This document shows, piece after piece, positions 1 to 64,000 of a DNA stretch of 64,000 nucleotides. The stretch's first letter is position 1; the number at the start of each line of letters is the position of its first letter. The stretch is from Bradyrhizobium liaoningense. GTDB taxonomy: Bacteria; Pseudomonadota; Alphaproteobacteria; Rhizobiales; Xanthobacteraceae. A model generated the notes under the pieces. That model was not told the origin of the DNA. It did no database searches and worked only from the letters and a program-made list of their open reading frames with translations. Where the stretch lies: NCBI RefSeq assembly GCF_018130955.1, contig NZ_JAFCJM010000005.1:1-64000 (forward strand). The letters run 5' to 3'. Both the position numbers and the translations under genes were made by a program.

Positions 1-45
1 CCCCTGGATGGCCCGGTCGCTGATGCCGCGCGGTTGGAAATTCAT
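1..45 (-). CDS. 5' tip of a leftward gene, possibly isocitrate lyase (partial)
   Basis: Only the first 15 codons are in the window, starting at an ATG whose first base is 45 on the minus strand. The peptide begins MNFQPRGISDRAIQ. A ribosome binding site (AAGGGA) sits a few bases upstream of the ATG, which supports a real start. The gene is divergent from the ScfR-type regulator at 191. Isocitrate lyases of related rhizobia are recalled to start in a similar way, and ScfR regulators often sit beside glyoxylate-cycle or acyl-CoA genes, so isocitrate lyase is a guess. Fifteen residues cannot prove it. Confidence 0.35.
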   Translation of the reverse strand, partial: MNFQPRGISDRAIQG

Positions 46-133
46 GTCCGTGATCCCTTCGATGACGACAAACTGGCAGCGTTTGTACGCCCGCCGGCGC
101 CGGCGACCAGCCAAGTCAGGGAAAACTTGTCAC

Positions 134-174
134 ACTTTACAAGAATTCAGTGTATAGCTGTAAGAATCTTACAC
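134..174. promoter_or_regulatory. Palindromic operators between the divergent genes at the left edge
   Basis: A perfect inverted repeat TGTAAGA-A-TCTTACA lies at 159-173, just upstream of the XRE/ScfR gene. A second, looser one (TACA-N9-TGTA) lies at 138-154. The AT-rich stretch stands out against the GC-rich surroundings. The position suggests an operator through which the regulator controls itself and the divergent gene. The link to this regulator is inferred. Confidence 0.5.
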
Positions 175-190
175 TTCCCGAGGCCCCGCT

Positions 191-1630
191 ATGACCACCT
201 CCGGCGCCCGCTCGATCTTCATGGGACCGCGACTGCGGCGGCTGCGGCGCGACCTGGGGCTGACCCAGGCGGACATGGCGGCCGATCTGGAGATTTCCGC
301 CCCCTATGTCGCGCTGCTGGAGCGCAATCAGCGGCCGGTGACGGCGGATATGCTGCTGCGCCTCGCCCGCACCTACAAGATCGATCTGGCCGATGTCGCA
401 GGCGACGGCGGCGCCGATCACACGGCGCGGATGCAGTCCGTCCTGAAGGATCCGATGTTTTCCGACATCGACATCCCCGCGCTCGAAATCAGCGACCTCG
501 CCGTCAGCTATCCCGGAATGACCGAGGCATTCCTTCGCCTCTACACCGCCTATCGCGAAGAGCAACTGGCGCTGGCGGAACGCAGAGACCCCGCGATGGC
601 GGGCGCAGCCGCATCTTCGGGTCATGACAATTTTGACGCCAACGATCCCGTCGCAGACGTCAGGCGGTTTCTCGCCGCGCGTCGCAACAATTTTGCCAAT
701 CTCGACGACGCTGCCGAACGCATCGCTCAAGACTCCTCCGGGACGGCCGGCTTCATCGAGCGGCTTCGGACTCGCCATAACCTTCAAGTCCGCTATCTGC
801 CGCCCAATGTCATGCTCGGCGCGGTCAGGCGCCTGGACCTGCATCGCAGGCAATTGCTGCTCGAGGATTCGCTCGACACCGCTAGTCTGCATTTCGAATT
901 GGCCAAGCAACTCACTTATCTCGAAATGGAAGACGAGATCGCGGCCGCACTGGAAGCCGGCAAGTTCACGTCCGAGAGCGCCCAGCTATTGGCACGGCGG
1001 GCGCTCGGCGCCTATGCCGCAGCTGCCCTCATCATGCCGTACTCCGCATTTGCAAAGGCGGTCGACGCGCGTCGTTACGATCTTGAGGCGCTCGCGCGCC
1101 AGTTCGGCACCAGTTTTGAGCAGACCGCCCACCGCGTCACGACCTTGCAGCGGCCCGGACTCGAGAAGATCCCGTTCTTCCTGATCCGTGTCGATCCCGC
1201 GGGCAATATTTCGAAACTGCTCGACGGTGCCGGATTTCCGTTCGCCAAGCACGGCGGCGCATGCCCGCTGTGGTCGGTCCATGGGATCTTCAAGACGCCA
1301 CGTCAGATCGTGACGCAGTGGCTGGAACTGCCTGACGGGAAGCGGTTCTTCTCCATCGCCCGCACCGTCACCGCCGGCGGCGGCTCGTTCGGCGCCGCGC
1401 GCGTGGAGCGGGCCATCGCGATCGGCTGCGCCGCCGAACATGCGGGGCAGCTGATCTACACGCGCGATCGAAAGGAGCCGCCTGCCGACGAGCCGACGCC
1501 GATCGGCGTCGCATGCCGCGTCTGCCACCGCCCAAGATGCACCGCGCGCTCCGCGCCGCCCATCGGACGCGAGCTGCTGCCCGATGATTTCAGGACGCTG
1601 AGCGTGCCGTTCGGGTTCTCGGCGGACTGA
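191..1630 (+). CDS. XRE-family transcriptional regulator, ScfR (short-chain fatty acyl-CoA regulator) type
   Basis: The 479-residue protein has an N-terminal XRE helix-turn-helix at about residues 13-66 (LGLTQADMAADLEISAPYVA), then an IrrE-like domain around 155-290 and a C-terminal DUF2083-type region. The zinc-protease signature expected in the IrrE-like domain is degenerate: around residue 234 it reads HFELAKQ, not HExxH, as is usual for regulators of this type that sense a ligand and do not cleave protein. Cysteines cluster near the C-terminus (CRVCHRPRC). Proteins of this architecture (RamB, ScfR, MccR) control glyoxylate-cycle, acyl-CoA or propionate genes. Palindromes in front of the gene fit autoregulation. 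Family assignment is firm; the effector is unknown. Confidence 0.85.
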   Translation: MTTSGARSIFMGPRLRRLRRDLGLTQADMAADLEISAPYVALLERNQRPVTADMLLRLARTYKIDLADVAGDGGADHTARMQSVLKDPMFSDIDIPALEISDLAVSYPGMTEAFLRLYTAYREEQLALAERRDPAMAGAAASSGHDNFDANDPVADVRRFLAARRNNFANLDDAAERIAQDSSGTAGFIERLRTRHNLQVRYLPPNVMLGAVRRLDLHRRQLLLEDSLDTASLHFELAKQLTYLEMEDEIAAALEAGKFTSESAQLLARRALGAYAAAALIMPYSAFAKAVDARRYDLEALARQFGTSFEQTAHRVTTLQRPGLEKIPFFLIRVDPAGNISKLLDGAGFPFAKHGGACPLWSVHGIFKTPRQIVTQWLELPDGKRFFSIARTVTAGGGSFGAARVERAIAIGCAAEHAGQLIYTRDRKEPPADEPTPIGVACRVCHRPRCTARSAPPIGRELLPDDFRTLSVPFGFSAD

Positions 1631-1779
1631 AGCGACGCGTCGGACATGTTGATGGTCGGCGCGCGGATGCTATTGACGCTGCCATGGGCAGACCAAACAC
1701 CCGCGCGCTGGAGCGGCAAGCCGGAGAGGTGGCGGCGTTGGTGCGCAAGAAATGTAGCTTAGCAAATCATAAAACATGA

Positions 1780-2871
1780 TCAGGCGCGCGACGCGGGCGA
1801 ACCCGCCGTCTGCTGCGGTTGCGGCGCGCCGCCATGGTCGACGAGCAGGTCCGTGAGCCCCGCTCCCAGCCACATGCCGCCGAGCACGAGCCAGGCGGTG
1901 AGTGCGAACACCGAGGCGCCGGTCACGCCGGCACCGACTGCGCAGCCGCCGGCAAGCATCGCGCCGAATCCCATCATCACGGCGCCGAGCAGATAGCGTC
2001 GCATGCCGAGCCCGTCCGAGAATCCCTCGAGCGCCAGCTCATGCGCACGCGCGGCCGCGATGAAGGAGCCGAGGAATACGCCGGGAATGATGCCGAGATC
2101 AAAGCCGAGCCGGAGCTGCGAACTGTTCAGCACCAGCATCAGCAGTTCCGCCGACGGTCCGCTGAAGGTGAGGCTCTTCAGCGTCACCGGCGCAAACGAA
2201 GCCTGCGAGAGCTGGTAGGTAAAGAACCAGCCGGCAACCACCGCCGCGCCGGTTGCGAGCGCGGAGAGGATCAGGCGGCGCGGCAAGTCGCTGCGAAAGG
2301 CGAAGGCGAGACCCGCGATCAGCCACAAGCCGCCGAAGGCGAGCTTTTCGGGCAAGCCTGCGCCGAACAACGCCATGATGTCGCGCGACGGTCCGCCGTC
2401 GACCAGCCACAGATTGGTGACCCATTCGCGCGCGGGCGACAGCAATCCGCGATAGGACGCCTGCGCTGTCACCGCGAACACCAGGCCCGACAGCAGGGCC
2501 CTGAGATTGCCATTGGCCGAGAGCACGAGCAGCCGGCTGGCGCACCCGCGCGCCAAAATCATGCCGCAACCGAACATCACCCCGCCCGCGAGCGCGCCGG
2601 AGATACTGCCCTGCTGCGCGAGCTGCCGCGCCTCGGAGACGTCGAGCAAGCCGAGCGCGACAAAAGCCTGCGTGCCCAGAAGAGCCGCGGCAAAGGTCAG
2701 CAGCCAGACTGCAAGGCGCGGGCCGCCCTCACCGCGGGAGAATTCGACGGCCGCGGCGCGCAGGCAGAAGCGGCTGCGCTGGGCGAAGAAGCCGAACAGG
2801 CCGCCGACCAGAAGGCCGCCGAGCCATGACAGCCGGTCCTCGCCGAGGAGATCGATGAGTGGCGTCAGCAC
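1780..2871 (-). CDS. YeeE/YedE family membrane transporter (thiosulfate/sulfur compound uptake)
   Basis: This 363-residue protein is almost entirely hydrophobic helices and carries the family cysteine motifs RSRFCLR (near residue 38), ARGCASRL (about 107) and AGGCAVGAG (about 311). These are typical of YeeE/YedE (DUF395, TsuA-like) channels that pass thiosulfate or related sulfur anions using conserved cysteines. The start is a GTG preceded by GGAAGG. It is the last gene of the leftward sox block. A second member of the family (14367-15446) lies on the other side of the locus. Transport of a sulfur compound is known for the family; the exact substrate here is inferred from context. Confidence 0.85.
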   Translation of the reverse strand: MLTPLIDLLGEDRLSWLGGLLVGGLFGFFAQRSRFCLRAAAVEFSRGEGGPRLAVWLLTFAAALLGTQAFVALGLLDVSEARQLAQQGSISGALAGGVMFGCGMILARGCASRLLVLSANGNLRALLSGLVFAVTAQASYRGLLSPAREWVTNLWLVDGGPSRDIMALFGAGLPEKLAFGGLWLIAGLAFAFRSDLPRRLILSALATGAAVVAGWFFTYQLSQASFAPVTLKSLTFSGPSAELLMLVLNSSQLRLGFDLGIIPGVFLGSFIAAARAHELALEGFSDGLGMRRYLLGAVMMGFGAMLAGGCAVGAGVTGASVFALTAWLVLGGMWLGAGLTDLLVDHGGAPQPQQTAGSPASRA

Positions 2872-2970
2872 GGCCGCCTTCCATTGAGGTCCGCCAATCT
2901 ATCGCGCGGCGCGGCCTCACCAAATGAGCCAAATCAAGGCCCCGAGCTTTGCAGGAGATCGCCGCGCCGG

Positions 2971-3414
2971 TCAGGGGCGCAGATAGGCATAGCCCTGCTG
3001 TTGCAGCTCGGCGAGCCGAACGACGCCGCCCTTCTCGGCCACCACGAAGCCGGGCGTGAGGTCGTCGAGCTTGACGCCCTGCGCCTTCATCGTGTTGGCG
3101 CAGGCATCAAATCCGACGCCGGCGTCAGTGAGCTTCTTCATCATCGCAACTGTGTGGTCCTCGGCCGCCAGCGCGTGGAAGGCGCGCAGCGCCGGCCCAT
3201 GCACGACCAGCCTGATATCGGCCTTGCCCGGCCCGCCGACGCCGTCGACATGGTTCTGGAGGTTGCCCAGCACGAAGACGACCCGCTCGGCATCGGCGAG
3301 GTGATAGACGACGCGCTGTCGCGCGGGCGTTTCCGTCGCCGCGGCCGCCTCGCGCACAGCAAGAGCGCCAAATAGTCCGGCAAGGCTCGCGCGAAGCATG
3401 GATCGACGCCGCAT
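2971..3414 (-). CDS. Periplasmic DsrE/DsrF-like family protein
   Basis: The 147-residue protein has an N-terminal signal sequence (residues 1-25, MRRRSMLRASLAGLFG...) and a DsrE-like alpha/beta fold. A single conserved cysteine lies in GFDACANTM, the position used for sulfur binding in this family. The ATG at 3414 was chosen because an AGGAGGG ribosome binding site precedes it. The start region and first codons are nearly the same as those of the cytochrome c gene at 4032 because of a local duplication (see 3377-3530). Its place in the sox operon suggests handling of sulfane sulfur in the periplasm. Family assignment is good; the reaction is unknown. Confidence 0.75.
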   Translation of the reverse strand: MRRRSMLRASLAGLFGALAVREAAAATETPARQRVVYHLADAERVVFVLGNLQNHVDGVGGPGKADIRLVVHGPALRAFHALAAEDHTVAMMKKLTDAGVGFDACANTMKAQGVKLDDLTPGFVVAEKGGVVRLAELQQQGYAYLRP

Positions 3415-3530
3415 GGTCCCTCCTATCGTGTCTGCTTGATGTATTCGGCAATGCGACTGGCCGCGTCTTCCCGCGAACAGGTCCAGGACAAATGGTTCGT
3501 ATCTTCGGTCGTCTCGCGCTGCACTCCAGA
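3377..3530. repeat. Duplicated segment, copy 1 (paired with 3994-4146)
   Basis: This stretch aligns with 3994-4146. Both hold the end of a hydrolase reading frame, a short intergenic spacer with the same ribosome binding site, and the start codon plus the first ~16 codons of the next gene. The core TCCTATCGTGTCTGCTTGAT is identical in both. Divergence elsewhere and a frameshift in copy 1 show that the duplication is not recent. Confidence 0.8.
3423..3530 (-). pseudogene. Remnant of the 3' end of a duplicated alpha/beta hydrolase gene
   Basis: Read on the minus strand, this region encodes residues like the last ~30 of the intact hydrolase at 4041-4946. Part is in one frame (EPFVLDLFAG against DHFFRDLFAE) and the rest, after a 1-bp insertion, in another (IAEYIKQTR-stop against IAEFIKQTR-stop). 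Nothing of the catalytic domain is left. It is a broken by-product of the duplication that also gave the DsrE-like gene at 2971-3414 its start region. Confidence 0.75.
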
Positions 3531-3591
3531 ACGCAATCCCGTGCCCGAGACGCTCGGTCCTCACGATCGGTTGTGCGCCAATCCCAGCAAT

Positions 3592-4032
3592 TTACTGCTT
3601 GGCCTTTCCGTCCTTGTCAAACTGGGCAATGAAGGCCCAGAGATCATTGATTTCTTTTTCGTTCTTGATCCCGGCAAACGCCATCTTGGTGCCGGGTATC
3701 TTCGCCTTGGGGTCCCTGATGTAGTCCTTGAATTGTGCCTCGTTCCACGTGATCCCGGAATTCTTGTTGGCATCGGAATAATTGTAGTCTGGCGCGACAC
3801 CCGACTTCCGGCCGTCGAGGCCGTTGAGCTCGGGTCCAACCTTGTTTCTGGCTCCCTCGCCGACTGCGTGGCAAGCCAGGCACTTGTTGAATGAGGACTT
3901 GCCTGCCGCAAAATCCTGCGCAGACGAGGTCAAAGCTCCTGCGAGCAGAACGACAGCCGACCCGAGGAGCCGCGCGGCAACGACACCAGATCGTCTGGCA
4001 AGGCGCGCGCGAGGCATGAATCGACACTGCAT
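3592..4032 (-). CDS. Periplasmic class I cytochrome c
   Basis: The 146-residue protein has a signal sequence followed by one heme-binding motif (CLACH in NKCLACHAVGEGARNKVGP) and a distal methionine candidate in GTKMAFAG, the pattern of cytochrome c2/c550 electron carriers. The ATG at 4032 follows AGGAG at a spacing of 5 and was preferred to an upstream GTG (4038). It is transcribed with the sox genes, so it probably takes electrons released by SoxXA or SoxCD to the respiratory chain. That role is inferred from position; the fold and heme site are clear. Confidence 0.85.
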   Translation of the reverse strand: MQCRFMPRARLARRSGVVAARLLGSAVVLLAGALTSSAQDFAAGKSSFNKCLACHAVGEGARNKVGPELNGLDGRKSGVAPDYNYSDANKNSGITWNEAQFKDYIRDPKAKIPGTKMAFAGIKNEKEINDLWAFIAQFDKDGKAKQ

Positions 4033-4146
4033 GGTCACTCCTATCGTGTCTGCTTGATGAATTCGGCGATGCGGTCGGCGACATCCTCCGCGAACAGGTC
4101 GCGGAAGAAATGATCAGCGTCCTCGATTCTATCGAGCTGGACCCTG
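3994..4146. repeat. Duplicated segment, copy 2 (paired with 3377-3530)
   Basis: This is the intact counterpart of the repeat at 3377-3530. It spans the 3' end of the alpha/beta hydrolase gene, the spacer, and the start of the cytochrome c gene. Because both genes here are intact, this is likely the source copy. Confidence 0.75.
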
Positions 4147-4946
4147 CCGCCGCTCGAATCGGCAAGCGTCGCGAAGGTCGCTGCCACATCGGGCACGACC
4201 GTATCCTTGGTTGCGGCGAGCACCAGCACCGGCAGCTTCAGCCGTGCGACAAGCGCGGCCGTGTCCTGGCCGGCATCGGCGCCATAGAAGGAGACGAAGG
4301 CGCGCGCCGTCACCACCGCGTTGCGGCAATAGATGAAGCCCGGCGCATCCATCCATTCTCCACCGTGTCCCGCCGCGACGAGCTTCGTCGCCCGTTCCAG
4401 CAGCGGCTCTAGCGGCTTGCCGTAGGTCTGGGCATAGGAGGCGCGCAAGTCAGCCTCGGCTTTCGCGGTCACCGGCGCCAGCAGCACCGCGCCCGCGGCC
4501 GGCGAAGATTCGCTTGCTGCCAGATAGCGCGCGACCTGGTTGCCGCCGCGCGAATGACCGAGTGGAAAGACGAACCGGGACATGCTCCTTGCCCTCGTCA
4601 CCCAGGCGGCGATTTCGCCGACCGCATCGTCGGCGACGTAGTCGTGCCGCGTGGCGCAGTCATACATGCCCTTGCGGCGATCGAGCCCCAGCGACAGCGT
4701 ATGCGCGAGTGAGGCGATGCCGCGCTGCTCCAGCGCCTTCGCCACGCCCTGAATGACCTCCATGTCCTTGTGCGCGAGCGTGCCGTGGGTCATCACGACG
4801 AGCGGCGTGTCGGGTCCCATCGATGCCGGCGTGCGCAACGTGGCAAGCGTCGTGCGGCCATCGACCGACAGTTCGAGCTCCTGCTCGGCGGCGCCGGCAG
4901 GCCGCGCAAGAGTGAGCAAGACAGCCAGTCCCATCAACCATCGCAT
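4041..4946 (-). CDS. Secreted alpha/beta hydrolase of the sox locus
   Basis: The 301-residue protein has an N-terminal signal peptide (about 19 residues, ending PAGAAEQ) and an alpha/beta-hydrolase fold. The nucleophile elbow GHSRGG is near residue 149, an acid candidate in ATKDTVVPD is near 250, and the histidine in DADHFFRD is near 278, so the Ser-Asp-His triad appears complete. It sits between a DsrE-like gene and a cytochrome c gene in the sox operon. Hydrolases of this kind occur beside sox genes in related bacteria, but no role in thiosulfate oxidation is established that I know of. The substrate is unknown. Confidence 0.8.
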   Translation of the reverse strand: MRWLMGLAVLLTLARPAGAAEQELELSVDGRTTLATLRTPASMGPDTPLVVMTHGTLAHKDMEVIQGVAKALEQRGIASLAHTLSLGLDRRKGMYDCATRHDYVADDAVGEIAAWVTRARSMSRFVFPLGHSRGGNQVARYLAASESSPAAGAVLLAPVTAKAEADLRASYAQTYGKPLEPLLERATKLVAAGHGGEWMDAPGFIYCRNAVVTARAFVSFYGADAGQDTAALVARLKLPVLVLAATKDTVVPDVAATFATLADSSGGRVQLDRIEDADHFFRDLFAEDVADRIAEFIKQTR

Positions 4947-4960
4947 CGGCGTCTCTCTCC

Positions 4961-5425
4961 TCAGGGACGGACGATCGTCCAGTTCTTTTCCGCAAGATCC
5001 ATCAGCGCGGCAACACCGACCTGGGTGACGCTGACACCCTCGATCAGCGGCGGCCGCCGGCCTTCTTCCTTCGCCGCGAGCGTCTCCAGCGTATTGCCGC
5101 AGGCGATGAAGCTCACATTGGGCATCGATTTCAAAAAATTCACCAGGCGCTCCTTCACCGGCGAGCGATCGTCCAACAGCATGTCGAGGCCGCCGTTGAA
5201 GGCGACCACCACGATCTCGACGTCCTCACCCTGTCCCGAATAGTGTCGCGAGACGTTGGCTGCAACATCGAGAACGGCCCGCATCTTGACCGGATCGTCG
5301 TCACTGATCTGCAGCGCGAGCCTGTGCGGCTCGGCCGCCCGGGACGGAGCAACGTTCGTCACGACAGAGGCGGCAGCGACCAGCCCGCGAAGCAATCCGC
5401 GGCGGCTCGCCTGCCCGCGGCTCAC
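4961..5425 (-). CDS. Periplasmic DsrE/DsrF-like protein with Tat-type signal
   Basis: The 154-residue protein starts with a twin-arginine-like signal (SRRGLLRG) and continues as a small alpha/beta DsrE-type domain, with a candidate sulfur-carrying cysteine in FIACGNTL. Its start overlaps the soxD stop codon by four bases (ATGA), which points to translational coupling. It is the first of two DsrE-like genes downstream of soxD. A role in carrying or trapping sulfur in the periplasm is inferred. Confidence 0.75.
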   Translation of the reverse strand: MSRGQASRRGLLRGLVAAASVVTNVAPSRAAEPHRLALQISDDDPVKMRAVLDVAANVSRHYSGQGEDVEIVVVAFNGGLDMLLDDRSPVKERLVNFLKSMPNVSFIACGNTLETLAAKEEGRRPPLIEGVSVTQVGVAALMDLAEKNWTIVRP

Positions 5426-6114
5426 TCTACGCCCCGCGACTTCTTGTCCTTGCTGTCCTCAGGGGTCACGTCAATCGCAGCGGCGCGCGCGGTGATCTTC
5501 ACCGGCGCGATGCAATCCTTCATGCAAGGATCCTTCTGCCAGAACGACTTCTCCGTGGCGGCGCGATCGTCCATCACAAATCCCTGCTCGTTCGGCATCT
5601 TGATCGCAGCGAGGTTCTTGTTGGTCAGCTCGAAGTTCTGGTCGGTGATGACGTCGTTCAGGAACAGGACGTAGGCGACCAGCGCATAATATTCGTCGAC
5701 GGATAACGACTCCGCATTGCCATAGGGCATGGCGTGACGGACGTAGTCGAACACGGTCGAGGCGTAGGGCCAGTAGGAGCCCACCGTCTTGACCGGATTG
5801 TCTGACGTCAGCGAGCCCTTGCCGCCGGCCAGCACCGGCCAGCGGCCGTTGCCTTCGCCGAACTCGCCGTGGCAGGACGCGCAATTGTCCATGAACAGCT
5901 TTTCGCCCTGGGCAACCGTGCCCTTGCCGTCCGGCAGCCCCAGACCATCTGGCCGCACGTCGATATCCCAGCCGCGGATTTCCGCCGCGGTCGGCGCGCG
6001 GCCGATGCGATAGCGCGGGCCGCCTTTGGCATCGGTCTTCTGCTGCGTGAGCGCGGGCGCGCTCATCGCGCAAACGAGCAGCGCCGCGGCCGCGACCTTA
6101 AGCGACTTCGACAT
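5422..6114 (-). CDS. soxD: SoxD, cytochrome c subunit of sulfane dehydrogenase
   Basis: The protein has 230 residues with a signal peptide, one heme c motif CASCH (78-82) in an MDNCASCHGEFGEG context, and a heme-ligand methionine candidate in RHAMPYGN. SoxD forms SoxCD with SoxC and takes electrons during oxidation of the sulfane sulfur bound to SoxY. Only one CxxCH is present, whereas the Paracoccus protein is recalled as diheme and longer. The ATG at 6114 lies inside the end of soxC (17-bp overlap). A C-terminal CMKDC pair is a further feature. Confidence 0.92.
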   Translation of the reverse strand: MSKSLKVAAAALLVCAMSAPALTQQKTDAKGGPRYRIGRAPTAAEIRGWDIDVRPDGLGLPDGKGTVAQGEKLFMDNCASCHGEFGEGNGRWPVLAGGKGSLTSDNPVKTVGSYWPYASTVFDYVRHAMPYGNAESLSVDEYYALVAYVLFLNDVITDQNFELTNKNLAAIKMPNEQGFVMDDRAATEKSFWQKDPCMKDCIAPVKITARAAAIDVTPEDSKDKKSRGVE

Positions 6115-7369
6115 TCTCGACCTCACCATTGGCCTGAACATGCCAGGTCTGGATGCCATTGTTGTGATAGATGGAGTTGACGCCGCGGATCTTGCGCAGC
6201 TCGGCCTTGCTCGGCTGCACATAGCCGGTCTCGTCCTGCACCCGTGATTGCAGCAGCAGCGGCGCGCCGTTCCAGTCGAACTCGTAGTAGAAGCGCGTCA
6301 GCGCCTTGTCGAGCACCGGCCCGTCGAGCCGCGCCGGCCACCAGTTGCGGCCGCCATCGAGCGAGACGTCGACGCGCTTGACCTTGCCGTTGCCGCTCCA
6401 GGCCAGGCCCGAGATGATGGTGAAACCCTTGCCGTGCCTGATCGGCGCCTGCGGACTGGGGCTCGTGATCACCGACTTGGCGTCCATCGACCAGGTGAAG
6501 CGACGCGCCTTTCCGTTGGGCATCAAGTCAGTGTATTTCGACGTCTCCTCGCGGGTGTGCCAGGGCTGGTCGCCGACCTTGATGCGGCGCAGCCACTTGA
6601 CCCAGAGATTGCCTTGCCAGCCCGGCACCACGAGCCGCATCGGATAGCCCTGCTCGGGATAGAGCGCCTCGCCGTTCATCTTGTAGGCGATGATGCAGTC
6701 GTCGAGCGCCTTCTCGATCGGCAGGCTGCGATCCATCGCGGCGGCATCGGCGCCCTCGACCAGCAGCCACTTGCCGTTGCTCTTGACGCCCGCTTCCTCC
6801 AGCAGCGTGCGCAGCGACACACCGGTGTACTGCACGCAATGGATCATGCCGTGGGTGAACTGGCAGCCATTGAGCTGGGCGCCCCGCCACTCCATGCCGG
6901 AATTCGCCGCGCACTCCATGAAGTGGATGCGATTGACGCGGGGATAGCGCTTGAGCTCCTCCAGCGTGAGGATCAGCGGGCGCTCCACCAGCCCGTGGAT
7001 CATCAGCCGGTGATCGGCCGGATCGATCTCGGCGATGCCGCCGTGATGGCGCTCGAAGCAGAGACCGTTCGGCGTGATGATTCCGTCGAGCTCATGCAGC
7101 GGAGTGAAGCTCACCGAGGACTCGCGCGAGGCGGTCAGCCATTCGACGTCACGCCGGACGACGTCCTTCTCGAATTTCGACGGCTTGCCATAGGGACGCA
7201 CGGCGACGCCTTCGCCGAGCGACTTGGTCCATTCGGGTACGCTGGGCGGCTGATTTGCGGGATTGCCGCCGCCGGCGAAGGCGGGCTTGGCGAGCACCGA
7301 CGCCGCAACGCCGGCACCAGCGGCCAGGAAAGTGCGTCGGGATTGCCGGGGACTGTCCATCTTCGACAT
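6098..7369 (-). CDS. soxC: SoxC, molybdenum subunit of sulfane dehydrogenase
   Basis: The 423-residue protein has a Tat signal (RQSRRTFLAAGAGVAAS), a sulfite-oxidase-type molybdopterin domain with the molybdenum-ligating cysteine in HFMECAANSG (C153), and a C-terminal dimerisation domain. With SoxD it oxidises the SoxY-bound sulfane sulfur in the periplasm. Its presence predicts complete oxidation of thiosulfate to sulfate without sulfur globules. It lies 6 bp after soxB and overlaps soxD. The length is that expected for the family. Confidence 0.95.
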   Translation of the reverse strand: MSKMDSPRQSRRTFLAAGAGVAASVLAKPAFAGGGNPANQPPSVPEWTKSLGEGVAVRPYGKPSKFEKDVVRRDVEWLTASRESSVSFTPLHELDGIITPNGLCFERHHGGIAEIDPADHRLMIHGLVERPLILTLEELKRYPRVNRIHFMECAANSGMEWRGAQLNGCQFTHGMIHCVQYTGVSLRTLLEEAGVKSNGKWLLVEGADAAAMDRSLPIEKALDDCIIAYKMNGEALYPEQGYPMRLVVPGWQGNLWVKWLRRIKVGDQPWHTREETSKYTDLMPNGKARRFTWSMDAKSVITSPSPQAPIRHGKGFTIISGLAWSGNGKVKRVDVSLDGGRNWWPARLDGPVLDKALTRFYYEFDWNGAPLLLQSRVQDETGYVQPSKAELRKIRGVNSIYHNNGIQTWHVQANGEVENVEVA

Positions 7370-7375
7370 CGCTTC

Positions 7376-9067
7376 TTACGCTCCGGTCACTTTGACAGCT
7401 CTGTTGGGTTCGAGGCGAACCGTCTTCTGTCGGGTCATATAGTTGGCGACGACCTCCCAGATCGGCGGCCCTTCGGTTCCTTCGTTGACGCTGGCCCAGC
7501 CCGCGACCTGATATTCCCTTGCGGGATCGATCGGCGCACCGGTCTTGACCAGCTGCATGTCCGAGATGCGGTGGCCTTGCGGCTTTGCGACATCGATCGC
7601 GTAGGAAAGTCCGCCGATCCGCACCATATCACCGCCCTGCTGATAGTAGGGATCGACGTTGAAGAGATTGTCGGCGACGTCCTCGATGATCTCCTTCAGG
7701 CGCGCGCCGGTCATGCCCATGCGATAGACCGCCGGATAGGTGATGGCGGTCGCGTTGGTGACGTCCTCGAAGGTGACGTCCTGTCCGGGCAGCACGCTGG
7801 TGCCCCAGCGGAAGCCCGGCGAGAGCGCGATCTCGGCGTCGCGCTCCTGCAACAGCGCCTGGCAGATCAGGTCGTCGAAGGTGCCGTTGAAATTGCCGCG
7901 CCGGTAGAGCAGCGAATCCGTCCTGCCCAGCACCTTTGACAGCTCCGATGCGAAGGGCTTGCGCACCTCGGCGATCTTCGCGGCCATCTCGGCATCCGCG
8001 GCGATCACATCGGAAAACAGCGGAATGAGCTTGTATCTGTAAGCCCTGACCTCGCCGTCGCGGACATCGAGATCGAGCCGCGACACGAACTTGCCGGACG
8101 AGCCCGACGCAATCAGAAGTGTCTTGCCGACCTTGACCGCCTCGGGCAGCGCGTCGTGGGTATGCCCGGTCAGGATGACATCGATGCCCTTGACGCGGCC
8201 CGCAAGCTTGCGATCGACGTCGAAACCGTTGTGGGACAGCAGCACGACGAGCTGCGCACCACCCCTGCGGGCCTTGTCGACCTGCGCCTGCACGTCCTCC
8301 TCGCGCACGCCGAACGACCAGTTCGGAATCATCCAGCGCGGATTGGCGACCGGCGTATACGGGAAAGCCTGACCCAGCACCGCGATCTTGACGCCGCCGC
8401 GCTCGATCATGGTCGAGGGTTCGAAGGCGGCCTCGTTCCATTCGGTGTCGCGGATGTTGAGGCCGAGGAACGGAAAGCCGAGCCCTTCGATCGCCTGCTT
8501 GACGCGCTCGGTACCGTAGGTGAATTCCCAGTGGCCGGTCATGGCGTCGGGCTTGAGCAGCGCCATGCAGTCGATCATGTCCTGACCGCGCGTCTTCAGC
8601 GACGACCACGAGCCCTGCCAGGTGTCGCCGCCGTCGAGCAGCGCGACCTTGTCGCCGCGCTCGGCACGGATCGCCTTGATCACGGTCGCGGCGCGGTCGA
8701 GACCGCCGATCCGGCCATAGGTCTTCGCCAGCGCCTCGAAATCCTCCGACGTCAGGGCGTAGGCCGCCGACGAGCCGGGCGCGATACCGAAGCGCGCAAG
8801 GAGTTCCTTGCCCGTGACGTGCGGCGGCAGGCCCTTCGCCTCACCGACGCCGAGATTGGTCGAGGGCTCACGGAAGTACAGCGGCATGAGCTGGCCGTGA
8901 ATGTCGGTCACATGCACCAGCGTGACGTTGCCAAGCGGCTCGAACGCCAACAGCTCCTTCTCGGTCAGGCGCTGCTGGGCGAATGCCCGGGTCAAGCTCG
9001 AGCCCACGCCGCTCGCCAGCGTCGCCGTTGCCGCAGCAACCTGAATGAACTCGCGGCGAGAGATCAT
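7376..9067 (-). CDS. soxB: SoxB, sulfate thiol hydrolase
   Basis: SoxB hydrolyses the sulfate group from SoxY-bound cysteine S-thiosulfonate. The 563-residue protein has a Tat-type signal (ISRREFIQVAAATATLAS) and dimanganese metallophosphoesterase motifs in order: VTDIHGQL, DGGDTWQGS, GHWEFTYG, SHNGFD and TGHTHDA. GHWEFTYG distinguishes SoxB from 5'-nucleotidases, such as the paralogue at 40926-42587. The ATG at 9067 follows GGAG at a good distance; an upstream TTG (9073) is less likely. The gene is in order with soxA upstream and soxC downstream. Confidence 0.96.
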   Translation of the reverse strand: MISRREFIQVAAATATLASGVGSSLTRAFAQQRLTEKELLAFEPLGNVTLVHVTDIHGQLMPLYFREPSTNLGVGEAKGLPPHVTGKELLARFGIAPGSSAAYALTSEDFEALAKTYGRIGGLDRAATVIKAIRAERGDKVALLDGGDTWQGSWSSLKTRGQDMIDCMALLKPDAMTGHWEFTYGTERVKQAIEGLGFPFLGLNIRDTEWNEAAFEPSTMIERGGVKIAVLGQAFPYTPVANPRWMIPNWSFGVREEDVQAQVDKARRGGAQLVVLLSHNGFDVDRKLAGRVKGIDVILTGHTHDALPEAVKVGKTLLIASGSSGKFVSRLDLDVRDGEVRAYRYKLIPLFSDVIAADAEMAAKIAEVRKPFASELSKVLGRTDSLLYRRGNFNGTFDDLICQALLQERDAEIALSPGFRWGTSVLPGQDVTFEDVTNATAITYPAVYRMGMTGARLKEIIEDVADNLFNVDPYYQQGGDMVRIGGLSYAIDVAKPQGHRISDMQLVKTGAPIDPAREYQVAGWASVNEGTEGPPIWEVVANYMTRQKTVRLEPNRAVKVTGA

Positions 9068-9094
9068 GCGCAATGCTCCAGGAGGTTCATCGTT

Positions 9095-9916
9095 TCAGTT
9101 GCGCACTGCGGGGGTTTCGACCGGCAACCCGATGCCGCGCCAGGCGACATAGAGCTCGAGGGCGAGGAACTCGTCCGACAGCGGCTTGAACGGCTCGGCG
9201 CGCACGTCGAACATGCAGCCTTCGAAGCGCTCGTGCAGCGGCACCAGGCGCTGGTCGCGCAGCCGATAGGTCGGAAAGCCGTTGGTCTGGCCCTGGCTGA
9301 GAAAATCCGCGCGCATGAACTTGCCGTTGTTGCGCTCGTGGCAGGATTCGCAGGCGAGATCGAGCTGGCCAAAACGCGTGTAGTAGATCGCCTTGCCGCG
9401 CTCGAACCAGGGCGACATCGGGCCGTCGCTCTTCACCGTCACCGGCATGCCGTGCGATTGGTATCGCACGAAGGCGGTCATGTCGGTCAATTCCTGGGAT
9501 TTGAATTTCCAGGGCTCGGCCTTCATGTGGTCGGTCCGGCAGATATTGATGCGCTGCTCGAGATTGACCGGCTTCTTCAGCTTGTCGTCCCATTTCGGCA
9601 TGGCGGCGCCGACGCCCTTCATGCTCGTCTCAGCCTGGCCGTGGCAGCTCATGCAGGACTTGCCCTCAGTGCCCTCGACCTTCTTCCAGACGTCCGCGGC
9701 ACGCTCCACGGCGAGGAAGCCCGGGTTTTCGAGATCGTCGTCCTGCAACGCGCGGGTCTCCTTGCTACGGAACTCGTAGCCGGAGATGATGGTCTTGAAG
9801 ACGTGTCCGGGCGGCGCCGGGATGCCCTTGCGTTCGGTCTCCTGCGCGAAGGCACAGGTCGCCACCGACGCGGACGCGAGCCCCGCTGCGGCGAGCCCGA
9901 CAAATCGTTGCAGCAT
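9095..9916 (-). CDS. soxA: SoxA, diheme cytochrome c subunit of SoxAX
   Basis: The 273-residue protein has a signal peptide, two heme motifs (CMSCH 88-92 and CESCH 189-193) and the cysteine C234 in ERFEGCMFD, which in SoxA carries the persulfide that ligates the active-site heme. SoxAX couples thiosulfate to the SoxY cysteine and starts the cycle. Both hemes and the active cysteine are present, so this is the two-heme form. It lies between soxZ and soxB in the leftward operon. Confidence 0.96.
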   Translation of the reverse strand: MLQRFVGLAAAGLASASVATCAFAQETERKGIPAPPGHVFKTIISGYEFRSKETRALQDDDLENPGFLAVERAADVWKKVEGTEGKSCMSCHGQAETSMKGVGAAMPKWDDKLKKPVNLEQRINICRTDHMKAEPWKFKSQELTDMTAFVRYQSHGMPVTVKSDGPMSPWFERGKAIYYTRFGQLDLACESCHERNNGKFMRADFLSQGQTNGFPTYRLRDQRLVPLHERFEGCMFDVRAEPFKPLSDEFLALELYVAWRGIGLPVETPAVRN

Positions 9917-9944
9917 CCGTTCCTCCCTCGAAGCGCCGCGCGCG

Positions 9945-10271
9945 TCAGGCCTTGAGCGCGATCTTCTCTTCGGCTGTGATCACCGTGCCGTCGTCGTCGG
10001 TCCAGGAGAACTTGAAGGTTCCGGCCTCGTCCACCTTGGCGCTGAACTGGACGTAGGGATTGGCGGAGATCGCCGGCTCCAGCGCGCAGGAGAACACGGG
10101 CTTGCCGTTGAACTCGCAGGCAAACTTGTTGATGATCTTGCGCGGGATCGCCTTGCCCTGCGCGTCCTTGCGCTGGCCCGATTCCATGACGTGCGAGACC
10201 AGGGTCTTGATCTGGATGACCTCGCCCTTGGCCGCTTCCTTCGGAAGCTTGATGCGCGGTTTGTCTGCCAT
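9945..10271 (-). CDS. soxZ: SoxZ, sulfur carrier partner protein
   Basis: The 108-residue protein has no signal peptide, as expected, because SoxZ is exported with SoxY. The immunoglobulin-like fold is suggested by segments such as KTLVSHVMESGQRKD and FKFSWTDDDG. It forms the SoxYZ heterodimer that holds intermediates on the SoxY C-terminal cysteine. It follows soxY by 18 bp. Confidence 0.95.
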   Translation of the reverse strand: MADKPRIKLPKEAAKGEVIQIKTLVSHVMESGQRKDAQGKAIPRKIINKFACEFNGKPVFSCALEPAISANPYVQFSAKVDEAGTFKFSWTDDDGTVITAEEKIALKA

Positions 10272-10289
10272 CTGTCTTCTCCTAAGCTT

Positions 10290-10742
10290 TTAGCCGCCGC
10301 AGCCGCCGATCGTGACCTTGACGGTCTTCTGCTCCGTGAACAGTGTGCCGTCGCTCATTTTCGCGACCGCAACCACGTTCTGGGTCGTCGCGAGCCGGAT
10401 TCGGATCGAGGCCTCCGCCTTGCCCGACAGCGGGGTGAACGACAGCGTCGCAACGCCCGCATTCGGATTGCCGTCGGCGATGATCAGGACGTCCTTGACG
10501 TAGGACTCCGCGGTCATCGGGCTCTCGATGTTGATCGACAGCGGCACGGTGTTGCCGTTCTCCGCGATCTCCGGCAGGTCGAGCGAGATCTTGCCCTTGG
10601 CTGGCTGCTTGCCGCCGGTGAACTTCTCGATCCACTTCGCCGCATCGTTGGTGACTTCGGCATCGGCCGCCATGGGCATCAGGGTCAGCATGACGAAGCC
10701 GCCCCCGAGCGCAAATGCCTGCCGTCGATTGATGGCTTTCAT
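10290..10742 (-). CDS. soxY: SoxY, sulfur-covalent carrier protein
   Basis: The 150-residue protein has a Tat-type signal (INRRQAFALGGG) and ends in the flexible GGCGG motif, whose cysteine C148 carries thiosulfate and sulfane intermediates through the periplasmic Sox cycle. Tat export of SoxY would carry SoxZ along. The gene lies between soxX and soxZ, and its length is normal. Confidence 0.97.
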   Translation of the reverse strand: MKAINRRQAFALGGGFVMLTLMPMAADAEVTNDAAKWIEKFTGGKQPAKGKISLDLPEIAENGNTVPLSINIESPMTAESYVKDVLIIADGNPNAGVATLSFTPLSGKAEASIRIRLATTQNVVAVAKMSDGTLFTEQKTVKVTIGGCGG

Positions 10743-10760
10743 TCCTGATCCTCCTCGCCG

Positions 10761-11216
10761 TCAGTTCAGCGTCTTGAGAAAAGCGATGACGTCCTCGACC
10801 TGCGCGGCCGTCAGAATCGACTTGCCGACGAATTCCGGGCGCACCCGGCTCAAGCCTTCGTTCCTGAAGAACGCGGGCATGACCGTGTCGGTGAAGATGC
10901 GCTTGGGGTCGGCGACGATGAGGCGCAGTTGCGCCTCGGTGTAGCGGCCGGCGACGCCGTCGAGCGACGGACCGAACTCGCCGTGGAATTCCTCGGACTT
11001 CAGGCTGGTGACCTGATGGCAGGCCAGACAGTTGCCGAGCGTGCGCGTCAAGAACACCTTCCTGCCGGCCTCGGCATTGCCGGGCGTGCCGGTCAGGGAT
11101 TTCGGCAAGGCGTCGTTGACGATATCGAGCTTGATCGGCGTCTTCGCCGGCTCCTGGGCGCAAACGCCGGCAGCCGACAGACACAGTGCAACCGCAGCCG
11201 CAAGCGAGCACCGCAT
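10761..11216 (-). CDS. soxX: SoxX, monoheme cytochrome c subunit of SoxAX
   Basis: The 151-residue protein has a signal peptide, the heme motif CLACH (63-67) and a distal methionine candidate in TVMPAFFR (M113). It pairs with SoxA to oxidise and couple thiosulfate to SoxY and passes electrons on. An AGGGTAGGG stretch precedes the ATG. It heads the soxXYZABCD run; the AT-rich DNA just upstream (11279-11306) is a probable regulatory site. Confidence 0.95.
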   Translation of the reverse strand: MRCSLAAAVALCLSAAGVCAQEPAKTPIKLDIVNDALPKSLTGTPGNAEAGRKVFLTRTLGNCLACHQVTSLKSEEFHGEFGPSLDGVAGRYTEAQLRLIVADPKRIFTDTVMPAFFRNEGLSRVRPEFVGKSILTAAQVEDVIAFLKTLN

Positions 11217-11278
11217 GTTCCCTACCCTTTGGCGAGGTGACGCCCGCCTTTGATTGCGATGGACTCACGATCCATCAA

Positions 11279-11306
11279 ATTCAGTTATTATGATATGTTC
11301 ATATAA
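11279..11306. promoter_or_regulatory. AT-rich operator candidate upstream of soxX
   Basis: The sequence holds an ATATG-TT-CATAT inverted repeat (11293-11304) and the 12-mer TTATTATGATAT (11285-11296), which recurs upstream of soxW near 11968. A degenerate ATTC-N8-TGAT also lies here (11279-11294). The position, between soxW and soxX in front of the main sox operon, makes it a likely binding site for the ArsR-type repressor encoded at 13911-14294. Confidence 0.5.
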
Positions 11307-11343
11307 ACGGCGGCGTCAAGCGGAATTCACAAACCGCTGTCAG

Positions 11344-11925
11344 CTAGCCGTTTGCAGCGAGAAAATCCCGGAACGAGCCGCGCTCATAGGCCCGCTCCCG
11401 CACAAAACGAAACATCGCCAGGAAATGCGGCGGCTTGAGATAGCCCGGCGCCCGCGCCACCTCTCGCGCCATCGGCTCCTTGGCCTCGATGCCGGCGGAC
11501 GACGGCGGAAAGAACTGGAACGTCGGGGTGAACCTGATCCCGTATTTCTGGGCGAGATCCTTCTCGGTCAATTCCTGCCGATCAAGGTCCGTCACCTTGC
11601 GGGAGCCGATCAGATTGAGCTGCAGCACCTCGAAATTGTCGCGGATGTATTTCGCGATGCCGGCATCGGCAAAGTTCACCAGATGCGTTTCGCGGCAATA
11701 GGGGCAGCCGCGCAGCTCCCACATGATCGCGAGCCGCTTGCCGCTGGCCGCAGCGCTCTCGAGGTCCTCACGCAGATCGAGGAAGCTCTGGAGAAACCAT
11801 GGCTCGTGATAGAGGCCATCATCACCGAGCGCCGGCTCGGCCCTCGCCTCGCCGCGGCCCACCGCAAGGGCGGCGCCGGGCGCCAATGCAAGAAAAGAGC
11901 GACGCGTCGGCCGGTTGAGCGACAT
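11344..11925 (-). CDS. soxW: SoxW-like periplasmic thioredoxin
   Basis: The 193-residue protein has a Tat-like signal (TRRSFLALAPGAALA) and a thioredoxin fold with the redox motif CPYC (in ELRGCPYCRET). SoxW is reduced by SoxV and keeps Sox proteins such as SoxY in the active thiol state. The ATG at 11925 was preferred to a TTG at 11982, because the longer form would place the operator at 11968-11992 inside the gene. It is upstream of and codirectional with soxX. Confidence 0.85.
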   Translation of the reverse strand: MSLNRPTRRSFLALAPGAALAVGRGEARAEPALGDDGLYHEPWFLQSFLDLREDLESAAASGKRLAIMWELRGCPYCRETHLVNFADAGIAKYIRDNFEVLQLNLIGSRKVTDLDRQELTEKDLAQKYGIRFTPTFQFFPPSSAGIEAKEPMAREVARAPGYLKPPHFLAMFRFVRERAYERGSFRDFLAANG

Positions 11926-11967
11926 CGGGGATTTCCACCTTCGAGCATCTTGCACGTCGATCGTTTT

Positions 11968-11992
11968 TATTATGATATTCAAATACTCGAAT
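11968..11992. promoter_or_regulatory. SqrR/BigR-type operator between soxW and the divergent hypothetical gene
   Basis: An exact ATTC-N8-GAAT is present (ATTC at 11977-11980, GAAT at 11989-11992). This is the consensus I recall for SqrR, the persulfide-responsive ArsR-family repressor. It overlaps the 12-mer TTATTATGATAT that is also found upstream of soxX. The site lies between soxW (leftward) and the gene at 12012 (rightward), so it could control both. Confidence 0.6.
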
Positions 11993-12011
11993 GTGACAAG
12001 GATTTCCCATC

Positions 12012-12734
12012 TTGCGCTGCATCATGATCCTGCTGGCGTGGCTGGCTTCGAGCGGGCCCGGGCTCGCTGCCGAAGCCGGCAACCGCAAGGACTTCGCGTC
12101 GACCATGTCGTCCGTGATGGCCAATCTGCGTAGCGCAGCAAGTTATGCCCGCACCGGCAACTTCGCGTTGGCACAGATGGAGACGGACGAAGCCGCGGCA
12201 GCGTGGAAACAATTTCATGATGGAACTGCTGCGACGCCCCCGTCCCCTTACCTGCCGACCGCATGGGCGGAATTTCTCGCCAATGGCGATGAGCGGCTCA
12301 CCTCAGTAGCGCGCGCGCTCGACGGCGCAGACAACGGCGCCGCCGGTCGCGCGTTGCACGCACTTCGCCAGTCCTTTCACGATCTCAGGCGCAGTTCCGG
12401 GCTATACGACCTCGGCGATTGCGTCTTCGAGATCGTGCCCGCGATGGAGAGGCTCCGCATCGCCGCGAACATCTATCGAGAACAAGCCACGCCCGCGCGT
12501 GTCGAAGATACCGTCGCCGCGGCGGGCGCATTTCGCGACCGCCTGCAGCGCTGCAACGATTGGGCCGGCGCCGACATTGGCAGACAACCGGAATTTCGCC
12601 GCCTGATCGACGGCGCGATCGCGAGCAGCGGCGAGATCGCCCATGCCGCGATGGCCGGCGACGGGCCGCTCGTGCATCGCTACCTCATCGAGCTGCAGTC
12701 CTACGCTCAGCTCCTGGATTTCCGCTACGGTTAG
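12012..12734 (+). CDS. Hypothetical periplasmic helical protein in the sox locus
   Basis: I do not recognise this 240-residue protein. It has an N-terminal signal-like segment (about residues 4-20, ILLAWLASSGPGLAAEA) and the rest looks mainly alpha-helical. It has two widely spaced cysteines (in LGDCVFEI and LQRCNDWAG) and no CxxCH heme motif. A TTG at 12012 is used because AAGGA lies 9 bases before it; an ATG at 12024 is the alternative. It is divergent from soxW across an SqrR-type operator and converges on soxV. Co-regulation with sox is likely; the function is unknown. Confidence 0.6.
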   Translation: MRCIMILLAWLASSGPGLAAEAGNRKDFASTMSSVMANLRSAASYARTGNFALAQMETDEAAAAWKQFHDGTAATPPSPYLPTAWAEFLANGDERLTSVARALDGADNGAAGRALHALRQSFHDLRRSSGLYDLGDCVFEIVPAMERLRIAANIYREQATPARVEDTVAAAGAFRDRLQRCNDWAGADIGRQPEFRRLIDGAIASSGEIAHAAMAGDGPLVHRYLIELQSYAQLLDFRYG

Positions 12735-12735
12735 C

Positions 12736-13467
12736 TCAGCCGATGCGGGTGAGCGCGGGGAACTGCTCGAGCAGCCATTCCGACGCCGCCGGCATCAACC
12801 CGGTCAGGAACATCAATCCGGTCGCGACCAGAAAGGCGCCCATCGTCTTCTCGACCAGGCCGAGATGCCGGCGCGCGCGGCCGAGCGCCGCCATGAAGCG
12901 ACCGGTGAAGGCTGCCGCGACCAGGAATGGAATGCCGGTCCCGGCCGAATAGGCGAAGAGCAGCAGCGCGCCTCTGCCGGTGGTGTCCTCGGACCCCGCC
13001 ATCATCAGGACGGCGGCGAGAATGGGCCCCGCGCAGGGCGTCCAGCCGAAGGCGAACGCAAGGCCCATGATGAAGGCACCGGCCACGCCGGCCGGCCGGT
13101 TGTCGATCTGTACCGTCGCGCTGCGATAGAGCAGCGGAATCCTGAGCACGCCGAGAAAATGCAGGCCCATGACGATGATCAGGACGCCGGCGACCATGCC
13201 GAGCGTCGAGAGATGCGCGGAGATGAAGCGCCCGGCGATCGATGCGGTCGAGCCGAGCGCGACGAAGACCAGCGAAAACCCCGCCACGAAGGCCAGCGCG
13301 GAGACGAGGATGCGCGGCCGCAGATCGGGCCTGCCGCTCGACAGGTCCGTGACCGAGACGCCCGCCATGTAGCAGAGAAAGGGCGGTACCAGGGGCAGGA
13401 TGCAGGGCGACAGAAATGACAACAGGCCGGCGGCAAAGGCCGCGCCAAGCGTGACATCCAAAATCAT
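12736..13467 (-). CDS. soxV: SoxV, CcdA-family thiol-disulfide membrane transporter
   Basis: The 243-residue protein has six or so hydrophobic helices and the two redox cysteines typical of CcdA, in LSPCILPLVPP and WTPCAGPIL. CcdA/SoxV carries electrons from cytoplasmic thioredoxin across the membrane to periplasmic thioredoxins, here SoxW and perhaps SoxS. It is divergent from soxS, and the spacer holds AT-rich operator-like sequence. CcdA used for cytochrome c maturation is the alternative, but the sox context favours SoxV. Confidence 0.88.
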   Translation of the reverse strand: MILDVTLGAAFAAGLLSFLSPCILPLVPPFLCYMAGVSVTDLSSGRPDLRPRILVSALAFVAGFSLVFVALGSTASIAGRFISAHLSTLGMVAGVLIIVMGLHFLGVLRIPLLYRSATVQIDNRPAGVAGAFIMGLAFAFGWTPCAGPILAAVLMMAGSEDTTGRGALLLFAYSAGTGIPFLVAAAFTGRFMAALGRARRHLGLVEKTMGAFLVATGLMFLTGLMPAASEWLLEQFPALTRIG

Positions 13468-13483
13468 TGCGCCTCATCCCTAT

Positions 13484-13512
13484 TACATATACGAATTTAA
13501 TGATATAAGAAG
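13484..13512. promoter_or_regulatory. AT-rich operator candidate between soxV and soxS
   Basis: The divergent spacer has ATTACATATACGAATTTAATGATAT-like sequence, including a GAAT/ATTC half-site and an ATGATAT block resembling those upstream of soxW and soxX. The ATTC-N8-GAAT match is imperfect here. It is probably a third site for the ArsR-type repressor. Confidence 0.4.
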
Positions 13513-13536
13513 CCAAGGAAGTCCAGAGGTCGTTCC

Positions 13537-13914
13537 GTGGGGATGAGCCGAATCATCGCATTGCTCGCAGCCCTTGCCGCGCTCGCGCTCCCGGCAACGC
13601 GTTCGCGCGCCGCCGAGCTCGTCATGTTCGAGCGTGTCGGCTGTGTCTGGTGCGCGCGTTTTGACGCCGAGATCGCGCCGATCTACGGCAAGACTGAGGA
13701 AGCCCGGGCGGCGCCGCTCCGCCGCGTCAGCCTGAACGCCCCCCTTCCCGCCGATCTCTCTGCAATCGATCCCGGTGCCTTCACGCCGACCTTCGTCGTG
13801 GTAAAAGAGGGCCGTGAGATCGGGCGCATTCGCGGCTATCCGGGGGACGCCTTCTTCTTCGGCCTGTTGGACCGGATCCTGGCTGGATCAGGATCGGGAC
13901 AAGGCGGGTCGTGA
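13537..13914 (+). CDS. soxS: SoxS-like periplasmic thioredoxin
   Basis: The 125-residue protein has a signal sequence followed by a small thioredoxin fold with the motif CVWC (in FERVGCVWCARFD). SoxS in Paracoccus is a periplasmic thiol reductant that reactivates the Sox system. The GTG start follows AGAGG at a spacing of 7; an ATG lies two codons later. Its stop overlaps the start of the repressor gene (GTGA), so the two are co-translated. Confidence 0.8.
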   Translation: MGMSRIIALLAALAALALPATRSRAAELVMFERVGCVWCARFDAEIAPIYGKTEEARAAPLRRVSLNAPLPADLSAIDPGAFTPTFVVVKEGREIGRIRGYPGDAFFFGLLDRILAGSGSGQGGS

Positions 13915-14294
13915 CCACAGACGTCTTTGGGGAATTTGACGCGATGCCATTGCCAAAGCTGAAGGAGATCGAGGGGTCCGCCGAACTCGAGCAGATGATC
14001 GAGAAGGCGCGCGAAGCGAGCGACATGCTCAAGGCTCTGTCGCATGAATCCCGGTTGCTGTTGCTTTGCATTCTCGCCGAAGGCGAGAAATCCGTGACCG
14101 AGCTCGAGCAGTTCCTCGGCGAGCGGCAGTCGACCGTCTCCCAGCAGCTCGCGCGGCTCAGGCTCGACCGGCTCGTGACGACCCGCCGCGACGGCAAGGC
14201 GATCTACTACAGCCTCGCCAACGAGGACGTGCGCAAGATCCTCACTGCCATCTACGATGTCTTTTGCGAGCCGGTGCGGCGGCGGCGCCGGTAA
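13911..14294 (+). CDS. soxR: SoxR: ArsR-family, SqrR/BigR-type persulfide-sensing repressor
   Basis: The 127-residue winged-helix protein has the recognition helix in RQSTVSQQLARLRL. It holds the two cysteines used by SqrR/BigR/YgaV repressors for reactive-sulfur sensing, one in LLLLCILAEG and one near the C-terminus in IYDVFCEP. These form a tetrasulfide or disulfide link and release DNA when sulfide or persulfide is present. The GTG start overlaps the soxS stop. Operator candidates lie at 11279-11306, 11968-11992 and 13484-13512. The symbol follows Paracoccus/Pseudaminobacter sox usage and is unrelated to enterobacterial SoxR. Confidence 0.85.
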   Translation: MTTDVFGEFDAMPLPKLKEIEGSAELEQMIEKAREASDMLKALSHESRLLLLCILAEGEKSVTELEQFLGERQSTVSQQLARLRLDRLVTTRRDGKAIYYSLANEDVRKILTAIYDVFCEPVRRRRR

Positions 14295-14366
14295 TTCTGC
14301 GCGCTGGATTTTCGCCCCCTCCCAGCGCAGACTGCCCGACAAGCAGAACAAGCATCCCGGGGAGGC

Positions 14367-15446
14367 ATGCTGAGTCCCTCGACCATAGCATTTGCATGCG
14401 GACTGGCTGCTGGTGGCGTGCTCGGCGTAGCGGGCCGCGCCGGCCGTTTTTGCACGCTCGCGATGCTCGAGGATGCGTTCTTCGGGGCGGATCTTCGCCG
14501 GCTGAAATCCTTCGCTCTGGCTGCGGCGGTCGCCCTGCTCGCGACCCAGGCGCTCGTCGAATTCGGCATCGTCGACCTGTCGCGGTCGATCTACCTGACG
14601 TCGTCGATCGGCATCGGCGGCGCGATCATCGGCGGGCTGATGTTCGGCATCGGCATGGCGCTGGTCGGCACCTGCGGCTTCGGTACGCTGGTCCGGATCG
14701 GCGGCGGCGATCTGCGGGCCATCGTGGTCTTTCTCGTGCTCGGCCTCTCGGCGCTCGCCACCATGCGCGGCATCACCGGTGTGCTGCGCGTGATGCTGGT
14801 CGAGCCGTTGTCGCTGCGGCTCTCCGAGGGCAACAACCAGACACTGACCTCGCTGCTCGGCGCAGGGAGCGCAATGCGTGCGATCCTCGTCGTGTCGATT
14901 GCCGCTGCGCTTGCCTTCTGGGCCCTCGCCGACGGCAGGCTGATCCGATCGCCGCGACTATTGGCCTCCGGCCTTGCCGTCGGCGCCGCGATCGCGTTCG
15001 GCTGGTTTGCGACCGGATGGCTTGCCGATGACGAATTCGATCCGGTGCGGGTCTCCTCGCTCACTTTTGTCGCTCCACTCGGCGACACCATCCTCTACAT
15101 TGCGACCTTCTCCGGTGCGCGCCTCAATTTCGGCATCGGCTCCGTTGCCGGCGTCGTGGCGGGCTCTCTTGCCGCGGCGCTGCTCGCGCGCGGCTTCCGC
15201 TGGGAAGCGTGCGATGACGCGCGCGAATTGAAGCGCCACATGACCGGCGCGCTTCTGATGGGCATCGGCGGGATCATGTCGATGGGATGCACCATCGGAC
15301 AGGGATTGACCGCGTTTTCGACACTCGCGCTCTCGGCGCCGGTCACGATGCTGGCGATCGCCTGCGGCGCGCGGCTGGGGCTTGAGTTCACGATGACCGG
15401 CGAGTGGCTCCCGGCAGTCCGCAAGCTGTTCGGCGTCTCGATGTGA
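14367..15446 (+). CDS. YeeE/YedE family transporter, SoxT-like
   Basis: The 359-residue membrane protein has the family cysteine motifs AGRFCTLAM (near residue 29), VGTCGFGTL (about 101) and SMGCTIGQGL (about 310). TsuA-type members transport thiosulfate. Similar genes beside soxR-soxS are called soxT in other bacteria and are proposed to move sulfur compounds or signals across the membrane. It runs in the same direction as soxS and soxR and has the same length class as the YeeE/YedE gene at 1780-2871. Confidence 0.85.
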   Translation: MLSPSTIAFACGLAAGGVLGVAGRAGRFCTLAMLEDAFFGADLRRLKSFALAAAVALLATQALVEFGIVDLSRSIYLTSSIGIGGAIIGGLMFGIGMALVGTCGFGTLVRIGGGDLRAIVVFLVLGLSALATMRGITGVLRVMLVEPLSLRLSEGNNQTLTSLLGAGSAMRAILVVSIAAALAFWALADGRLIRSPRLLASGLAVGAAIAFGWFATGWLADDEFDPVRVSSLTFVAPLGDTILYIATFSGARLNFGIGSVAGVVAGSLAAALLARGFRWEACDDARELKRHMTGALLMGIGGIMSMGCTIGQGLTAFSTLALSAPVTMLAIACGARLGLEFTMTGEWLPAVRKLFGVSM

Positions 15447-15521
15447 CCACCTCCGCTCCAGGGGCCCGCCTCATCGTTTTACGCGCCAGGTTTCAAGGAG
15501 AGCCGTTCCTTAATCACGGCA

Positions 15522-15633
15522 TCAGGGACCGACGAGCACGACGAACTCGCCGTCCTCGATGTCGACGCTCACGCCGTGCATCACCTGGACAGAGCCGAAG
15601 CGTTTGACGACCTTCCTGACTTTGCCCCCGCCA
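15522..15633 (-). pseudogene. Remnant of the N-terminus of an ABC transporter ATPase
   Basis: On the minus strand this stretch encodes VVKRFGSVQVMHGVSVDIED followed by GEFVVLVGP and a stop. That is the start of a UgpC/MalK-type sugar ABC ATPase, cut off exactly where the Walker A motif should begin (LVGP then SGCGKST). The rest of the gene is absent. It lies directly downstream of the alcohol dehydrogenase remnant, so an old polyol or sugar operon was probably here. Confidence 0.75.
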
Positions 15634-15647
15634 ATGTCGGCTCTCCC

Positions 15648-16029
15648 CTACTGCGGGATCGCGATCTGCATCTTCACATCGCCCTTCGGCGCGGAGGCAG
15701 CAATTTCAAACGCACGGACGCTATCGTCGAATGCGAACGTGCGGGTGATCAGCGGTTTCACGTCGATCGCACCTGACGACAGCATAGCGACACATCGCGG
15801 AAAGATGTGAGCATAACGGAAGATGTTCTCGACCCTCGCCTCGCGCACCATGGCAGCGCCGGCATCATACGCAATCGGCTGTGATTGCCCCCCGATCATC
15901 ACGACCCGCGCACAATGGTTCGAAGATGCTGGCAGCCGCTTTGGGACTGCCGGTCGCCTCGAGCACGATCTCCGCGCCCCAGCCATCGGTGGCCGCGAGA
16001 ATCTGCTTTGCCGGATCCTGTTTCGTCAC
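15648..16029 (-). pseudogene. Broken zinc-type alcohol (xylitol/sorbitol-like) dehydrogenase, C-terminal half
   Basis: Two minus-strand frames join into one medium-chain dehydrogenase C-terminal half. The first encodes [20 protein letters not shown] to about IFEPLCAG (about 15905-16029). After a frameshift near 15903, the second runs [20 protein letters not shown] to QIAIPQ-stop. The N-terminal catalytic zinc domain is missing and replaced by an acetyl-CoA synthetase fragment. The family resembles NAD(P)-dependent xylitol or sorbitol dehydrogenases. Confidence 0.8.
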
Positions 16030-16290
16030 GTTGGGCGAGGTGCCGGTCGATGCAGTTCCAGGCAACGTTGAGCACGCCGTCCTCGAACCATTTGATGGAG
16101 ACGTTGCCGGGCGCAAAGGAGACGTTCTCGATCCTGGTCGGCGCCTTCATCCAGTCGATGCGCTTAGCCTGTTCGGCCCAGAAGCCGTTCGGGTCCGAGA
16201 TCGAACGGGCGTACATATCCTTGTATTTGGCCTGGTCGACCCAGGCGCGCTTCGTCCATTCAGCCGGCACATCGTAGATCTTCTCTGGGA
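16030..16290 (-). pseudogene. Remnant of the N-terminus of acetyl-CoA synthetase
   Basis: The minus strand encodes about 83 residues matching the start of acetyl-CoA synthetase ([20 protein letters not shown], later ISIKW-type [19 protein letters not shown]). It then runs abruptly into unrelated dehydrogenase sequence in another frame. No ATP- or CoA-binding region is left. A usable start codon is lacking or altered at the 5' end near 16290. Confidence 0.8.
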
Positions 16291-16311
16291 TGGCTGCATC
16301 GAGGGTTACGG

Positions 16312-17262
16312 CTATCCATCTCTCTCTCCAAAACCGGAAATCGTGTCCTTGAGCAGAAACTGCGTGACCACGTCGATCTGCTCCGGGGCCATCAGCGGCG
16401 GCACATGCCCACAGTCGTCGAATTGGAAGACGTTGGCCATCCGATTGCGCTTTCGCATTTCCGCCGCGAGATCGAACGACAGCAGATCAGAATGCACGCC
16501 GCGCAGAACCAGCACCGGTACCTTGATGGCTTCCCAGTAGGCCCAGAGGTTCAGGGGCTGGAACCACGGCAGCCGGAATCCCTTCGCGATCGTCGGATCG
16601 CATAGCAGGGCATAGCCCTGTCGGGCATCGTCCCAGCGGATGCTATGCTCGGTCAGATGCCGCCAATGCTCGTCGCCCAGTCTGCCGTAGGGGGCGAGCA
16701 CGGTTCGAAAGTACTTTTCGGCATCCTCGATCGTCTTGAATAGCGCCGGCATATTGCCGATGTACCGGCCGATCCGCTGCAGTCCCGTCGACGACACGAA
16801 AGGGCCGATGTCGTTGATGACGAGCTTGCGCACGATGCTGCCGGAGAAGCCGGCCATGATCATGCCGATCAAGCCACCTAGCGAAGTCCCGACCCAATCC
16901 ACCTCGGAAACGCCCAGGCGCGCGATCAATGCGTTCATGTCGGCACAATATTGCGGCAGCGCGTAGTGATCGGGATTGCTGATCCAGCCGCTGCGTCCGC
17001 GACCCGGCAAATCCGGGCAAATCACACGCCGGCCAGCGGCCGCCAGCCGCTCCGCCAGGTGGTCGAAATCCCGCCCCTGCCGCGTCAGCCCGTGAACGCA
17101 AACGATCGGCCGCTCGTCGTCGACGGGCCCCCAATCAGCATAGGCCAGTTGATGGAAGCCGGACGGCGAAAGGCCCAGGACGACATCCTCTCGATCCGGT
17201 TGCCGGGACTTCGGCCTCCCAACGGCGAGCCTGCGCATTACCTCTCCAGCCGCTTCAAACAT
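16312..17262 (-). CDS. Alpha/beta hydrolase at the end of the PHA gene block
   Basis: The 316-residue cytoplasmic alpha/beta hydrolase has the nucleophile elbow GTSLGG, an oxyanion region CVHGLTRQG, an acid candidate in RGVHSDLLS and the histidine in [15 protein letters not shown] precedes the ATG. It is the last gene of the leftward run phaE-phaC-CoA-transferase-phasin. Possible roles are an intracellular polyester or oligomer hydrolase, or a thioesterase/lactonase, but it lacks features that would prove a depolymerase. The substrate is unknown. Confidence 0.8.
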
Positions 17263-17346
17263 CTCACTCCTCTGCTGAACTCGCGTGGGTACGGCCGGGC
17301 CCGCCGCCGCCGACCGTCCTGCGACTGACCCGATACGATCCAGGCG

Positions 17347-17775
17347 CTACGTCTTGCCCTGACCTGGAAGAAACGCCGTTCGCATCTTCTCGAAATCCTC
17401 GGCCATTCGCTGCTTCACCACGTTGAAGACCTCGGTGTTCGACTTGACGGTCATTTCCGCGAGCTCGCGCGTGCTCGCGAGCGCGGTTTCGAACGCCTTG
17501 CGGGCGAATTCGCCCTGCTGCTGGCTCGACAGTTTCATGTCGCGCAGTGCCGTCGTGAGTTGCTCGGACGTGGCGCGCAGGATCTCCAGTTGACGCTGCG
17601 AAATTGCGGCCGCACCTTCCGCCGTCAGTTGTGCGGCCCTGGACATGGCCTCGATGTTCTTGCGCTGGCTTTCCATCAGCGCGTCGATATCCACGCCCGG
17701 AATTTTGAAGCTCTCCGTCAGCCTGGCAAGCTGTTCCTTCATCGCCTTCGTGGCCGCATCGATTTCCTCGGTCAT
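17347..17775 (-). CDS. Phasin-family granule-associated protein
   Basis: The 142-residue protein is alpha-helical, rich in Ala, Gln and Glu, without cysteine. The phasin-type pattern covers residues ~25-130 (PGVDIDALMESQRKNIEAMS, later ELAEMTVKSN). Phasins coat polyhydroxyalkanoate granules and control their size. The ATG at 17775 follows GGGAGAAGG. It lies immediately downstream of the CoA-transferase and phaC genes, which supports a PHA role. Confidence 0.88.
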   Translation of the reverse strand: MTEEIDAATKAMKEQLARLTESFKIPGVDIDALMESQRKNIEAMSRAAQLTAEGAAAISQRQLEILRATSEQLTTALRDMKLSSQQQGEFARKAFETALASTRELAEMTVKSNTEVFNVVKQRMAEDFEKMRTAFLPGQGKT

Positions 17776-17799
17776 CACCTTCTCCCTGGGGTTATCGCC

Positions 17800-19746
17800 C
17801 TAGACATCTTCTTTCCGCTGGCTTCGTGCAAAGGCCTGCGCTTCAGCGCGGGTCTCGAAAATATGCGGCGCGACGTGGCGTTCGGCCAATCCCTCGCCCA
17901 GCTTGAGACGCATGAACGCGCTGGTGGTGTATCGTGACGCCGAGCTGTAGTAGCGCTGCTCGAGATAAGCGATCATGGAGAAATAGGTGTCGCCAACGAC
18001 GGGTTCCAAATGGAAACCATCGTAGTTCGCAACCAGCGCGACCGGCTTGCCGACGGCGCGGCAGGCGCGCTCGACCTCGCGGCGGACCAGATCGACGTCC
18101 TCGACGGTGCGGACGTCAAACCCCTCGAAATTGACGAACAGCGTGTTGCGCTCGGCATCATAGCTGATGCGGTCGGCTAGTCCCCGGCCGAGCAGCATGT
18201 GGGCGAGGCCCATCGGCCCCTCGCGGAAGATCCGCGCATCCATGGGGCGGACGTTGCGAATGACCGGCTCGAAATCCATCTGGCCGAGAATGTCGCGATC
18301 GATGTCGATGCCGGGCGCCACCTCGATCAGCTCGACGCCGACGGGTGTCCGCTGCAGAACGCAGCGCTCGGTGACATAGAACACCGGCTGTCCGGTCTCG
18401 GCGGCGTGGTCGCCGCTGAAGGTGATCTGCTGGACCGCGGCGACAAATTTCTTCGCGCTTCCTTCCCGCAGGATATGCAGTGCGCCATCCTCGACCGCGA
18501 TCTTCAGCCCGCCGCTGGTGAAGGTTCCCGCAAACACCAGCTTCTTCGAGCTCTGCGAGATATTGATGAACCCGCCGGCGCCCGCCAGCCGCGAGCCGAA
18601 GCAGCTGACATTGACGTTCCCGGCACTATCGGCCTGCGCCATCCCGAGGCAGGCGAGATCCAGCCCGCCGCCGTCGTAAAAATCGAACTGCTGGTTCTGG
18701 TGGATCACTGCATCCGGATTGAGCGCCGTTCCGAAATTGAGCCCGCCCTGCGGCATGCCGCCGATGATGCCGGGCTCGGCGGTCAGCGTGAGGAATTTCA
18801 GCATGTGCTCTTCGGCGGCAACCGCCGCCACGCCCTCGGGCATACCGATGCCGAGATTGACCACGCCGCCGGGCGGAAGCTCGTATGCGCAGCGGCGCGC
18901 GATGATCTTGCGCTCGTCAAGCTCAAGCGGCCTGACGCGGTCCATCGGCACCCGTTGGCGGCCGGAGAAGGCGTGGCTGTATGTCGCGCCATAGGTCTGG
19001 ACGTGATTGACAGGATCAGCGACGACGACGCAGTCGACGAGGATGCCGGGAATCTGCACCTCGCGCGGATTGAGCGAATTGCTGGCCGCGATGCGCTCGA
19101 CCTGGACGATGACGAAGCCACGCGAATTCTTCGCGGCCATTGCCATCGCCAGATTGTCCAGCGTCAGGGCTTCGCGTTCCATGGTGATGTTGCCAGCCGG
19201 ATCAGCGGTGGTGCCGCGCAGTAGCGCGACATTGATCGGAAAGGATTTATAGTGAAGCCACTCCTCGTCATTGATCCGCATTACCTCGACGAGATCTTCG
19301 GTCGTGCTTTCGTTGAGCTTTCCGCCTTGCAGTCTTGGATCGACAAAGGTCTTCAGACCCACCTTGGAGATCACGCCGGGCCCACGTGCGGCAATATTGC
19401 GATAGAGATGCGAGATGCAGCCAAGCGGCAGATTGTAGGCCTCGATGCGGTTGGCGAGCGCCAGCTCGCCGAGCTTCGGCACCAGCGCCCAGTGCCCGCC
19501 GATCACGCGCTTGAGGAGACCGTCATGGGCAAGTCGGTTGAGGCCGCGGTCGCCGGCATCGCCCGGCGCCGCCGCAAACATCAGCGTGAGATCCGACGGG
19601 TGGCGAGTTTCGCGAAATCGCTTTTCCAGCGCGATCAACAGCTCGTCGGGCGTGCCGATGCCGACGAAGCCGGATGTGCAGACCGTATCGCGATCGCGGA
19701 TGATGGCGACGGCCTCATCGGCAGAAACGATCTTGTCCTTGGTCAT
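17800..19746 (-). CDS. Family I CoA-transferase, fused A and B subunits, with C-terminal extension
   Basis: The 648-residue protein has an A-type domain (about 1-270) and a B-type domain (about 275-520) in one chain, as in YdiF-type acyl-CoA:acetate CoA-transferases. The catalytic glutamate is E324 in TAEPGIIGG. An extra ~125 residues at the C-terminus (beginning near RISYDAERN) go beyond the usual ~530-residue length; I do not recognise that part. The ATG at 19746 was preferred to one seven codons upstream because GAGGG precedes it. It is next to phaC, so it may activate a hydroxy acid to its CoA ester for polymerisation (inferred). Confidence 0.85.
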   Translation of the reverse strand: MTKDKIVSADEAVAIIRDRDTVCTSGFVGIGTPDELLIALEKRFRETRHPSDLTLMFAAAPGDAGDRGLNRLAHDGLLKRVIGGHWALVPKLGELALANRIEAYNLPLGCISHLYRNIAARGPGVISKVGLKTFVDPRLQGGKLNESTTEDLVEVMRINDEEWLHYKSFPINVALLRGTTADPAGNITMEREALTLDNLAMAMAAKNSRGFVIVQVERIAASNSLNPREVQIPGILVDCVVVADPVNHVQTYGATYSHAFSGRQRVPMDRVRPLELDERKIIARRCAYELPPGGVVNLGIGMPEGVAAVAAEEHMLKFLTLTAEPGIIGGMPQGGLNFGTALNPDAVIHQNQQFDFYDGGGLDLACLGMAQADSAGNVNVSCFGSRLAGAGGFINISQSSKKLVFAGTFTSGGLKIAVEDGALHILREGSAKKFVAAVQQITFSGDHAAETGQPVFYVTERCVLQRTPVGVELIEVAPGIDIDRDILGQMDFEPVIRNVRPMDARIFREGPMGLAHMLLGRGLADRISYDAERNTLFVNFEGFDVRTVEDVDLVRREVERACRAVGKPVALVANYDGFHLEPVVGDTYFSMIAYLEQRYYSSASRYTTSAFMRLKLGEGLAERHVAPHIFETRAEAQAFARSQRKEDV

Positions 19747-19750
19747 CGCG

Positions 19751-20848
19751 TCAATCCCTCGCGGCAAGCCACTCCGAAATGCCCTTGCTCAACGATCCCT
19801 GCGACTTGCTCGACACGAACAGGCCGACATGGCCGCCGGGCAATTCGATCTCCGAATAGTCCTTGGTGCCGACGTGATCGCCGAGCGCGCGCGAGCAGGT
19901 CGGCGGGATGATGTGGTCGTTCAGCGCGAACACGTTGAGCACTGGCGCGGTCAACTTCGAGAGATCCACAAGCCGCCCCGACAACTCGAATTCGCCCTTC
20001 ACGAGCTTGTTGTCCTGATAGAGGTCCTTCAGCCACTGCTTGGCAGCCTCGCCGGGATGGGCTGGCCGGTCGGCCAGCCACTTCTCCATGCGCAGGAAGT
20101 TCATCAGCTTGGCTTCATCGTCGACGACATCGATCAGGTCGATGTTGTACTTGGTCAGCGAGCGCATCGGCGTCATCAAGGAGAACACCGAGCTCATGAA
20201 CTCGCCGGGAAGCCCGCCATAGGTGTCAACCAGACGATCGATGTCGGCGCGGTCGAGGCTCCGCGTCCACAGATTGAGGAAGCCGTGGTGGGTGTCGGGA
20301 TCGTCGCGGTCGGCGTGGAAGTCGATCGGCGTGATCGTGAGCACCAGCCCCTTGACCTTGTCCGGATGCAGCGCCGCATAGCAGGTCGTGAACACGCCGC
20401 CCTCGCAGATGCCGAGCAGCGTGATCCGGTCATGGCCGGTCTCGCGGCAGACCCGCTCCACCGCCGCGTGGATGTAGTCGTCGACATAATCGTCGATGGT
20501 CAACCAGCGCTCGGTGCGGTTAGGCTGGCCCCAATCGACCAGCCAGAGGTCCAGCCCCTGCGACAGCAGGCTGCGGACCAGCGAGCGGTCTTCCTGCAGG
20601 TCCGCCATGGTGTAGCGGCCGATCAGGCCGTAGGCCAGCAGCACCGGCGTATTGACCTTCTGCTCGGTCAGCGGCTCGTAACGAAACAGCTCGACCTTGT
20701 CGCGACGCATAACAAGCGTCTTCGGCGTTGCGCCGACGTCGACGTCCTCGTCCTTGATGGTCGACAGCAGCTTGCCGGCCTTGAGCATCTTGTCGGTCAT
20801 CTCGGCGAATGGCCCGGTCGTGTTCCAGTTCGGCTTCTCGCTGCTCAT
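19751..20848 (-). CDS. phaC: PhaC, class III polyhydroxyalkanoate synthase catalytic subunit
   Basis: The 365-residue protein, the short length typical of class III synthases, has the lipase-like box GICEGG with catalytic cysteine C148, aspartate D311 (ALNDHIIPP) and histidine H340 (LPGGHVGLF). It polymerises hydroxyacyl-CoA at the granule surface together with PhaE. Its ATG overlaps the stop of phaE (ATGA). The CoA-transferase gene follows after 4 bp. Whether it uses 3- or 4-hydroxyacyl-CoA cannot be read from the sequence. Confidence 0.93.
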   Translation of the reverse strand: MSSEKPNWNTTGPFAEMTDKMLKAGKLLSTIKDEDVDVGATPKTLVMRRDKVELFRYEPLTEQKVNTPVLLAYGLIGRYTMADLQEDRSLVRSLLSQGLDLWLVDWGQPNRTERWLTIDDYVDDYIHAAVERVCRETGHDRITLLGICEGGVFTTCYAALHPDKVKGLVLTITPIDFHADRDDPDTHHGFLNLWTRSLDRADIDRLVDTYGGLPGEFMSSVFSLMTPMRSLTKYNIDLIDVVDDEAKLMNFLRMEKWLADRPAHPGEAAKQWLKDLYQDNKLVKGEFELSGRLVDLSKLTAPVLNVFALNDHIIPPTCSRALGDHVGTKDYSEIELPGGHVGLFVSSKSQGSLSKGISEWLAARD

Positions 20849-21504
20849 GCGTCACCCCGTGATGCCGATTCGCCGACCCGGCGTTCGAGCGCCCGCAACT
20901 CGCGCCGGAGCTCGGTGAGCTGCCGGGTGACTTCGTCGAAGTCGCGCTGGGTAGGGACCCCCAGGATGGCCGAAATGGTGTCGGCGATATCGGATTGCCG
21001 CGCGCGGAATTCGGTTGCCGCCTGCAGCAACTGCTTCTGTGCGACCAGAAACTCATCCGTGCGCTGGTTGGCGATCAGCTCTTCGTTGGCAAGCTCGTTC
21101 CAGGCGCCGAGCTCTGCGCGCCAGCCGGCGTCCTTGACCCTTTCATCCGGCGGCCTTGCACTGAATTGCTCCGCGGCGCGCATCCAGGGCTTTGAGGCCA
21201 CGACGTGATAGGCCGCGAGCTTGCTTTGCAGTTCGCTCCAGGCCGCCGCCACGCTGGCGAGCTTGCGGTCGAAATCGAGGACATCGGCAAGGCGCGGCCC
21301 CTTGGCCATCCGCTCGATGGCCTCAGCGAGGTCATTGCCGGCGCTCATGCCGAACCCGCGCTCGGCGGCGCGCTTCATGATGAAGGGCAGCATCGAGTTT
21401 GACCAGGTCTCGCTGATGTCGCTGGCACCGGCCATCGCGCGCCAGGACTCCATCCACTGCGCGGCGAGCGGCCCGAATGGATTGGGTTGACTCTCCTCAG
21501 CCAT
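20845..21504 (-). CDS. phaE: PhaE, class III PHA synthase partner subunit
   Basis: The 219-residue helical protein has a C-terminal heptad-like stretch (RDFDEVTRQLTELRRELRAL), as in PhaE subunits. An N-terminal segment (NPFGPLAAQWMESWRAMAG) is of the type found in PhaE/PhaM proteins. It overlaps phaC by four bases and the upstream alcohol dehydrogenase gene by eight, so all three are likely on one transcript. The ATG at 21504 is the start that fits this packing. Confidence 0.85.
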   Translation of the reverse strand: MAEESQPNPFGPLAAQWMESWRAMAGASDISETWSNSMLPFIMKRAAERGFGMSAGNDLAEAIERMAKGPRLADVLDFDRKLASVAAAWSELQSKLAAYHVVASKPWMRAAEQFSARPPDERVKDAGWRAELGAWNELANEELIANQRTDEFLVAQKQLLQAATEFRARQSDIADTISAILGVPTQRDFDEVTRQLTELRRELRALERRVGESASRGDA

Positions 21505-22690
21505 GGGAGGCCTGCACAAAACGGTTGCTGCCGTCGCCGAAGGCGGCGCTGTAGATCGCATAGGCGTCGTCGAGCGTCAGCTCCCTGGGGTTATTGACCA
21601 GGAGCCGCGTCTGCTTCATCGCGTCCTCGGCGAGCTTCTTCAGATCGTCACGGCCGATCCCGACATCGGCGAGCGAAGCCGGCACCTGGCAGTCGCGACC
21701 GATCGCCGTCATCTCGTCGATGAAGGCCCGCGCCTTCTCGGCCTGGCTGCCGCGCAGGCCGGGTTTGACGATCTCGGCGAGCTCCGCATAGAGCGCTTCC
21801 GCCGCCTGCAGATTGAACTCAAGCACATGGCGCAGCACCAGTGCGTTCGACAGTCCGTGGGGGACATGGAAGATCGCACCGATCGGATAGGCCAGCGCAT
21901 GGACGGCGGCGACCGGCGCGTTGGCGAAAGCCATGCCGGCAAGCATCGATCCCAGCAGCATCTGCGCGCGCGCCTCAAGGTCACTGCCGTCCTGGCAGAC
22001 GCGCCGCACATTCGCCGACAGCAATCCCAATGCCTGCCGCGCCAGTTGGTCGGACATGGGGTTTTTCTTGACCTTGCTGGTATAGGCTTCGATCGCATGC
22101 ACCATGGCATCGATGCCGGTGGCGGCAGTGACGGAGGCCGGCAGGCCCAGCGTCAGCTCCGGATCGAGGATCGCCCAGTCCGGAATCAGGACCGGCGAGA
22201 CCACGCCCTTCTTCTCCGTGGTCGGCGTGGTGACGATCGCGATCGGCGTCACCTCGGAGCCGGTGCCGGCGGTGGTCGGCACCAGCAGCAGCGGCAGGCG
22301 CTTGCCCTTGGCGAGGCCAACGCCATAGATGTCTTCGAGACGATCAGGCGTTTTCGCGAGATAGGCGACGAGCTTGGCGGTATCGAGCGCGCTGCCGCCG
22401 CCGATCGACAGCACCAGCTCGATCTTGTTGTTTTGGCAGGCGGCGACCGCGGCCTCCACCACCTGCGAGGGCGGATCGGCGACGACATCGTCGAACACGC
22501 TGACCTCGATGCCGGCCGCCGCCAGCGAGGCCTCGGCGCCTTTGGTGAGACCTGCGCCACGGACGCCTTTGTCGGTCACCAGCATGACGCGCTTGGCGCC
22601 GTAGCCCGCGACAAGTTCGTCGATCTTCCGTGAAGCGCCCGGCTCGAACAGAATGTTCGACGGCGCCTGAAAGGTGAATCGTCCGATCAT
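21497..22690 (-). CDS. Iron-containing alcohol dehydrogenase
   Basis: The 397-residue group III dehydrogenase has the nucleotide-binding motif SIGGGSALDTAK, PTTAGTGSE, and metal ligands in GIDAMVHAIEAY and HALAYPIGAIFHVPHG. Enzymes of this family reduce aldehydes with NAD(P)H; some are 4-hydroxybutyrate dehydrogenases (succinic semialdehyde reductases). The gene overlaps phaE, an unusual partner, and lies downstream of an aldehyde dehydrogenase gene. Reduction of a semialdehyde to a hydroxy acid for PHA is a reasonable inference, not shown. Confidence 0.9.
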   Translation of the reverse strand: MIGRFTFQAPSNILFEPGASRKIDELVAGYGAKRVMLVTDKGVRGAGLTKGAEASLAAAGIEVSVFDDVVADPPSQVVEAAVAACQNNKIELVLSIGGGSALDTAKLVAYLAKTPDRLEDIYGVGLAKGKRLPLLLVPTTAGTGSEVTPIAIVTTPTTEKKGVVSPVLIPDWAILDPELTLGLPASVTAATGIDAMVHAIEAYTSKVKKNPMSDQLARQALGLLSANVRRVCQDGSDLEARAQMLLGSMLAGMAFANAPVAAVHALAYPIGAIFHVPHGLSNALVLRHVLEFNLQAAEALYAELAEIVKPGLRGSQAEKARAFIDEMTAIGRDCQVPASLADVGIGRDDLKKLAEDAMKQTRLLVNNPRELTLDDAYAIYSAAFGDGSNRFVQASHG

Positions 22691-22735
22691 GTTCGCACTC
22701 CTCCTGGTCTTGTCATGGCGCTGCATGCAGCCGGC

Positions 22736-24121
22736 TCACGCCCGCCGATGCAGCACCACCATCTTTTCCTGTGTCATGTCGCGCATGGTGTAGGGAATGC
22801 CGCCGACGCCGTAGCCGGCCTCGCGCCGGCCGGCGAACGGCATCCAGTCGGTCCTGAACGTGGTGGGGTCGTTGATCATGACCGCGGAGGCATCCAGCCG
22901 CTCGCTGGCGCGCAGCGCCACGTCGATGTCGTCACTGAACACGCAGGCCTGGAACGGCACTCGCAGCGAATTCGCCTGTGCGATCGCGTGATCCAGCTGC
23001 GCATAGCGATAGAGGCAGACCACCGGACCGAACACCTCTTCACGCGACACTTTTGCTCCGGCCGGGGGTTCCAGCAGAACGGTGGGTTGCAGCGTGGTTT
23101 CAGAGAGACGCTCCCCGCCGATGGCCCGCTTCGCGCCAGCGGCCACAGCCTCGTCAATCCAGTTGGTGATGCGATCGACTTCCTTCGGGTGGATCAGCGG
23201 CCCGACTTCGGTTTGTGGAGAGGTCGGATCGCCGGTCCGCAGCTCTGCGACGCGGGCAACCAGGCGCTCACTAAATGCGTCGAAAATCTCATCGTGCACA
23301 TAAATGCGCTGGGTTGATACACAGACCTGGCCGGCATGGTAGAAGCCGCCCTTCACCAGCGGCTCGATGATGCGCTCGAGATTTGCGCTGCGGTCGACGA
23401 TCGCCGGCGCCACGCCGCCATGCTCGAGCGCCGAGCGGGTGCCATGCGCGAGCTTGCCGTGCAGCCGCCAGCCGACGCTGGCCGAGCCGATGAAGCTCAG
23501 GAAGCTGATGCGCGGATCGCACGCCAGTTGTTCGGCGAGCGCTGAGCCGCGAGGAATGAAGGTCTGGCACCACGCTTCCGGCAGGCCGGCCTCGTGCAGC
23601 AGCGCGACGAAGTCGCGGCAGCTCAGCGGCGTCGCGCTGGCCGGCTTGACGATGACAGGGCAACCGACGGCAATCGCCGGCGCGACCTGATGCACGATCA
23701 GATTGAGCGGGTGGTTGAATGCAGAAATCGCGAACACGACGCCGATCGGCTCGCGGGTCGTGAAGGCCCAGCGCTTCGCAGACGCCGCCGTCAGCCCCAT
23801 CGGAATCTCACGCCCGGCAAAGTTCCGCAATTCGTCGGCGGCGCAGTGCAGGCCGTCGATGGCCCGCGTGACCTCGATGATCGCATCCGTCAGCGGCTTG
23901 CCGCCCTCGCGGGCGATCTGTCGCGCGAAATGGTCGCGCCGCCCGTCCAGCAGGGCTGCCGTACGCCGCAACACCGCGACGCGCGCATGCGGCGCCAGCC
24001 AGCCGTCGCGATCGCCGAGGACGCGCAATGCGGCCCTTAGCTTCGCTTCCATCGCGTCGACATCGTCGACCGGGACCTCGGCAAACGGGACCCGGTCGAA
24101 CGCCTGCACAACTTGCAACAT
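22736..24121 (-). CDS. Aldehyde dehydrogenase family protein
   Basis: The 461-residue NAD(P)-dependent aldehyde dehydrogenase has N136 in SAFNHPLN, general base E233 in ALEHGGVAP, and catalytic cysteine C267 in HAGQVCVSTQR. A later motif is EEVFGPVV. The glycine-rich loop after the base reads EHGG instead of the common ELGG, so it diverges from textbook members. It starts 10 bp after the ThDP-enzyme gene, so the two are probably co-transcribed. Succinic semialdehyde is a possible substrate given the neighbours; the sequence alone does not fix it. Confidence 0.9.
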   Translation of the reverse strand: MLQVVQAFDRVPFAEVPVDDVDAMEAKLRAALRVLGDRDGWLAPHARVAVLRRTAALLDGRRDHFARQIAREGGKPLTDAIIEVTRAIDGLHCAADELRNFAGREIPMGLTAASAKRWAFTTREPIGVVFAISAFNHPLNLIVHQVAPAIAVGCPVIVKPASATPLSCRDFVALLHEAGLPEAWCQTFIPRGSALAEQLACDPRISFLSFIGSASVGWRLHGKLAHGTRSALEHGGVAPAIVDRSANLERIIEPLVKGGFYHAGQVCVSTQRIYVHDEIFDAFSERLVARVAELRTGDPTSPQTEVGPLIHPKEVDRITNWIDEAVAAGAKRAIGGERLSETTLQPTVLLEPPAGAKVSREEVFGPVVCLYRYAQLDHAIAQANSLRVPFQACVFSDDIDVALRASERLDASAVMINDPTTFRTDWMPFAGRREAGYGVGGIPYTMRDMTQEKMVVLHRRA

Positions 24122-24131
24122 CGTTCGCTCG

Positions 24132-25784
24132 TCAGGACGGTTCGACGCCGAGCTTGCGATTGCGCAGCTCATCGACCAGCACCCTGGTGTTCTCGGAATA
24201 ATCGATCGCGACATCGACGAGATGGACACCGCCGCCCTTGAAGGCTCCCTCCAGCGTCGGCAACAGCCCATCGACCGAGGTGACACGAGAACCCTTGGCG
24301 CCGTAGGACTCCGCGTAACGGACGAAATCGGGGTTGCCGAAGGTGAGGCCGAAATCCGGGAAGTCATCGACGGCCTGCTTCCAGCGGATCATGCCGTAGG
24401 CGCCGTCATTGAGGATCAGAACGACCAGATTGAGCTTAAGGCGGACCGCGGTCTCCAGCTCCTGGCTGTTCATCATGAAGCCGCCGTCGCCGCAGATCGC
24501 CATCACGCGGCGCTCCGGATAGAGCATCGCCGCCATCATCGCCGACGGCAGGCCGGCGCCCATGGTGGCCAGCGCATTGTCGAGCAGCAGCGTATTGGCG
24601 ACGTAGGTCCGGTAATTGCGGGCAAACCAGATCTTGTACATGCCGTTGTCGAGCGCGACGATGCCGTTCTCGGGAATCACCTGGCGGATGTCGTGCACCA
24701 GCCGCTGCGGTGTCACCGGCCAGCGGCTTTCGGTGGCGCGATCGGCGATCCGGCCGAGAATGCCCTCGCGCAACGGCAGGAGGGCCTTGGCGTTCGGCAA
24801 CCTGCCTTCGAGCCGGTCGGCCAGCAGCTCGAGGCTTGGGCCAACGTCGCCAACTACCTCCGCATGCGGGAAATAGACCTGCTCCACCGTTGCCGGCGTA
24901 TAGCTGACATGGATTACCTGCGGTCCCTTCGGACCCATGATGAAGGGCGGCTTCTCCACCGTGTCGTGGCCGATCGCGATGATCAGGTCGGCCTGATCGA
25001 TCGCCTCGTGCACGTAGTCGCGTTCGGATAGCGCGGCGGTGCCCATGTAAAGGCTGGTGCCGCCGGGCACGGTGCCCTTGCCCATCTGCGTCGTGAAGAA
25101 GGGAATGCCGGTCCGCCGCACGAAGCCAGCGATGCCGAAGGTCGAGCGCGGCCGGCTGGCGGCCGCGGCGAGCATGATCAGCGGACGCTTGGCCTCCAGG
25201 ATCATCTCGGCGGCGCGGTCGAGCGCCGCACGATGCGCGACCGGAATCTCGATCGGGTGGATCGGCACCATCGGCACCGGCTCGACCTCGTCACCCGCGA
25301 TATCCTCGGGCAGCTCGAGCAGGACCGGGCCCGGCCGCTCCTCCATCGCGACGCGGAAGGCGTCGCGCACCAGCGTCGGGATGCTCGCTGCGCTGACGAT
25401 CTGCCGGGAGAGCTTCGTTAGCGGCTTCATCGACGCGATCACGTCGACGATCTGAAAGCGCGCCTGCCGGCTGCTCATGATCGCCTTCTGGCCGGTGATC
25501 ATGACCATCGGCATCGCGCCGAGATGCGCATAGGCCGCACCGGTCGAGAAGTTCAGAGCGCCCGGACCGAGAGTGGAGATACACACGCCGGGCCGGCCGG
25601 TGAGCCTGCCATGCGTCGCCGCCATGAACGCTGCCGCCTGTTCATGACGGGTCAGAACCAGCTGAATCTTCGAACTACGCAGGGACTCGACGACGTCGAG
25701 ATTCTCCTCGCCCGGCACGCCGAAGATGCGATCGACCCCTTCATGCTCCAATGCCGCGACCAAAAGGTCAGAGCCTTTTACCAT
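24132..25784 (-). CDS. ThDP-dependent enzyme, acetolactate synthase-like (candidate 2-oxo acid decarboxylase)
   Basis: The 550-residue protein has the three domains of the acetolactate synthase/pyruvate oxidase family. The N-terminal Pyr domain has the catalytic glutamate E48 (TRHEQAAAF), and the C-terminal PP domain has the ThDP/Mg motif GDGGFMMNSQE...LND. The start reads FGVPGEENLD, the subgroup motif I recall for proteins annotated acetolactate synthase that include the cyanobacterial 2-oxoglutarate decarboxylase; biosynthetic and AlsS enzymes differ here. No small subunit gene is next to it. It sits between isocitrate dehydrogenase and aldehyde dehydrogenase genes, fitting 2-oxoglutarate to succinic semialdehyde. 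Acetolactate synthesis remains the alternative. Confidence 0.85.
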   Translation of the reverse strand: MVKGSDLLVAALEHEGVDRIFGVPGEENLDVVESLRSSKIQLVLTRHEQAAAFMAATHGRLTGRPGVCISTLGPGALNFSTGAAYAHLGAMPMVMITGQKAIMSSRQARFQIVDVIASMKPLTKLSRQIVSAASIPTLVRDAFRVAMEERPGPVLLELPEDIAGDEVEPVPMVPIHPIEIPVAHRAALDRAAEMILEAKRPLIMLAAAASRPRSTFGIAGFVRRTGIPFFTTQMGKGTVPGGTSLYMGTAALSERDYVHEAIDQADLIIAIGHDTVEKPPFIMGPKGPQVIHVSYTPATVEQVYFPHAEVVGDVGPSLELLADRLEGRLPNAKALLPLREGILGRIADRATESRWPVTPQRLVHDIRQVIPENGIVALDNGMYKIWFARNYRTYVANTLLLDNALATMGAGLPSAMMAAMLYPERRVMAICGDGGFMMNSQELETAVRLKLNLVVLILNDGAYGMIRWKQAVDDFPDFGLTFGNPDFVRYAESYGAKGSRVTSVDGLLPTLEGAFKGGGVHLVDVAIDYSENTRVLVDELRNRKLGVEPS

Positions 25785-25918
25785 TTATCCCACTCCCTGC
25801 TTTCGATCGCGCTGCCGGCGGATTGAGACGCCGGCGTTTCGACCAATCGGTAATTTGAGTTTCCGGCCGACACTTCGATCGGCCGCATCGCCTAAGACGC
25901 GGGTACCGTTCCGCGAAA

Positions 25919-26944
25919 TCACGCCGCGAGGCGCTTGATGATCGCGCCGGCGAAATCCGACGTCGAAACCTTGCCACCGAGATCGGCGGTGCGGACATTG
26001 TCGATCTGCAGGGTCTGCTCGATCGCCGTCCGCAACCGCGTGGCAAGATCGTCCTTGCCGACGTGCTTGAGCATCAGGCCGGCCGCCAACAGCAGCGCGA
26101 GCGGATTGGCGATCCCCTTGCCGGCAATATCGGGCGCCGAGCCATGCACCGCCTCGAAGATCGCGGCCTTCTCGCCGATATTGGCGCCCGGCGCCATGCC
26201 GAGGCCGCCGACGAGCCCGGACATCTGGTCGGACAGGATATCGCCGAACAGATTGGTGGTGACGATAACGTCGAACTGCCACGGGTTCATCACGAGCTGC
26301 ATGGCGCAGGCGTCCACGATGCGGTCATCCATCGCAATGCGCCCTTCATACTCCTTGGCGATCTCGCGGCCGGCCTGCAGGAACAGCCCGGTCAGCGCCT
26401 TCAGCACGTTCGCCTTGTGCACCACAGTGACCTTCTTGCGGCCGTGGCTGAGCGCATATTCGAATGCGAAGCGGACAATGCGCCGCGCCTCCGCATGGGT
26501 GTTGACGCCCGAGGAGATCGCGACCGCGTGCGGATCGTCGCCGACAGCGATGAAATGCTCGAACGCCACGTAGAGGCCCTCGATGTTCTCGCGGATCAGG
26601 ACGAGGTCGATATCCTCATAACGGCCGCCGGGCACCATCGTCTTCACCGGGCGGAGATTGGCATACAGCTCGAACTCCTCCCGCAGGCGGACGTTGACCG
26701 AACGGAAGCCGCCGCCGACCGGGGTCGTCAACGGTCCCTTCAGCGCGAGTTTGGTGCGACGGATGCTGTCGATCAGCACGCCCGGCAGCGGATCGCCTGA
26801 TCTCTCGATGCCGGCCATGCCGCCCTGCTGCACATCCCATTCGAACGGCGAGCCCAGCGCATCCAGAATGCGTGTCACTGCTGCCGTGATCTCGGGGCCG
26901 ATCCCGTCGCCGGGTATCAACGTCGCCGGAATTTTGCCTGACAT
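25919..26944 (-). CDS. NAD-type isocitrate dehydrogenase (isocitrate/isopropylmalate dehydrogenase family)
   Basis: The 341-residue beta-decarboxylating dehydrogenase has the substrate loop GGGFRSVNVRLR, then LIRENIEGLY, and the metal-binding aspartates in TNLFGDILSDQ. GSAPDIAGKGIANP follows. The short length and the RSVNVRLRE pattern match NAD-dependent isocitrate dehydrogenases more than the ~400-residue NADP form; isopropylmalate or homoisocitrate dehydrogenase is less likely. The second ATG (26944) was chosen because GGGG lies 8 bases upstream. It follows the aconitase gene by about 45 bp. Confidence 0.82.
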   Translation of the reverse strand: MSGKIPATLIPGDGIGPEITAAVTRILDALGSPFEWDVQQGGMAGIERSGDPLPGVLIDSIRRTKLALKGPLTTPVGGGFRSVNVRLREEFELYANLRPVKTMVPGGRYEDIDLVLIRENIEGLYVAFEHFIAVGDDPHAVAISSGVNTHAEARRIVRFAFEYALSHGRKKVTVVHKANVLKALTGLFLQAGREIAKEYEGRIAMDDRIVDACAMQLVMNPWQFDVIVTTNLFGDILSDQMSGLVGGLGMAPGANIGEKAAIFEAVHGSAPDIAGKGIANPLALLLAAGLMLKHVGKDDLATRLRTAIEQTLQIDNVRTADLGGKVSTSDFAGAIIKRLAA

Positions 26945-26990
26945 GTTCATTTCCCCTGTCCTGATTGCGTCTTGGGAGAGTGGCGGTCCG

Positions 26991-29687
<2,697 letters not shown>

Positions 29688-29748
29688 GAGCAGGCAATCC
29701 TCCGCGAATGCTCTTCGACGGAAATCGCTTCGATCTGCGGCTGGATGA

Positions 29749-31152
29749 TCATTTCATGTATCCCATGATGATCAGCACCACCGTGACGGTGACCGCACCA
29801 CCGATGCGGGTGGCGATCTGCGCGAATGGCATCAGCTGCATGCGGTTGGCGGCCGTGAGGATCGCGACGTCGCCGGTGCCGCCCTGTCCGCTGTGGCAGG
29901 CATTCACGATCGCGGTTTCGATCGGGTACATGTTCATGAACTTGCCGACGGCGAAGCCGGTCGCCATGATCGTGACCACCGTCGACATGATGGTGATGAT
30001 GTTGGCGAAGTGGAACGCGGCGACGAGCTTGTCCCAGGGCGTCAGCGCGACACCGATCGCAAACAACAGCGGATAGGTCATGTTGGTCCGCACGAACTCG
30101 TAGACCACCATTCCGCCCTGCTGCAGCTCCGGCGACACCGCGCGGCTCACCTTGGCGAGCACCGCCAGGAACAGCATCGCTACCGGTGCCGGCAATCCGA
30201 ACAGATGATGGCAGAGCACGCCGAGCAAATAGAGCGTGATCGCGGTCAGGCCTGCGGCCGCAATCGTGCTGACGCCGACATGGCCGACACCCTGCTCCTT
30301 GCCGCCTTCCTCGTGCACCGCATGGATATCCAGCTCGTCGTCACCGTGCGGCTGCAGCCGGCCCTCGCCGGTGAGATGCGGGTATTTCTTGCCGACGAAG
30401 TTGAGTGCGCCGGAGAGCAGGATCGCCGTCAGGCTGCCCAGCATCACCGGTGGCAGCACCTGCGCGAACACCTCGCCCTGCGGCACGCCGGTCAACGCAG
30501 CGTAACCGATCGACAGCGGAATGGCGCCCTCACCGACGCCGCCCGCCATGATCGGAACCACGACGTAGAAGAAGGTGTGTTTTGCACCGAGGCCCAGCGC
30601 AGTCCCGACGGCCGTGCCCACTACAGCGGCGGCGATTGAACCGATCACGAGCGGCACGAAGATCTTCAGGAAACCGCGGATCAGCACGTCGCGGTCCATC
30701 GCAAAAATGCTGCCGACGATGATCGAGGCGATGAAGAGGTAGAGGAAGTTGGTCGACTTGGTGAAGTCGATGATGGATTTCTGGACCTGCGCCGGGATCA
30801 GGTGATAGAAGGCAAGCGCCGACGGAATAAAGGTGGCGAAGATCGCACCTGCTCCGATACTCCGCAGCAGCGGCAACCGCTTGCCGATCTCGGCGCAGGT
30901 GAATCCGCCGAGCACCAGCACGACGATCATGGTCGGGCCGTCCGACTTGACCTCTCCGGTATAGACGAGTGCAGCCACGACCAGGATCAGGAGAACATAG
31001 ATGGGAACCGGGATTATTCCGACCCGGAAATCGGTCAGGCGCCACCAGCCCTCGGGCCAGAACCGCCGGCTGACATCCGACGAAACCACCTTGTCCGGTC
31101 CGCCCGTGCTTTCACGATGCGAGGTAATACCGCCTGCGTCCTGCGCCGACAT
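29749..31152 (-). CDS. 2-hydroxycarboxylate (citrate/malate) sodium symporter, CitS/2HCT family
   Basis: The 467-residue membrane protein has the two signature loops of the 2HCT family, GGVGEGAIPLS and GQGGTGDVAIL, which form the substrate site. Family members carry citrate, malate or lactate with Na+ or H+. GGGAGGA precedes the ATG at 31152. The gene is directly upstream of aconitase, which favours citrate as the substrate. About 125 bp upstream of its start is a CTGTCA direct repeat shared with the next transporter gene (31226-31296 and 32727-32797). Confidence 0.9.
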   Translation of the reverse strand: MSAQDAGGITSHRESTGGPDKVVSSDVSRRFWPEGWWRLTDFRVGIIPVPIYVLLILVVAALVYTGEVKSDGPTMIVVLVLGGFTCAEIGKRLPLLRSIGAGAIFATFIPSALAFYHLIPAQVQKSIIDFTKSTNFLYLFIASIIVGSIFAMDRDVLIRGFLKIFVPLVIGSIAAAVVGTAVGTALGLGAKHTFFYVVVPIMAGGVGEGAIPLSIGYAALTGVPQGEVFAQVLPPVMLGSLTAILLSGALNFVGKKYPHLTGEGRLQPHGDDELDIHAVHEEGGKEQGVGHVGVSTIAAAGLTAITLYLLGVLCHHLFGLPAPVAMLFLAVLAKVSRAVSPELQQGGMVVYEFVRTNMTYPLLFAIGVALTPWDKLVAAFHFANIITIMSTVVTIMATGFAVGKFMNMYPIETAIVNACHSGQGGTGDVAILTAANRMQLMPFAQIATRIGGAVTVTVVLIIMGYMK

Positions 31153-31225
31153 GTCCGCAATCCTCCCTCTGATTTGTTTTTGCAAGGAGTAGACCCAGCC
31201 CACGCCCCGCAAAGGCGGGCATAGC

Positions 31226-31296
31226 GCGAACGTCTTCCAAGTCTTGTTGTTGGGAGGCAGGATAGATCGCGCAACCTGTCAATAAGCTGTCACGCG
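31226..31296. promoter_or_regulatory. Shared promoter block, copy A (upstream of the 2HCT carrier)
   Basis: About 70 bp here align almost base for base with 32727-32797. Both hold two CTGTCA half-sites 11 bp apart (here 31276-31281 and 31287-31292). On the coding strand this is TGACAGCTTATTGACAG, followed by CTATCCTGC. A TATCCT -10 candidate is placed so that its -35 region would overlap the repeat. Period and sequence fit an OmpR/PhoB-family activator: the TctD-like regulator at 33996-34661, or PhoB itself. Confidence 0.65.
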
Positions 31297-31335
31297 CCCC
31301 GCATCCGTACGGTCGTCGCCGAATGTTGGCAAGCT

Positions 31336-32685
31336 CTAGCTAACGTGCGCCTCGGCGCGAACTGGCGATCCCCAGGCTCGTCGTTGAATTCGCCCAAGCA
31401 GCAGAACCATGATGGCTCCTGCGGCAGTGAGGAATGCAAGAGGCAGCAAGGACAGCGGGAAACTTCCCGTCTGATCCTTGATCAGGCCGAGTAGCGACGT
31501 CGCCCCACCAGTCCCCAGGTGCGAAATCGTGTTGATCGCCGCAATGCCGCTCGCGGCCGTCGCGGGCGAAAGCACCTCCGTCGACAACGCCCAGAACGGG
31601 CCCTTGATCGCGTAATTGCCGATCAACACGAAGGTCAGCAGTAGCAGGGTGACCGTCAGCGACGACGTTAGGTTTGTGGCAAAGAGGCACAGTGCGGTCA
31701 GAGCAAGCGGCAAAGCGGTGTTCAAATAGCGCTCGCCATTCTTGTCTGCTCGCATGCCCCACAGAATCATGAAGACGGAGGCGATTCCAAAGGGAATCAT
31801 ATTCAGAAAGCCGGTCTGCAAGTTCGTCAGCCCAAACGACTTGAGGATCTGTGGCTGCCAAAGCGACAAGGCATTGCTCGTAGCCGAGCTGCCGGCATAG
31901 ATCAGGGCAAGAGCCCAGATGTAGGGATTTGACAGGACTTTCCAAAGCGGCAGATGCCCGACGGCGGTCGATCGCGACCGGCTCTCATACTCAAGGCGAC
32001 GTTGCAGCCACTCGCCTTGTTCGCGCGTCAACCATTTGGCCTCGGCGGGGCGGCTCGGCAAAACAAAGAAAATCGTCACGCCCAATAGCACTGCGGGCAC
32101 GGCTTCGACGATGAAGAGCCATTGCCAGCCATGCAAGCCCCAAACTCCGTCCAGTTCAAGCAGTGCTGCCGAGAGAGGAGAACCCACAAAGCTCGAGATC
32201 GGAATAGCCACCATGAAAGTTGCCACCACGCGCGCGCGATAGCGGGACGGAAACCAGTAGGTCAGATAGAGGATGACGCCGGGAAAAAAGCCGGCTTCGG
32301 CCGCGCCGAGAAGAAAGCGGCTCAAATAGAACGAGTAAGGTCCAACGATGAAGGCCGTTTCAATTCCGACCAGCCCCCAGGTGATCATGATGCGCGCGAT
32401 CCAGAGCCGGGCGCCTACCCTTTCCATTGCAAGGTTGCTCGGCACCTCGAACAGCACGTAGGCGACAAAGAACAGTCCGCCACCAATGCCGAACATCGCC
32501 TGGGTAAGACCAACGTCCCTGTTCATGGTGAGCGCGGCAAAACCCGCGTTCACCCGGTCAACATAGGCGATAAAGTAGCACAGCATGAGGAAGGGTAGCA
32601 GCCGCCACATCACCTTGCGCATGGTGTCGGCCTCGATGGCCGACGGCGGCTCTAGCTGCGCCGACGGAGCACTTAAACTGGCCAT
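31336..32685 (-). CDS. MFS transporter, anion:cation symporter (ACS) family
   Basis: The 449-residue protein has about 12 membrane helices. The N-terminal motif FIAYVDRVNAGFAALTMNRD is typical of the ACS family (tartrate, phthalate, glucarate and other organic anions), and AAEAGFFPGVILYLTYWFP follows. It is leftward and upstream of the 2HCT carrier gene. The same ~70-bp promoter block precedes both, so they are probably induced together. A tricarboxylate or other carboxylate is the likely substrate (inferred). Base composition appears less GC-rich than in neighbouring core genes. Confidence 0.88.
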   Translation of the reverse strand: MASLSAPSAQLEPPSAIEADTMRKVMWRLLPFLMLCYFIAYVDRVNAGFAALTMNRDVGLTQAMFGIGGGLFFVAYVLFEVPSNLAMERVGARLWIARIMITWGLVGIETAFIVGPYSFYLSRFLLGAAEAGFFPGVILYLTYWFPSRYRARVVATFMVAIPISSFVGSPLSAALLELDGVWGLHGWQWLFIVEAVPAVLLGVTIFFVLPSRPAEAKWLTREQGEWLQRRLEYESRSRSTAVGHLPLWKVLSNPYIWALALIYAGSSATSNALSLWQPQILKSFGLTNLQTGFLNMIPFGIASVFMILWGMRADKNGERYLNTALPLALTALCLFATNLTSSLTVTLLLLTFVLIGNYAIKGPFWALSTEVLSPATAASGIAAINTISHLGTGGATSLLGLIKDQTGSFPLSLLPLAFLTAAGAIMVLLLGRIQRRAWGSPVRAEAHVS

Positions 32686-32726
32686 GGCCGATCCTCCTCA
32701 TTGCAAACCCGTACGCGAGCGGGCCT

Positions 32727-32797
32727 TGCGAGCGTCTTCCCTGTCTTTTGTTGGGAAGCAGGATAGGTCGGCTAACCTGTCAGCAAGCTGTCATCAC
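32727..32797. promoter_or_regulatory. Shared promoter block, copy B (upstream of the MFS carrier)
   Basis: This is the counterpart of 31226-31296, with CTGTCA half-sites at 32777-32782 and 32788-32793 (11 bp apart). It lies about 92-108 bp upstream of the MFS start codon. The conserved downstream part (CTATCCTGCTTCCCAACAA on the coding strand) suggests that the start of transcription is also conserved. Confidence 0.65.
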
Positions 32798-32809
32798 CTT
32801 CGGCGGGGC

Positions 32810-33904
32810 TCAATACGCCTGCAGGAACTCTTTCCAATCCTTCAGAAAGCGCCGACGCTTGGCCTGATCCAGATAGGTCAACAGGTCGATGCTCAGCGCA
32901 ATCGGCCGTGCCGCTATTTTTGCGTCGGCATTGCCGGCAACTACGGGCTCCGTGTCCTCGCGAACCGAACCGAGTGAATGTCGGGCCAACAACGCCTGGC
33001 CGTTACGCGACAGCAGAAAATCGACGAAGCGCCTGGCGAGCTCCGGCTGTTGCGCGGACTGCGGGATCAGCGCGATTCTCGACAGCAACAATGTATAGTC
33101 GCTGGGAAATACGACGCCGATATCCTGATCGCGCTTGGCGCGCTCCAGCGCATATGAACCAAGCACGTTATAGGCCAGCACCAGATCGCCGGCACTGACC
33201 CGATCGATCATGGGACCGGACGAGGAGTAGAGCTTGACCTTTGCACGTCCCATCGCTGCCACCAGCTTCCAGGTCTGCGCCGTGACGCGCACGTCCTGTG
33301 TGATGAACAGCAGTCCCGTTCCGCTTCGCTCGGGATCGTAGGTCGCGATTTTACCCTGAAACACCGGCAGATGATCCGTCAGCAAGCGCAACAATTCCGC
33401 ATGGTCTTTCGGAACCAGGCCTTCGTGCAGTAGCCTCTTGTTGAAGACGATCACGACCGGCTCAGCCGTGACGCCGTACGCCCGATCCTTCCAGCGCGCC
33501 CAGCCGAAAATCCCGTCGGCCTCGGCCGAGCGGTACTCGGCCGCATATCCGTCATTGGCGAGCTTGATCTGGAGGTCCATCGAAGAACTCCATACGACGT
33601 CGGCAGTGCCTTTTGTCCCGGCGGACTTCACGACCTGGTCGAACAGGTCGGTGGACAGAATCTTGGAATATTCTACGGCAACGCCTGGGTTTAGCTTCGT
33701 AAACTCGGAGACCAGGTCGGCGGCTTCGGACAGATCCGTCGTCGTCTTGACCACGAGGCTGACCTGCGGCCGGTCGGTTGCGGCCTTCTGGCCTGCGCCA
33801 GGGTCTTGGGCGAAGGCGAGGACGCAAAGGGACATGTTGACCGCAAGCCCGACGATACCGGCGAGCGGGCGGCAAACGGGCGAAGCAAGGCAAGCCAGTC
33901 GCAT
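32810..33904 (-). CDS. Orphan periplasmic extracellular solute-binding protein
   Basis: The 364-residue protein has a signal peptide (to about residue 33) and a type 2 periplasmic-binding fold like the iron(III)/organic anion binding proteins of ABC systems (SLVVKTTTDLSEAADLVSEF, later VYNK-like VVIVFNKRLL). No permease or ATPase gene lies beside it. It is divergent from the TctD/TctE-like system. The arrangement suggests that it presents a ligand to the sensor kinase rather than feeding a transporter. That is inferred. Confidence 0.75.
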   Translation of the reverse strand: MRLACLASPVCRPLAGIVGLAVNMSLCVLAFAQDPGAGQKAATDRPQVSLVVKTTTDLSEAADLVSEFTKLNPGVAVEYSKILSTDLFDQVVKSAGTKGTADVVWSSSMDLQIKLANDGYAAEYRSAEADGIFGWARWKDRAYGVTAEPVVIVFNKRLLHEGLVPKDHAELLRLLTDHLPVFQGKIATYDPERSGTGLLFITQDVRVTAQTWKLVAAMGRAKVKLYSSSGPMIDRVSAGDLVLAYNVLGSYALERAKRDQDIGVVFPSDYTLLLSRIALIPQSAQQPELARRFVDFLLSRNGQALLARHSLGSVREDTEPVVAGNADAKIAARPIALSIDLLTYLDQAKRRRFLKDWKEFLQAY

Positions 33905-33995
33905 AGGCGATGCGCAATCTTTTGACGTCGTGATACATCTGAACTTACATTGCCACGTTTGGCAACGCCCTGGCCCCGGCTCGAGGACAATCGTC

Positions 33996-34661
33996 TTGCG
34001 TATCCTGATTATCGAGGACGATACGTCGCTGGTGAGCGGGCTGAAGAAAGCGCTGGCACCGGCCGGCTTCGCCGTCGATCATGAGATCAGCGGCGCGGCG
34101 GCGATCGAGATCGTGCCTTCCGAAGCCTACTCGCTGATTGTACTCGATCTGGGCCTGCCAGACCTGCCGGGCCAGGAGGTGTTGCGCCGACTACGCAGCA
34201 GGGGCTGCAAGGTGCCGATCCTGATCCTCACGGCGCTGGGAGAAGTGAAGGACAAGGTCAAATGCCTCAACCTTGGGGCGGACGATTATCTCACCAAACC
34301 GTTCGACCTCGATGAATTCGAGGCACGGGTAAAAGCTCTTGTGCGGCGCGGCAAGGGACGCCCCGATCCGATCCTGCGATGCGGATCCCTGTCGCTCGAA
34401 ACGTCTACCGCGTCCGCCACGATCGACGACAAGCCATTGACGCTGCGCAGACGAGAAGTCACGGTCCTCGAAATCCTGATGTCGCAGGCAGGTCGCCTCG
34501 TGCGCAAGGAACGGCTGATTTCAGAGGTGTTCGGCTTCGACGACCCGGTAGCACCTAACGCGATCGAACTCTATGTCGGGCGGCTGCGGCAAAAGCTCGG
34601 CCCGAACGGACCAAAAATCAAGACAGTGCGAGGGCTCGGCTACCTGATGGAGGACAGGTGA
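33996..34661 (+). CDS. Response regulator, OmpR family, TctD-like
   Basis: The 221-residue protein has a receiver domain with acidic pocket IIEDD, phospho-acceptor D51 (VLDLGLPD) and K101 (LTKPFD), then a winged-helix DNA-binding domain ending [10 protein letters not shown]-like ([12 protein letters not shown]). Start: a TTG at 33996 preceded by GAGGA at a spacing of 8 gives the normal N-terminus LRILIIEDD; a longer upstream frame is open but not homologous. Its stop overlaps the kinase start (GTGA). TctD regulators control tricarboxylate transport, which suits the neighbouring carriers. Confidence 0.9.
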
Positions 34662-36091
34662 CACCAGGAAAAGCCCCTTCGTTGCGCCGCGCGCTGCTTC
34701 TCAATCTGCTCATTCCGACCAGCCTGCTCGCTGCCGCGCTTGGACTTGCCGGGTTGCTGTTGATCCACAAGACCATCGAAACGGCTTACGACCGCGTGCT
34801 TGACGGTTCGGTAAAGGCTATCGCCGAACGGATTGCCGTCGAAGACGGTGAAATCTCGGTCGATCTGCCGCAAGTCGCGCTCGGGATGCTGGAGACGAGA
34901 GCCAATGACAGCGTCTACTACAGTGTGTCCTACGATCAGACGCTCGTGACGGGCTATCAGGACTTGCCGCTTGCAGACGCGACCGCGATTCCGGTGGGTA
35001 CGATCAAGCATCTCAATTCCCTTTACAGGGGGACAGAGGTACGCGTGGCGGCCATGACTCAGGCTGCGTACGGCAAGTCGCCGCCTGTCCTGATAGAAGT
35101 CGCCGAGACGACGAACGGAAGAGCAACGGCACGACGCGAACTCCTGCTCGCGCTGGTGGCGCTGGAAATCGGTATCATCGCCACGGCTGCCGTTCTGGTG
35201 TGGTTTGCTGTGCGGCGCGGACTTTCGCCGCTGGTGGACCTCGGACGCGAGATCGACGCGCGGCAATTCGGTGCTGGAACGAGTCTTCGACGGCTGGAGC
35301 TCGAACATATCCCCTATGAGGCGCATCCGCCTGTTCGCGCGATCAATGAACTTTTCGCCCGGCTCGAGGCGGCGATCCAGGTGATCCGGGATTTCATTGC
35401 AGATGCGTCGCATCAGATGAAAACGCCGCTCGCTTCGTTGCGGGTCCATTTGGCGCTGCTGCAGCGTGATTCCGGGCATCTGTCGGAAAGTATCGATACC
35501 ATTGCCGAGATCGAGAGATCGACGAAACATCTCGATCGGTTGGCGGCCCAGCTCATCGCGATGGCGCGCGCGGAACAAGCGGCCGTTGCGACGCCAAATG
35601 TCGATGCTGTGCCCACCGATCTCGTCGCGAGCACGAGCGAGGCCATCGGAACGATGGCTCCCTTTGCAGCAGCGAAAAATGTTGAGCTGGCGTTTGAGAC
35701 CGAAATCGAGAACGCACAGGTCCACGCGGATCCATCGATGCTGCACGACATTCTGACCAACCTGATCGACAATGCGATCAGGTACAATCACGACGGCGGG
35801 TCCGTTGTCGTCAGCGTTTTCGCGAGCAGCGGCCGCTATGCCGTGAAGATCGCCGATAGCGGACCGGGGATTGCCCCTGAACATCGGGAGCGTGTGTTCG
35901 ACCGCTTCTATCGCATCCCGGCGGCCAATCGTCCGGCGGGCTCGGGACTCGGACTCTCCATCGTCCGCACCCTGCTGCGGCAGGATGCCGGCACAATCGT
36001 ATTGACGGAAGGTATCGACGGCCGCGGCCTCGCCGTTACGGTCAGCTTCGCCGCGATAAATCCGCACCTTCAGGCACATCAACGGGGGTGA
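34658..36091 (+). CDS. Sensor histidine kinase, TctE-like
   Basis: The 477-residue kinase has a membrane segment at about 12-37, a periplasmic domain of about 125 residues, a second membrane segment at about 162-185, a HAMP-like linker, the phospho-acceptor H252 in [12 protein letters not shown], and ATPase boxes N (LIDNAIRYN), G1 (IADSGPGI) and G2 (GSGLGLSIV). It starts with a GTG that overlaps the regulator stop. It probably senses a carboxylate, directly or through the solute-binding protein encoded next door, and phosphorylates the regulator. Confidence 0.9.
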
Positions 36092-36624
36092 ACCCGCGTA
36101 TTTCGATTTGAGGCCACATGCTGTACGCATCGAGCACCACAAGAACAGGGCGTTGGTCTGGCATCCGCTCGAAGAGACTCTCGACGGAGAGACCGTCAAG
36201 TTTTACGCCGAAGCGGAGGACATTTTGGGCCATCTGCCCAAGCTCGGCGTCCCGATGATCATGCGTCGGATCCAAAGGGGTGAACGCAAGGGCGATGCCA
36301 AGTGTGGTCCTACCCCGGCATGGAAAAGTGGTGCAGCAGATGCGCAAGAAGATTGACGGCGTGTCGAAGCTGTTCACGCTTGATGCCTGCCGGCACGGCG
36401 GCATGACCGAGCTTGAGGAAGCCGAACTAATAACGGACGGCCACGGTCGTGCGCTCTCCGGACACAAGACCGCACAGGCCTATCGAGGTTATGCCAAGGA
36501 AACGATGATGCGAGCTTTGGCTGCGACTCGTAACCTGCCTTCGGTCTTCGGCCAAAACGAAACCAGCACAGAATTTCCAAACGAGGCAAACCGATTTCCA
36601 AATGCATTGGAAACTCAGTCTTGA
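36092..36624 (+). pseudogene. Broken tyrosine recombinase (phage/island integrase) remnant
   Basis: Two frames together resemble the C-terminal half of a tyrosine recombinase. The first encodes VRIEHHKNRALVWHPLEETL to GVPMIMRRIQRGERKG. After a frameshift near 36290-36330, the second encodes KLFTLDACRHGGMTELEEAE and later ALSGHKTAQAYRGYAKETMM, including the RHGG and GHK...Y catalytic boxes. The N-terminal half is missing. It abuts the 3' end of the tRNA-Gln gene, the usual attachment site of such integrases. Confidence 0.8.
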
Positions 36625-36662
36625 GCATGGCCGTTTTCATAACAAAATCAGCACGTTGCCAC

Positions 36663-36737
36663 TGGCTGGGGCGGGAGGGATCGAACCTCCGAATGGCGGA
36701 ATCAAAATCCGCTGCCTTACCGCTTGGCTACGCCCCA
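36663..36737 (-). tRNA. tRNA-Gln (anticodon TTG)
   Basis: Read on the minus strand, the 75-nt sequence folds as a cloverleaf. The acceptor stem is TGGGGCG paired with CGCCCCA, the anticodon loop TTTTGAT (anticodon TTG) lies between GCGGA and TCCGC, the T arm is GGAGG-TTCGATC-CCTCC, and CCA is encoded at the 3' end. The 3' end faces the broken recombinase at 36092-36624, so it was probably an integration site. Confidence 0.95.
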
Positions 36738-36981
36738 ACGCTGTCAGGGGATCGGCGCAAGACCCGGCACAATCCCTCGGACGGAGCCGGTCTATAGGGA
36801 GAAGCGGGGCATTTCAACAGTCTGAGCGGTGCAAATTGCGCCGCGGCAGCCCCTTGCCACGCCACACTCTATTATGGGGCCGGCGCGTTCCACATCCGGG
36901 CCCGGTTCGGCCGTCCCCGGCAGTTGAGCCCTTGGCGGTTTCATGGGAATACGGCGCCAATGATGTCCAGGGGAGTATGCC

Positions 36982-38760
36982 ATGACCTATCGCGCACCAA
37001 TCAATGACATGTTGCTTGCGCTCAACCATGGCGCCGGCCTGAAGGCTGCGCTCGAGGCCGGTCATTACGGCGATTTCGACGCCGATATCGCCGCGGCCGT
37101 GCTGGAGGAAGCCGGCAAGTTCGCCACCGACGTGCTGGCGCCGCTCAACCGCATCGGAGACGAGCACGGCATCAAGCTCAGGGACGGTGAGGTCACGACC
37201 GCGCCGGGTTGGCCGGATGCCTACAAGCGCTGGACCGATGGCGGCTGGAACGCGGTCTCGGGGCCGGAGGCGTTTGGCGGCCAGGGCCTGCCGCTTGCCA
37301 TCAATGCGGCGTGCACGGAGATCTGGAGCGCGTCCAACATCGCCTTCGGCCTCTGTCCGTTGCTCACGGCCTCCGCGATGGAGGCATTGGAGGCGCATGG
37401 CAACGACGAACTGAAACGGATCTATCTCGAAAAGCTCGTCACCGGTGAATGGACCGGCACGATGCAGCTCACCGAGCCGCAGGCCGGCTCCGACGTCGGC
37501 GCGCTGCGCACTCGCGCGGAGAAAATGGCCGACGGCACCTATCGCATCAAGGGGACGAAGATCTTCATCACCTATGGCGAACACGACATGACCGACAACA
37601 TCGTGCATTTCGTGCTCGCGCGCCTGCCGGACGCGCCCGGCGGCACCAAGGGCATTTCGCTCTTTCTCGTTCCGAAATTCATGGTCAACGCCGACGGCTC
37701 GCTCGGCGCCCGCAATGACATCTACGCCTCCGGCGTCGAGCACAAGCTCGGCATGCACGCCTCGCCCACCTGCACCATGACCATGGGCGATCATGGCGGC
37801 GCCATCGGCTTCCTGATCGGCGAAGAGAACCAGGGCATGCGCTGCATGTTCACGATGATGAACCAGGCGCGCCTCGGTGTCGGCCTGGAAGGCGTCGGCG
37901 TTGCCGACCGCGCCTATCAGCAGGCGCTGGCGTACGCGCAGGAGCGCAAGCAGGGCCGCGCCGTCGGCAAGACAGGCGACGGGTCGGATGCGATCTTCGT
38001 GCATCCAGACGTCAAGCGCATGCTGATGCGGATGCGGGCGCAGACCGCGGCCGCGCGCACGATCTGCTACGCCACTGCCGTCGCGATCGACGTTTCGACG
38101 CGCGCCAAGGATCCCAAAGTGCGCGCCGAGGCCGCGGCACGCGCTGCGCTGCTGACGCCAATCGCAAAGGGCTATTCGACCGACATCGGCAACGAGGTCG
38201 CCTATCTCGGCGTGCAGGTCCATGGCGGCATGGGTTTTATCGAGGAGACCGGCGCCGCGCAGCACTATCGCGACGCGCGCATCACCGCGATCTACGAGGG
38301 CACCAACGGCATCCAGGCGATCGACCTCGTGACCCGCAAGCTCGGCGCCAATGGCGGCGCCTCGGTCTGGGCGCTGCTGTCGGAGCTCTCCGGAATCGTC
38401 AAACAGGTCGAAGCCTCCAACGATCCCGGCTTCGGTACAACGAGCACGAAGTTGCGCGAGGCGCTCGGCTCGCTCGAGCGCTCGAGCAAGTGGCTCCTGG
38501 AGCGCGTCAGTGCGGCGCCGAACGATGCGCTCGCGGGCGCAACGCCCTATCTGCAGCAGTTCGGCGCCACGCTCGGCGGCTGCATGCTCGCCTCCGAGGC
38601 GCTCGCGGCGAAGGGCGACGGCAACTCGGAAGCGCCGCGCTACGTCGCGCTCGCCCGCTTCTTCGCCGAGAACATCACCGTGCAGGCGACCTCGCTGGAG
38701 CGGACGGTTACGGAAAGCGCCGAATCGGTCGCCGCTGCGGACGCCGTGTTGCTGGGGTAA
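36982..38760 (+). CDS. Acyl-CoA dehydrogenase (long form with C-terminal domain)
   Basis: The 592-residue flavoprotein has the acyl-CoA dehydrogenase fold: N-terminal helical domain, middle beta domain (TGTMQLTEPQAGSDVGALRT), then the catalytic-base region AIYEGTNGIQAIDLVTRK, and a C-terminal extension (about 475-592) as in the FadE/DmdC-type subgroup. It oxidises an acyl-CoA with FAD and passes electrons to ETF. DmdC-like 3-methylmercaptopropionyl-CoA dehydrogenases share this length, but substrate cannot be assigned. It is a single gene after tRNA-Gln. Confidence 0.92.
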   Translation: MTYRAPINDMLLALNHGAGLKAALEAGHYGDFDADIAAAVLEEAGKFATDVLAPLNRIGDEHGIKLRDGEVTTAPGWPDAYKRWTDGGWNAVSGPEAFGGQGLPLAINAACTEIWSASNIAFGLCPLLTASAMEALEAHGNDELKRIYLEKLVTGEWTGTMQLTEPQAGSDVGALRTRAEKMADGTYRIKGTKIFITYGEHDMTDNIVHFVLARLPDAPGGTKGISLFLVPKFMVNADGSLGARNDIYASGVEHKLGMHASPTCTMTMGDHGGAIGFLIGEENQGMRCMFTMMNQARLGVGLEGVGVADRAYQQALAYAQERKQGRAVGKTGDGSDAIFVHPDVKRMLMRMRAQTAAARTICYATAVAIDVSTRAKDPKVRAEAAARAALLTPIAKGYSTDIGNEVAYLGVQVHGGMGFIEETGAAQHYRDARITAIYEGTNGIQAIDLVTRKLGANGGASVWALLSELSGIVKQVEASNDPGFGTTSTKLREALGSLERSSKWLLERVSAAPNDALAGATPYLQQFGATLGGCMLASEALAAKGDGNSEAPRYVALARFFAENITVQATSLERTVTESAESVAAADAVLLG

Positions 38761-39190
38761 GGCTCGCTTCGCTCAAGGATCTCAACTGTCATGCCCCGCG
38801 AAGGCGGGGCAATCCAGTACGCCGCGCCCCTCCGTATCGTTTGCGCTGCCTCTGGAATACTGGATCGCCCGCCACAGTGCACGCACAAGGCGGACGATGA
38901 TGACGGCGTGCTTGGGTTCCGCCACCGCTATTAAGGAGGTAGTATGGGCTGGCCTCACCGCGGGGGAACGGTATCCCAGACAACGGCAGCCCCTGAGACA
39001 CGCGCAAAAGGCGAGTTTGCCGCGCGCTTTCGCTGAAATCGCAGTGCAATGGCCGCGCCGCGAAAGCTCCCGCGCGTCATCGCGCCACCGTGGAAAGGTG
39101 CACCCTCAGGTTTGGCACCTCTGCGAGATGATGTAGGCTGACGGCCATGGCCAGCGGCAACGGCGCTGCAGCGGCCGCGGGGGACCGTCC
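38761..39190. repeat. Intergenic region with a Bradyrhizobium-type palindromic repeat
   Basis: The 430-bp gap holds, at about 38789-38915, a repetitive palindrome typical of Bradyrhizobium intergenic regions. Its left arm reads TCATGCCCCGCGAAGGCGGG and continues to CCAGTACGCCGCG; the right arm reads GGAATACTGGATCGCCCGCC followed by an altered ACGATGATGA. An insertion-like change (ACAGTGCACGCACAAGGCGG) replaces part of the right arm. I see no convincing gene in the remaining 38920-39190. Confidence 0.7.
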
Positions 39191-39949
39191 ATGCCGAATG
39201 GCAATATCGTCGTCAGCGAGGAACACGCAACGCGCGTCGTGACCTTGCGCCGTCCGAACAAGAAGAACGCGATCACGCAGGACATGTATCGCGAGATGAG
39301 CCGCGCGATCGACACGGCGCAGAACAATCCCGAGATCCGCTGCATCATCATCACGGGCGGCTCCGGCGTGTTCACCGCCGGCGACGATATCGACGATTTC
39401 CTCAAGGCCGACACGGCGCGGCCGGAGACGCTGTCGAACGCAGCAAAATTCCTCTATTCGCTGGCGCTGAACGTGAAGCCGATCATCGCCGCCGTGGACG
39501 GCGCCTCGGTCGGCATGGGCACGGTTCTGCTGTTCCATTGCGACTACGTGCTGGCATCGACGGCCGCGACCTTTTCTGCGCCCTACATCAACCTCGGGCT
39601 CATTCCGGTCGGCGCGTCCAGCCTCCTGATGCCGAACACCATGGGTTACCAGCGTGCGTTTGCGATGCTGGTGATGGGGCGAACCTTTTCGGCCGAGGAG
39701 GCGCGCGTGGCTGGCTTCGTCAATGCCGTGGTCTCGCCTGGGCATACCGAAGTCGAAGCCCGCAAGGTGGCGCGCGAGATCTGCAGGCTGCCGGCCGAGG
39801 CGGTAGCGATTTCCCGCAAGCTGCTGCGAACACCACCCGAACAGCTCACCCGCCGCATCGACCAGGAGGCTCATCTGTTCGGCGAGCGGCTCAAGTCCAA
39901 CGAGGCTGTCGCCGCCTTCAACGCCTTTATGATGCGGAAGAGACGCTAG
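39191..39949 (+). CDS. Enoyl-CoA hydratase/isomerase family protein
   Basis: The 252-residue crotonase-fold protein has the oxyanion-hole region GVFTAGDDIDDFL and DGASVGMGTVLLFHCDYV. The first catalytic glutamate of classic hydratases is not obvious at the second site (GLIPVGASSLLMP replaces GIIPGxGGTQRLP). It may therefore be an isomerase or another crotonase member acting on an acyl-CoA. It stands alone downstream of the acyl-CoA dehydrogenase gene, separated by a repeat. Confidence 0.88.
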   Translation: MPNGNIVVSEEHATRVVTLRRPNKKNAITQDMYREMSRAIDTAQNNPEIRCIIITGGSGVFTAGDDIDDFLKADTARPETLSNAAKFLYSLALNVKPIIAAVDGASVGMGTVLLFHCDYVLASTAATFSAPYINLGLIPVGASSLLMPNTMGYQRAFAMLVMGRTFSAEEARVAGFVNAVVSPGHTEVEARKVAREICRLPAEAVAISRKLLRTPPEQLTRRIDQEAHLFGERLKSNEAVAAFNAFMMRKRR

Positions 39950-40069
39950 GGGCGGGCCGGCGAGACAGTTGCTGTTGCCCGCTGAGATCGACCAGAGATT
40001 GATCTGGATCAAGAGCTTCGGGGCTTCATGCTGCGATCGTGCGCCACGCAGGGGGGCGTGGAGCGACGC

Positions 40070-40510
40070 ATGCCCCTCACTCGCTACTTTCTCGTTGTCG
40101 GCACGGCGTTGCTGGCGCTGCTGCTCCTTGCGAACGCCTGTCTACCGACGCCGCCCCTCCAGGAGAGGGCTGAGTCCAATCAAGTCGTCATCCGCATTCA
40201 TGCCGATCCCAAATGGCCTCAGCGCGTGGAATACGACACCAATGCTCCGGCGATCCCGCCTCAACAGACGGCGAGCACGGAAACCCAGGCCCCGGATCCA
40301 CCAACGACGACCGCGGATGTCCCGGCCGCAGCCCGAGGGGCGTTCGCCCAATTGCAACCGTCCAACGCCGCCCAGCCTCGGCCGCCGGAGACAAGAAAGC
40401 GGGAGGCGAAACTGCATCAGCGCAAGCCGGCTAAGCGGCGCGTGGTGCCGCAGGAGTTCTTGATCGGACGGCAAGCACGCTTTGACTGGTTTGGCCACGG
40501 CAACTGGTGA
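40070..40510 (+). CDS. Hypothetical membrane-anchored Pro/Thr-rich protein
   Basis: I do not recognise this ~146-residue protein. It has one N-terminal hydrophobic segment (YFLVVGTALLALLLLANACL), then a low-complexity region rich in Pro, Thr, Ala and Gln, and a basic C-terminal part ending RQARFDWFGHGNW. The cysteine at the end of the hydrophobic stretch is not in a clear lipobox. The ATG at 40070 puts the membrane segment at the N-terminus; an upstream ATG at 40028 is possible. Confidence 0.6.
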   Translation: MPLTRYFLVVGTALLALLLLANACLPTPPLQERAESNQVVIRIHADPKWPQRVEYDTNAPAIPPQQTASTETQAPDPPTTTADVPAAARGAFAQLQPSNAAQPRPPETRKREAKLHQRKPAKRRVVPQEFLIGRQARFDWFGHGNW

Positions 40511-40565
40511 ACGGTGACCGCACTGCCAGATGCTCGCCTGAGACTCGATGGAGAGGGGCCGCCCC

Positions 40566-40757
40566 TCACTCGCCTCTAGCGGTCCCCATCGTTGCCTCGA
40601 GCCGCACATCCTCTTCGCTGTGGATGTCTCTCGCTTCCTCCAGCGCCAGCAATCGTGTGAGCAAGCTCCGCCGCTCCTCCGTGAGGTCCGGGTCGGCAAG
40701 CCGCCTCTTGAAGATGTTTAGATTCTCATCGTGGATGAACGCTTTCAGCGATCCCAT
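40566..40757 (-). CDS. Small conserved hypothetical protein (63 residues)
   Basis: This short gene is supported by a strong ribosome binding site (GGGGAGGA, 6 bases before the ATG) and a helical, charged product: MGSLKAFIHDENLNIFKRRL, then a TEERRSLLTRLLALEEA segment. Similar small proteins (AFIHxENxxxFKxRLA) occur in rhizobia as I recall, with unknown function. It has no signal peptide or membrane segment. It is opposite in direction to its neighbours. Confidence 0.7.
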   Translation of the reverse strand: MGSLKAFIHDENLNIFKRRLADPDLTEERRSLLTRLLALEEARDIHSEEDVRLEATMGTARGE

Positions 40758-40925
40758 CCGTTTCCTCCCCACCAGGCATTTGCCTGAAGGTGATGCTAGA
40801 GCTCTTGCACCTGCACGGTAATTGTCCCAACGGACATAGGCCGTCGTCCGTGACCGGGGCCGTGCCCGGGAAGCAGGGGCAAAAGCCTTCGTGAAATCTT
40901 CACGTGGTGTGATAATTCTGGACGT

Positions 40926-42587
40926 ATGCGCCTCCTCTCCAACCTGATATCCGCCGCGCTTGCGCTCAGTCTCGCCTCGCCCGCCCTCGCGCAAAGCTCT
41001 GCGCCGGTCGAGCTGCGCATGCTCGCGATCAACGATTTTCACGGCAATCTGCGGCCGCCGCCGGGCGGCATCCGGATCGGCGATCCCGAGGATGGAGCCA
41101 AGAAGGTGATGGTCGCAGCCGGCGGCGCCGAATACATGGCGACGCTGGTCAAGCAATTGCGCGAGGGCCACAGGAACACGATCTTCGTCGCGGCCGGCGA
41201 CCTGATCGGCGCGAGCCCGTTCTTGTCGGCGATGTTTCACGACGAGCCGTCGGTCGAAGCCTTGTCGATGATGGGACTTGCGATCACCTCGGTCGGCAAT
41301 CACGAATTCGACGAGGGCAAGGCGGAGCTGTTGCGCATGCAGAACGGCGGCTGCCATCCGGTCGACGGATGCCAGGGACCGCATCCCTTCACGGGTGCCA
41401 AGTTCCACTACCTTGCCGCCTCCACCGTCGAGACCGCGACCGGCAAGAGCGTGCTGCCGCCCTACGAGATCAGGGAATTCGACGGCGTCCCCGTCGCCTT
41501 CATCGGATTGACGCTGAAGGGCACCGCCGGCATCGTCTCGCCCGCGGGCATCGCCGGGCTCGAATTCCGCGACGAGGCAGAGACGGTGAACGCGCTGGTC
41601 CCGCAATTGAAGGCACGGGGGGTCGAAGCCATCGTGGTTCTCATCCATGAAGGCGGTGAGCCAACCGGGGATTACAACGAATGTCCCGGGATCTCCGGGC
41701 CGATCGTCGATATCGTGAAAAAGTTCGACCGTGCTGTCGACGTCGTCGTCAGCGGCCACACGCATCGGGCCTATGTCTGCAACATCGACGGCAGGCTGGT
41801 GACGAGCGGCGACAAATACGGCACACTGGTCACCGCCGTTGATCTCAAGCTCGATCCGGCGAGCCGCGACATCATCAGCGCCAGCGCCGAAAACGTCATC
41901 GTCGCGAATGCCTCGCTCGCGAAGGATCCCGAGCAGGCGGCGCTGATCGACGCCTATGACAGGCTCGCAGCCCCGATCGCGGGCCGCCCCGCGGGCGCGA
42001 TTACGCAGACACTGTCGCGCGTCCCGAACCAAGCCGGCGAGAGCGCGCTCGGCGACATCATCGCCGACGCGCAGCTTGCTGCGACGAGAGAGGCCAAGGA
42101 CGGCGGTGCCGTCATTGCGCTCACCAACCCCGGCGGCATCCGCACCGACATCACGTTCAAGGACGACGGCATGGTCAGCTTCGCCGATGTTTTTGCGAGC
42201 CAGCCGTTCCGCAACCTGCTGGTGACGCAGACGCTCACCGGCGCGCAGCTCAAGGACATGCTGGAACAGCAATGGCTCGATCCGAAGCGGCCACGGATCC
42301 TCCAGGTGTCCCGGGGTTTTGGCTACGCCTGGGACGCCTCCAAGCCGTTCGGCGAGCGCGTGCTGGTCGATCGCATGACGCTCGACGGCAAGCTGATCGA
42401 TCCGGCGGCCGGCTACCGGGTCACGGTCAATGACTACCTCGCGAGCGGGGGCGACGGATTTACCGTCGCCAAAGAGGGCACCGCGCGCCAGGTCGGCGTC
42501 TATGACGCGGACGCGCTGTTTGCGTATTTCAGGGCCTCAAGCCCGGTTTCCCCGCTCGCACCGGCGCGCATCGTGCGATTGAATTGA
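40926..42587 (+). CDS. Periplasmic bifunctional metallophosphatase/5'-nucleotidase
   Basis: The 553-residue protein has a signal peptide (to about residue 22). Its N-terminal calcineurin-like domain has [27 protein letters not shown] and SGHTHRAY; the C-terminal 5'-nucleotidase domain has TNPGGIRTD and the ring-stacking region ASGGDGF. UshA-type enzymes hydrolyse nucleotides or UDP-sugars in the periplasm and release nucleosides and phosphate. It shares its fold with SoxB (7376-9067) but has NHEFDEG where SoxB has GHWEFTYG. Confidence 0.92.
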
Positions 42588-42711
42588 TCTCGATCAAAAA
42601 TCGAGCCGGCCAGCCCACCCTTTCCCATCGTCCGGCAAAATCCTACATTGCGTTTTGGCGCCGGATGGGCCAAGCGACGTCAATGTGGGATCCTCTTGTG
42701 AGCACGAGCTG

Positions 42712-43641
42712 ATGAGCACGCTTCTTCTGAGCCACAAGGCTTGCCTCGACCATGTCACGCCGCAGGGCCATCCCGAGCGGCCGGATCGCCTGCGCGCGGT
42801 GGAAGAAGCCCTGTCGCATGAGCGCTTCCAGTTCCTGGTGCGCGACCAGGCGCCCGAGGGCAATCTCGACCTCGTCACGCTCTGCCACAACGAGCATTAC
42901 GTCACCGAGCTGCGCCACATCGCGCCGTCCAGCGGCCAGGTCTATATCGACGGCGACACCTCGATGTCGCCGGGCACCTGGGAAGCGGTGATGCGCGGCG
43001 TCGGCGGCGCGGTGGCAGCGACCGAGGCGGTGATGGCGGGCGAGCACCGCAACGCCTTCGTCGCAGTCCGTCCGCCCGGACACCACGCCGAGATCAACAA
43101 GCCGATGGGTTTTTGCTTCTTCGATAATGTTGCGATCGCCGCGCGGCATGCGCAGCGCAAATACGGCATCAAGCGCGCGGCCATCGTCGATTTCGACGTG
43201 CATCATGGCAACGGCACCCAGGACATCTTCTGGTCGGACCCGACGGTGATGTACTGCTCGACGCATCAGATGCCGCTGTTCCCGGGCACCGGAGCCCGCG
43301 GCGAACGCGGCGATCACGACACCATCGTCAACGCGCCGCTCGCCTCCGAAGATGGCGGGCCGGAATTCCGCGCCGCGTTCGAGAACCTGATCCTGCCGCA
43401 GCTCACGAAGTTCAGCCCGGAGCTGCTCATCATCTCCGCGGGCTTCGATGCGCATTACCGCGATCCCCTCGCCTCGCTGAACCTGCGCGCCGAGGACTAT
43501 GCCTGGGTGACGAAGAAGCTGATGGAGCTTGCGGACAAGTCGGCCGGCGGGCGAATTGTTTCGGTGCTCGAGGGCGGCTATGATCTGCAAGGGCTGAAAG
43601 AATCTGTTACGGCCCATGTCGGCGCCTTGATGGGCGCCTGA
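42712..43641 (+). CDS. Histone deacetylase-family amidohydrolase
   Basis: The 309-residue protein has the zinc-hydrolase signatures of the HDAC/acetylpolyamine amidohydrolase family: [20 protein letters not shown] (zinc ligands), [11 protein letters not shown] and LEGGYDLQ. The bacterial members deacetylate small molecules or lysine side chains. The ATG at 42712 gives the usual N-terminus ([16 protein letters not shown]). The order deacetylase-xseB-dxs-tlyA is common in rhizobia, which supports the assignment. Confidence 0.92.
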
Positions 43642-43716
43642 CGCTTCTCGCCACATTGCGCCCGCAAAATCCTGCTTCCTGTCGTGCACGAAGCGGGCGG
43701 GCAATCGGAAACGGAA

Positions 43717-43968
43717 ATGGCCGAAAACACCCAAATCGACGTGACCAGGCTTTCGTTCGAACGCGCGATCGAGGAATTGGAGACGATCGTGAAGCGGCTC
43801 GAGGACGGCAAGGTGCCGCTGGAAGAGTCGGTTGCGATCTATGAACGCGGCGAAGCTCTGAAGCGCCGCTGCGAGGAACTGCTGCGCCAGGCCGAGGCCC
43901 GCGTCGACAAGATCACCACGGATGCCAGCGGCCAGGCGGCAGGCACTGTGGCCCTCGACGTGCAGTAG
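43717..43968 (+). CDS. xseB: Exodeoxyribonuclease VII small subunit
   Basis: The 83-residue helical protein has the XseB pattern SFERAIEELETIVKRLEDG followed by VPLEESVAIYERGEALKRRC. XseB joins XseA in the enzyme that degrades single-stranded DNA. The internal ATG at 43717 is the normal start (MAENTQID). Its position between the deacetylase gene and dxs is conserved in alphaproteobacteria, although here a hydrolase gene is inserted before dxs. Confidence 0.95.
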   Translation: MAENTQIDVTRLSFERAIEELETIVKRLEDGKVPLEESVAIYERGEALKRRCEELLRQAEARVDKITTDASGQAAGTVALDVQ

Positions 43969-44227
43969 GCCCCACGGCTCTCCTCCGCGCCCCTAAGCCA
44001 TTCAGACTATTGGGGGAATGCGCCCTAACGCCGCCACGGGGAATCAGCAAATAGCTCTTGGCCTGACCGACGGCCTGCTATAGTCCCGAGGGCGAGGGTG
44101 CGATCCGGGCTCAGGGCCTGGGTGGAACGTCAGCGGTTCGCGTCGAAAAGCGCGTCAATGAGGAAGAGAGGCCCCATTCCGGCTCATGTGAGCCGTGAGG
44201 CCGGGTCGCGGGGATCACGGTTTTCCA

Positions 44228-45529
44228 GTGCGCGTTCAGAACCGCCATATCATCTATGTGCAGGGCTACGATCCGCGCGGATTGGCGCAGTATTACCGCA
44301 TGTTCCGCACCGAGCTGCGCAAATTCGGCCGGCTCTATCATCTCACCGCCAGCATGGGCCGCCCGCAAAACGTGAGCGACGGCGAGATCGCGTCCTGGAA
44401 CATCGAGACCCAGGCGGACGGCTGGCAGACCCGCACGACCTACGACTTCCTGCGGTTTGAGGATTTCATCCAGCGCGACCTCGCGCAGCCGGTCTGGGAC
44501 ACGGTCTTCCACGCCGTTTTGATCTACTGGCGGATGATGTTCAACGGCACCATCGCGCGCTTCGGCAAGGCCAACTGGCGGTTCGCGACCTTCGTCACCT
44601 ATCCGCATCTGGTGCTGCTTGCCGAGGCGCTGTGCGTGGCCGCCGTTGCGTGGCTGTTCCAGAAAGGACTGGACGCGGTCGGCGTCCCCAATCCCTTCAG
44701 GCTGCTTGCGGCGATCGCGCTGTTCGTGGCGCTGCTCGGCACCGCGCTCAGATACACGGAAGAGAGGACCTACGCGCTCTATCTCCTCCGCGACCACATC
44801 TGGACCTGGGAATTTGCCCATCGCCGCGAGCCCCTATGGGACCAGCGTATCGACCGCTTTGCCGCGCATCTGCGCAAGGTCGTCAGCACAAGCAACGCCG
44901 AGGAAATCGTGCTGGTCGGCCATTCGTCGGGCTCGTTCCTCGCGACCGAGATCCTGGCGCGTGCGCTCAAGCTCGATCCTGCCCTTGGCCGCCACGGGCC
45001 GCGCGTCGTGCTGCTCACGCTCGGCGCCAACACCCCGGTCGCCGGCTATCATGCAGCCGCCCAGCATCTCCGGGATCACTTGCGCGATCTCGCGATCGAG
45101 CCATCGATCGACTGGATCGACTGCCAGGCGCGCAAGGACGTGATGAACTTCTTCCAGTTCGATCCGATCGACGGCCACGGCATCGACGTCGGAGACAAGA
45201 AGCGCAATCCGACCATCGTGCCGGTACGCTTCCGCGAGATCATCGCGCCCGAGCACTACAATTTGTTCCGCTGGCAGTTCTTCCGGGTCCACTTCCAGTT
45301 CGTGATGGCCAACGAACGGCCCCATGCCTATGACTTCTTCATGATCGTGTGCGGCCCGGTTCCCTTGCGGGAACGGATGGCGGCGCCCGATGCAGCGCTG
45401 GCGGTCGCGACCGGGGACGGGGCAGCAAAGGAATTCGGCTGGCGGAGGCTGGAAAATGCCACGCCGCGCGACCAAATGGCTGCCCAGGAGCTCGGCGACC
45501 GGGAACCACCCGCGCGGAGCCGCGGTTAA
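44228..45529 (+). CDS. Membrane-associated alpha/beta hydrolase-like protein
   Basis: The ~433-residue protein begins RVQNRHIIYVQGYDPRGL, has two membrane segments (about residues 130-185) and a later nucleophile elbow GHSSGS (in IVLVGHSSGSFLATEIL), as in alpha/beta hydrolases. A histidine partner is not obvious. The GTG at 44228 starts just before the conserved part; a GTG at 44195 is an alternative. It lies between xseB and dxs. The function is unknown; a lipase- or esterase-like role is only suggested by the elbow. Confidence 0.72.
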   Translation: MRVQNRHIIYVQGYDPRGLAQYYRMFRTELRKFGRLYHLTASMGRPQNVSDGEIASWNIETQADGWQTRTTYDFLRFEDFIQRDLAQPVWDTVFHAVLIYWRMMFNGTIARFGKANWRFATFVTYPHLVLLAEALCVAAVAWLFQKGLDAVGVPNPFRLLAAIALFVALLGTALRYTEERTYALYLLRDHIWTWEFAHRREPLWDQRIDRFAAHLRKVVSTSNAEEIVLVGHSSGSFLATEILARALKLDPALGRHGPRVVLLTLGANTPVAGYHAAAQHLRDHLRDLAIEPSIDWIDCQARKDVMNFFQFDPIDGHGIDVGDKKRNPTIVPVRFREIIAPEHYNLFRWQFFRVHFQFVMANERPHAYDFFMIVCGPVPLRERMAAPDAALAVATGDGAAKEFGWRRLENATPRDQMAAQELGDREPPARSRG

Positions 45530-45887
45530 CCACCTTGGCCCGCCGATCGCGACTGCATACCCCCAAGCGGGCCTGTGGGTTGGCTTTGGCGCCTGGTTTG
45601 GTGTAAAGCTGCCCGGCTATGGCTTTTTGTGAGCTTTTCGTCAGCAGTGTTGTGTTGGCGCCAAATGCCTCAAATCGCTAATGAAATTGGCTGGGACGGG
45701 TGCAGCCGAGCAGGGTGACAGAGATCACAGAGACTGAACCGGAGCGCTCCTAAGCTCACTTAGCTTTGAAGGCCGGATTTGTTCCGTTGCAAGTGACGCC
45801 GGCGGGCTCCGACCCTCTAAGGGCTCGCGCTGCGCCGATATTGTGCAAACCCATCGCGCGCCGGGATGACCTCCCGGAGCTGAAAAA
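45530..45887. other. Intergenic region upstream of dxs
   Basis: No gene is seen in this 358-bp gap. It holds a small palindrome CTAAG-CTCA-CTTAG at 45750-45763 and probably the dxs promoter. GGAG lies 8 bases before the TTG start of dxs. I see no clear terminator. Confidence 0.5.
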
Positions 45888-47828
45888 TTGGAAATCGCCG
45901 TGAACGCATACAGCAAAACGCCGCTTCTCGACACGATCCGGACTCCGGATGACCTGCGCAAGTTGAAGGTCGAACAGGTCCGTCAGGTTGCCGACGAATT
46001 GCGGCAGGAGACCATCGACGCCGTTTCCGTGACCGGCGGCCATTTTGGCGCGGGCCTCGGCGTGGTCGAGCTCACCACCGCGATCCATTACGTCTTCGAT
46101 ACGCCCCGCGATCGCCTGATCTGGGACGTCGGCCACCAAGCCTATCCGCACAAGATCCTCACCGGACGGCGCGACCGCATCCGCACGCTGCGCACCGGCG
46201 GCGGCCTCTCCGGCTTCACCAAGCGCAGCGAGAGCGATTACGACCCGTTCGGCGCCGCGCACTCCTCGACCTCGATCTCCGCCGGCCTCGGCATGGCCGT
46301 GGCGCGCGACCTCGCCGGCGGCAAGAACAACGTGATCGCCGTGATCGGCGACGGCGCGATGAGCGCCGGCATGGCCTATGAGGCCATGAACAATGCGGGT
46401 GCGATGAACTCGCGCCTGATCGTCATCCTCAACGACAACGACATGTCGATCGCGCCGCCGGTCGGCGCGATGAGCGCGTATCTGTCGCGGCTCTACTCCG
46501 GCAAGACCTATCGCACGCTGCGCGAGGCTGCCAAGCAGATCAACAAGCGCCTGCCGAAGATCATCGCCAACCGCGCCAACCGCGTCGAGGAATATTCCCG
46601 CGGCTTCATGATGGACGGCGGCACGCTGTTCGAGGAGCTCGGTTTCTATTATGTCGGCCCGATCGACGGCCATAATCTCGACCATCTCCTCCCCGTCCTG
46701 AAGAACGTCCGCGACATGGAGACCGGCCCAATCCTGGTCCACGTCGTGACGCAAAAGGGCAAGGGCTATGGTCCGGCGGAAGCCTCCGCCGACAAGTACC
46801 ACGCGGTCGTCAAGTTCGACGTCGCGACCGGTACGCAGGCAAAAGCAAAACCGAATGCGCCCGCCTACCAGAACGTGTTCGGCCAGAGCCTGGTCAAGGA
46901 AGCGCAGAAGGACGACAAGATCGTCGCCATCACCGCGGCAATGCCGTCCGGCACCGGCGTCGACATCTTCAACAAGGCATTCCCGGACCGCACCTTCGAC
47001 GTCGGTATCGCCGAGCAGCATGCGGTGACTTTCGCAGCAGGCCTTGCGACCGAAGGCTACAAGCCGTTCTGCGCGATCTACTCAACCTTCTTGCAGCGCG
47101 GCTACGACCAGATCGTGCACGACGTCGCGATCCAGAACCTGCCTGTGCGCTTCGCCATCGACCGCGCCGGCCTCGTCGGCGCCGACGGTGCGACGCATGC
47201 CGGCTCGTTCGACAACGCCTATCTCGGCTGTCTGCCCAACATGGTGATCATGGCGGCAAGCGACGAAGCCGAGCTCGTGCACATGGTGGCGACCCAGGTC
47301 GCGATCAACGACCGTCCGAGCTCGCTGCGCTATCCGCGCGGCGAAGGCCGCGGCGTCGAGATGCCCGAAGTTGGCATCCCCCTCGAAATCGGCAAGGGCC
47401 GCATGATCCGCCAGGGCAACAAGATCGCCCTGCTCTCCTTCGGTACCCGTCTGGCCGAATGCGAGAAGGCCGCCGACGAGCTCGCAGCGCATGGCCTGTC
47501 GACCACGATCGCGGATGCGCGCTTCATGAAGCCGCTGGATACCGAGCTGGTGCTCAAGCTCGCCCGCGACCACGAGATCCTGATCACGATCGAGGAAGGC
47601 TCGGTTGGCGGCTTCGGCTCGCATGTCGCCCAGTTCCTGACCGACCAGGGCGTGCTCGACAGCGGGGCGGTCCGCTTCCGCTCCATGGTGCTGCCGGACG
47701 TGTTCCAGGACCACGACACGCCGAACGCGATGTATGGCCGTGCCGGTCTCGACGCCAAGGGCATCGTCGCCAAGGTGTTCGAGGCGCTCGGCAAGGACAT
47801 CAAGACCGAGACCGTCAAGCTCGCCTAA
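45888..47828 (+). CDS. dxs: 1-deoxy-D-xylulose-5-phosphate synthase
   Basis: The enzyme condenses pyruvate and glyceraldehyde 3-phosphate in the first step of the MEP isoprenoid pathway. The 646-residue protein has the Dxs motifs [10 protein letters not shown], the ThDP-binding [18 protein letters not shown], and [15 protein letters not shown] in the pyrimidine domain. The TTG at 45888 has GGAG in the right place; a GTG four codons later (45900) gives the more familiar N-terminus and is an alternative. The length is normal. Confidence 0.96.
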
Positions 47829-47843
47829 AGGCGGGCTGCTTCT

Positions 47844-48000
47844 CTTAACCTCTCCCGCTTGCGGGAGAGGTCGCGCCGAAGGCGCGGGTGAGGGCTTTCT
47901 CCTCTTGGGGAGTGTCGCTTGCGGAGACACCCCCTCCCCAGCCCTCCCCCGCAAGCGGGAGAGGGAGCAGAGCACGCGATGTGGCTCGCACCTTGATCCA
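47844..48000. repeat. Intergenic palindromic repeat cluster after dxs
   Basis: The gap holds CTCTCCCGCTTGCGGGAGAG (47851-47870), then GCGCCGAAGGCGC, then CTTGGGGAGTGTCGCTTGCG...ACACCCCCTCCCC, and another GCAAGCGGGAGAGG. These inverted repeats are typical of repetitive intergenic elements of Bradyrhizobium and may also end transcription of dxs. There is no protein-coding evidence. Confidence 0.75.
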
Positions 48001-48021
48001 AATTTTTCCGGCTTTGGCTCC

Positions 48022-48576
48022 ATGAAAATCTATCTGGCAGGCCCCGACGTGTTCCTGCCAGATGCGATTGAAATCGGCCGGCGCAAGGCCGCGATCTGCG
48101 CTGCCCACGGGCTCACCGGCCTCTATCCCCTCGACAACGTGATCGATCTTTCCGCCGCTGACGCCTCGCGGCAGATCTTTGCCGGCAACGAGGCGATGAT
48201 GGACGCGGCCGACGCCATCATAGCCAATCTCACGCCATTTCGCGGACCGGGCGCCGACGCCGGCACCGTCTATGAGCTCGGCTACATGGCCGGCCGCGGC
48301 AAACTGTGCCTCGCCTATTGCAACGATCCCGCCGTCTATGCCGACCGCGTGCGGCGCTTCGGCGATGTCGCCAGCAGCGACGGACGCCTGGTCGATGCGC
48401 ACGGCCTGACGGTCGAGGATTTTGGCCTGGTCGACAATCTCATGATGATCCATGCGCTGGAGCTGCACGGCTGTCCGTTGGTGACGCCAACCGAGATGCC
48501 GGCCGACATCTGGCACGATCTTGCCGCATTCGAGATTTGCGTCCGGATGGCGGCCGCGCAGCAAGCGCGTATATAA
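48022..48576 (+). CDS. Nucleoside 2-deoxyribosyltransferase
   Basis: The 184-residue protein begins MKIYLAGPDVFLPDA, the nucleotide-binding start of the family, and has the catalytic glutamate region GADAGTVYELGYMAGRGK. These enzymes exchange bases between deoxynucleosides in salvage. The ATG at 48022 is the first residue of the conserved domain. It lies between dxs and tlyA, where many relatives have no gene, so it may be an insertion. Confidence 0.9.
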   Translation: MKIYLAGPDVFLPDAIEIGRRKAAICAAHGLTGLYPLDNVIDLSAADASRQIFAGNEAMMDAADAIIANLTPFRGPGADAGTVYELGYMAGRGKLCLAYCNDPAVYADRVRRFGDVASSDGRLVDAHGLTVEDFGLVDNLMMIHALELHGCPLVTPTEMPADIWHDLAAFEICVRMAAAQQARI

Positions 48577-48602
48577 GGCAAGGATCTGTTCCGGAGCGAC
48601 GC

Positions 48603-49337
48603 ATGTCCCCTGCCCGCAAGCGCGCGGATGTTTTGCTGGTCGAGCGCGGCCTGTTCGAGAGCCGGGCGCGGGCGCGCGCGGCGATCGAGGCCGGTCTCGT
48701 CATGGCCAATGACAAGCCGGTGGCAAAACCCTCCGAGACGATTGCGGAAGACGCCGTGCTGCAGGCCGAGCCGGCGCACCCCTACGTCTCGCGCGGCGGC
48801 GTCAAGCTCGCAGGCGCGCTCGAGCGCTATCCGATCGAGGTCGAGGACCATGTCTGCCTCGACGTCGGCGCCTCCACCGGCGGATTCACCGAAGTGCTGC
48901 TGGCAAACGGTGCGAGCCTCGTCTTCGCCATCGACGTCGGCACCGGTCAGTTGCATCCCTCGCTGCAGGGGCATCCGAAGATCGTCTCGATGGAGGAGAC
49001 CGACATTCGCGCCTTCGAGGGCAAGCGCCTGCCGGCGCGACCCGACGTCGTCGTCATCGATGTCAGCTTCATCTCGCTGAAGACGGTGCTGCCGGTGGCG
49101 CTGTCGCTAGCCGCAGCGCCGATGAGCCTGCTGGCGCTGATCAAGCCGCAATTTGAGGCCGAGCGGAAGCACAACAAGCGCGGCATCGTCCGCGACGCCG
49201 CCGTGCATCAGGCGATCTGCGACGACATCGCGGCGTTCGCCGCCTCGCTCGGCTGCACCGACATCGCGGTGTTCCCCTCATCGATCGCCGGCGGCGACGG
49301 CAACATCGAATTCTTCCTGGGCGCGCGGCGTGGTTGA
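48603..49337 (+). CDS. tlyA: TlyA-family rRNA 2'-O-methyltransferase (hemolysin A-like)
   Basis: The 244-residue protein has an N-terminal S4 RNA-binding domain ([20 protein letters not shown]) and a FtsJ-like Rossmann domain with the SAM-binding motif [16 protein letters not shown]. Further motifs are [12 protein letters not shown] and IKPQFEAE. TlyA methylates 16S/23S rRNA cytidines at the ribose. It overlaps the next gene by 8 bp, so the two RNA-modifying enzymes are co-translated. Confidence 0.92.
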
Positions 49338-50577
49338 GAAGCTTACGATCGATCACGTCGGCCATCGCGGTGACGGCGTCTCGCTCGACGCGGGCGAAGC
49401 GATCTACGTGCCGTATGCGCTCGGCGGCGAGACGGTGGAGGTGGACCACGTCCCAGGCAATCATCCCGACCGGCGCAAGCTGATCGCTGTCGACGTAGCA
49501 AGCGCGGAGCGCATCGCGCCGTTCTGCCCGCACTTCGGCGTCTGCGGCGGCTGCGCGATCCAGCACTGGCAGGAGGCGCCCTATCGCGCCTGGAAGCGCA
49601 ACATCGTGGTGGAGACGCTGGCGCAGGCGGGTCTTGCCTGCGAGGTGGCACCGCTGGTCGACGCGCATGGCGTGGGCCGGCGCCGGGTCACGGCGCACGG
49701 CAGGTTCGGCACGCATGAGATCCTCAAGGTCGGCTTCGCGGCGGCAAGCTCACATGACGTCATCCCGATCCATCGCTGTCCGATCCTCGATCCCGCGCTC
49801 GACGGTGCGCTCGATGCCGCCTGGGCGATCGCCGAGCCGTTGACCCAGAAGATGACGGTGACGAAACCGCTCGACATCCAGGTCACCGCGACCGAGAACG
49901 GCCTCGACGTCGACGTGCGCGGCTCCGGCCCGCTGCCGGCCGCGCTGATCGGCGCGCTGTCGCGCGTCGCGGAGCAGCACCGCCTGGCGCGCCTGACGCG
50001 GCATGGCGAATTGGTGCTGCAACGGCTGCCGCCCACCGTCAAAATGGGCCGCGCCGAGGTGACACTGCCGCCGGGCTCGTTCCTGCAAGCGACGGTCGCC
50101 GGCGAGGAGGCGCTCGCCGCGCTCGTCATCGAGCGTATCGGCAAGGCGAAGGAGATCGCCGATCTCTTTTGCGGTGTCGGCCCGTTCGCGCTGCGGCTTG
50201 CGGAGAAGGCGCGCATCGCGGCCTTTGACAGCGATGCCGGCGCGATCGCCGCGCTTCAGAAGGCTGCGCGCACACCGGGATTGAAACCGATCAAGGCCGA
50301 GGCGCGCGACCTGTTCCGCCGTCCGCTGGTGCCGCAGGAGCTGCGCGATTTCGACGCCGTCGTGTTCGATCCGCCGCGCCAGGGCGCGCAGGCACAGGCG
50401 CTAAAACTCGCCGCGGCCAAGGTGCCGGTCGTCATCGCCGTATCCTGCAACGCTGCGACCTTCGCCCGCGACGCGCGACTCCTGATCGACGGCGGTTACA
50501 AGATCGAGACGGTGGTGCCGGTGGATCAGTTCAAGCACACGCCGCATGTGGAGCTGGTGGCGCGGTTCACGCGCTAA
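49330..50577 (+). CDS. RlmD/TrmA-type 23S rRNA (uracil-5-)-methyltransferase
   Basis: The 415-residue protein has a short TRAM-like N-terminus, then the [4Fe-4S] cysteine cluster [15 protein letters not shown] with a fourth cysteine in IHRCPILD. The SAM-binding motif is [21 protein letters not shown] and the catalytic nucleophile in [12 protein letters not shown] follow. Such enzymes methylate uridine C5 in 23S rRNA. The GTG start at 49330 lies inside the end of tlyA. The exact target base cannot be assigned. Confidence 0.9.
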
Positions 50578-50579
50578 GA

Positions 50580-51029
50580 TCAAGGCGCGGGCCGCCGCGC
50601 GACGTAGCCGATGCGCAAGCCCGGCTCGAACCCGCAGGCTTCGTAGAACCGGTGAACGCGCGGATCCTTGCGGCCGCTCTGCATCAGCACGTGATGGCAA
50701 TCCCTGCGCCAGGCTTCCGCCAGCGCGGCCGCGACAACGGCACGGCCATGGCCGCGGCCCTGAAACTCGGGATGGGTGACGACGTTTTCGAGAAAGCCGT
50801 GCTGTCGTCCACTGCGCAGCAGATTGGGCGCTGTGATGAGCATGCAGGTGGCGACGATTTTGTCGCCGGCTGTCGACACAAGCACCGCGATGTCCTCGCG
50901 CGCCAGGGTCTGTTGCCAGATCGCCTCAATCCTCGCCTGCGGCTCGGCAGCGACGCTCACCTCCGATACCCGAAACAGATCGAGCAGCCCGGCAAGATCA
51001 GACAGTGCGGCAAGCCTGGCAGTCGGCAT
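50580..51029 (-). CDS. GNAT-family N-acetyltransferase
   Basis: The 149-residue protein has the GNAT fold with the acetyl-CoA-binding motif VVTHPEFQGRGHGRAVV and the C-terminal RVHRFYEACGFE. It would transfer an acetyl group to an amine; the substrate is unknown. It converges with the methyltransferase gene with a 2-bp gap. Confidence 0.9.
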   Translation of the reverse strand: MPTARLAALSDLAGLLDLFRVSEVSVAAEPQARIEAIWQQTLAREDIAVLVSTAGDKIVATCMLITAPNLLRSGRQHGFLENVVTHPEFQGRGHGRAVVAAALAEAWRRDCHHVLMQSGRKDPRVHRFYEACGFEPGLRIGYVARRPAP

Positions 51030-51110
51030 TCGGCGATCCCCTGTGCGTCCCCGCAGTTAAGCTGATTCCTGCCGGAACAAGCGACAGCGAAGTCGCGGAG
51101 CCGCCTGGAT

Positions 51111-51788
51111 CTAGTGCCGCGGCGCGCCGGTGTTGTCGTCCGTGTTCAACGACTGGGTCTGGAAGCGCACGAACAGCGCGACGATTTCGGCCGTTTTGCC
51201 GAAGCAGAGGAACAGCGCACCGTCGCCATGGGTGCGGTTGTCGCCGGCGAACTGTCCGCTATTGCCTTGCATCATATGGATGTCGTGAATGCCGCGTTCG
51301 GGCCGGAAGTGAAAATACTTGTCGGTCTGGCCAGGGTCCTCGAAATACTCACCGAACGCGACCACCATGGCATTCTGGTCCGCCGTCGCGCGCTTGATGT
51401 TGGCGTCGAGCAGGTTCTTGAGCGAGACGCCGCCGGTCGCCGGGATCGGTCGCATCGCATCGACCGGAAAGATGTTGTCTCTGACATAATCGAGCCCGCC
51501 CTGCCCCGACGGTCCGGTCTCGAGCCGCCGAAAGCCGGGATCGCCGTCGAGATAGGGCTTCAGGTCGAGGGTTCCCGCCTTCGCGAACTCGGCGTCGAAA
51601 TAGGCCAGCACCTCGCTGTCGTCGACCGACTGGACATTGACCGCGATCCGGTAGTCGCGATCGCCGCCCTTGACATGAATCTCGTAATGCGGCGAGGACC
51701 CATCCGAGCTCTGGAAGCCCTCCACGACCGAGCCGACCAGGACACCGTAGTGGCGGATTGCATTCGGGGGTCTTCTGCGATGAGCCAT
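51111..51788 (-). CDS. DUF2278 (YukJ-like) family protein
   Basis: The 225-residue cytoplasmic protein shows the DUF2278 pattern: RHYGVLVGSVVEG, PHYEIHVKGGDRDYRIAVNV, FDAEF, RGIHDIHMMQGNSG, then HGDGALFLCF and FVRFQTQSLNTDD. An AGGAG site precedes the ATG at 51788. Members often sit in stress or toxin-like contexts, but their role is unknown. There is no sign of operon partners here. Confidence 0.8.
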   Translation of the reverse strand: MAHRRRPPNAIRHYGVLVGSVVEGFQSSDGSSPHYEIHVKGGDRDYRIAVNVQSVDDSEVLAYFDAEFAKAGTLDLKPYLDGDPGFRRLETGPSGQGGLDYVRDNIFPVDAMRPIPATGGVSLKNLLDANIKRATADQNAMVVAFGEYFEDPGQTDKYFHFRPERGIHDIHMMQGNSGQFAGDNRTHGDGALFLCFGKTAEIVALFVRFQTQSLNTDDNTGAPRH

Positions 51789-51952
51789 GGCAGCGCTCCT
51801 GTCGTGTCGGGTGCGGCGCGCAGTTTGCACGCTCATCCTGCAACCAGGATGACAATGACAGGAAACACCCCTTTGATGGTTTCGTCAGTGATTTAAACCA
51901 CAGATTGAATGATGTTTCCGAAGGAGAGTGGCGATTTCTGCGCGCGAGACCT

Positions 51953-52336
51953 TCAGTCCGTCGCTGATACACCCATACCGAAGACCAGTTGATTGCCGTC
52001 GGGATCGAGGACGTCGAAGTCGCGCATGCCATAGGCGTAGGTCTGCGGCGCCGTGACCGGCCTGGCGCCGCGCGCGACGAGCTCGGCATAAAGGCCATCG
52101 ACATCTCGCACGAACACGCAGAGGCTGCCATGGCCCGGCAATCGCTTGGTGCTGGTCGACGCGTTCAAATGCAGGGCAACCTCGTCCCGGCACAGGCATG
52201 TGTAGTAAATCGGCTCGCCATACCGAAACGTGACGTCGAAGCCGAGCACGTCGCGATAATACGTTACGCTTGTTTCCATGTCGGCGACCGCGAACACGGC
52301 GGCGGAACCAACCATCATCGCGTCTTCGTCGGTCAT
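51953..52336 (-). CDS. VOC-family (glyoxalase/bleomycin-resistance) protein
   Basis: The 127-residue protein has the paired beta-alpha-beta-beta-beta modules of the VOC superfamily (FAVADMETSVTYYRDVLGFD and later MRDFDVLDPDGNQLVFG). AGGAG precedes the ATG at 52336. Metal ligands are only partly recognisable, so no reaction can be assigned. It is divergent from the ROK regulator gene. Confidence 0.85.
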   Translation of the reverse strand: MTDEDAMMVGSAAVFAVADMETSVTYYRDVLGFDVTFRYGEPIYYTCLCRDEVALHLNASTSTKRLPGHGSLCVFVRDVDGLYAELVARGARPVTAPQTYAYGMRDFDVLDPDGNQLVFGMGVSATD

Positions 52337-52488
52337 CGAACGCTCCTGATGTTGCGACTGCGAGCCACACAAATCTATCAGGTCACCTCGCGCGGGCACA
52401 CCGATCCAACGACGGCGTCCGCGGCGCGCTGCGTATCGGCTTTGCTGCCGCGCACAACAGCAAGTCCGTGCACGAGTGGGCAAGCGCC

Positions 52489-52536
52489 TTGACAGGCCGA
52501 ACGCTTCGCGCGCACATTCTTACACTAAGTAAGAAT
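52489..52536 (+). promoter_or_regulatory. Promoter and palindromic operator of the ROK regulator
   Basis: TTGACA at 52489-52494 is a good -35 box; a weak -10 (CACATT) follows at about 18 bp. A perfect inverted repeat ATTCTTAC-ACTAA-GTAAGAAT lies at 52516-52536, over the likely start of transcription and 15 bp before the start codon. This placement suits repression by the ROK protein on its own gene and possibly the ABC operon. Confidence 0.6.
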
Positions 52537-52551
52537 GACGTCAGGGATGAA

Positions 52552-53724
52552 ATGTCGGAGCAGCCGAGAAGCCGGCGGCAGACGCGTGCGGCCATTCTGG
52601 GGCACCTGCTCCAGTCCGGCGGGCTGTTCCGGCCGCCTTTGGCGAAAGCCGTGCGCCTGTCCGAGGCCAGCCTGTCGCGCATCCTGTTCGACCTGAAGGC
52701 GGAAGGCCTGATCGAGGAAGTGAGACGGCCCGCGCCCTATTTCGGCGGCCCTTCAGCGCTCGTCTCGCTCGATCGCTCAGTGGCACTGGCAGCGTTCGAG
52801 CTCACCGCGCAGCATTTGAGCGTCGGCGTCGGCGGGCTTTCGGGCGAACTGCATTTTGTCGAACGTGTGCTGCTGCCGAAGAAGCCGACCGTCGCATCCG
52901 TCGGCCGGCTGTTTCGCGATGCGCTGGAATTGCTCCAGGACTGGACAGGGCAGCGCCGCATCCGCCTGTCGCAGATCGGCGTTTCCGTCCCCGGACTGGG
53001 CCGACTGAGCGTGCTCGACAACCCGATCATTCCCTGCGACGTCAGGCTCGTGCGCGGCATGATCAACGAGGCGTTTGCGGACGTGCCGGTCGAGATCACC
53101 AACTCGGTGGTGGCGCACGCAACGCTGCATCGCTGCCGCACCGAGGACTACCCGTTTTCGGGCGCCCATCTGTTCGTCTTCGTCGGCCAGGGCGTGGCCG
53201 GCGCCTGGGTGGACGAGCCGATCGAGGCCGATGCCCTGCTGCCGGTCGAGCTCGGTCACATGGTGTTCGGCGACGGCGGACCGCGTTGCCGCTGCGGCCA
53301 TCATGGTTGCGTCGAAGCCTATGCGTCGCTGCCGGCATTGGCCGAGCTGCTCGGCGTTCCCGAGGCCGAGCTCCTGCAGCACGACACCGGTTCGGCGAAT
53401 GCCATCCCGATTCCTGCGCGCATACGCGAGGAATTGCGCCGCCGGCTGTTCCGGCTCGGCCTTGCCATCGGCAATACGCTGAACGTGAGGCCTTGTCCCG
53501 GCGTGGCCATCAGCGGCTGGCCTTCCCTGCTCGCCGAGGATCATCGAAAGGCCGTGGTCGAGGGAATCGATGCATCTCTCCTGGGCGGGCGCAAGCACGC
53601 CCAGGTGTCGCTCGCTTTCGTGCCACCATCGATCGGCAACGATCCGAATGCCGCACTCGCTTTTGCCGCCTGGTGCCTGGCGTGTCGCGGCGGCATGCCG
53701 ACCGCGTCCGTGGAGGCTGCCTGA
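52552..53724 (+). CDS. ROK-family (NagC/XylR-type) transcriptional regulator
   Basis: The 390-residue protein has an N-terminal winged helix (RRQTRAAILGHLLQSGGLFR, later LSEASLSRILFDL) and a ROK sugar-kinase-like domain with the zinc motif CRCGHHGCVEAY and the ROK signature GVSVPGLGRLS. It probably binds a sugar and controls the ABC transporter and dehydrogenase genes that follow. The ATG at 52552 is used because GGGATGA precedes it; an open frame upstream has no homology. Sugar specificity is unknown. Confidence 0.88.
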   Translation: MSEQPRSRRQTRAAILGHLLQSGGLFRPPLAKAVRLSEASLSRILFDLKAEGLIEEVRRPAPYFGGPSALVSLDRSVALAAFELTAQHLSVGVGGLSGELHFVERVLLPKKPTVASVGRLFRDALELLQDWTGQRRIRLSQIGVSVPGLGRLSVLDNPIIPCDVRLVRGMINEAFADVPVEITNSVVAHATLHRCRTEDYPFSGAHLFVFVGQGVAGAWVDEPIEADALLPVELGHMVFGDGGPRCRCGHHGCVEAYASLPALAELLGVPEAELLQHDTGSANAIPIPARIREELRRRLFRLGLAIGNTLNVRPCPGVAISGWPSLLAEDHRKAVVEGIDASLLGGRKHAQVSLAFVPPSIGNDPNAALAFAAWCLACRGGMPTASVEAA

Positions 53725-53787
53725 GATGACCTGAGCCACGCGACTTGCTCGCGCAAAAACGAAGTTCACACCCGGGAGGAACATGCC

Positions 53788-55074
53788 ATGCCGATCACAA
53801 CAACAAGGCGTCGTCTGCTCGCTGGAGCTGCTGCCACACTCGCGCTGCCGGCATTCGCCCGCGCGCAAAGCGGGGTCAAGCCGCGCCTGACCGCCATATC
53901 GCAATGGTCCGCAGGCAGCGACGGGGCGGCCATCACGGCGCTCGGCAAGAAATTCGAGGAGAGAGGCGGGATTTGGCAGCACTCGCCGGTCCCCGGCTTC
54001 ACCACGGAGATGATGAACAAGCTGCGCGCCCAGATCATCGCCGGCGATCCACCGGCCTGTTCGCAGCTCAAGGGTCCCGAGATCGCTGCCTGGTCGAAGA
54101 TCGCGCCAACCGTCAATCTCGATTCCGTCGTCGCGGCTGCCGGCTACGAAAAGGTCGTCGCGCCGGACCTTGCCAAACTGCACAAGCCGGGCGGCAAGTG
54201 GATTGCGCTGCCGTTGCAGATCTACAGCACCAACATGCTGTTCCTCTCCAAGCGCGCGATGGACAAGGCCAAGGCCGACAAGGTCCCCGTCACCTGGGCC
54301 GATTTCAACGATCTTGCCGAAAAGATGAAGTCGGGCGGCGTGACCTATCCGATCGCGAATGGCGGCACCCGCCCCGACGACGGACAGAAGTTCGAGGCCT
54401 CTCTCGCCGGCATCAGCCCCACGGCCTACCGCGCGGCCATCATGAATCTCGACAAGAAGGCCCTGGCGGGCCCCGAGGTCAAGGCCGCCTTCGCGCAGGT
54501 GCGCAAGATCGCCGACTGGATGGACCCCAATGTCGGCGCGCAACCCTTTGCTACCAATGCGAAGCGCTTCATCGACGGCGATATGGGCATGATGATTCAG
54601 GGCGGATGGGCGCAGGGCGTGTTGCGCAACGCCGGTTTCAAGCTCGAGGACTTCATCATCACCCCCGGCCCCAGCGACAACAGCAAGCCGGTGTTCCTGC
54701 TCAATGCCGACGCCTTCATCTTCTGGGAGCGTAAGGAGCCCGACCTGCAGGCGGGCCAGGCGCTGATGGCCCAGCTCGTCATGGATCCGGCGATCCAGAC
54801 CATGTATTCGCAGATCACCGGATCGATCCCCGTGCGCACCGATGTCGACCTCTCCGGTGAGGGCTGGTCGGACGGTCAACGGCGGACCGCAGCCGCGCTC
54901 AAGGACGCGGTTGCCAACAATCAGGCCGTGCTGAGCCTGGCGCACAACATGGCGCAGGAAAACGGCCTGACCGCAGCGATGATCGACGTGCTCACCGAGT
55001 ATGTGAAGAACAAGACGATCAAGCCGGAGCAGGCGGTCACGCGCCTTGCCGAAGCCGTCGAGGGGGCGCGGTGA
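53788..55074 (+). CDS. Sugar ABC transporter periplasmic substrate-binding protein
   Basis: The 428-residue protein has a Tat-like signal (TTTRRRLLAGAAATLALPAF) and a type 1 extracellular solute-binding (MalE/UgpB-like) fold of the glucose/mannose-type group (ISQWSAGSDGAAITALGKKF, later QGGWAQGVL). A GGGAGGA site precedes the start. It is the first gene of an ABC operon with two permeases and an ATPase. A monosaccharide substrate is likely. Confidence 0.92.
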   Translation: MPITTTRRRLLAGAAATLALPAFARAQSGVKPRLTAISQWSAGSDGAAITALGKKFEERGGIWQHSPVPGFTTEMMNKLRAQIIAGDPPACSQLKGPEIAAWSKIAPTVNLDSVVAAAGYEKVVAPDLAKLHKPGGKWIALPLQIYSTNMLFLSKRAMDKAKADKVPVTWADFNDLAEKMKSGGVTYPIANGGTRPDDGQKFEASLAGISPTAYRAAIMNLDKKALAGPEVKAAFAQVRKIADWMDPNVGAQPFATNAKRFIDGDMGMMIQGGWAQGVLRNAGFKLEDFIITPGPSDNSKPVFLLNADAFIFWERKEPDLQAGQALMAQLVMDPAIQTMYSQITGSIPVRTDVDLSGEGWSDGQRRTAAALKDAVANNQAVLSLAHNMAQENGLTAAMIDVLTEYVKNKTIKPEQAVTRLAEAVEGAR

Positions 55075-56000
55075 CCAACACCGTCGCCATCGCAGCGCGA
55101 ACAGGGCGGCCGGCAACATCCAGCGTGATGGGCCGGCTGCCCGAATTCCTGACGATCTGGGTGCCGCTACTGTTGTCGGCTGCGCACCTCATTTCGTTTT
55201 CGCTGTGGACGATCTGGATCTCGTTCACGCCATCCACGCTTGTTCCGGTCTCGGGCTGGGTGGGATTGCGCAACTACACATCGGTCCTGGCGACGCGGAA
55301 CTGGAACATCGCCTTCGACAATCTGCTGCTGTTTGGCAGCGCTTTCGTGCTGCTGAGCCTGGCGACCGGCCTCATTCTTGCGATCCTGATCGACCAGCGC
55401 ATTCGCGGCGAGAACGTGCTGCGATCCATCTTCCTCTATCCCCTCGCGGTGTCATACGTCGTCACCGGCACGGTCTGGAGCTGGCTGCTCAACCCCGGCC
55501 TCGGAATCCAGAAGCTCGTCCAGGATCTCGGCTGGACCTCGTTCCGTTTCGACTGGCTGGTCGACCGCGACATGGCGATCTGGACGATCGTGATCGCCGC
55601 GATCTGGCAGTCCTCAGGCTTTGCCATGGCGCTCTTCCTCGCCGGCCTGCGGTCCGTCGATGCCGACCTTGTCAAGGCCGCGCAGATCGACGGCGCCGGG
55701 CCGGTCCGCATGTACCGGCGCGTCATCCTGCCGACGCTCTGGCCGATCACCATCACGGTCATCGTGATCCAGCTGCAGTTCGCCATTTCGACCTTCGACC
55801 TCGTCCGCGCGCTGACCAATGGCGGACCTGGAATCGCGACGCAGCTGCCGGCGCTCGTGGTCTACGACCTGATGTTCCAGCGCGGCCTGCTCGGTCGCGG
55901 CGCGGCGGCGGCCGTGCTGATGTTGCTGATTCTTCTCGCTGTGCTCTTGCCCTATGCAGCGTGGCGACATCTCCAGCGACGGCGGGCCAACCATGCGTGA
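55071..56000 (+). CDS. Sugar ABC transporter permease (MalF/UgpA type)
   Basis: The 309-residue permease has six membrane helices and the EAA loop VKAAQIDGAGPVRMYRRVILPTL, which contacts the ATPase. The start overlaps the stop of the binding-protein gene (GTGA). It forms the heterodimeric channel with the next permease. Confidence 0.94.
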   Translation: MTNTVAIAARTGRPATSSVMGRLPEFLTIWVPLLLSAAHLISFSLWTIWISFTPSTLVPVSGWVGLRNYTSVLATRNWNIAFDNLLLFGSAFVLLSLATGLILAILIDQRIRGENVLRSIFLYPLAVSYVVTGTVWSWLLNPGLGIQKLVQDLGWTSFRFDWLVDRDMAIWTIVIAAIWQSSGFAMALFLAGLRSVDADLVKAAQIDGAGPVRMYRRVILPTLWPITITVIVIQLQFAISTFDLVRALTNGGPGIATQLPALVVYDLMFQRGLLGRGAAAAVLMLLILLAVLLPYAAWRHLQRRRANHA

Positions 56001-56850
56001 CCGGAGCTTCACGCCGAGCCGCATGCTCATCTATCTCTTCGTCTTGCTGGTCGCGGTCGCGTGGCTCGTGCCGCTGATCATCGTCATCCTGAACTCGCTG
56101 CGCAGCAACGAGGAGATCGCGCAGACCTCGATGATCGGTTGGCCGCTGCAGTGGGCCTTTCGCAACTACCTCACGGCCTGGTCCAACTTCTGCGTTGCGC
56201 AGACCTGCGCCGGCATCCGTCCCTACATGCTGAATTCCGCACTCGTGACCATTCCCGCGACGATCTTCTCCACCCTGCTCGGTGCGGTCGCCGGTTACGC
56301 GATTTCGCTCTGGCGCTTTCGCGGCGATCAGTGGATCTATGGCATCGTTACGCTCGGCATCTTCCTGCCGCAGCAGATGCGCCTGCTGCCCTGGACCATC
56401 GTGCTGCGCGACACCGGCATGATGAATACGCTGACGGGCCTGGTGCTGATCCACACGATCCAGGGGCTCTCCTTCACCGTGTTGTTCTGCCGGAACTACT
56501 ACGTGTCGATCCCGCAGGAGCTGATCAGGGCCGCGCGCATCGACGGCGCGGGGTTCTTCCGGATTTTCTGGCGCATCATCCTGCCGCTCTCGCCGCCCAT
56601 CCTGGTCGTCACCATCATCTGGCAGTTCACGCATATCTGGAACGAGTTCCTCTATGGCGTGACATTCACGACCGGCCAACAGCAGCCGGTCACGGCCGCG
56701 CTGATTGCGCTCTCGGCCGCGGTCGCCGATATCCCGCAGCATGGCGTACAAAGCGCCGCGGTGATGATCGCGGCCCTGCCCACCCTGCTGATCTACCTGA
56801 TCGGTGGCAAATACTTCGTACGCGGGCTTACCGCCGGCGCCGTGAAATGA
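55993..56850 (+). CDS. Sugar ABC transporter permease (MalG/UgpE type)
   Basis: The 285-residue permease has six membrane helices and the EAA loop RAARIDGAGFFRIFWRIILPL. The ATG at 55993 overlaps the previous gene by 8 bp. With the first permease it forms the transmembrane channel of the sugar importer. Confidence 0.94.
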   Translation: MRDRSFTPSRMLIYLFVLLVAVAWLVPLIIVILNSLRSNEEIAQTSMIGWPLQWAFRNYLTAWSNFCVAQTCAGIRPYMLNSALVTIPATIFSTLLGAVAGYAISLWRFRGDQWIYGIVTLGIFLPQQMRLLPWTIVLRDTGMMNTLTGLVLIHTIQGLSFTVLFCRNYYVSIPQELIRAARIDGAGFFRIFWRIILPLSPPILVVTIIWQFTHIWNEFLYGVTFTTGQQQPVTAALIALSAAVADIPQHGVQSAAVMIAALPTLLIYLIGGKYFVRGLTAGAVK

Positions 56851-56860
56851 AGGGGAAGTC

Positions 56861-57976
56861 ATGGCAGCGTTGAGCATTCGTACCCTGTCGAAGCGTTACG
56901 CCAATCTGGAGGTGCTGAAGGGGATCAATCTCGACATCGAGAGCGGCGAGTTTACGGTGCTGGTCGGTCCGTCCGGTTGCGGCAAGTCCACTTTGCTCAA
57001 CATCGTCGCCGGGCTCGATCGTCCGAGCTCCGGCACCATCGAGATCGGCGGACGCGTCGTCAACGACGTCGAGCCGAAGGACCGCGACATTGCCATGGTG
57101 TTCCAGTCCTACGCACTCTATCCGTCGATGACGGTGCGCCAGAACATCACCTTCGGAATGGAATGCCGCAACGTGCCGAAGGCGGAGCAGGAGGCGGCGC
57201 TGGCGAACGTGGCGCGTCTGCTCCAGATCGAACCGCTGCTGGGACGCAAGCCGTCGCAGCTCTCGGGCGGCCAGCGCCAGCGCGTAGCGATGGGGCGTGC
57301 GCTGGTGCGCGATCCTCTGCTCTTCCTGTTCGACGAGCCGCTCTCCAACCTCGACGCAAAACTGCGGGTCGAGATGCGGATGGAGATCAAGCGGCTGCAT
57401 CAGCGGATCGGCGCCACCATCGTCTACGTCACCCACGACCAGATCGAGGCGATGACCATGGCGACGCGGATCGCGGTGATGCATCAGGGCGCCGTGCAGC
57501 AGTTCGCCGACCCCGATACGGTGTACCGCTATCCCGCCAATCTGTTCGTCGCGCGCTTCATGGGCTCGCCGCCGATGAACACGATGCCCGCGAGGCTGGT
57601 GGCGGACGACGGTGGCCCGGTGGTGGTGATCGGCGCAGGACGGCCGGATGAAGTGCGGCTGCGCCTCAACGGCTACGACGCTGCCGCATCCTATGTCGGC
57701 CGCGACGTGGTGCTGGGCATCAGGCCGGAATGCATTGCCGAGGGCGGCCGCGTGTTTTCGTCCGGATCGGGCGCGCCGATTGTTGTCGATGCGCCGGTGG
57801 AGATGGTTGAACCCACGGGAGCCGAGACCATCGTGCTGCTGCGGCTCGGCGGGGAGACCGCACAGGCGCGCATTTCGCCGGACGTGCGGCCGGTGCCGGG
57901 CGAACGCGCCTCCTTCGCGCTCGACACGCGCCGCATCTGCCTGTTCGACCCTGAGACGGAGCGGCTGATCGCATGA
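56861..57976 (+). CDS. Sugar ABC transporter ATPase (UgpC/MalK type)
   Basis: The 371-residue ATPase has Walker A GPSGCGKST (36-44), Q-loop VFQSYALYPSM, signature LSGGQRQRVAMGRAL, Walker B LFLFDEPLSNLD and H-loop VYVTHDQIEAM. A C-terminal TOBE regulatory domain follows. It powers the adjacent permeases. Its last codons overlap the SDR gene by four bases. A broken relative of this family lies at 15522-15633. Confidence 0.96.
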   Translation: MAALSIRTLSKRYANLEVLKGINLDIESGEFTVLVGPSGCGKSTLLNIVAGLDRPSSGTIEIGGRVVNDVEPKDRDIAMVFQSYALYPSMTVRQNITFGMECRNVPKAEQEAALANVARLLQIEPLLGRKPSQLSGGQRQRVAMGRALVRDPLLFLFDEPLSNLDAKLRVEMRMEIKRLHQRIGATIVYVTHDQIEAMTMATRIAVMHQGAVQQFADPDTVYRYPANLFVARFMGSPPMNTMPARLVADDGGPVVVIGAGRPDEVRLRLNGYDAAASYVGRDVVLGIRPECIAEGGRVFSSGSGAPIVVDAPVEMVEPTGAETIVLLRLGGETAQARISPDVRPVPGERASFALDTRRICLFDPETERLIA

Positions 57977-58737
57977 CTGAATCAAGCTATTCCGGCCTTG
58001 CGGGTCGCGTCGTCCTGATCACGGGCGGCGCCAGCGGCATCGGCGCCGCGTTCGTGCGGGCCTTTGCCGCCCAGAGATCCCGAGTCGCCTTTCTCGACAT
58101 CGACACCGACGCCGGCGAGGCGCTGGCGCGCGAGGTGACCGGGACGTCCGGCTCTGCACCGCTGTTCGTGCCCTGTGACCTGCTCGACATCGAGGCGCTG
58201 CGTGCGGCGATCGATCGCGTTCATGGGGCGCTTGGGGACGCCGCCGTACTCGTGAACAACGCCGCCAACGACCAGCGGCAGGTGCTGGCCGAGGTCACGC
58301 CCGAACAATTCGACTGGACGATCGGCGTCAACCTCAAGCACGTCTTCTTCGCCGCGCAGGCAGTGGTGCCGCAGATGCGCGCGCGCGGCGGCGGCTCGAT
58401 CATCAACATGTCCTCGATTGCATGGATGCGCGGCGCGCCGGCGCTGCCGACCTATGCCGCGGCGAAGGCGGCGATCGTCGGCTTCACCAATTCGCTGGCC
58501 CGGATCGTCGGCCCCGACCGCATCCGCGTCAATGCCATCGCGCCCGGCATGGTCATCACTGAACGCCAGCGCCGGCTGTGGTATCCGGACGGGCGGCAAA
58601 TCACCGAGATGCGCGCCCGCCAGGCCGTCCCTGACGCGGTGACGCCCGACGACATCGCGCAGTTCGCGCTGTTCCTGGCGTCCGACGACAGCCAGCGCAT
58701 CACGCGCCAGTGCATCCAGGTCGACGGCGGTCTGTGA
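57973..58737 (+). CDS. Short-chain dehydrogenase/reductase (probable sugar dehydrogenase)
   Basis: The 254-residue SDR has the cofactor motif TGGASGIG, NNAAND, catalytic Ser in INMSSIAWM and YxxxK as YAAAK, and the C-terminal IQVDGGL. The start overlaps the ATPase stop (ATGA), so it is part of the sugar operon. It is probably an aldose or sugar-alcohol 1-dehydrogenase acting on the imported sugar, in the non-phosphorylated route common in rhizobia (inferred). Confidence 0.9.
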   Translation: MTESSYSGLAGRVVLITGGASGIGAAFVRAFAAQRSRVAFLDIDTDAGEALAREVTGTSGSAPLFVPCDLLDIEALRAAIDRVHGALGDAAVLVNNAANDQRQVLAEVTPEQFDWTIGVNLKHVFFAAQAVVPQMRARGGGSIINMSSIAWMRGAPALPTYAAAKAAIVGFTNSLARIVGPDRIRVNAIAPGMVITERQRRLWYPDGRQITEMRARQAVPDAVTPDDIAQFALFLASDDSQRITRQCIQVDGGL

Positions 58738-58874
58738 AGGAGAGCATGGGCGCAGAGCTCCCTTGTTTCGCCCGCTCCGCGACGTAAGTTTGGCGCTGAT
58801 TACCATGCCGGCGGAAACGACGACTTGCCGCCGCGGCCGGTGCTCGCCAAGTAATGCCAACCAGGGATCCATCG

Positions 58875-59657
58875 ATGAGCGCGGAAAAGCCAGCCGACAT
58901 CGTCAGCTACAAACTCGTCGGCAACGTCGCGCGCATCACACTGGCCCGGCCACCGGTCAACGCGCTGAGCCTGGAGGTGATCCGCAGCGTGGTCGCGGGC
59001 TTCCGCCGCGCCGCCGCCGATCCCGGCGCGCGCGTGGTCGTGCTGGCTAGCGCGCTCGCCAAACGGTTCTCGGCCGGGCTCGACCTCGACATCCTCATGG
59101 GCAAGTCCGGCGCTGACGTCCGCGAATTTCTGCAGGCGCTCTACATCGACCTGTTTGACGCGCAGTATCATCTCGGAAAGCCGTCGATCGCGGCGGTGGG
59201 CGGTGCCGCGCGCGGCGGCGGCATGACCATGGCGGTGTCCTGCGACGTGGTGCTTGCAAGCGAAAGCGCCACTTTCGGCTATCCCGAGATCGAGGTCGGT
59301 GTCATTCCCTCGATCCACTATGCGCATCTGCCGCGCATCGTCGGGCGGCACCGCGCCTTCGAGCTGCTGTTCACCGGCCGCGCCTTCAGCGCGGTGGAAG
59401 CCTGCGAGATCGGCATCGTGAACCGCGTCGTTCCCGACACCGAGCTGGAGGCCGAGGTGGTGGGGCTCGCGGCGCAATTCGCGGCGAAGTCGGAAGCCGT
59501 GGTGCGGATGGGCCGCGCCGCCTTCATGCGCCAGATCGACCTCGACTACCGGCGCAGCATCGCCAGCGCGGTGGAGGATTTTTGCAACGTCGCGGCCACC
59601 GACGAGGCGCAGGAAGGGCTTCGGGCGTTCGTGGAAAAGCGCGCGCCGAAATGGTAG
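58875..59657 (+). CDS. Enoyl-CoA hydratase/isomerase family protein
   Basis: The 260-residue crotonase-fold protein has KRFSAGLDLDIL and AAVGGAARGGGMTMAVSCDVV for the oxyanion hole, and FGYPEIEVGVIPSIHYAHL near the second site. AGGGA precedes the ATG at 58875; an upstream ATG at 58854 is possible. It acts on an acyl-CoA, but the reaction is not clear. It is not obviously part of the sugar operon. Confidence 0.88.
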   Translation: MSAEKPADIVSYKLVGNVARITLARPPVNALSLEVIRSVVAGFRRAAADPGARVVVLASALAKRFSAGLDLDILMGKSGADVREFLQALYIDLFDAQYHLGKPSIAAVGGAARGGGMTMAVSCDVVLASESATFGYPEIEVGVIPSIHYAHLPRIVGRHRAFELLFTGRAFSAVEACEIGIVNRVVPDTELEAEVVGLAAQFAAKSEAVVRMGRAAFMRQIDLDYRRSIASAVEDFCNVAATDEAQEGLRAFVEKRAPKW

Positions 59658-59663
59658 GAGGGA

Positions 59664-60512
59664 CTACCGCCCCCAGCGGTCCTGCCAGATCTTCTCGCCG
59701 ATCAGGCAGTTTACCCGCGGCTCCTTGTCGGCGACGCGCATCACCGGACGGTCGGGCGTGCGGCCGGCGACTTCCAGCAGGAGCTTTGTGCGGATCGCTT
59801 CCTTGAACTTCTCGCGGTCCTTGATCGAGACCACGAATGAGCCGGGACCGCCGATCACGCAGTCCTCGTAGTAATAGTCGAGATTGTCGATATCCATGGT
59901 CGAGTAGGACGGCTCCTTGACCATGATCGGCAGGCCGTTGATGACGATGCCCTTCTCCAGCGCCGCATCCCGCGACACCGTGACCGGGCCGCCATTGTTG
60001 TTGGGGCCATCGCCGGAAATGTCGATGACGCGGCGCAGGCCCCGATAGGGATCCTCGTCGAACAACGGCATCGCAAAGTTGATGGCGCCGGAGATCGAGG
60101 TGCGCGAGGCCCGACGGATCGGCGTCTTCATGATCTCGGCCGCGACCGCATCCGCGGTCTCGGGGCCGTCGATCAGCCGCCAGGGGATGATGATCTTCTG
60201 GTCGCTCGATGCCGCCCATTCGAAATAGGTCACGGCGATGCGGCCGTTCGGGCCAGCCTTTAGCGCCTGCAAGAATTCCTTCGACTGGATCGCCTGCGCA
60301 TAGCCTTCGCGCTGGATCGCGAGCTCGTCCATGTCCATGGAGTAGGAGACGTCGACCGCGAGGATCAGCTCGACGTCGACCGCCTGCGCGTCCTTCTCGG
60401 CCGCCAGCCGCTGTGGCTGGTACTTTGGCCCCGGTGCAGCGACGCCCGCGACGTCGCTCCCGGCAAGCATACCGGCCACCAGCACAGCCCCGATCGAGAA
60501 CAACAAGCGCAT
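59664..60512 (-). CDS. Secreted VWA-like DUF1194 protein
   Basis: The 282-residue protein has a signal peptide (to about residue 26) and a von Willebrand A-like domain with the metal-binding MIDAS motif DVSYSMD. A later ISGDGPNNNGG and a C-terminal NCLIGEKIWQDRW with paired cysteines fit DUF1194. Such domains bind proteins through a divalent metal, probably in the periplasm. Function is unknown; it converges with the enoyl-CoA hydratase gene. Confidence 0.85.
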   Translation of the reverse strand: MRLLFSIGAVLVAGMLAGSDVAGVAAPGPKYQPQRLAAEKDAQAVDVELILAVDVSYSMDMDELAIQREGYAQAIQSKEFLQALKAGPNGRIAVTYFEWAASSDQKIIIPWRLIDGPETADAVAAEIMKTPIRRASRTSISGAINFAMPLFDEDPYRGLRRVIDISGDGPNNNGGPVTVSRDAALEKGIVINGLPIMVKEPSYSTMDIDNLDYYYEDCVIGGPGSFVVSIKDREKFKEAIRTKLLLEVAGRTPDRPVMRVADKEPRVNCLIGEKIWQDRWGR

Positions 60513-60732
60513 CGCGCCCTCCCGTCGTATGTCGCAATGGTGACACGCAATCGCGCTTCCGCAAAGTGCGAAGATGAGTTCAGCTTCACATTCGAGTTAG
60601 CCCGCGCGTAACGTCTGTGCGTTCGGAACAGCCGCGCGGCCAGAGCGCGGCGACAAAGCGTTGAAAGCGGGGCGCGCGCGCCGGCCGCCCTATTGTGCGG
60701 CGCGATTTCCATGCTAGGCTTGCGACGCAGAT

Positions 60733-60796
60733 GGGGATGGAGTCCCCCGACAACCGCCCGGCGACGAACTTGATCGTATTGGGCTGATGACTCCTG
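60733..60796 (+). ncRNA. Fluoride riboswitch (crcB motif)
   Basis: The sequence shows the fluoride-aptamer layout: GGGGATGGAGTCCCCC (60733-60748), then CAACCGCCC, a variable hairpin loop, and GGGCTGATGACTCCT (60781-60795). GGAGT pairs with ACTCC, GCCC with GGGC, and GGGG with CCCC in the pseudoknot. It lies upstream of two FluC genes, the known target of this riboswitch. With the terminator that follows, fluoride binding would allow transcription to go on. Confidence 0.93.
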
Positions 60797-60844
60797 CTTG
60801 AGGTGAGGCAACAAGAGGCCTCTGCCTTTGGCGGGAGCATGGAC

Positions 60845-60868
60845 AACCCGCCGTTGGCGGGTTTTTTG
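60845..60868 (+). terminator. Intrinsic terminator in the fluoride leader (expression platform)
   Basis: AACCCGCC-GTT-GGCGGGTT is followed by a run of T (60862-60867). It lies about 50 bp after the aptamer and about 20 bp before the first gene, so it works as the off-switch of the riboswitch. Confidence 0.88.
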
Positions 60869-60883
60869 TTGCCTAAGCGCGAG

Positions 60884-62116
60884 ATGCAAGACGTGACGAC
60901 GACCGAGCCAAATCCATCCCGCGCCCGGATCCCCAAGGGGATCTGGGTGCTCGGCTTCGTCTCGATGCTGATGGATATCTCCTCCGAGATGATTCACGCC
61001 CTGCTCCCGGTCTATCTCGTCACCGTGCTCGGCACCTCGACGCTCACCGTCGGCTTCATCGAGGGCATTGCGGAGGCAACCGCCTCGATCACAAAGATCT
61101 TCTCGGGTGCGCTGTCGGATTGGCTGGGCAAGCGCAAGGTGCTGGCGGCGCTAGGCTACGGTCTCGCGGCGCTGACAAAGCCGCTGTTTCCGCTCGCGCC
61201 CAGCGCAGGCTGGCTGGTGGCGGCGCGCTTCATCGACCGCGTCGGCAAGGGCATCCGCGGCGCACCGCGCGATGCGCTGATCGCGGACATCGCGCCCGCA
61301 GGGCTGCGCGGCGCAAGCTTTGGGCTCCGCCAGTCGCTCGACACGATCGGCGCCTTCGTCGGGCCGCTGCTCGCCATTCTCCTGATGTGGTGGACATCAG
61401 ACAATTTCACGGCCGTGTTCTGGGTCGCGGTGCTGCCGGCGTTCCTGTCCTTCGCCCTGATCGCGTTCGCGGTCAGCGAGCCCGAGCCGGCAGCCGGGCA
61501 GGAGGCAACGGGAAACCCGCTCAACTTCGCCGCGATGCGGCAGCTCGGCGCGGTCTATTGGCGCATCGTGGCCGTCGGCATCGTCTTCACGTTGGCGCGC
61601 TTCAGCGAAGCCTTCCTGATCCTGCGGGCGCAGAACATCGGGCTCAACGCGATGTGGGTGCCGGCCGTGCTGGTGCTGATGAACATCGTCTACGCCCTGT
61701 CGGCCTATCCGGCCGGCGTGCTCTCCGACCGGATCAACCGGACCGGGCTGCTCGCCCTTGGCCTGGTGTTCCTCGCGGGCGCCGATCTGGCGCTGGCGCT
61801 GCTGCCGAGCCTTGCCGGCCTCGCTCTCGGGGTCGTGCTGTGGGGCTTGCACATGGGGCTGACGCAGGGTCTGTTCGCCGCGCTGGTCGCCGACAGCGCG
61901 CCGCCCAGCCTGCGCGGCACCGCGTTCGGCTATTTCAACCTGTTCACCGGGATTGCAATGCTCGCGGCGAGCATCATTGCGGGTGCGCTGTGGGACAATT
62001 TTGGCCCGGCCGTCACATTCCTCGCGGGGCTCGGCTTTGCGCTGGTCTCCCTCGCCGGGCTGCTTGCGATCGGCAATGGAATCACGCAAGCCGCCAGCGC
62101 GGCGGAGAAGCAATAA
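60884..62116 (+). CDS. MFS transporter under fluoride-riboswitch control
   Basis: The 410-residue protein has 12 membrane helices and MFS motif A-like loops (FSGALSDWLGKRKVL and YPAGVLSDRINRTG). The ATG at 60884 lies beyond the leader terminator; an upstream in-frame ATG (60803) is within the riboswitch leader and was rejected. It is the first gene of the riboswitch operon, ahead of the FluC pair. The role could be export of fluoride or of another compound that accompanies it (inferred). Confidence 0.88.
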   Translation: MQDVTTTEPNPSRARIPKGIWVLGFVSMLMDISSEMIHALLPVYLVTVLGTSTLTVGFIEGIAEATASITKIFSGALSDWLGKRKVLAALGYGLAALTKPLFPLAPSAGWLVAARFIDRVGKGIRGAPRDALIADIAPAGLRGASFGLRQSLDTIGAFVGPLLAILLMWWTSDNFTAVFWVAVLPAFLSFALIAFAVSEPEPAAGQEATGNPLNFAAMRQLGAVYWRIVAVGIVFTLARFSEAFLILRAQNIGLNAMWVPAVLVLMNIVYALSAYPAGVLSDRINRTGLLALGLVFLAGADLALALLPSLAGLALGVVLWGLHMGLTQGLFAALVADSAPPSLRGTAFGYFNLFTGIAMLAASIIAGALWDNFGPAVTFLAGLGFALVSLAGLLAIGNGITQAASAAEKQ

Positions 62117-62132
62117 TGGGAGATATCGGGAC

Positions 62133-62522
62133 GTGCTGAGCGGATTGATCGCGATCATGATCGGCAGCGTGCTCGGCGGATGCGCGCGCTATTTCATCTC
62201 CGGCGCCATTGCCCGCCGGATGGGCGAGACCTTTCCCTGGGGGACGCTCACCATCAACGTCACCGGGGCGTTCATCATCGGCGTCTTCGGCGCGCTCGCC
62301 ACCCATCCCGGCTCGCTGTTTGCCGCGCCCAATCCGTGGCTGTTCGCGGTGACCGGCCTCCTCGGCTGCTACACCACCGTGTCCTCGTTCAGCCTGCAAA
62401 CACTGACGCTCGCGCGCACCGGCGAGCAGCTCCACGCGGTCGGCAACATCCTCGCCTCGGTCGGATTGTGCCTTGCCGCGGTCAGTTGCGGCTTCCTCCT
62501 CGCCGACAGTCTTGGGGGCTAG
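62133..62522 (+). CDS. Fluoride channel subunit FluC/CrcB (first of a pair)
   Basis: The 129-residue protein has four membrane helices and FluC motifs: GGCARYFISG, TINVTGAFIIG (pore asparagine) and GCYTTVSSFSLQT. FluC forms dimers of opposite topology that let fluoride out. The GTG at 62133 gives the usual N-terminus. A second gene follows after 6 bp, as in organisms with heterodimeric FluC. Confidence 0.93.
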   Translation: MLSGLIAIMIGSVLGGCARYFISGAIARRMGETFPWGTLTINVTGAFIIGVFGALATHPGSLFAAPNPWLFAVTGLLGCYTTVSSFSLQTLTLARTGEQLHAVGNILASVGLCLAAVSCGFLLADSLGG

Positions 62523-62528
62523 AACGCG

Positions 62529-62957
62529 ATGACCGCCCTCTCCTCCGCTGATCGCTGGCGCAGCGCCGTGCTCTATGCGTGGGTGGCCGCCGGCAGCATT
62601 GTCGGCGGGCTTGCACGCTACCTCACCGGGCTCGCGCTCGACACCGGGCCCGGCTTCCCCTGGAACACGCTGTTCATCAACGCGCTCGGCTCGCTGATCA
62701 TCGGTTTCTACGCGACGCTGACCGGCCCGGACGGGCGCGTGCTGGCGCGGCCCGAGCACCGGCAGTTCGTCATGACCGGCTTCTGCGGCGGCTACACCAC
62801 CTTCTCGACCTTCAGCCTGGAAACCTTCCGCCTGTTCCACACCGGCATGAAGTACACTGCGCTCGCCTATATCGGCGCATCGCTGATCTGTTGGCTGGTG
62901 TCGGTGTGGCTCGGCCACATGATGGCGGCCCGCTACAATCGCTTGAAGAGGAGTTGA
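62529..62957 (+). CDS. Fluoride channel subunit FluC/CrcB (second of a pair)
   Basis: The 142-residue protein has four membrane helices with GGLARYLTGL, LFINALGSLIIGF and the full signature GFCGGYTTFSTFSLE. It probably pairs in antiparallel fashion with the product of the previous gene to form a fluoride channel in the inner membrane. Confidence 0.94.
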   Translation: MTALSSADRWRSAVLYAWVAAGSIVGGLARYLTGLALDTGPGFPWNTLFINALGSLIIGFYATLTGPDGRVLARPEHRQFVMTGFCGGYTTFSTFSLETFRLFHTGMKYTALAYIGASLICWLVSVWLGHMMAARYNRLKRS

Positions 62958-62959
62958 TC

Positions 62960-63301
62960 ATGCAGATTCCCAGTCAGGCCGTGTCGCTGCGGATCTTCAT
63001 CGGCGAGAGCGATCATTTCGACGGCAAGCCGCTCTATGAAGCGATCGTGATCAAGGCGCGCGAGCAGCATCTCGCCGGCGCCACCGTGCTGCGCGGCCCC
63101 ATGGGTTTTGGCAAGTCGAGCCGGCTGCACACCTCAAAGATCCTGCGGCTGTCGGAGGATTTGCCGCTCCTGATCGAGATCGTGGACAGCGAGGACAACA
63201 TCAATGCATTCCTGCCCATCCTGGACGGCATGATGTCGAGCGGGCTGATCACCTTGGAGAAGGTCCAGGTCCTGCAATATGGTGAGAAGGCCGCTGGCTG
63301 A
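62960..63301 (+). CDS. DUF190 family protein linked to fluoride channels
   Basis: The 113-residue protein has a PII-like ferredoxin fold of DUF190 (RIFIGESDHFDGKPLYEAIV, RGPMGFGKSSRLHTSKILRL). DUF190 genes often accompany crcB and are thought to aid fluoride resistance in an unknown way. GAGGAG precedes the ATG, two bases after the second FluC gene. Confidence 0.9.
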   Translation: MQIPSQAVSLRIFIGESDHFDGKPLYEAIVIKAREQHLAGATVLRGPMGFGKSSRLHTSKILRLSEDLPLLIEIVDSEDNINAFLPILDGMMSSGLITLEKVQVLQYGEKAAG

Positions 63302-63338
63302 GCGCTGCGGCTGAACCGGTGGTGTTTCAGGAGGCGGA

Positions 63339-63644
63339 ATGAGCGAGACCGTCACCAAGCGTAAAACCAGGACGAAGACCAAGGTCGAACGGCCGCGGCT
63401 GCACAAGGTCATCCTGATCAACGACGACTACACGCCACGTGAATTCGTTACCATGGTGCTGAAGGCCGAGTTCCGCATGACAGAGGACCAGGCCTACAAG
63501 GTGATGATAACAGCGCATAAGCTCGGCGCCTGTGTGGTCGCCGTCTTCACCAAGGACGTCGCCGAGACCAAGGCGACGCGTGCCACCGACGCCGGCCGCG
63601 CCAAGGGCTATCCGCTCTTGTTTACCACTGAGCCGGAGGAATAG
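63339..63644 (+). CDS. clpS: ATP-dependent Clp protease adaptor ClpS
   Basis: The 101-residue protein has the ClpS core HKVILINDDYTPREFVTMVL and the later MITAHKLGACVVAVFTKDVAE. It delivers N-end-rule substrates to ClpAP. The gene follows the DUF190 gene but is probably separately regulated. The next gene expected on the right would be clpA in many alphaproteobacteria. Confidence 0.94.
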   Translation: MSETVTKRKTRTKTKVERPRLHKVILINDDYTPREFVTMVLKAEFRMTEDQAYKVMITAHKLGACVVAVFTKDVAETKATRATDAGRAKGYPLLFTTEPEE

Positions 63645-63731
63645 CGGCGCGGCGGCAAGACGACGGCGCATGCGCGCAATTTTAGCGATCGCCGCTACCT
63701 CTGGTTTAATCTCGTGTGGCACGACCGTGCG

Positions 63732-64000
63732 ATGACAATCGCACTGCGCAAGCAACTCGAGCTCCAGCCCGCCCGCCCCGAGACCTCGTTCGGCCCCTTC
63801 AAGCTGCTGCACGCCCTGCCCTGGCTGATCCTGGCCGCAGCCATGCGGGTGATCGCCTTCGGCGGCGGCGTGGCGCTGCCGGCGACCATCGTCTCCGATC
63901 TCTCGATCCTGCTGGCCTTCTTTGCCACCGCGCAGCGGTCGATCGAGGTTGCCGGCGGCCAGTCGTCGCTCGGCGAACTGACCATGGGCGAGCAGTTCAA
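63732..64000 (+). CDS. Membrane protein, 3' end beyond the window (partial)
   Basis: An ATG at 63732 opens a frame without stops to the window end (89 codons). The product starts MTIALRKQLELQPARPETSF and has two hydrophobic segments (LLHALPWLILAAAMRVIAFG and TIVSDLSILLAFFATA). I do not recognise it. Open frame, GC-rich third positions and position after clpS support a gene; it is cut at 64000. Confidence 0.5.
   Translation, partial: MTIALRKQLELQPARPETSFGPFKLLHALPWLILAAAMRVIAFGGGVALPATIVSDLSILLAFFATAQRSIEVAGGQSSLGELTMGEQF

Follow-up and report, generated by a model that had tools for sequence, protein, structure and literature searches.

Two unrelated carrier genes of Bradyrhizobium liaoningense share a promoter module with TGACAG direct repeats that is probably read by a TctD-like response regulator

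The window, by which we mean the whole 64,000-nucleotide stretch of Bradyrhizobium liaoningense DNA that was analyzed, contains a cluster of genes for uptake, signaling and metabolism (Table 1). Two of these genes, encoding a 2-hydroxycarboxylate transporter (2HCT) and an MFS carrier, are each preceded by a promoter block of similar sequence, and an earlier note on this DNA was right to call the two carriers unrelated, since the first matches PF03390 (2HCT) and the second PF07690 (MFS_1). The 2HCT gene probably starts at the ATG at position 31152, picked for its Shine-Dalgarno-like sequence, and the aconitase gene downstream is likely to be on one transcript with it. For the MFS carrier, the NCBIfam models TIGR02332 and TIGR00893 both score under their cut-offs. 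No permease or ATPase partner of the solute-binding protein was found among the nine neighbouring genes scanned, nor was a tctCBA transporter found among them near the regulator gene, where genes for the 2HCT, the MFS carrier and the solute-binding protein are located instead. The best NCBIfam model for the regulator is TctD, yet its 230.4 bits fall below the cut-off of 337. Because of this score and of the lack of tctCBA nearby, we describe the protein as TctD-like and not as a proven orthologue. The adjacent sensor kinase carries a 2CSK_N domain, which is typical of TctE.

Table 1. Genes and putative promoter elements of the locus (positions in the window).
Feature	Position	Strand	Evidence or remarks
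Isocitrate/isopropylmalate dehydrogenase family	25919..27055	-	PF00180, E 1.1e-97; reading frame as listed, start not fixed
Aconitase AcnA	26991..29687	-	TIGR01341, 1332 bits vs cut-off 945; downstream of 2HCT
2-hydroxycarboxylate transporter (2HCT)	29749..31152	-	PF03390, E 7.6e-141
2HCT block, leader part	31226..31258	-	Resembles MFS block leader; score 22 vs null 99th percentile of 12
2HCT promoter, putative -10	31259..31264	-	TATCCT, from sequence; 11 bp from operator
2HCT promoter, putative operator	31276..31292	-	TGACAG (31287-31292), CTTAT, TGACAG (31276-31281)
MFS carrier, HpaX / galactonate-transporter-like	31336..32685	-	PF07690, E 3.1e-40; ATG at 32685
MFS block, leader part	32727..32759	-	Probably copied from 2HCT promoter (leader comparison)
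MFS promoter, putative -10	32760..32765	-	TATCCT, from sequence; 11 bp from operator
MFS promoter, putative operator	32777..32793	-	TGACAG (32788-32793), CTTGC, TGACAG (32777-32782)
Periplasmic solute-binding protein	32810..33904	-	SBP_bac_8 / SBP_bac_11
TctD-like response regulator	33996..34661	+	PF00072 and PF00486 (receiver and winged helix)
TctE-like sensor kinase	34658..36091	+	2CSK_N (PF08521, E 1.3e-32), HisKA, HATPase_c
Operator form for comparison with the published TctD logo (PMC4513871, figure 3B)			TGAAAGGTT

Behind the 2HCT gene, the region 21497-29687 (minus strand) encodes aconitase, a protein of the isocitrate dehydrogenase family, an acetolactate-synthase-like TPP enzyme, an aldehyde dehydrogenase and an iron alcohol dehydrogenase, a gene set that is partly retained in several relatives. 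It is a guess that the TPP enzyme might be a 2-oxoglutarate decarboxylase, with a route from citrate through succinate semialdehyde to succinate. Passages of PMC10418658 cite such an activity for B. japonicum; the enzyme's 17 solved relatives (E 1e-60) go by the names acetolactate synthase or BbmA.

The two blocks occupy positions 31226-31296 and 32727-32797, with the minus strand as coding strand, and align with 63 identities over 78 columns, 3 of them gap columns, which corresponds to about 81% identity with gaps included. Their local alignment score is 45.5; when 2000 pairs were shuffled with dinucleotides preserved, scores averaged 9.1 (sd 1.6) and never exceeded 19. The resemblance is real and far above that of shuffled sequences, and the earlier description of blocks that align 'almost fully' is slightly strong only in its wording. 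On the plus strand CTGTCA is found at 31276 and 31287 and again at 32777 and 32788, exactly where the earlier note had placed it. Read in the coding direction, both blocks have in common TGACAG-CTTNN-TGACAG-GTT..CGA.CTATCCTGC.TCCCAACA, with the direct repeat and the -10 both contained in the first 34 bases of each block. TATCCT lies 11 bp past the second half-site in both blocks, a geometry that agrees with the proposal of the same note that the repeat is located in the -35 region. No -35 element was found in either block, with 0-3 of the 6 consensus letters present at spacings of 15-19 bp.

The extended operator motif used in genome scans was YGACAGSTTNNTGACAGS. At up to 2 mismatches it produced 29 matches in the 8.29-Mb genome, namely the two blocks, which are exact, and 27 sites that differ at 2 positions, with no site differing at just one, while the reversed motif, used as a control, gave 25 matches in all at the same tolerance. 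The earlier note had considered that the block might be a general repeat present at many unrelated loci; only two exact motif sites were found, and we reject a dispersed genomic repeat on this pattern search. A BLAST search of the genome with the 2HCT block, which returned the block itself and four pieces of 14-20 bp, would alone be weak evidence, since it missed the MFS copy and is insensitive. The shorter pattern CTGTCA-N5-CTGTCA occurs at 4 sites in the 8.29 Mb, 2 being the blocks and 2 being elsewhere. One of the latter (L081 6334-6350; G000:C115:93333-93349) is a pho-box-like TGACAG direct repeat some 40 bp ahead of a PhoU_div/PHO4 (pit) operon. The other (L082 6657-6673; G000:C123:31656-31672), a repeat of the same kind, spans the start codon called for a phosphatidylserine decarboxylase (psd) gene. 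At both sites the coding strand also reads TGACAG, as in the carrier blocks; both half-sites of the two repeats are without the G/C after TGACAG. Compared to YGACAGSTTNNTGACAGS, the psd site has 2 mismatches, and the pit site is absent from the 2-mismatch list.

The distribution of the motif in same-genus genomes ties it to the regulator. A close regulator, with at least 58% identity, was present in 9 of 195 genomes, and a further 9 encode a regulator with 45-47% identity. The motif YGACAGSTTNNTGACAGS was found in 16 of the 195 genomes: every one of the 9 that encode the close regulator, plus 7 of the 186 that do not (Fisher P 1.2e-11, uncorrected for relatedness), while the reversed-motif control gave 2 matches in the same set. 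Furthermore, all 14 motif matches in the nine close-regulator genomes lie at most 11 kb from the regulator gene. Among the seven genomes that have the motif without a close regulator (G317 being the seventh), the match precedes a pit-like operon in G316 and G235, an assignment made by Pfam for the G316 gene only and by eye for the G235 protein, and from their position these matches are likely to be PhoB sites; in G347, G306, G312 and G289 the match is inside long reading frames and was taken as chance. The accompanying genes are also patchy in distribution, with 2HCT relatives (E 1e-60) in 13 of 296 family genomes, that of the window included, and relatives of the neighbouring binding protein (E 1e-40) in 14 of 195 same-genus genomes. 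One locus (L019, in genome G095) has the 2HCT gene first and the MFS gene about 100 bp on, as counted between matched coding parts, and the block is present at the 2HCT gene only.

Regulator loci of a wider range were compared through 80 named loci of several genera, Bradyrhizobium included, which are the best 80 of 283 fetched by regulator alignment; at least 4 of the 80 (L115, L117, L120 and L132) repeat genomes already counted above (G448, G435, G392 and G408), so that the two sets are not independent samples. When 1 mismatch was allowed, TGACAG-N5-TGACAG was present in 37 of the 80 loci, and spacers of 2, 3, 4, 6, 7 and 8 gave 0, 2, 2, 2, 0 and 0 loci, respectively. With the relaxed half-site [TC]GA[CA]AG, a spacer of 5 (11-bp period) was recovered in 50 of the 80 loci, and each of the remaining spacers between 1 and 12 in 0-7 loci. 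Loci without TGACAG-N5-TGACAG can carry variants of it. For example, CGACAGATTGGCGACAGGTTG..CTATAGT or similar sequences occur at Azospirillum loci, and Pseudomonas mosselii (L170) has TGAAAGGTTAGCGAAAGGTT..CCTAGCAT before an OprD-family porin gene beside the regulator. A second, distant clade of six loci (L054-L059), whose regulators show about 40% identity, carries the related box TGACAGGGTTYTGACAG. In these six loci a 2HCT gene lies a few kb off, and at L054 the first gene behind the box encodes a 507-aa protein with no Pfam match.

The half-site letters shift with the regulator clade, with TGAAAG in Pseudomonas, CGACAG in Azospirillum and TGAAAG or TGACAG in Novosphingobium. This change in step, together with the linkage of the box to a regulator of the adjacent type in nine genomes and across genera, bears on the idea that another OmpR-family regulator of the genome, and not the adjacent one, reads the box. 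The genome offers many candidates (a PhoB-family model finds many regulators, among 133 matches of all response-regulator kinds), but the joint pattern makes such a reader very improbable.

The distance from box to TA was computed on 64 non-identical boxes, obtained from 79 box rows by leaving out 14 repeated sequences and one row of the window (19323) that is inside a long reading frame and was taken as chance. The first TA in the searched range lies 10-11 bp on in 51 boxes, 8 bp in 3 and 15 bp in 1; no TA was found in that range in 9, six of which are the distant boxes of L054-L059, leaving 13 of the 64 boxes off the 10-11 bp spacing. A box of this type was absent in 29 of the 80 named loci, whose regulators (45-51% identity, except for L118, which has 75% identity and no more than 220 bases of upstream sequence) may recognize a different sequence. 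The box was present in 48 of the 52 loci that have the binding-protein gene and in 3 of the 28 that lack it, a relationship confounded with regulator clade. Since the box tracks both regulator relatedness and the binding-protein gene, all box counts are inflated by relatedness.

The nature of the genes behind the boxes was computed for 20 of 23 boxes that had been hand-picked for their downstream genes. Pfam scans revealed MFS, 2HCT, solute-binding proteins, TctC, OprD porin, aconitase and ATP-citrate-lyase-like products, with one product of 507 aa that has no Pfam match; note that the reading frames scanned for L125 and L127 begin 300-430 bases past the box. Tri- and dicarboxylates are the theme of the genes behind these sampled boxes. 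Three Methylobacterium boxes (L144 8126, L124 5618 and L125 5760) stand before genes whose products match ATP-citrate-lyase citrate-binding domains, assigned by Pfam for L144 and L125 and by a similar sequence start only for L124. No box was found in the window between the binding-protein and regulator genes, and autoregulation of this divergent region through the box is not indicated, while Azospirillum and Novosphingobium loci do have a box between the two genes.

We consider it very likely that the adjacent TctD-like regulator reads the shared block as a promoter module and switches on the carriers when citrate or a similar compound is available. The earlier note had named both the TctD-like regulator and PhoB as candidates; co-occurrence, phylogenetic footprinting and gene content support the first well, and the second is weakened by the absence of the motif from 179 of the 195 genomes and by a repeat that is reversed relative to that of pstS. 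If the blocks were pho boxes, PhoB acting on CTGTCA-N5-CTGTCA, alone or in competition with the TctD-like regulator, would tie carboxylate uptake to phosphate starvation. The half-site is indeed the E. coli core CTGTCAT, arranged in 11-nt units, as described in passages of PMC4415409; the other two exact genome sites stand before the pit operon and at the psd start and share the TGACAG coding-strand reading; and passages of PMC4513871 place adjacent PhoB and TctD sites on common P. aeruginosa promoters. Furthermore, the C-terminal regions of this genome's PhoB (G000:C142:8351-9028) and of the TctD-like regulator have GRLR in common. We take this segment to be the DNA-reading helix, and some cross-binding is plausible because both proteins share it.

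PhoB is expected in the genomes of the genus, but the motif is restricted to 16 of the 195 and tracks the TctD-like regulator. Upstream of pstS in the genome itself (L114), the pho-box-like repeat has the coding-strand sequence CTGTCA..CGTCA (CTGTCATCCAGCCGTCAC; one promoter, with one mismatch), opposite in direction to the carrier blocks. The pit and psd sites, unlike the carrier blocks, are without the G/C after TGACAG, and no phosphate gene was found among the nine genes scanned in the window. With this distribution and the reversed orientation relative to the genome's own pstS, PhoB is disfavoured as the main regulator, and we regard the blocks as quite unlikely to be pho boxes; PhoB is a possible second reader of the box beside the TctD-like regulator. 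PhoB acts directly on pit1 of Sinorhizobium meliloti. According to passages of PMC8829014, pit1 belongs to the genes that phosphate stress represses most strongly in that species, which would fit a blocking site.

We also entertain, as an unlikely elaboration, that the TctD-type operator of this clade has become letter-identical to the pho-box core, making PhoB and the TctD-like regulator rivals for the same half-sites. If true, citrate uptake would be controlled by a one-site logic gate that combines a carbon signal with phosphate starvation. Plant hosts exude citrate under phosphate shortage, and such a gate would suit a root-associated bacterium on a citrate-exuding host. Passages of PMC4513871 describe PhoB and TctD of P. 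aeruginosa as having neighbouring sites and opposed action on a few promoters, with tctD and opdH-tctCBA given the TctD motif only; sites there are adjacent, whereas in the gate proposed here the same half-sites would be contested.

How the second block arose can be followed in the leaders, compared over block positions 36-100 against a null distribution with a 99th percentile of 12 and a maximum of 14.5 (n=3000). The MFS leader of the window matches the 2HCT leaders of its own genome (22), of G338 (24) and of Bradyrhizobium sp. Ec3.3 (20), more weakly those of G406 (16) and G435 (14), and fails against those of G448 (10) and G095 (8). The MFS leaders of G448 and G435 score 5-10 against the 2HCT leaders and so match none of them, although both genomes retain intact boxes, in one of which C replaces the first T. 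Because these two genomes keep boxes with unmatched leaders, the box is probably old and common to both promoters by function. In the lineage to which the window and G338 belong, a copy of the 2HCT promoter and its leader probably became, or replaced, the promoter of the MFS gene. Recent duplication of a segment alone, with no regulatory role for the blocks, would account for the likeness past the -10 (score 22), a match that conservation of the operator by itself does not require. It would however leave unexplained that G448 and G435 keep both boxes, with TA 10-11 bp on, despite unmatched MFS leaders, and that the box is conserved before other genes in other genera; as the sole cause, duplication is exceedingly improbable.

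If the box is read by the TctD-like regulator, the following mechanism can be proposed. Periplasmic citrate, or a similar 2-hydroxy- or tricarboxylate, would activate the 2CSK_N kinase, to which the lone binding protein would probably present the ligand, by analogy with BctC and BctE (PMC5812351, in passages). The kinase would phosphorylate the regulator, two protomers of which would, judging from the family and the motif, bind head to tail on TGACAG(G/C)TTNN-TGACAG(G/C)TTNN with its 11-bp period. The repeat appears to take the -35 place, with TATCCT starting 11 bp on; because of this layout, RNA polymerase would need a bound activator, and the regulator is predicted to recruit it to a promoter that has no -35 element, an architecture from which we infer activation over repression. 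Both carriers would be switched on, and through the 2HCT promoter also the aconitase and isocitrate dehydrogenase genes behind it, such that, given the gene order and presumed co-transcription, carriers, aconitase and isocitrate dehydrogenase would be produced together.

Known systems provide a frame for this proposal. The TctD-TctE systems of Pseudomonas aeruginosa and Salmonella (tctCBA, opdH-tctCBA) likewise place an OmpR-type regulator and a kinase beside tricarboxylate uptake genes, and passages of PMC10865840 report citrate-responsive induction of the opdH porin promoter by P. aeruginosa TctED. The same box layout precedes an OprD porin gene in P. mosselii. Differences lie in the targets, which here are 2HCT and MFS genes with aconitase and isocitrate dehydrogenase and no tctCBA, in the half-site, TGACAG here and TGAAAG in P. 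mosselii, and in the regulator, which is under the TctD model cut-off. In Bordetella pertussis, the citrate response of BctDE-BctC needs a periplasmic binding protein in addition to the two-component system, according to passages of a review (PMC5812351). A periplasmic binding protein likewise accompanies the two-component system here; BctC, however, is of the TctC type and also serves a transporter, whereas the protein of the window belongs to the SBP_bac_8 / SBP_bac_11 type, and the scanned genes include no permease. The pho box of PhoB has the same CTGTCA half-site and 11-bp period (PMC4415409, in passages), and differs in that the blocks are reversed relative to the gene, have a (G/C)TT extension after each TGACAG, and are linked to a TctD-like regulator and not to phosphate genes.

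The blocks are an ordinary kind of operator, and it is their coincidence in sequence with the pho box that is of interest, as the targets of a TctD-like regulator and of PhoB collide. The analysis provides an explicit candidate operator sequence for a widespread TctD-like group, mostly with a binding-protein partner, that is seen in Bradyrhizobium, Methylobacterium, Azospirillum, Xanthobacter, Novosphingobium and others. This operator predicts which carriers respond to citrate-type signals, and the copying of a whole promoter suggests a route by which an unrelated carrier can enter a regulon. A search of the literature by titles and abstract openings found nothing pointing to this operator in relatives of Bradyrhizobium; TGACAG together with TctD matched only unrelated work on sulfur oxidation.

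Two minor features of the locus deserve mention. The leaders at 31200-31258 and 32700-32759 (minus strand) hold a GGAAGACGTTCGC-like stretch that is partly kept in the 2HCT leaders of G338, G435, G406, G448 and Ec3.3 and is a possible leader RNA element. Downstream of the kinase gene, a short reading frame at 36280-36624 (plus strand) looks by eye like the end of a tyrosine recombinase. This frame and the scattered occurrence of the regulator, which reaches at least 58% identity in 9 of 195 genomes, are hints that the regulator locus may have been gained by horizontal transfer.
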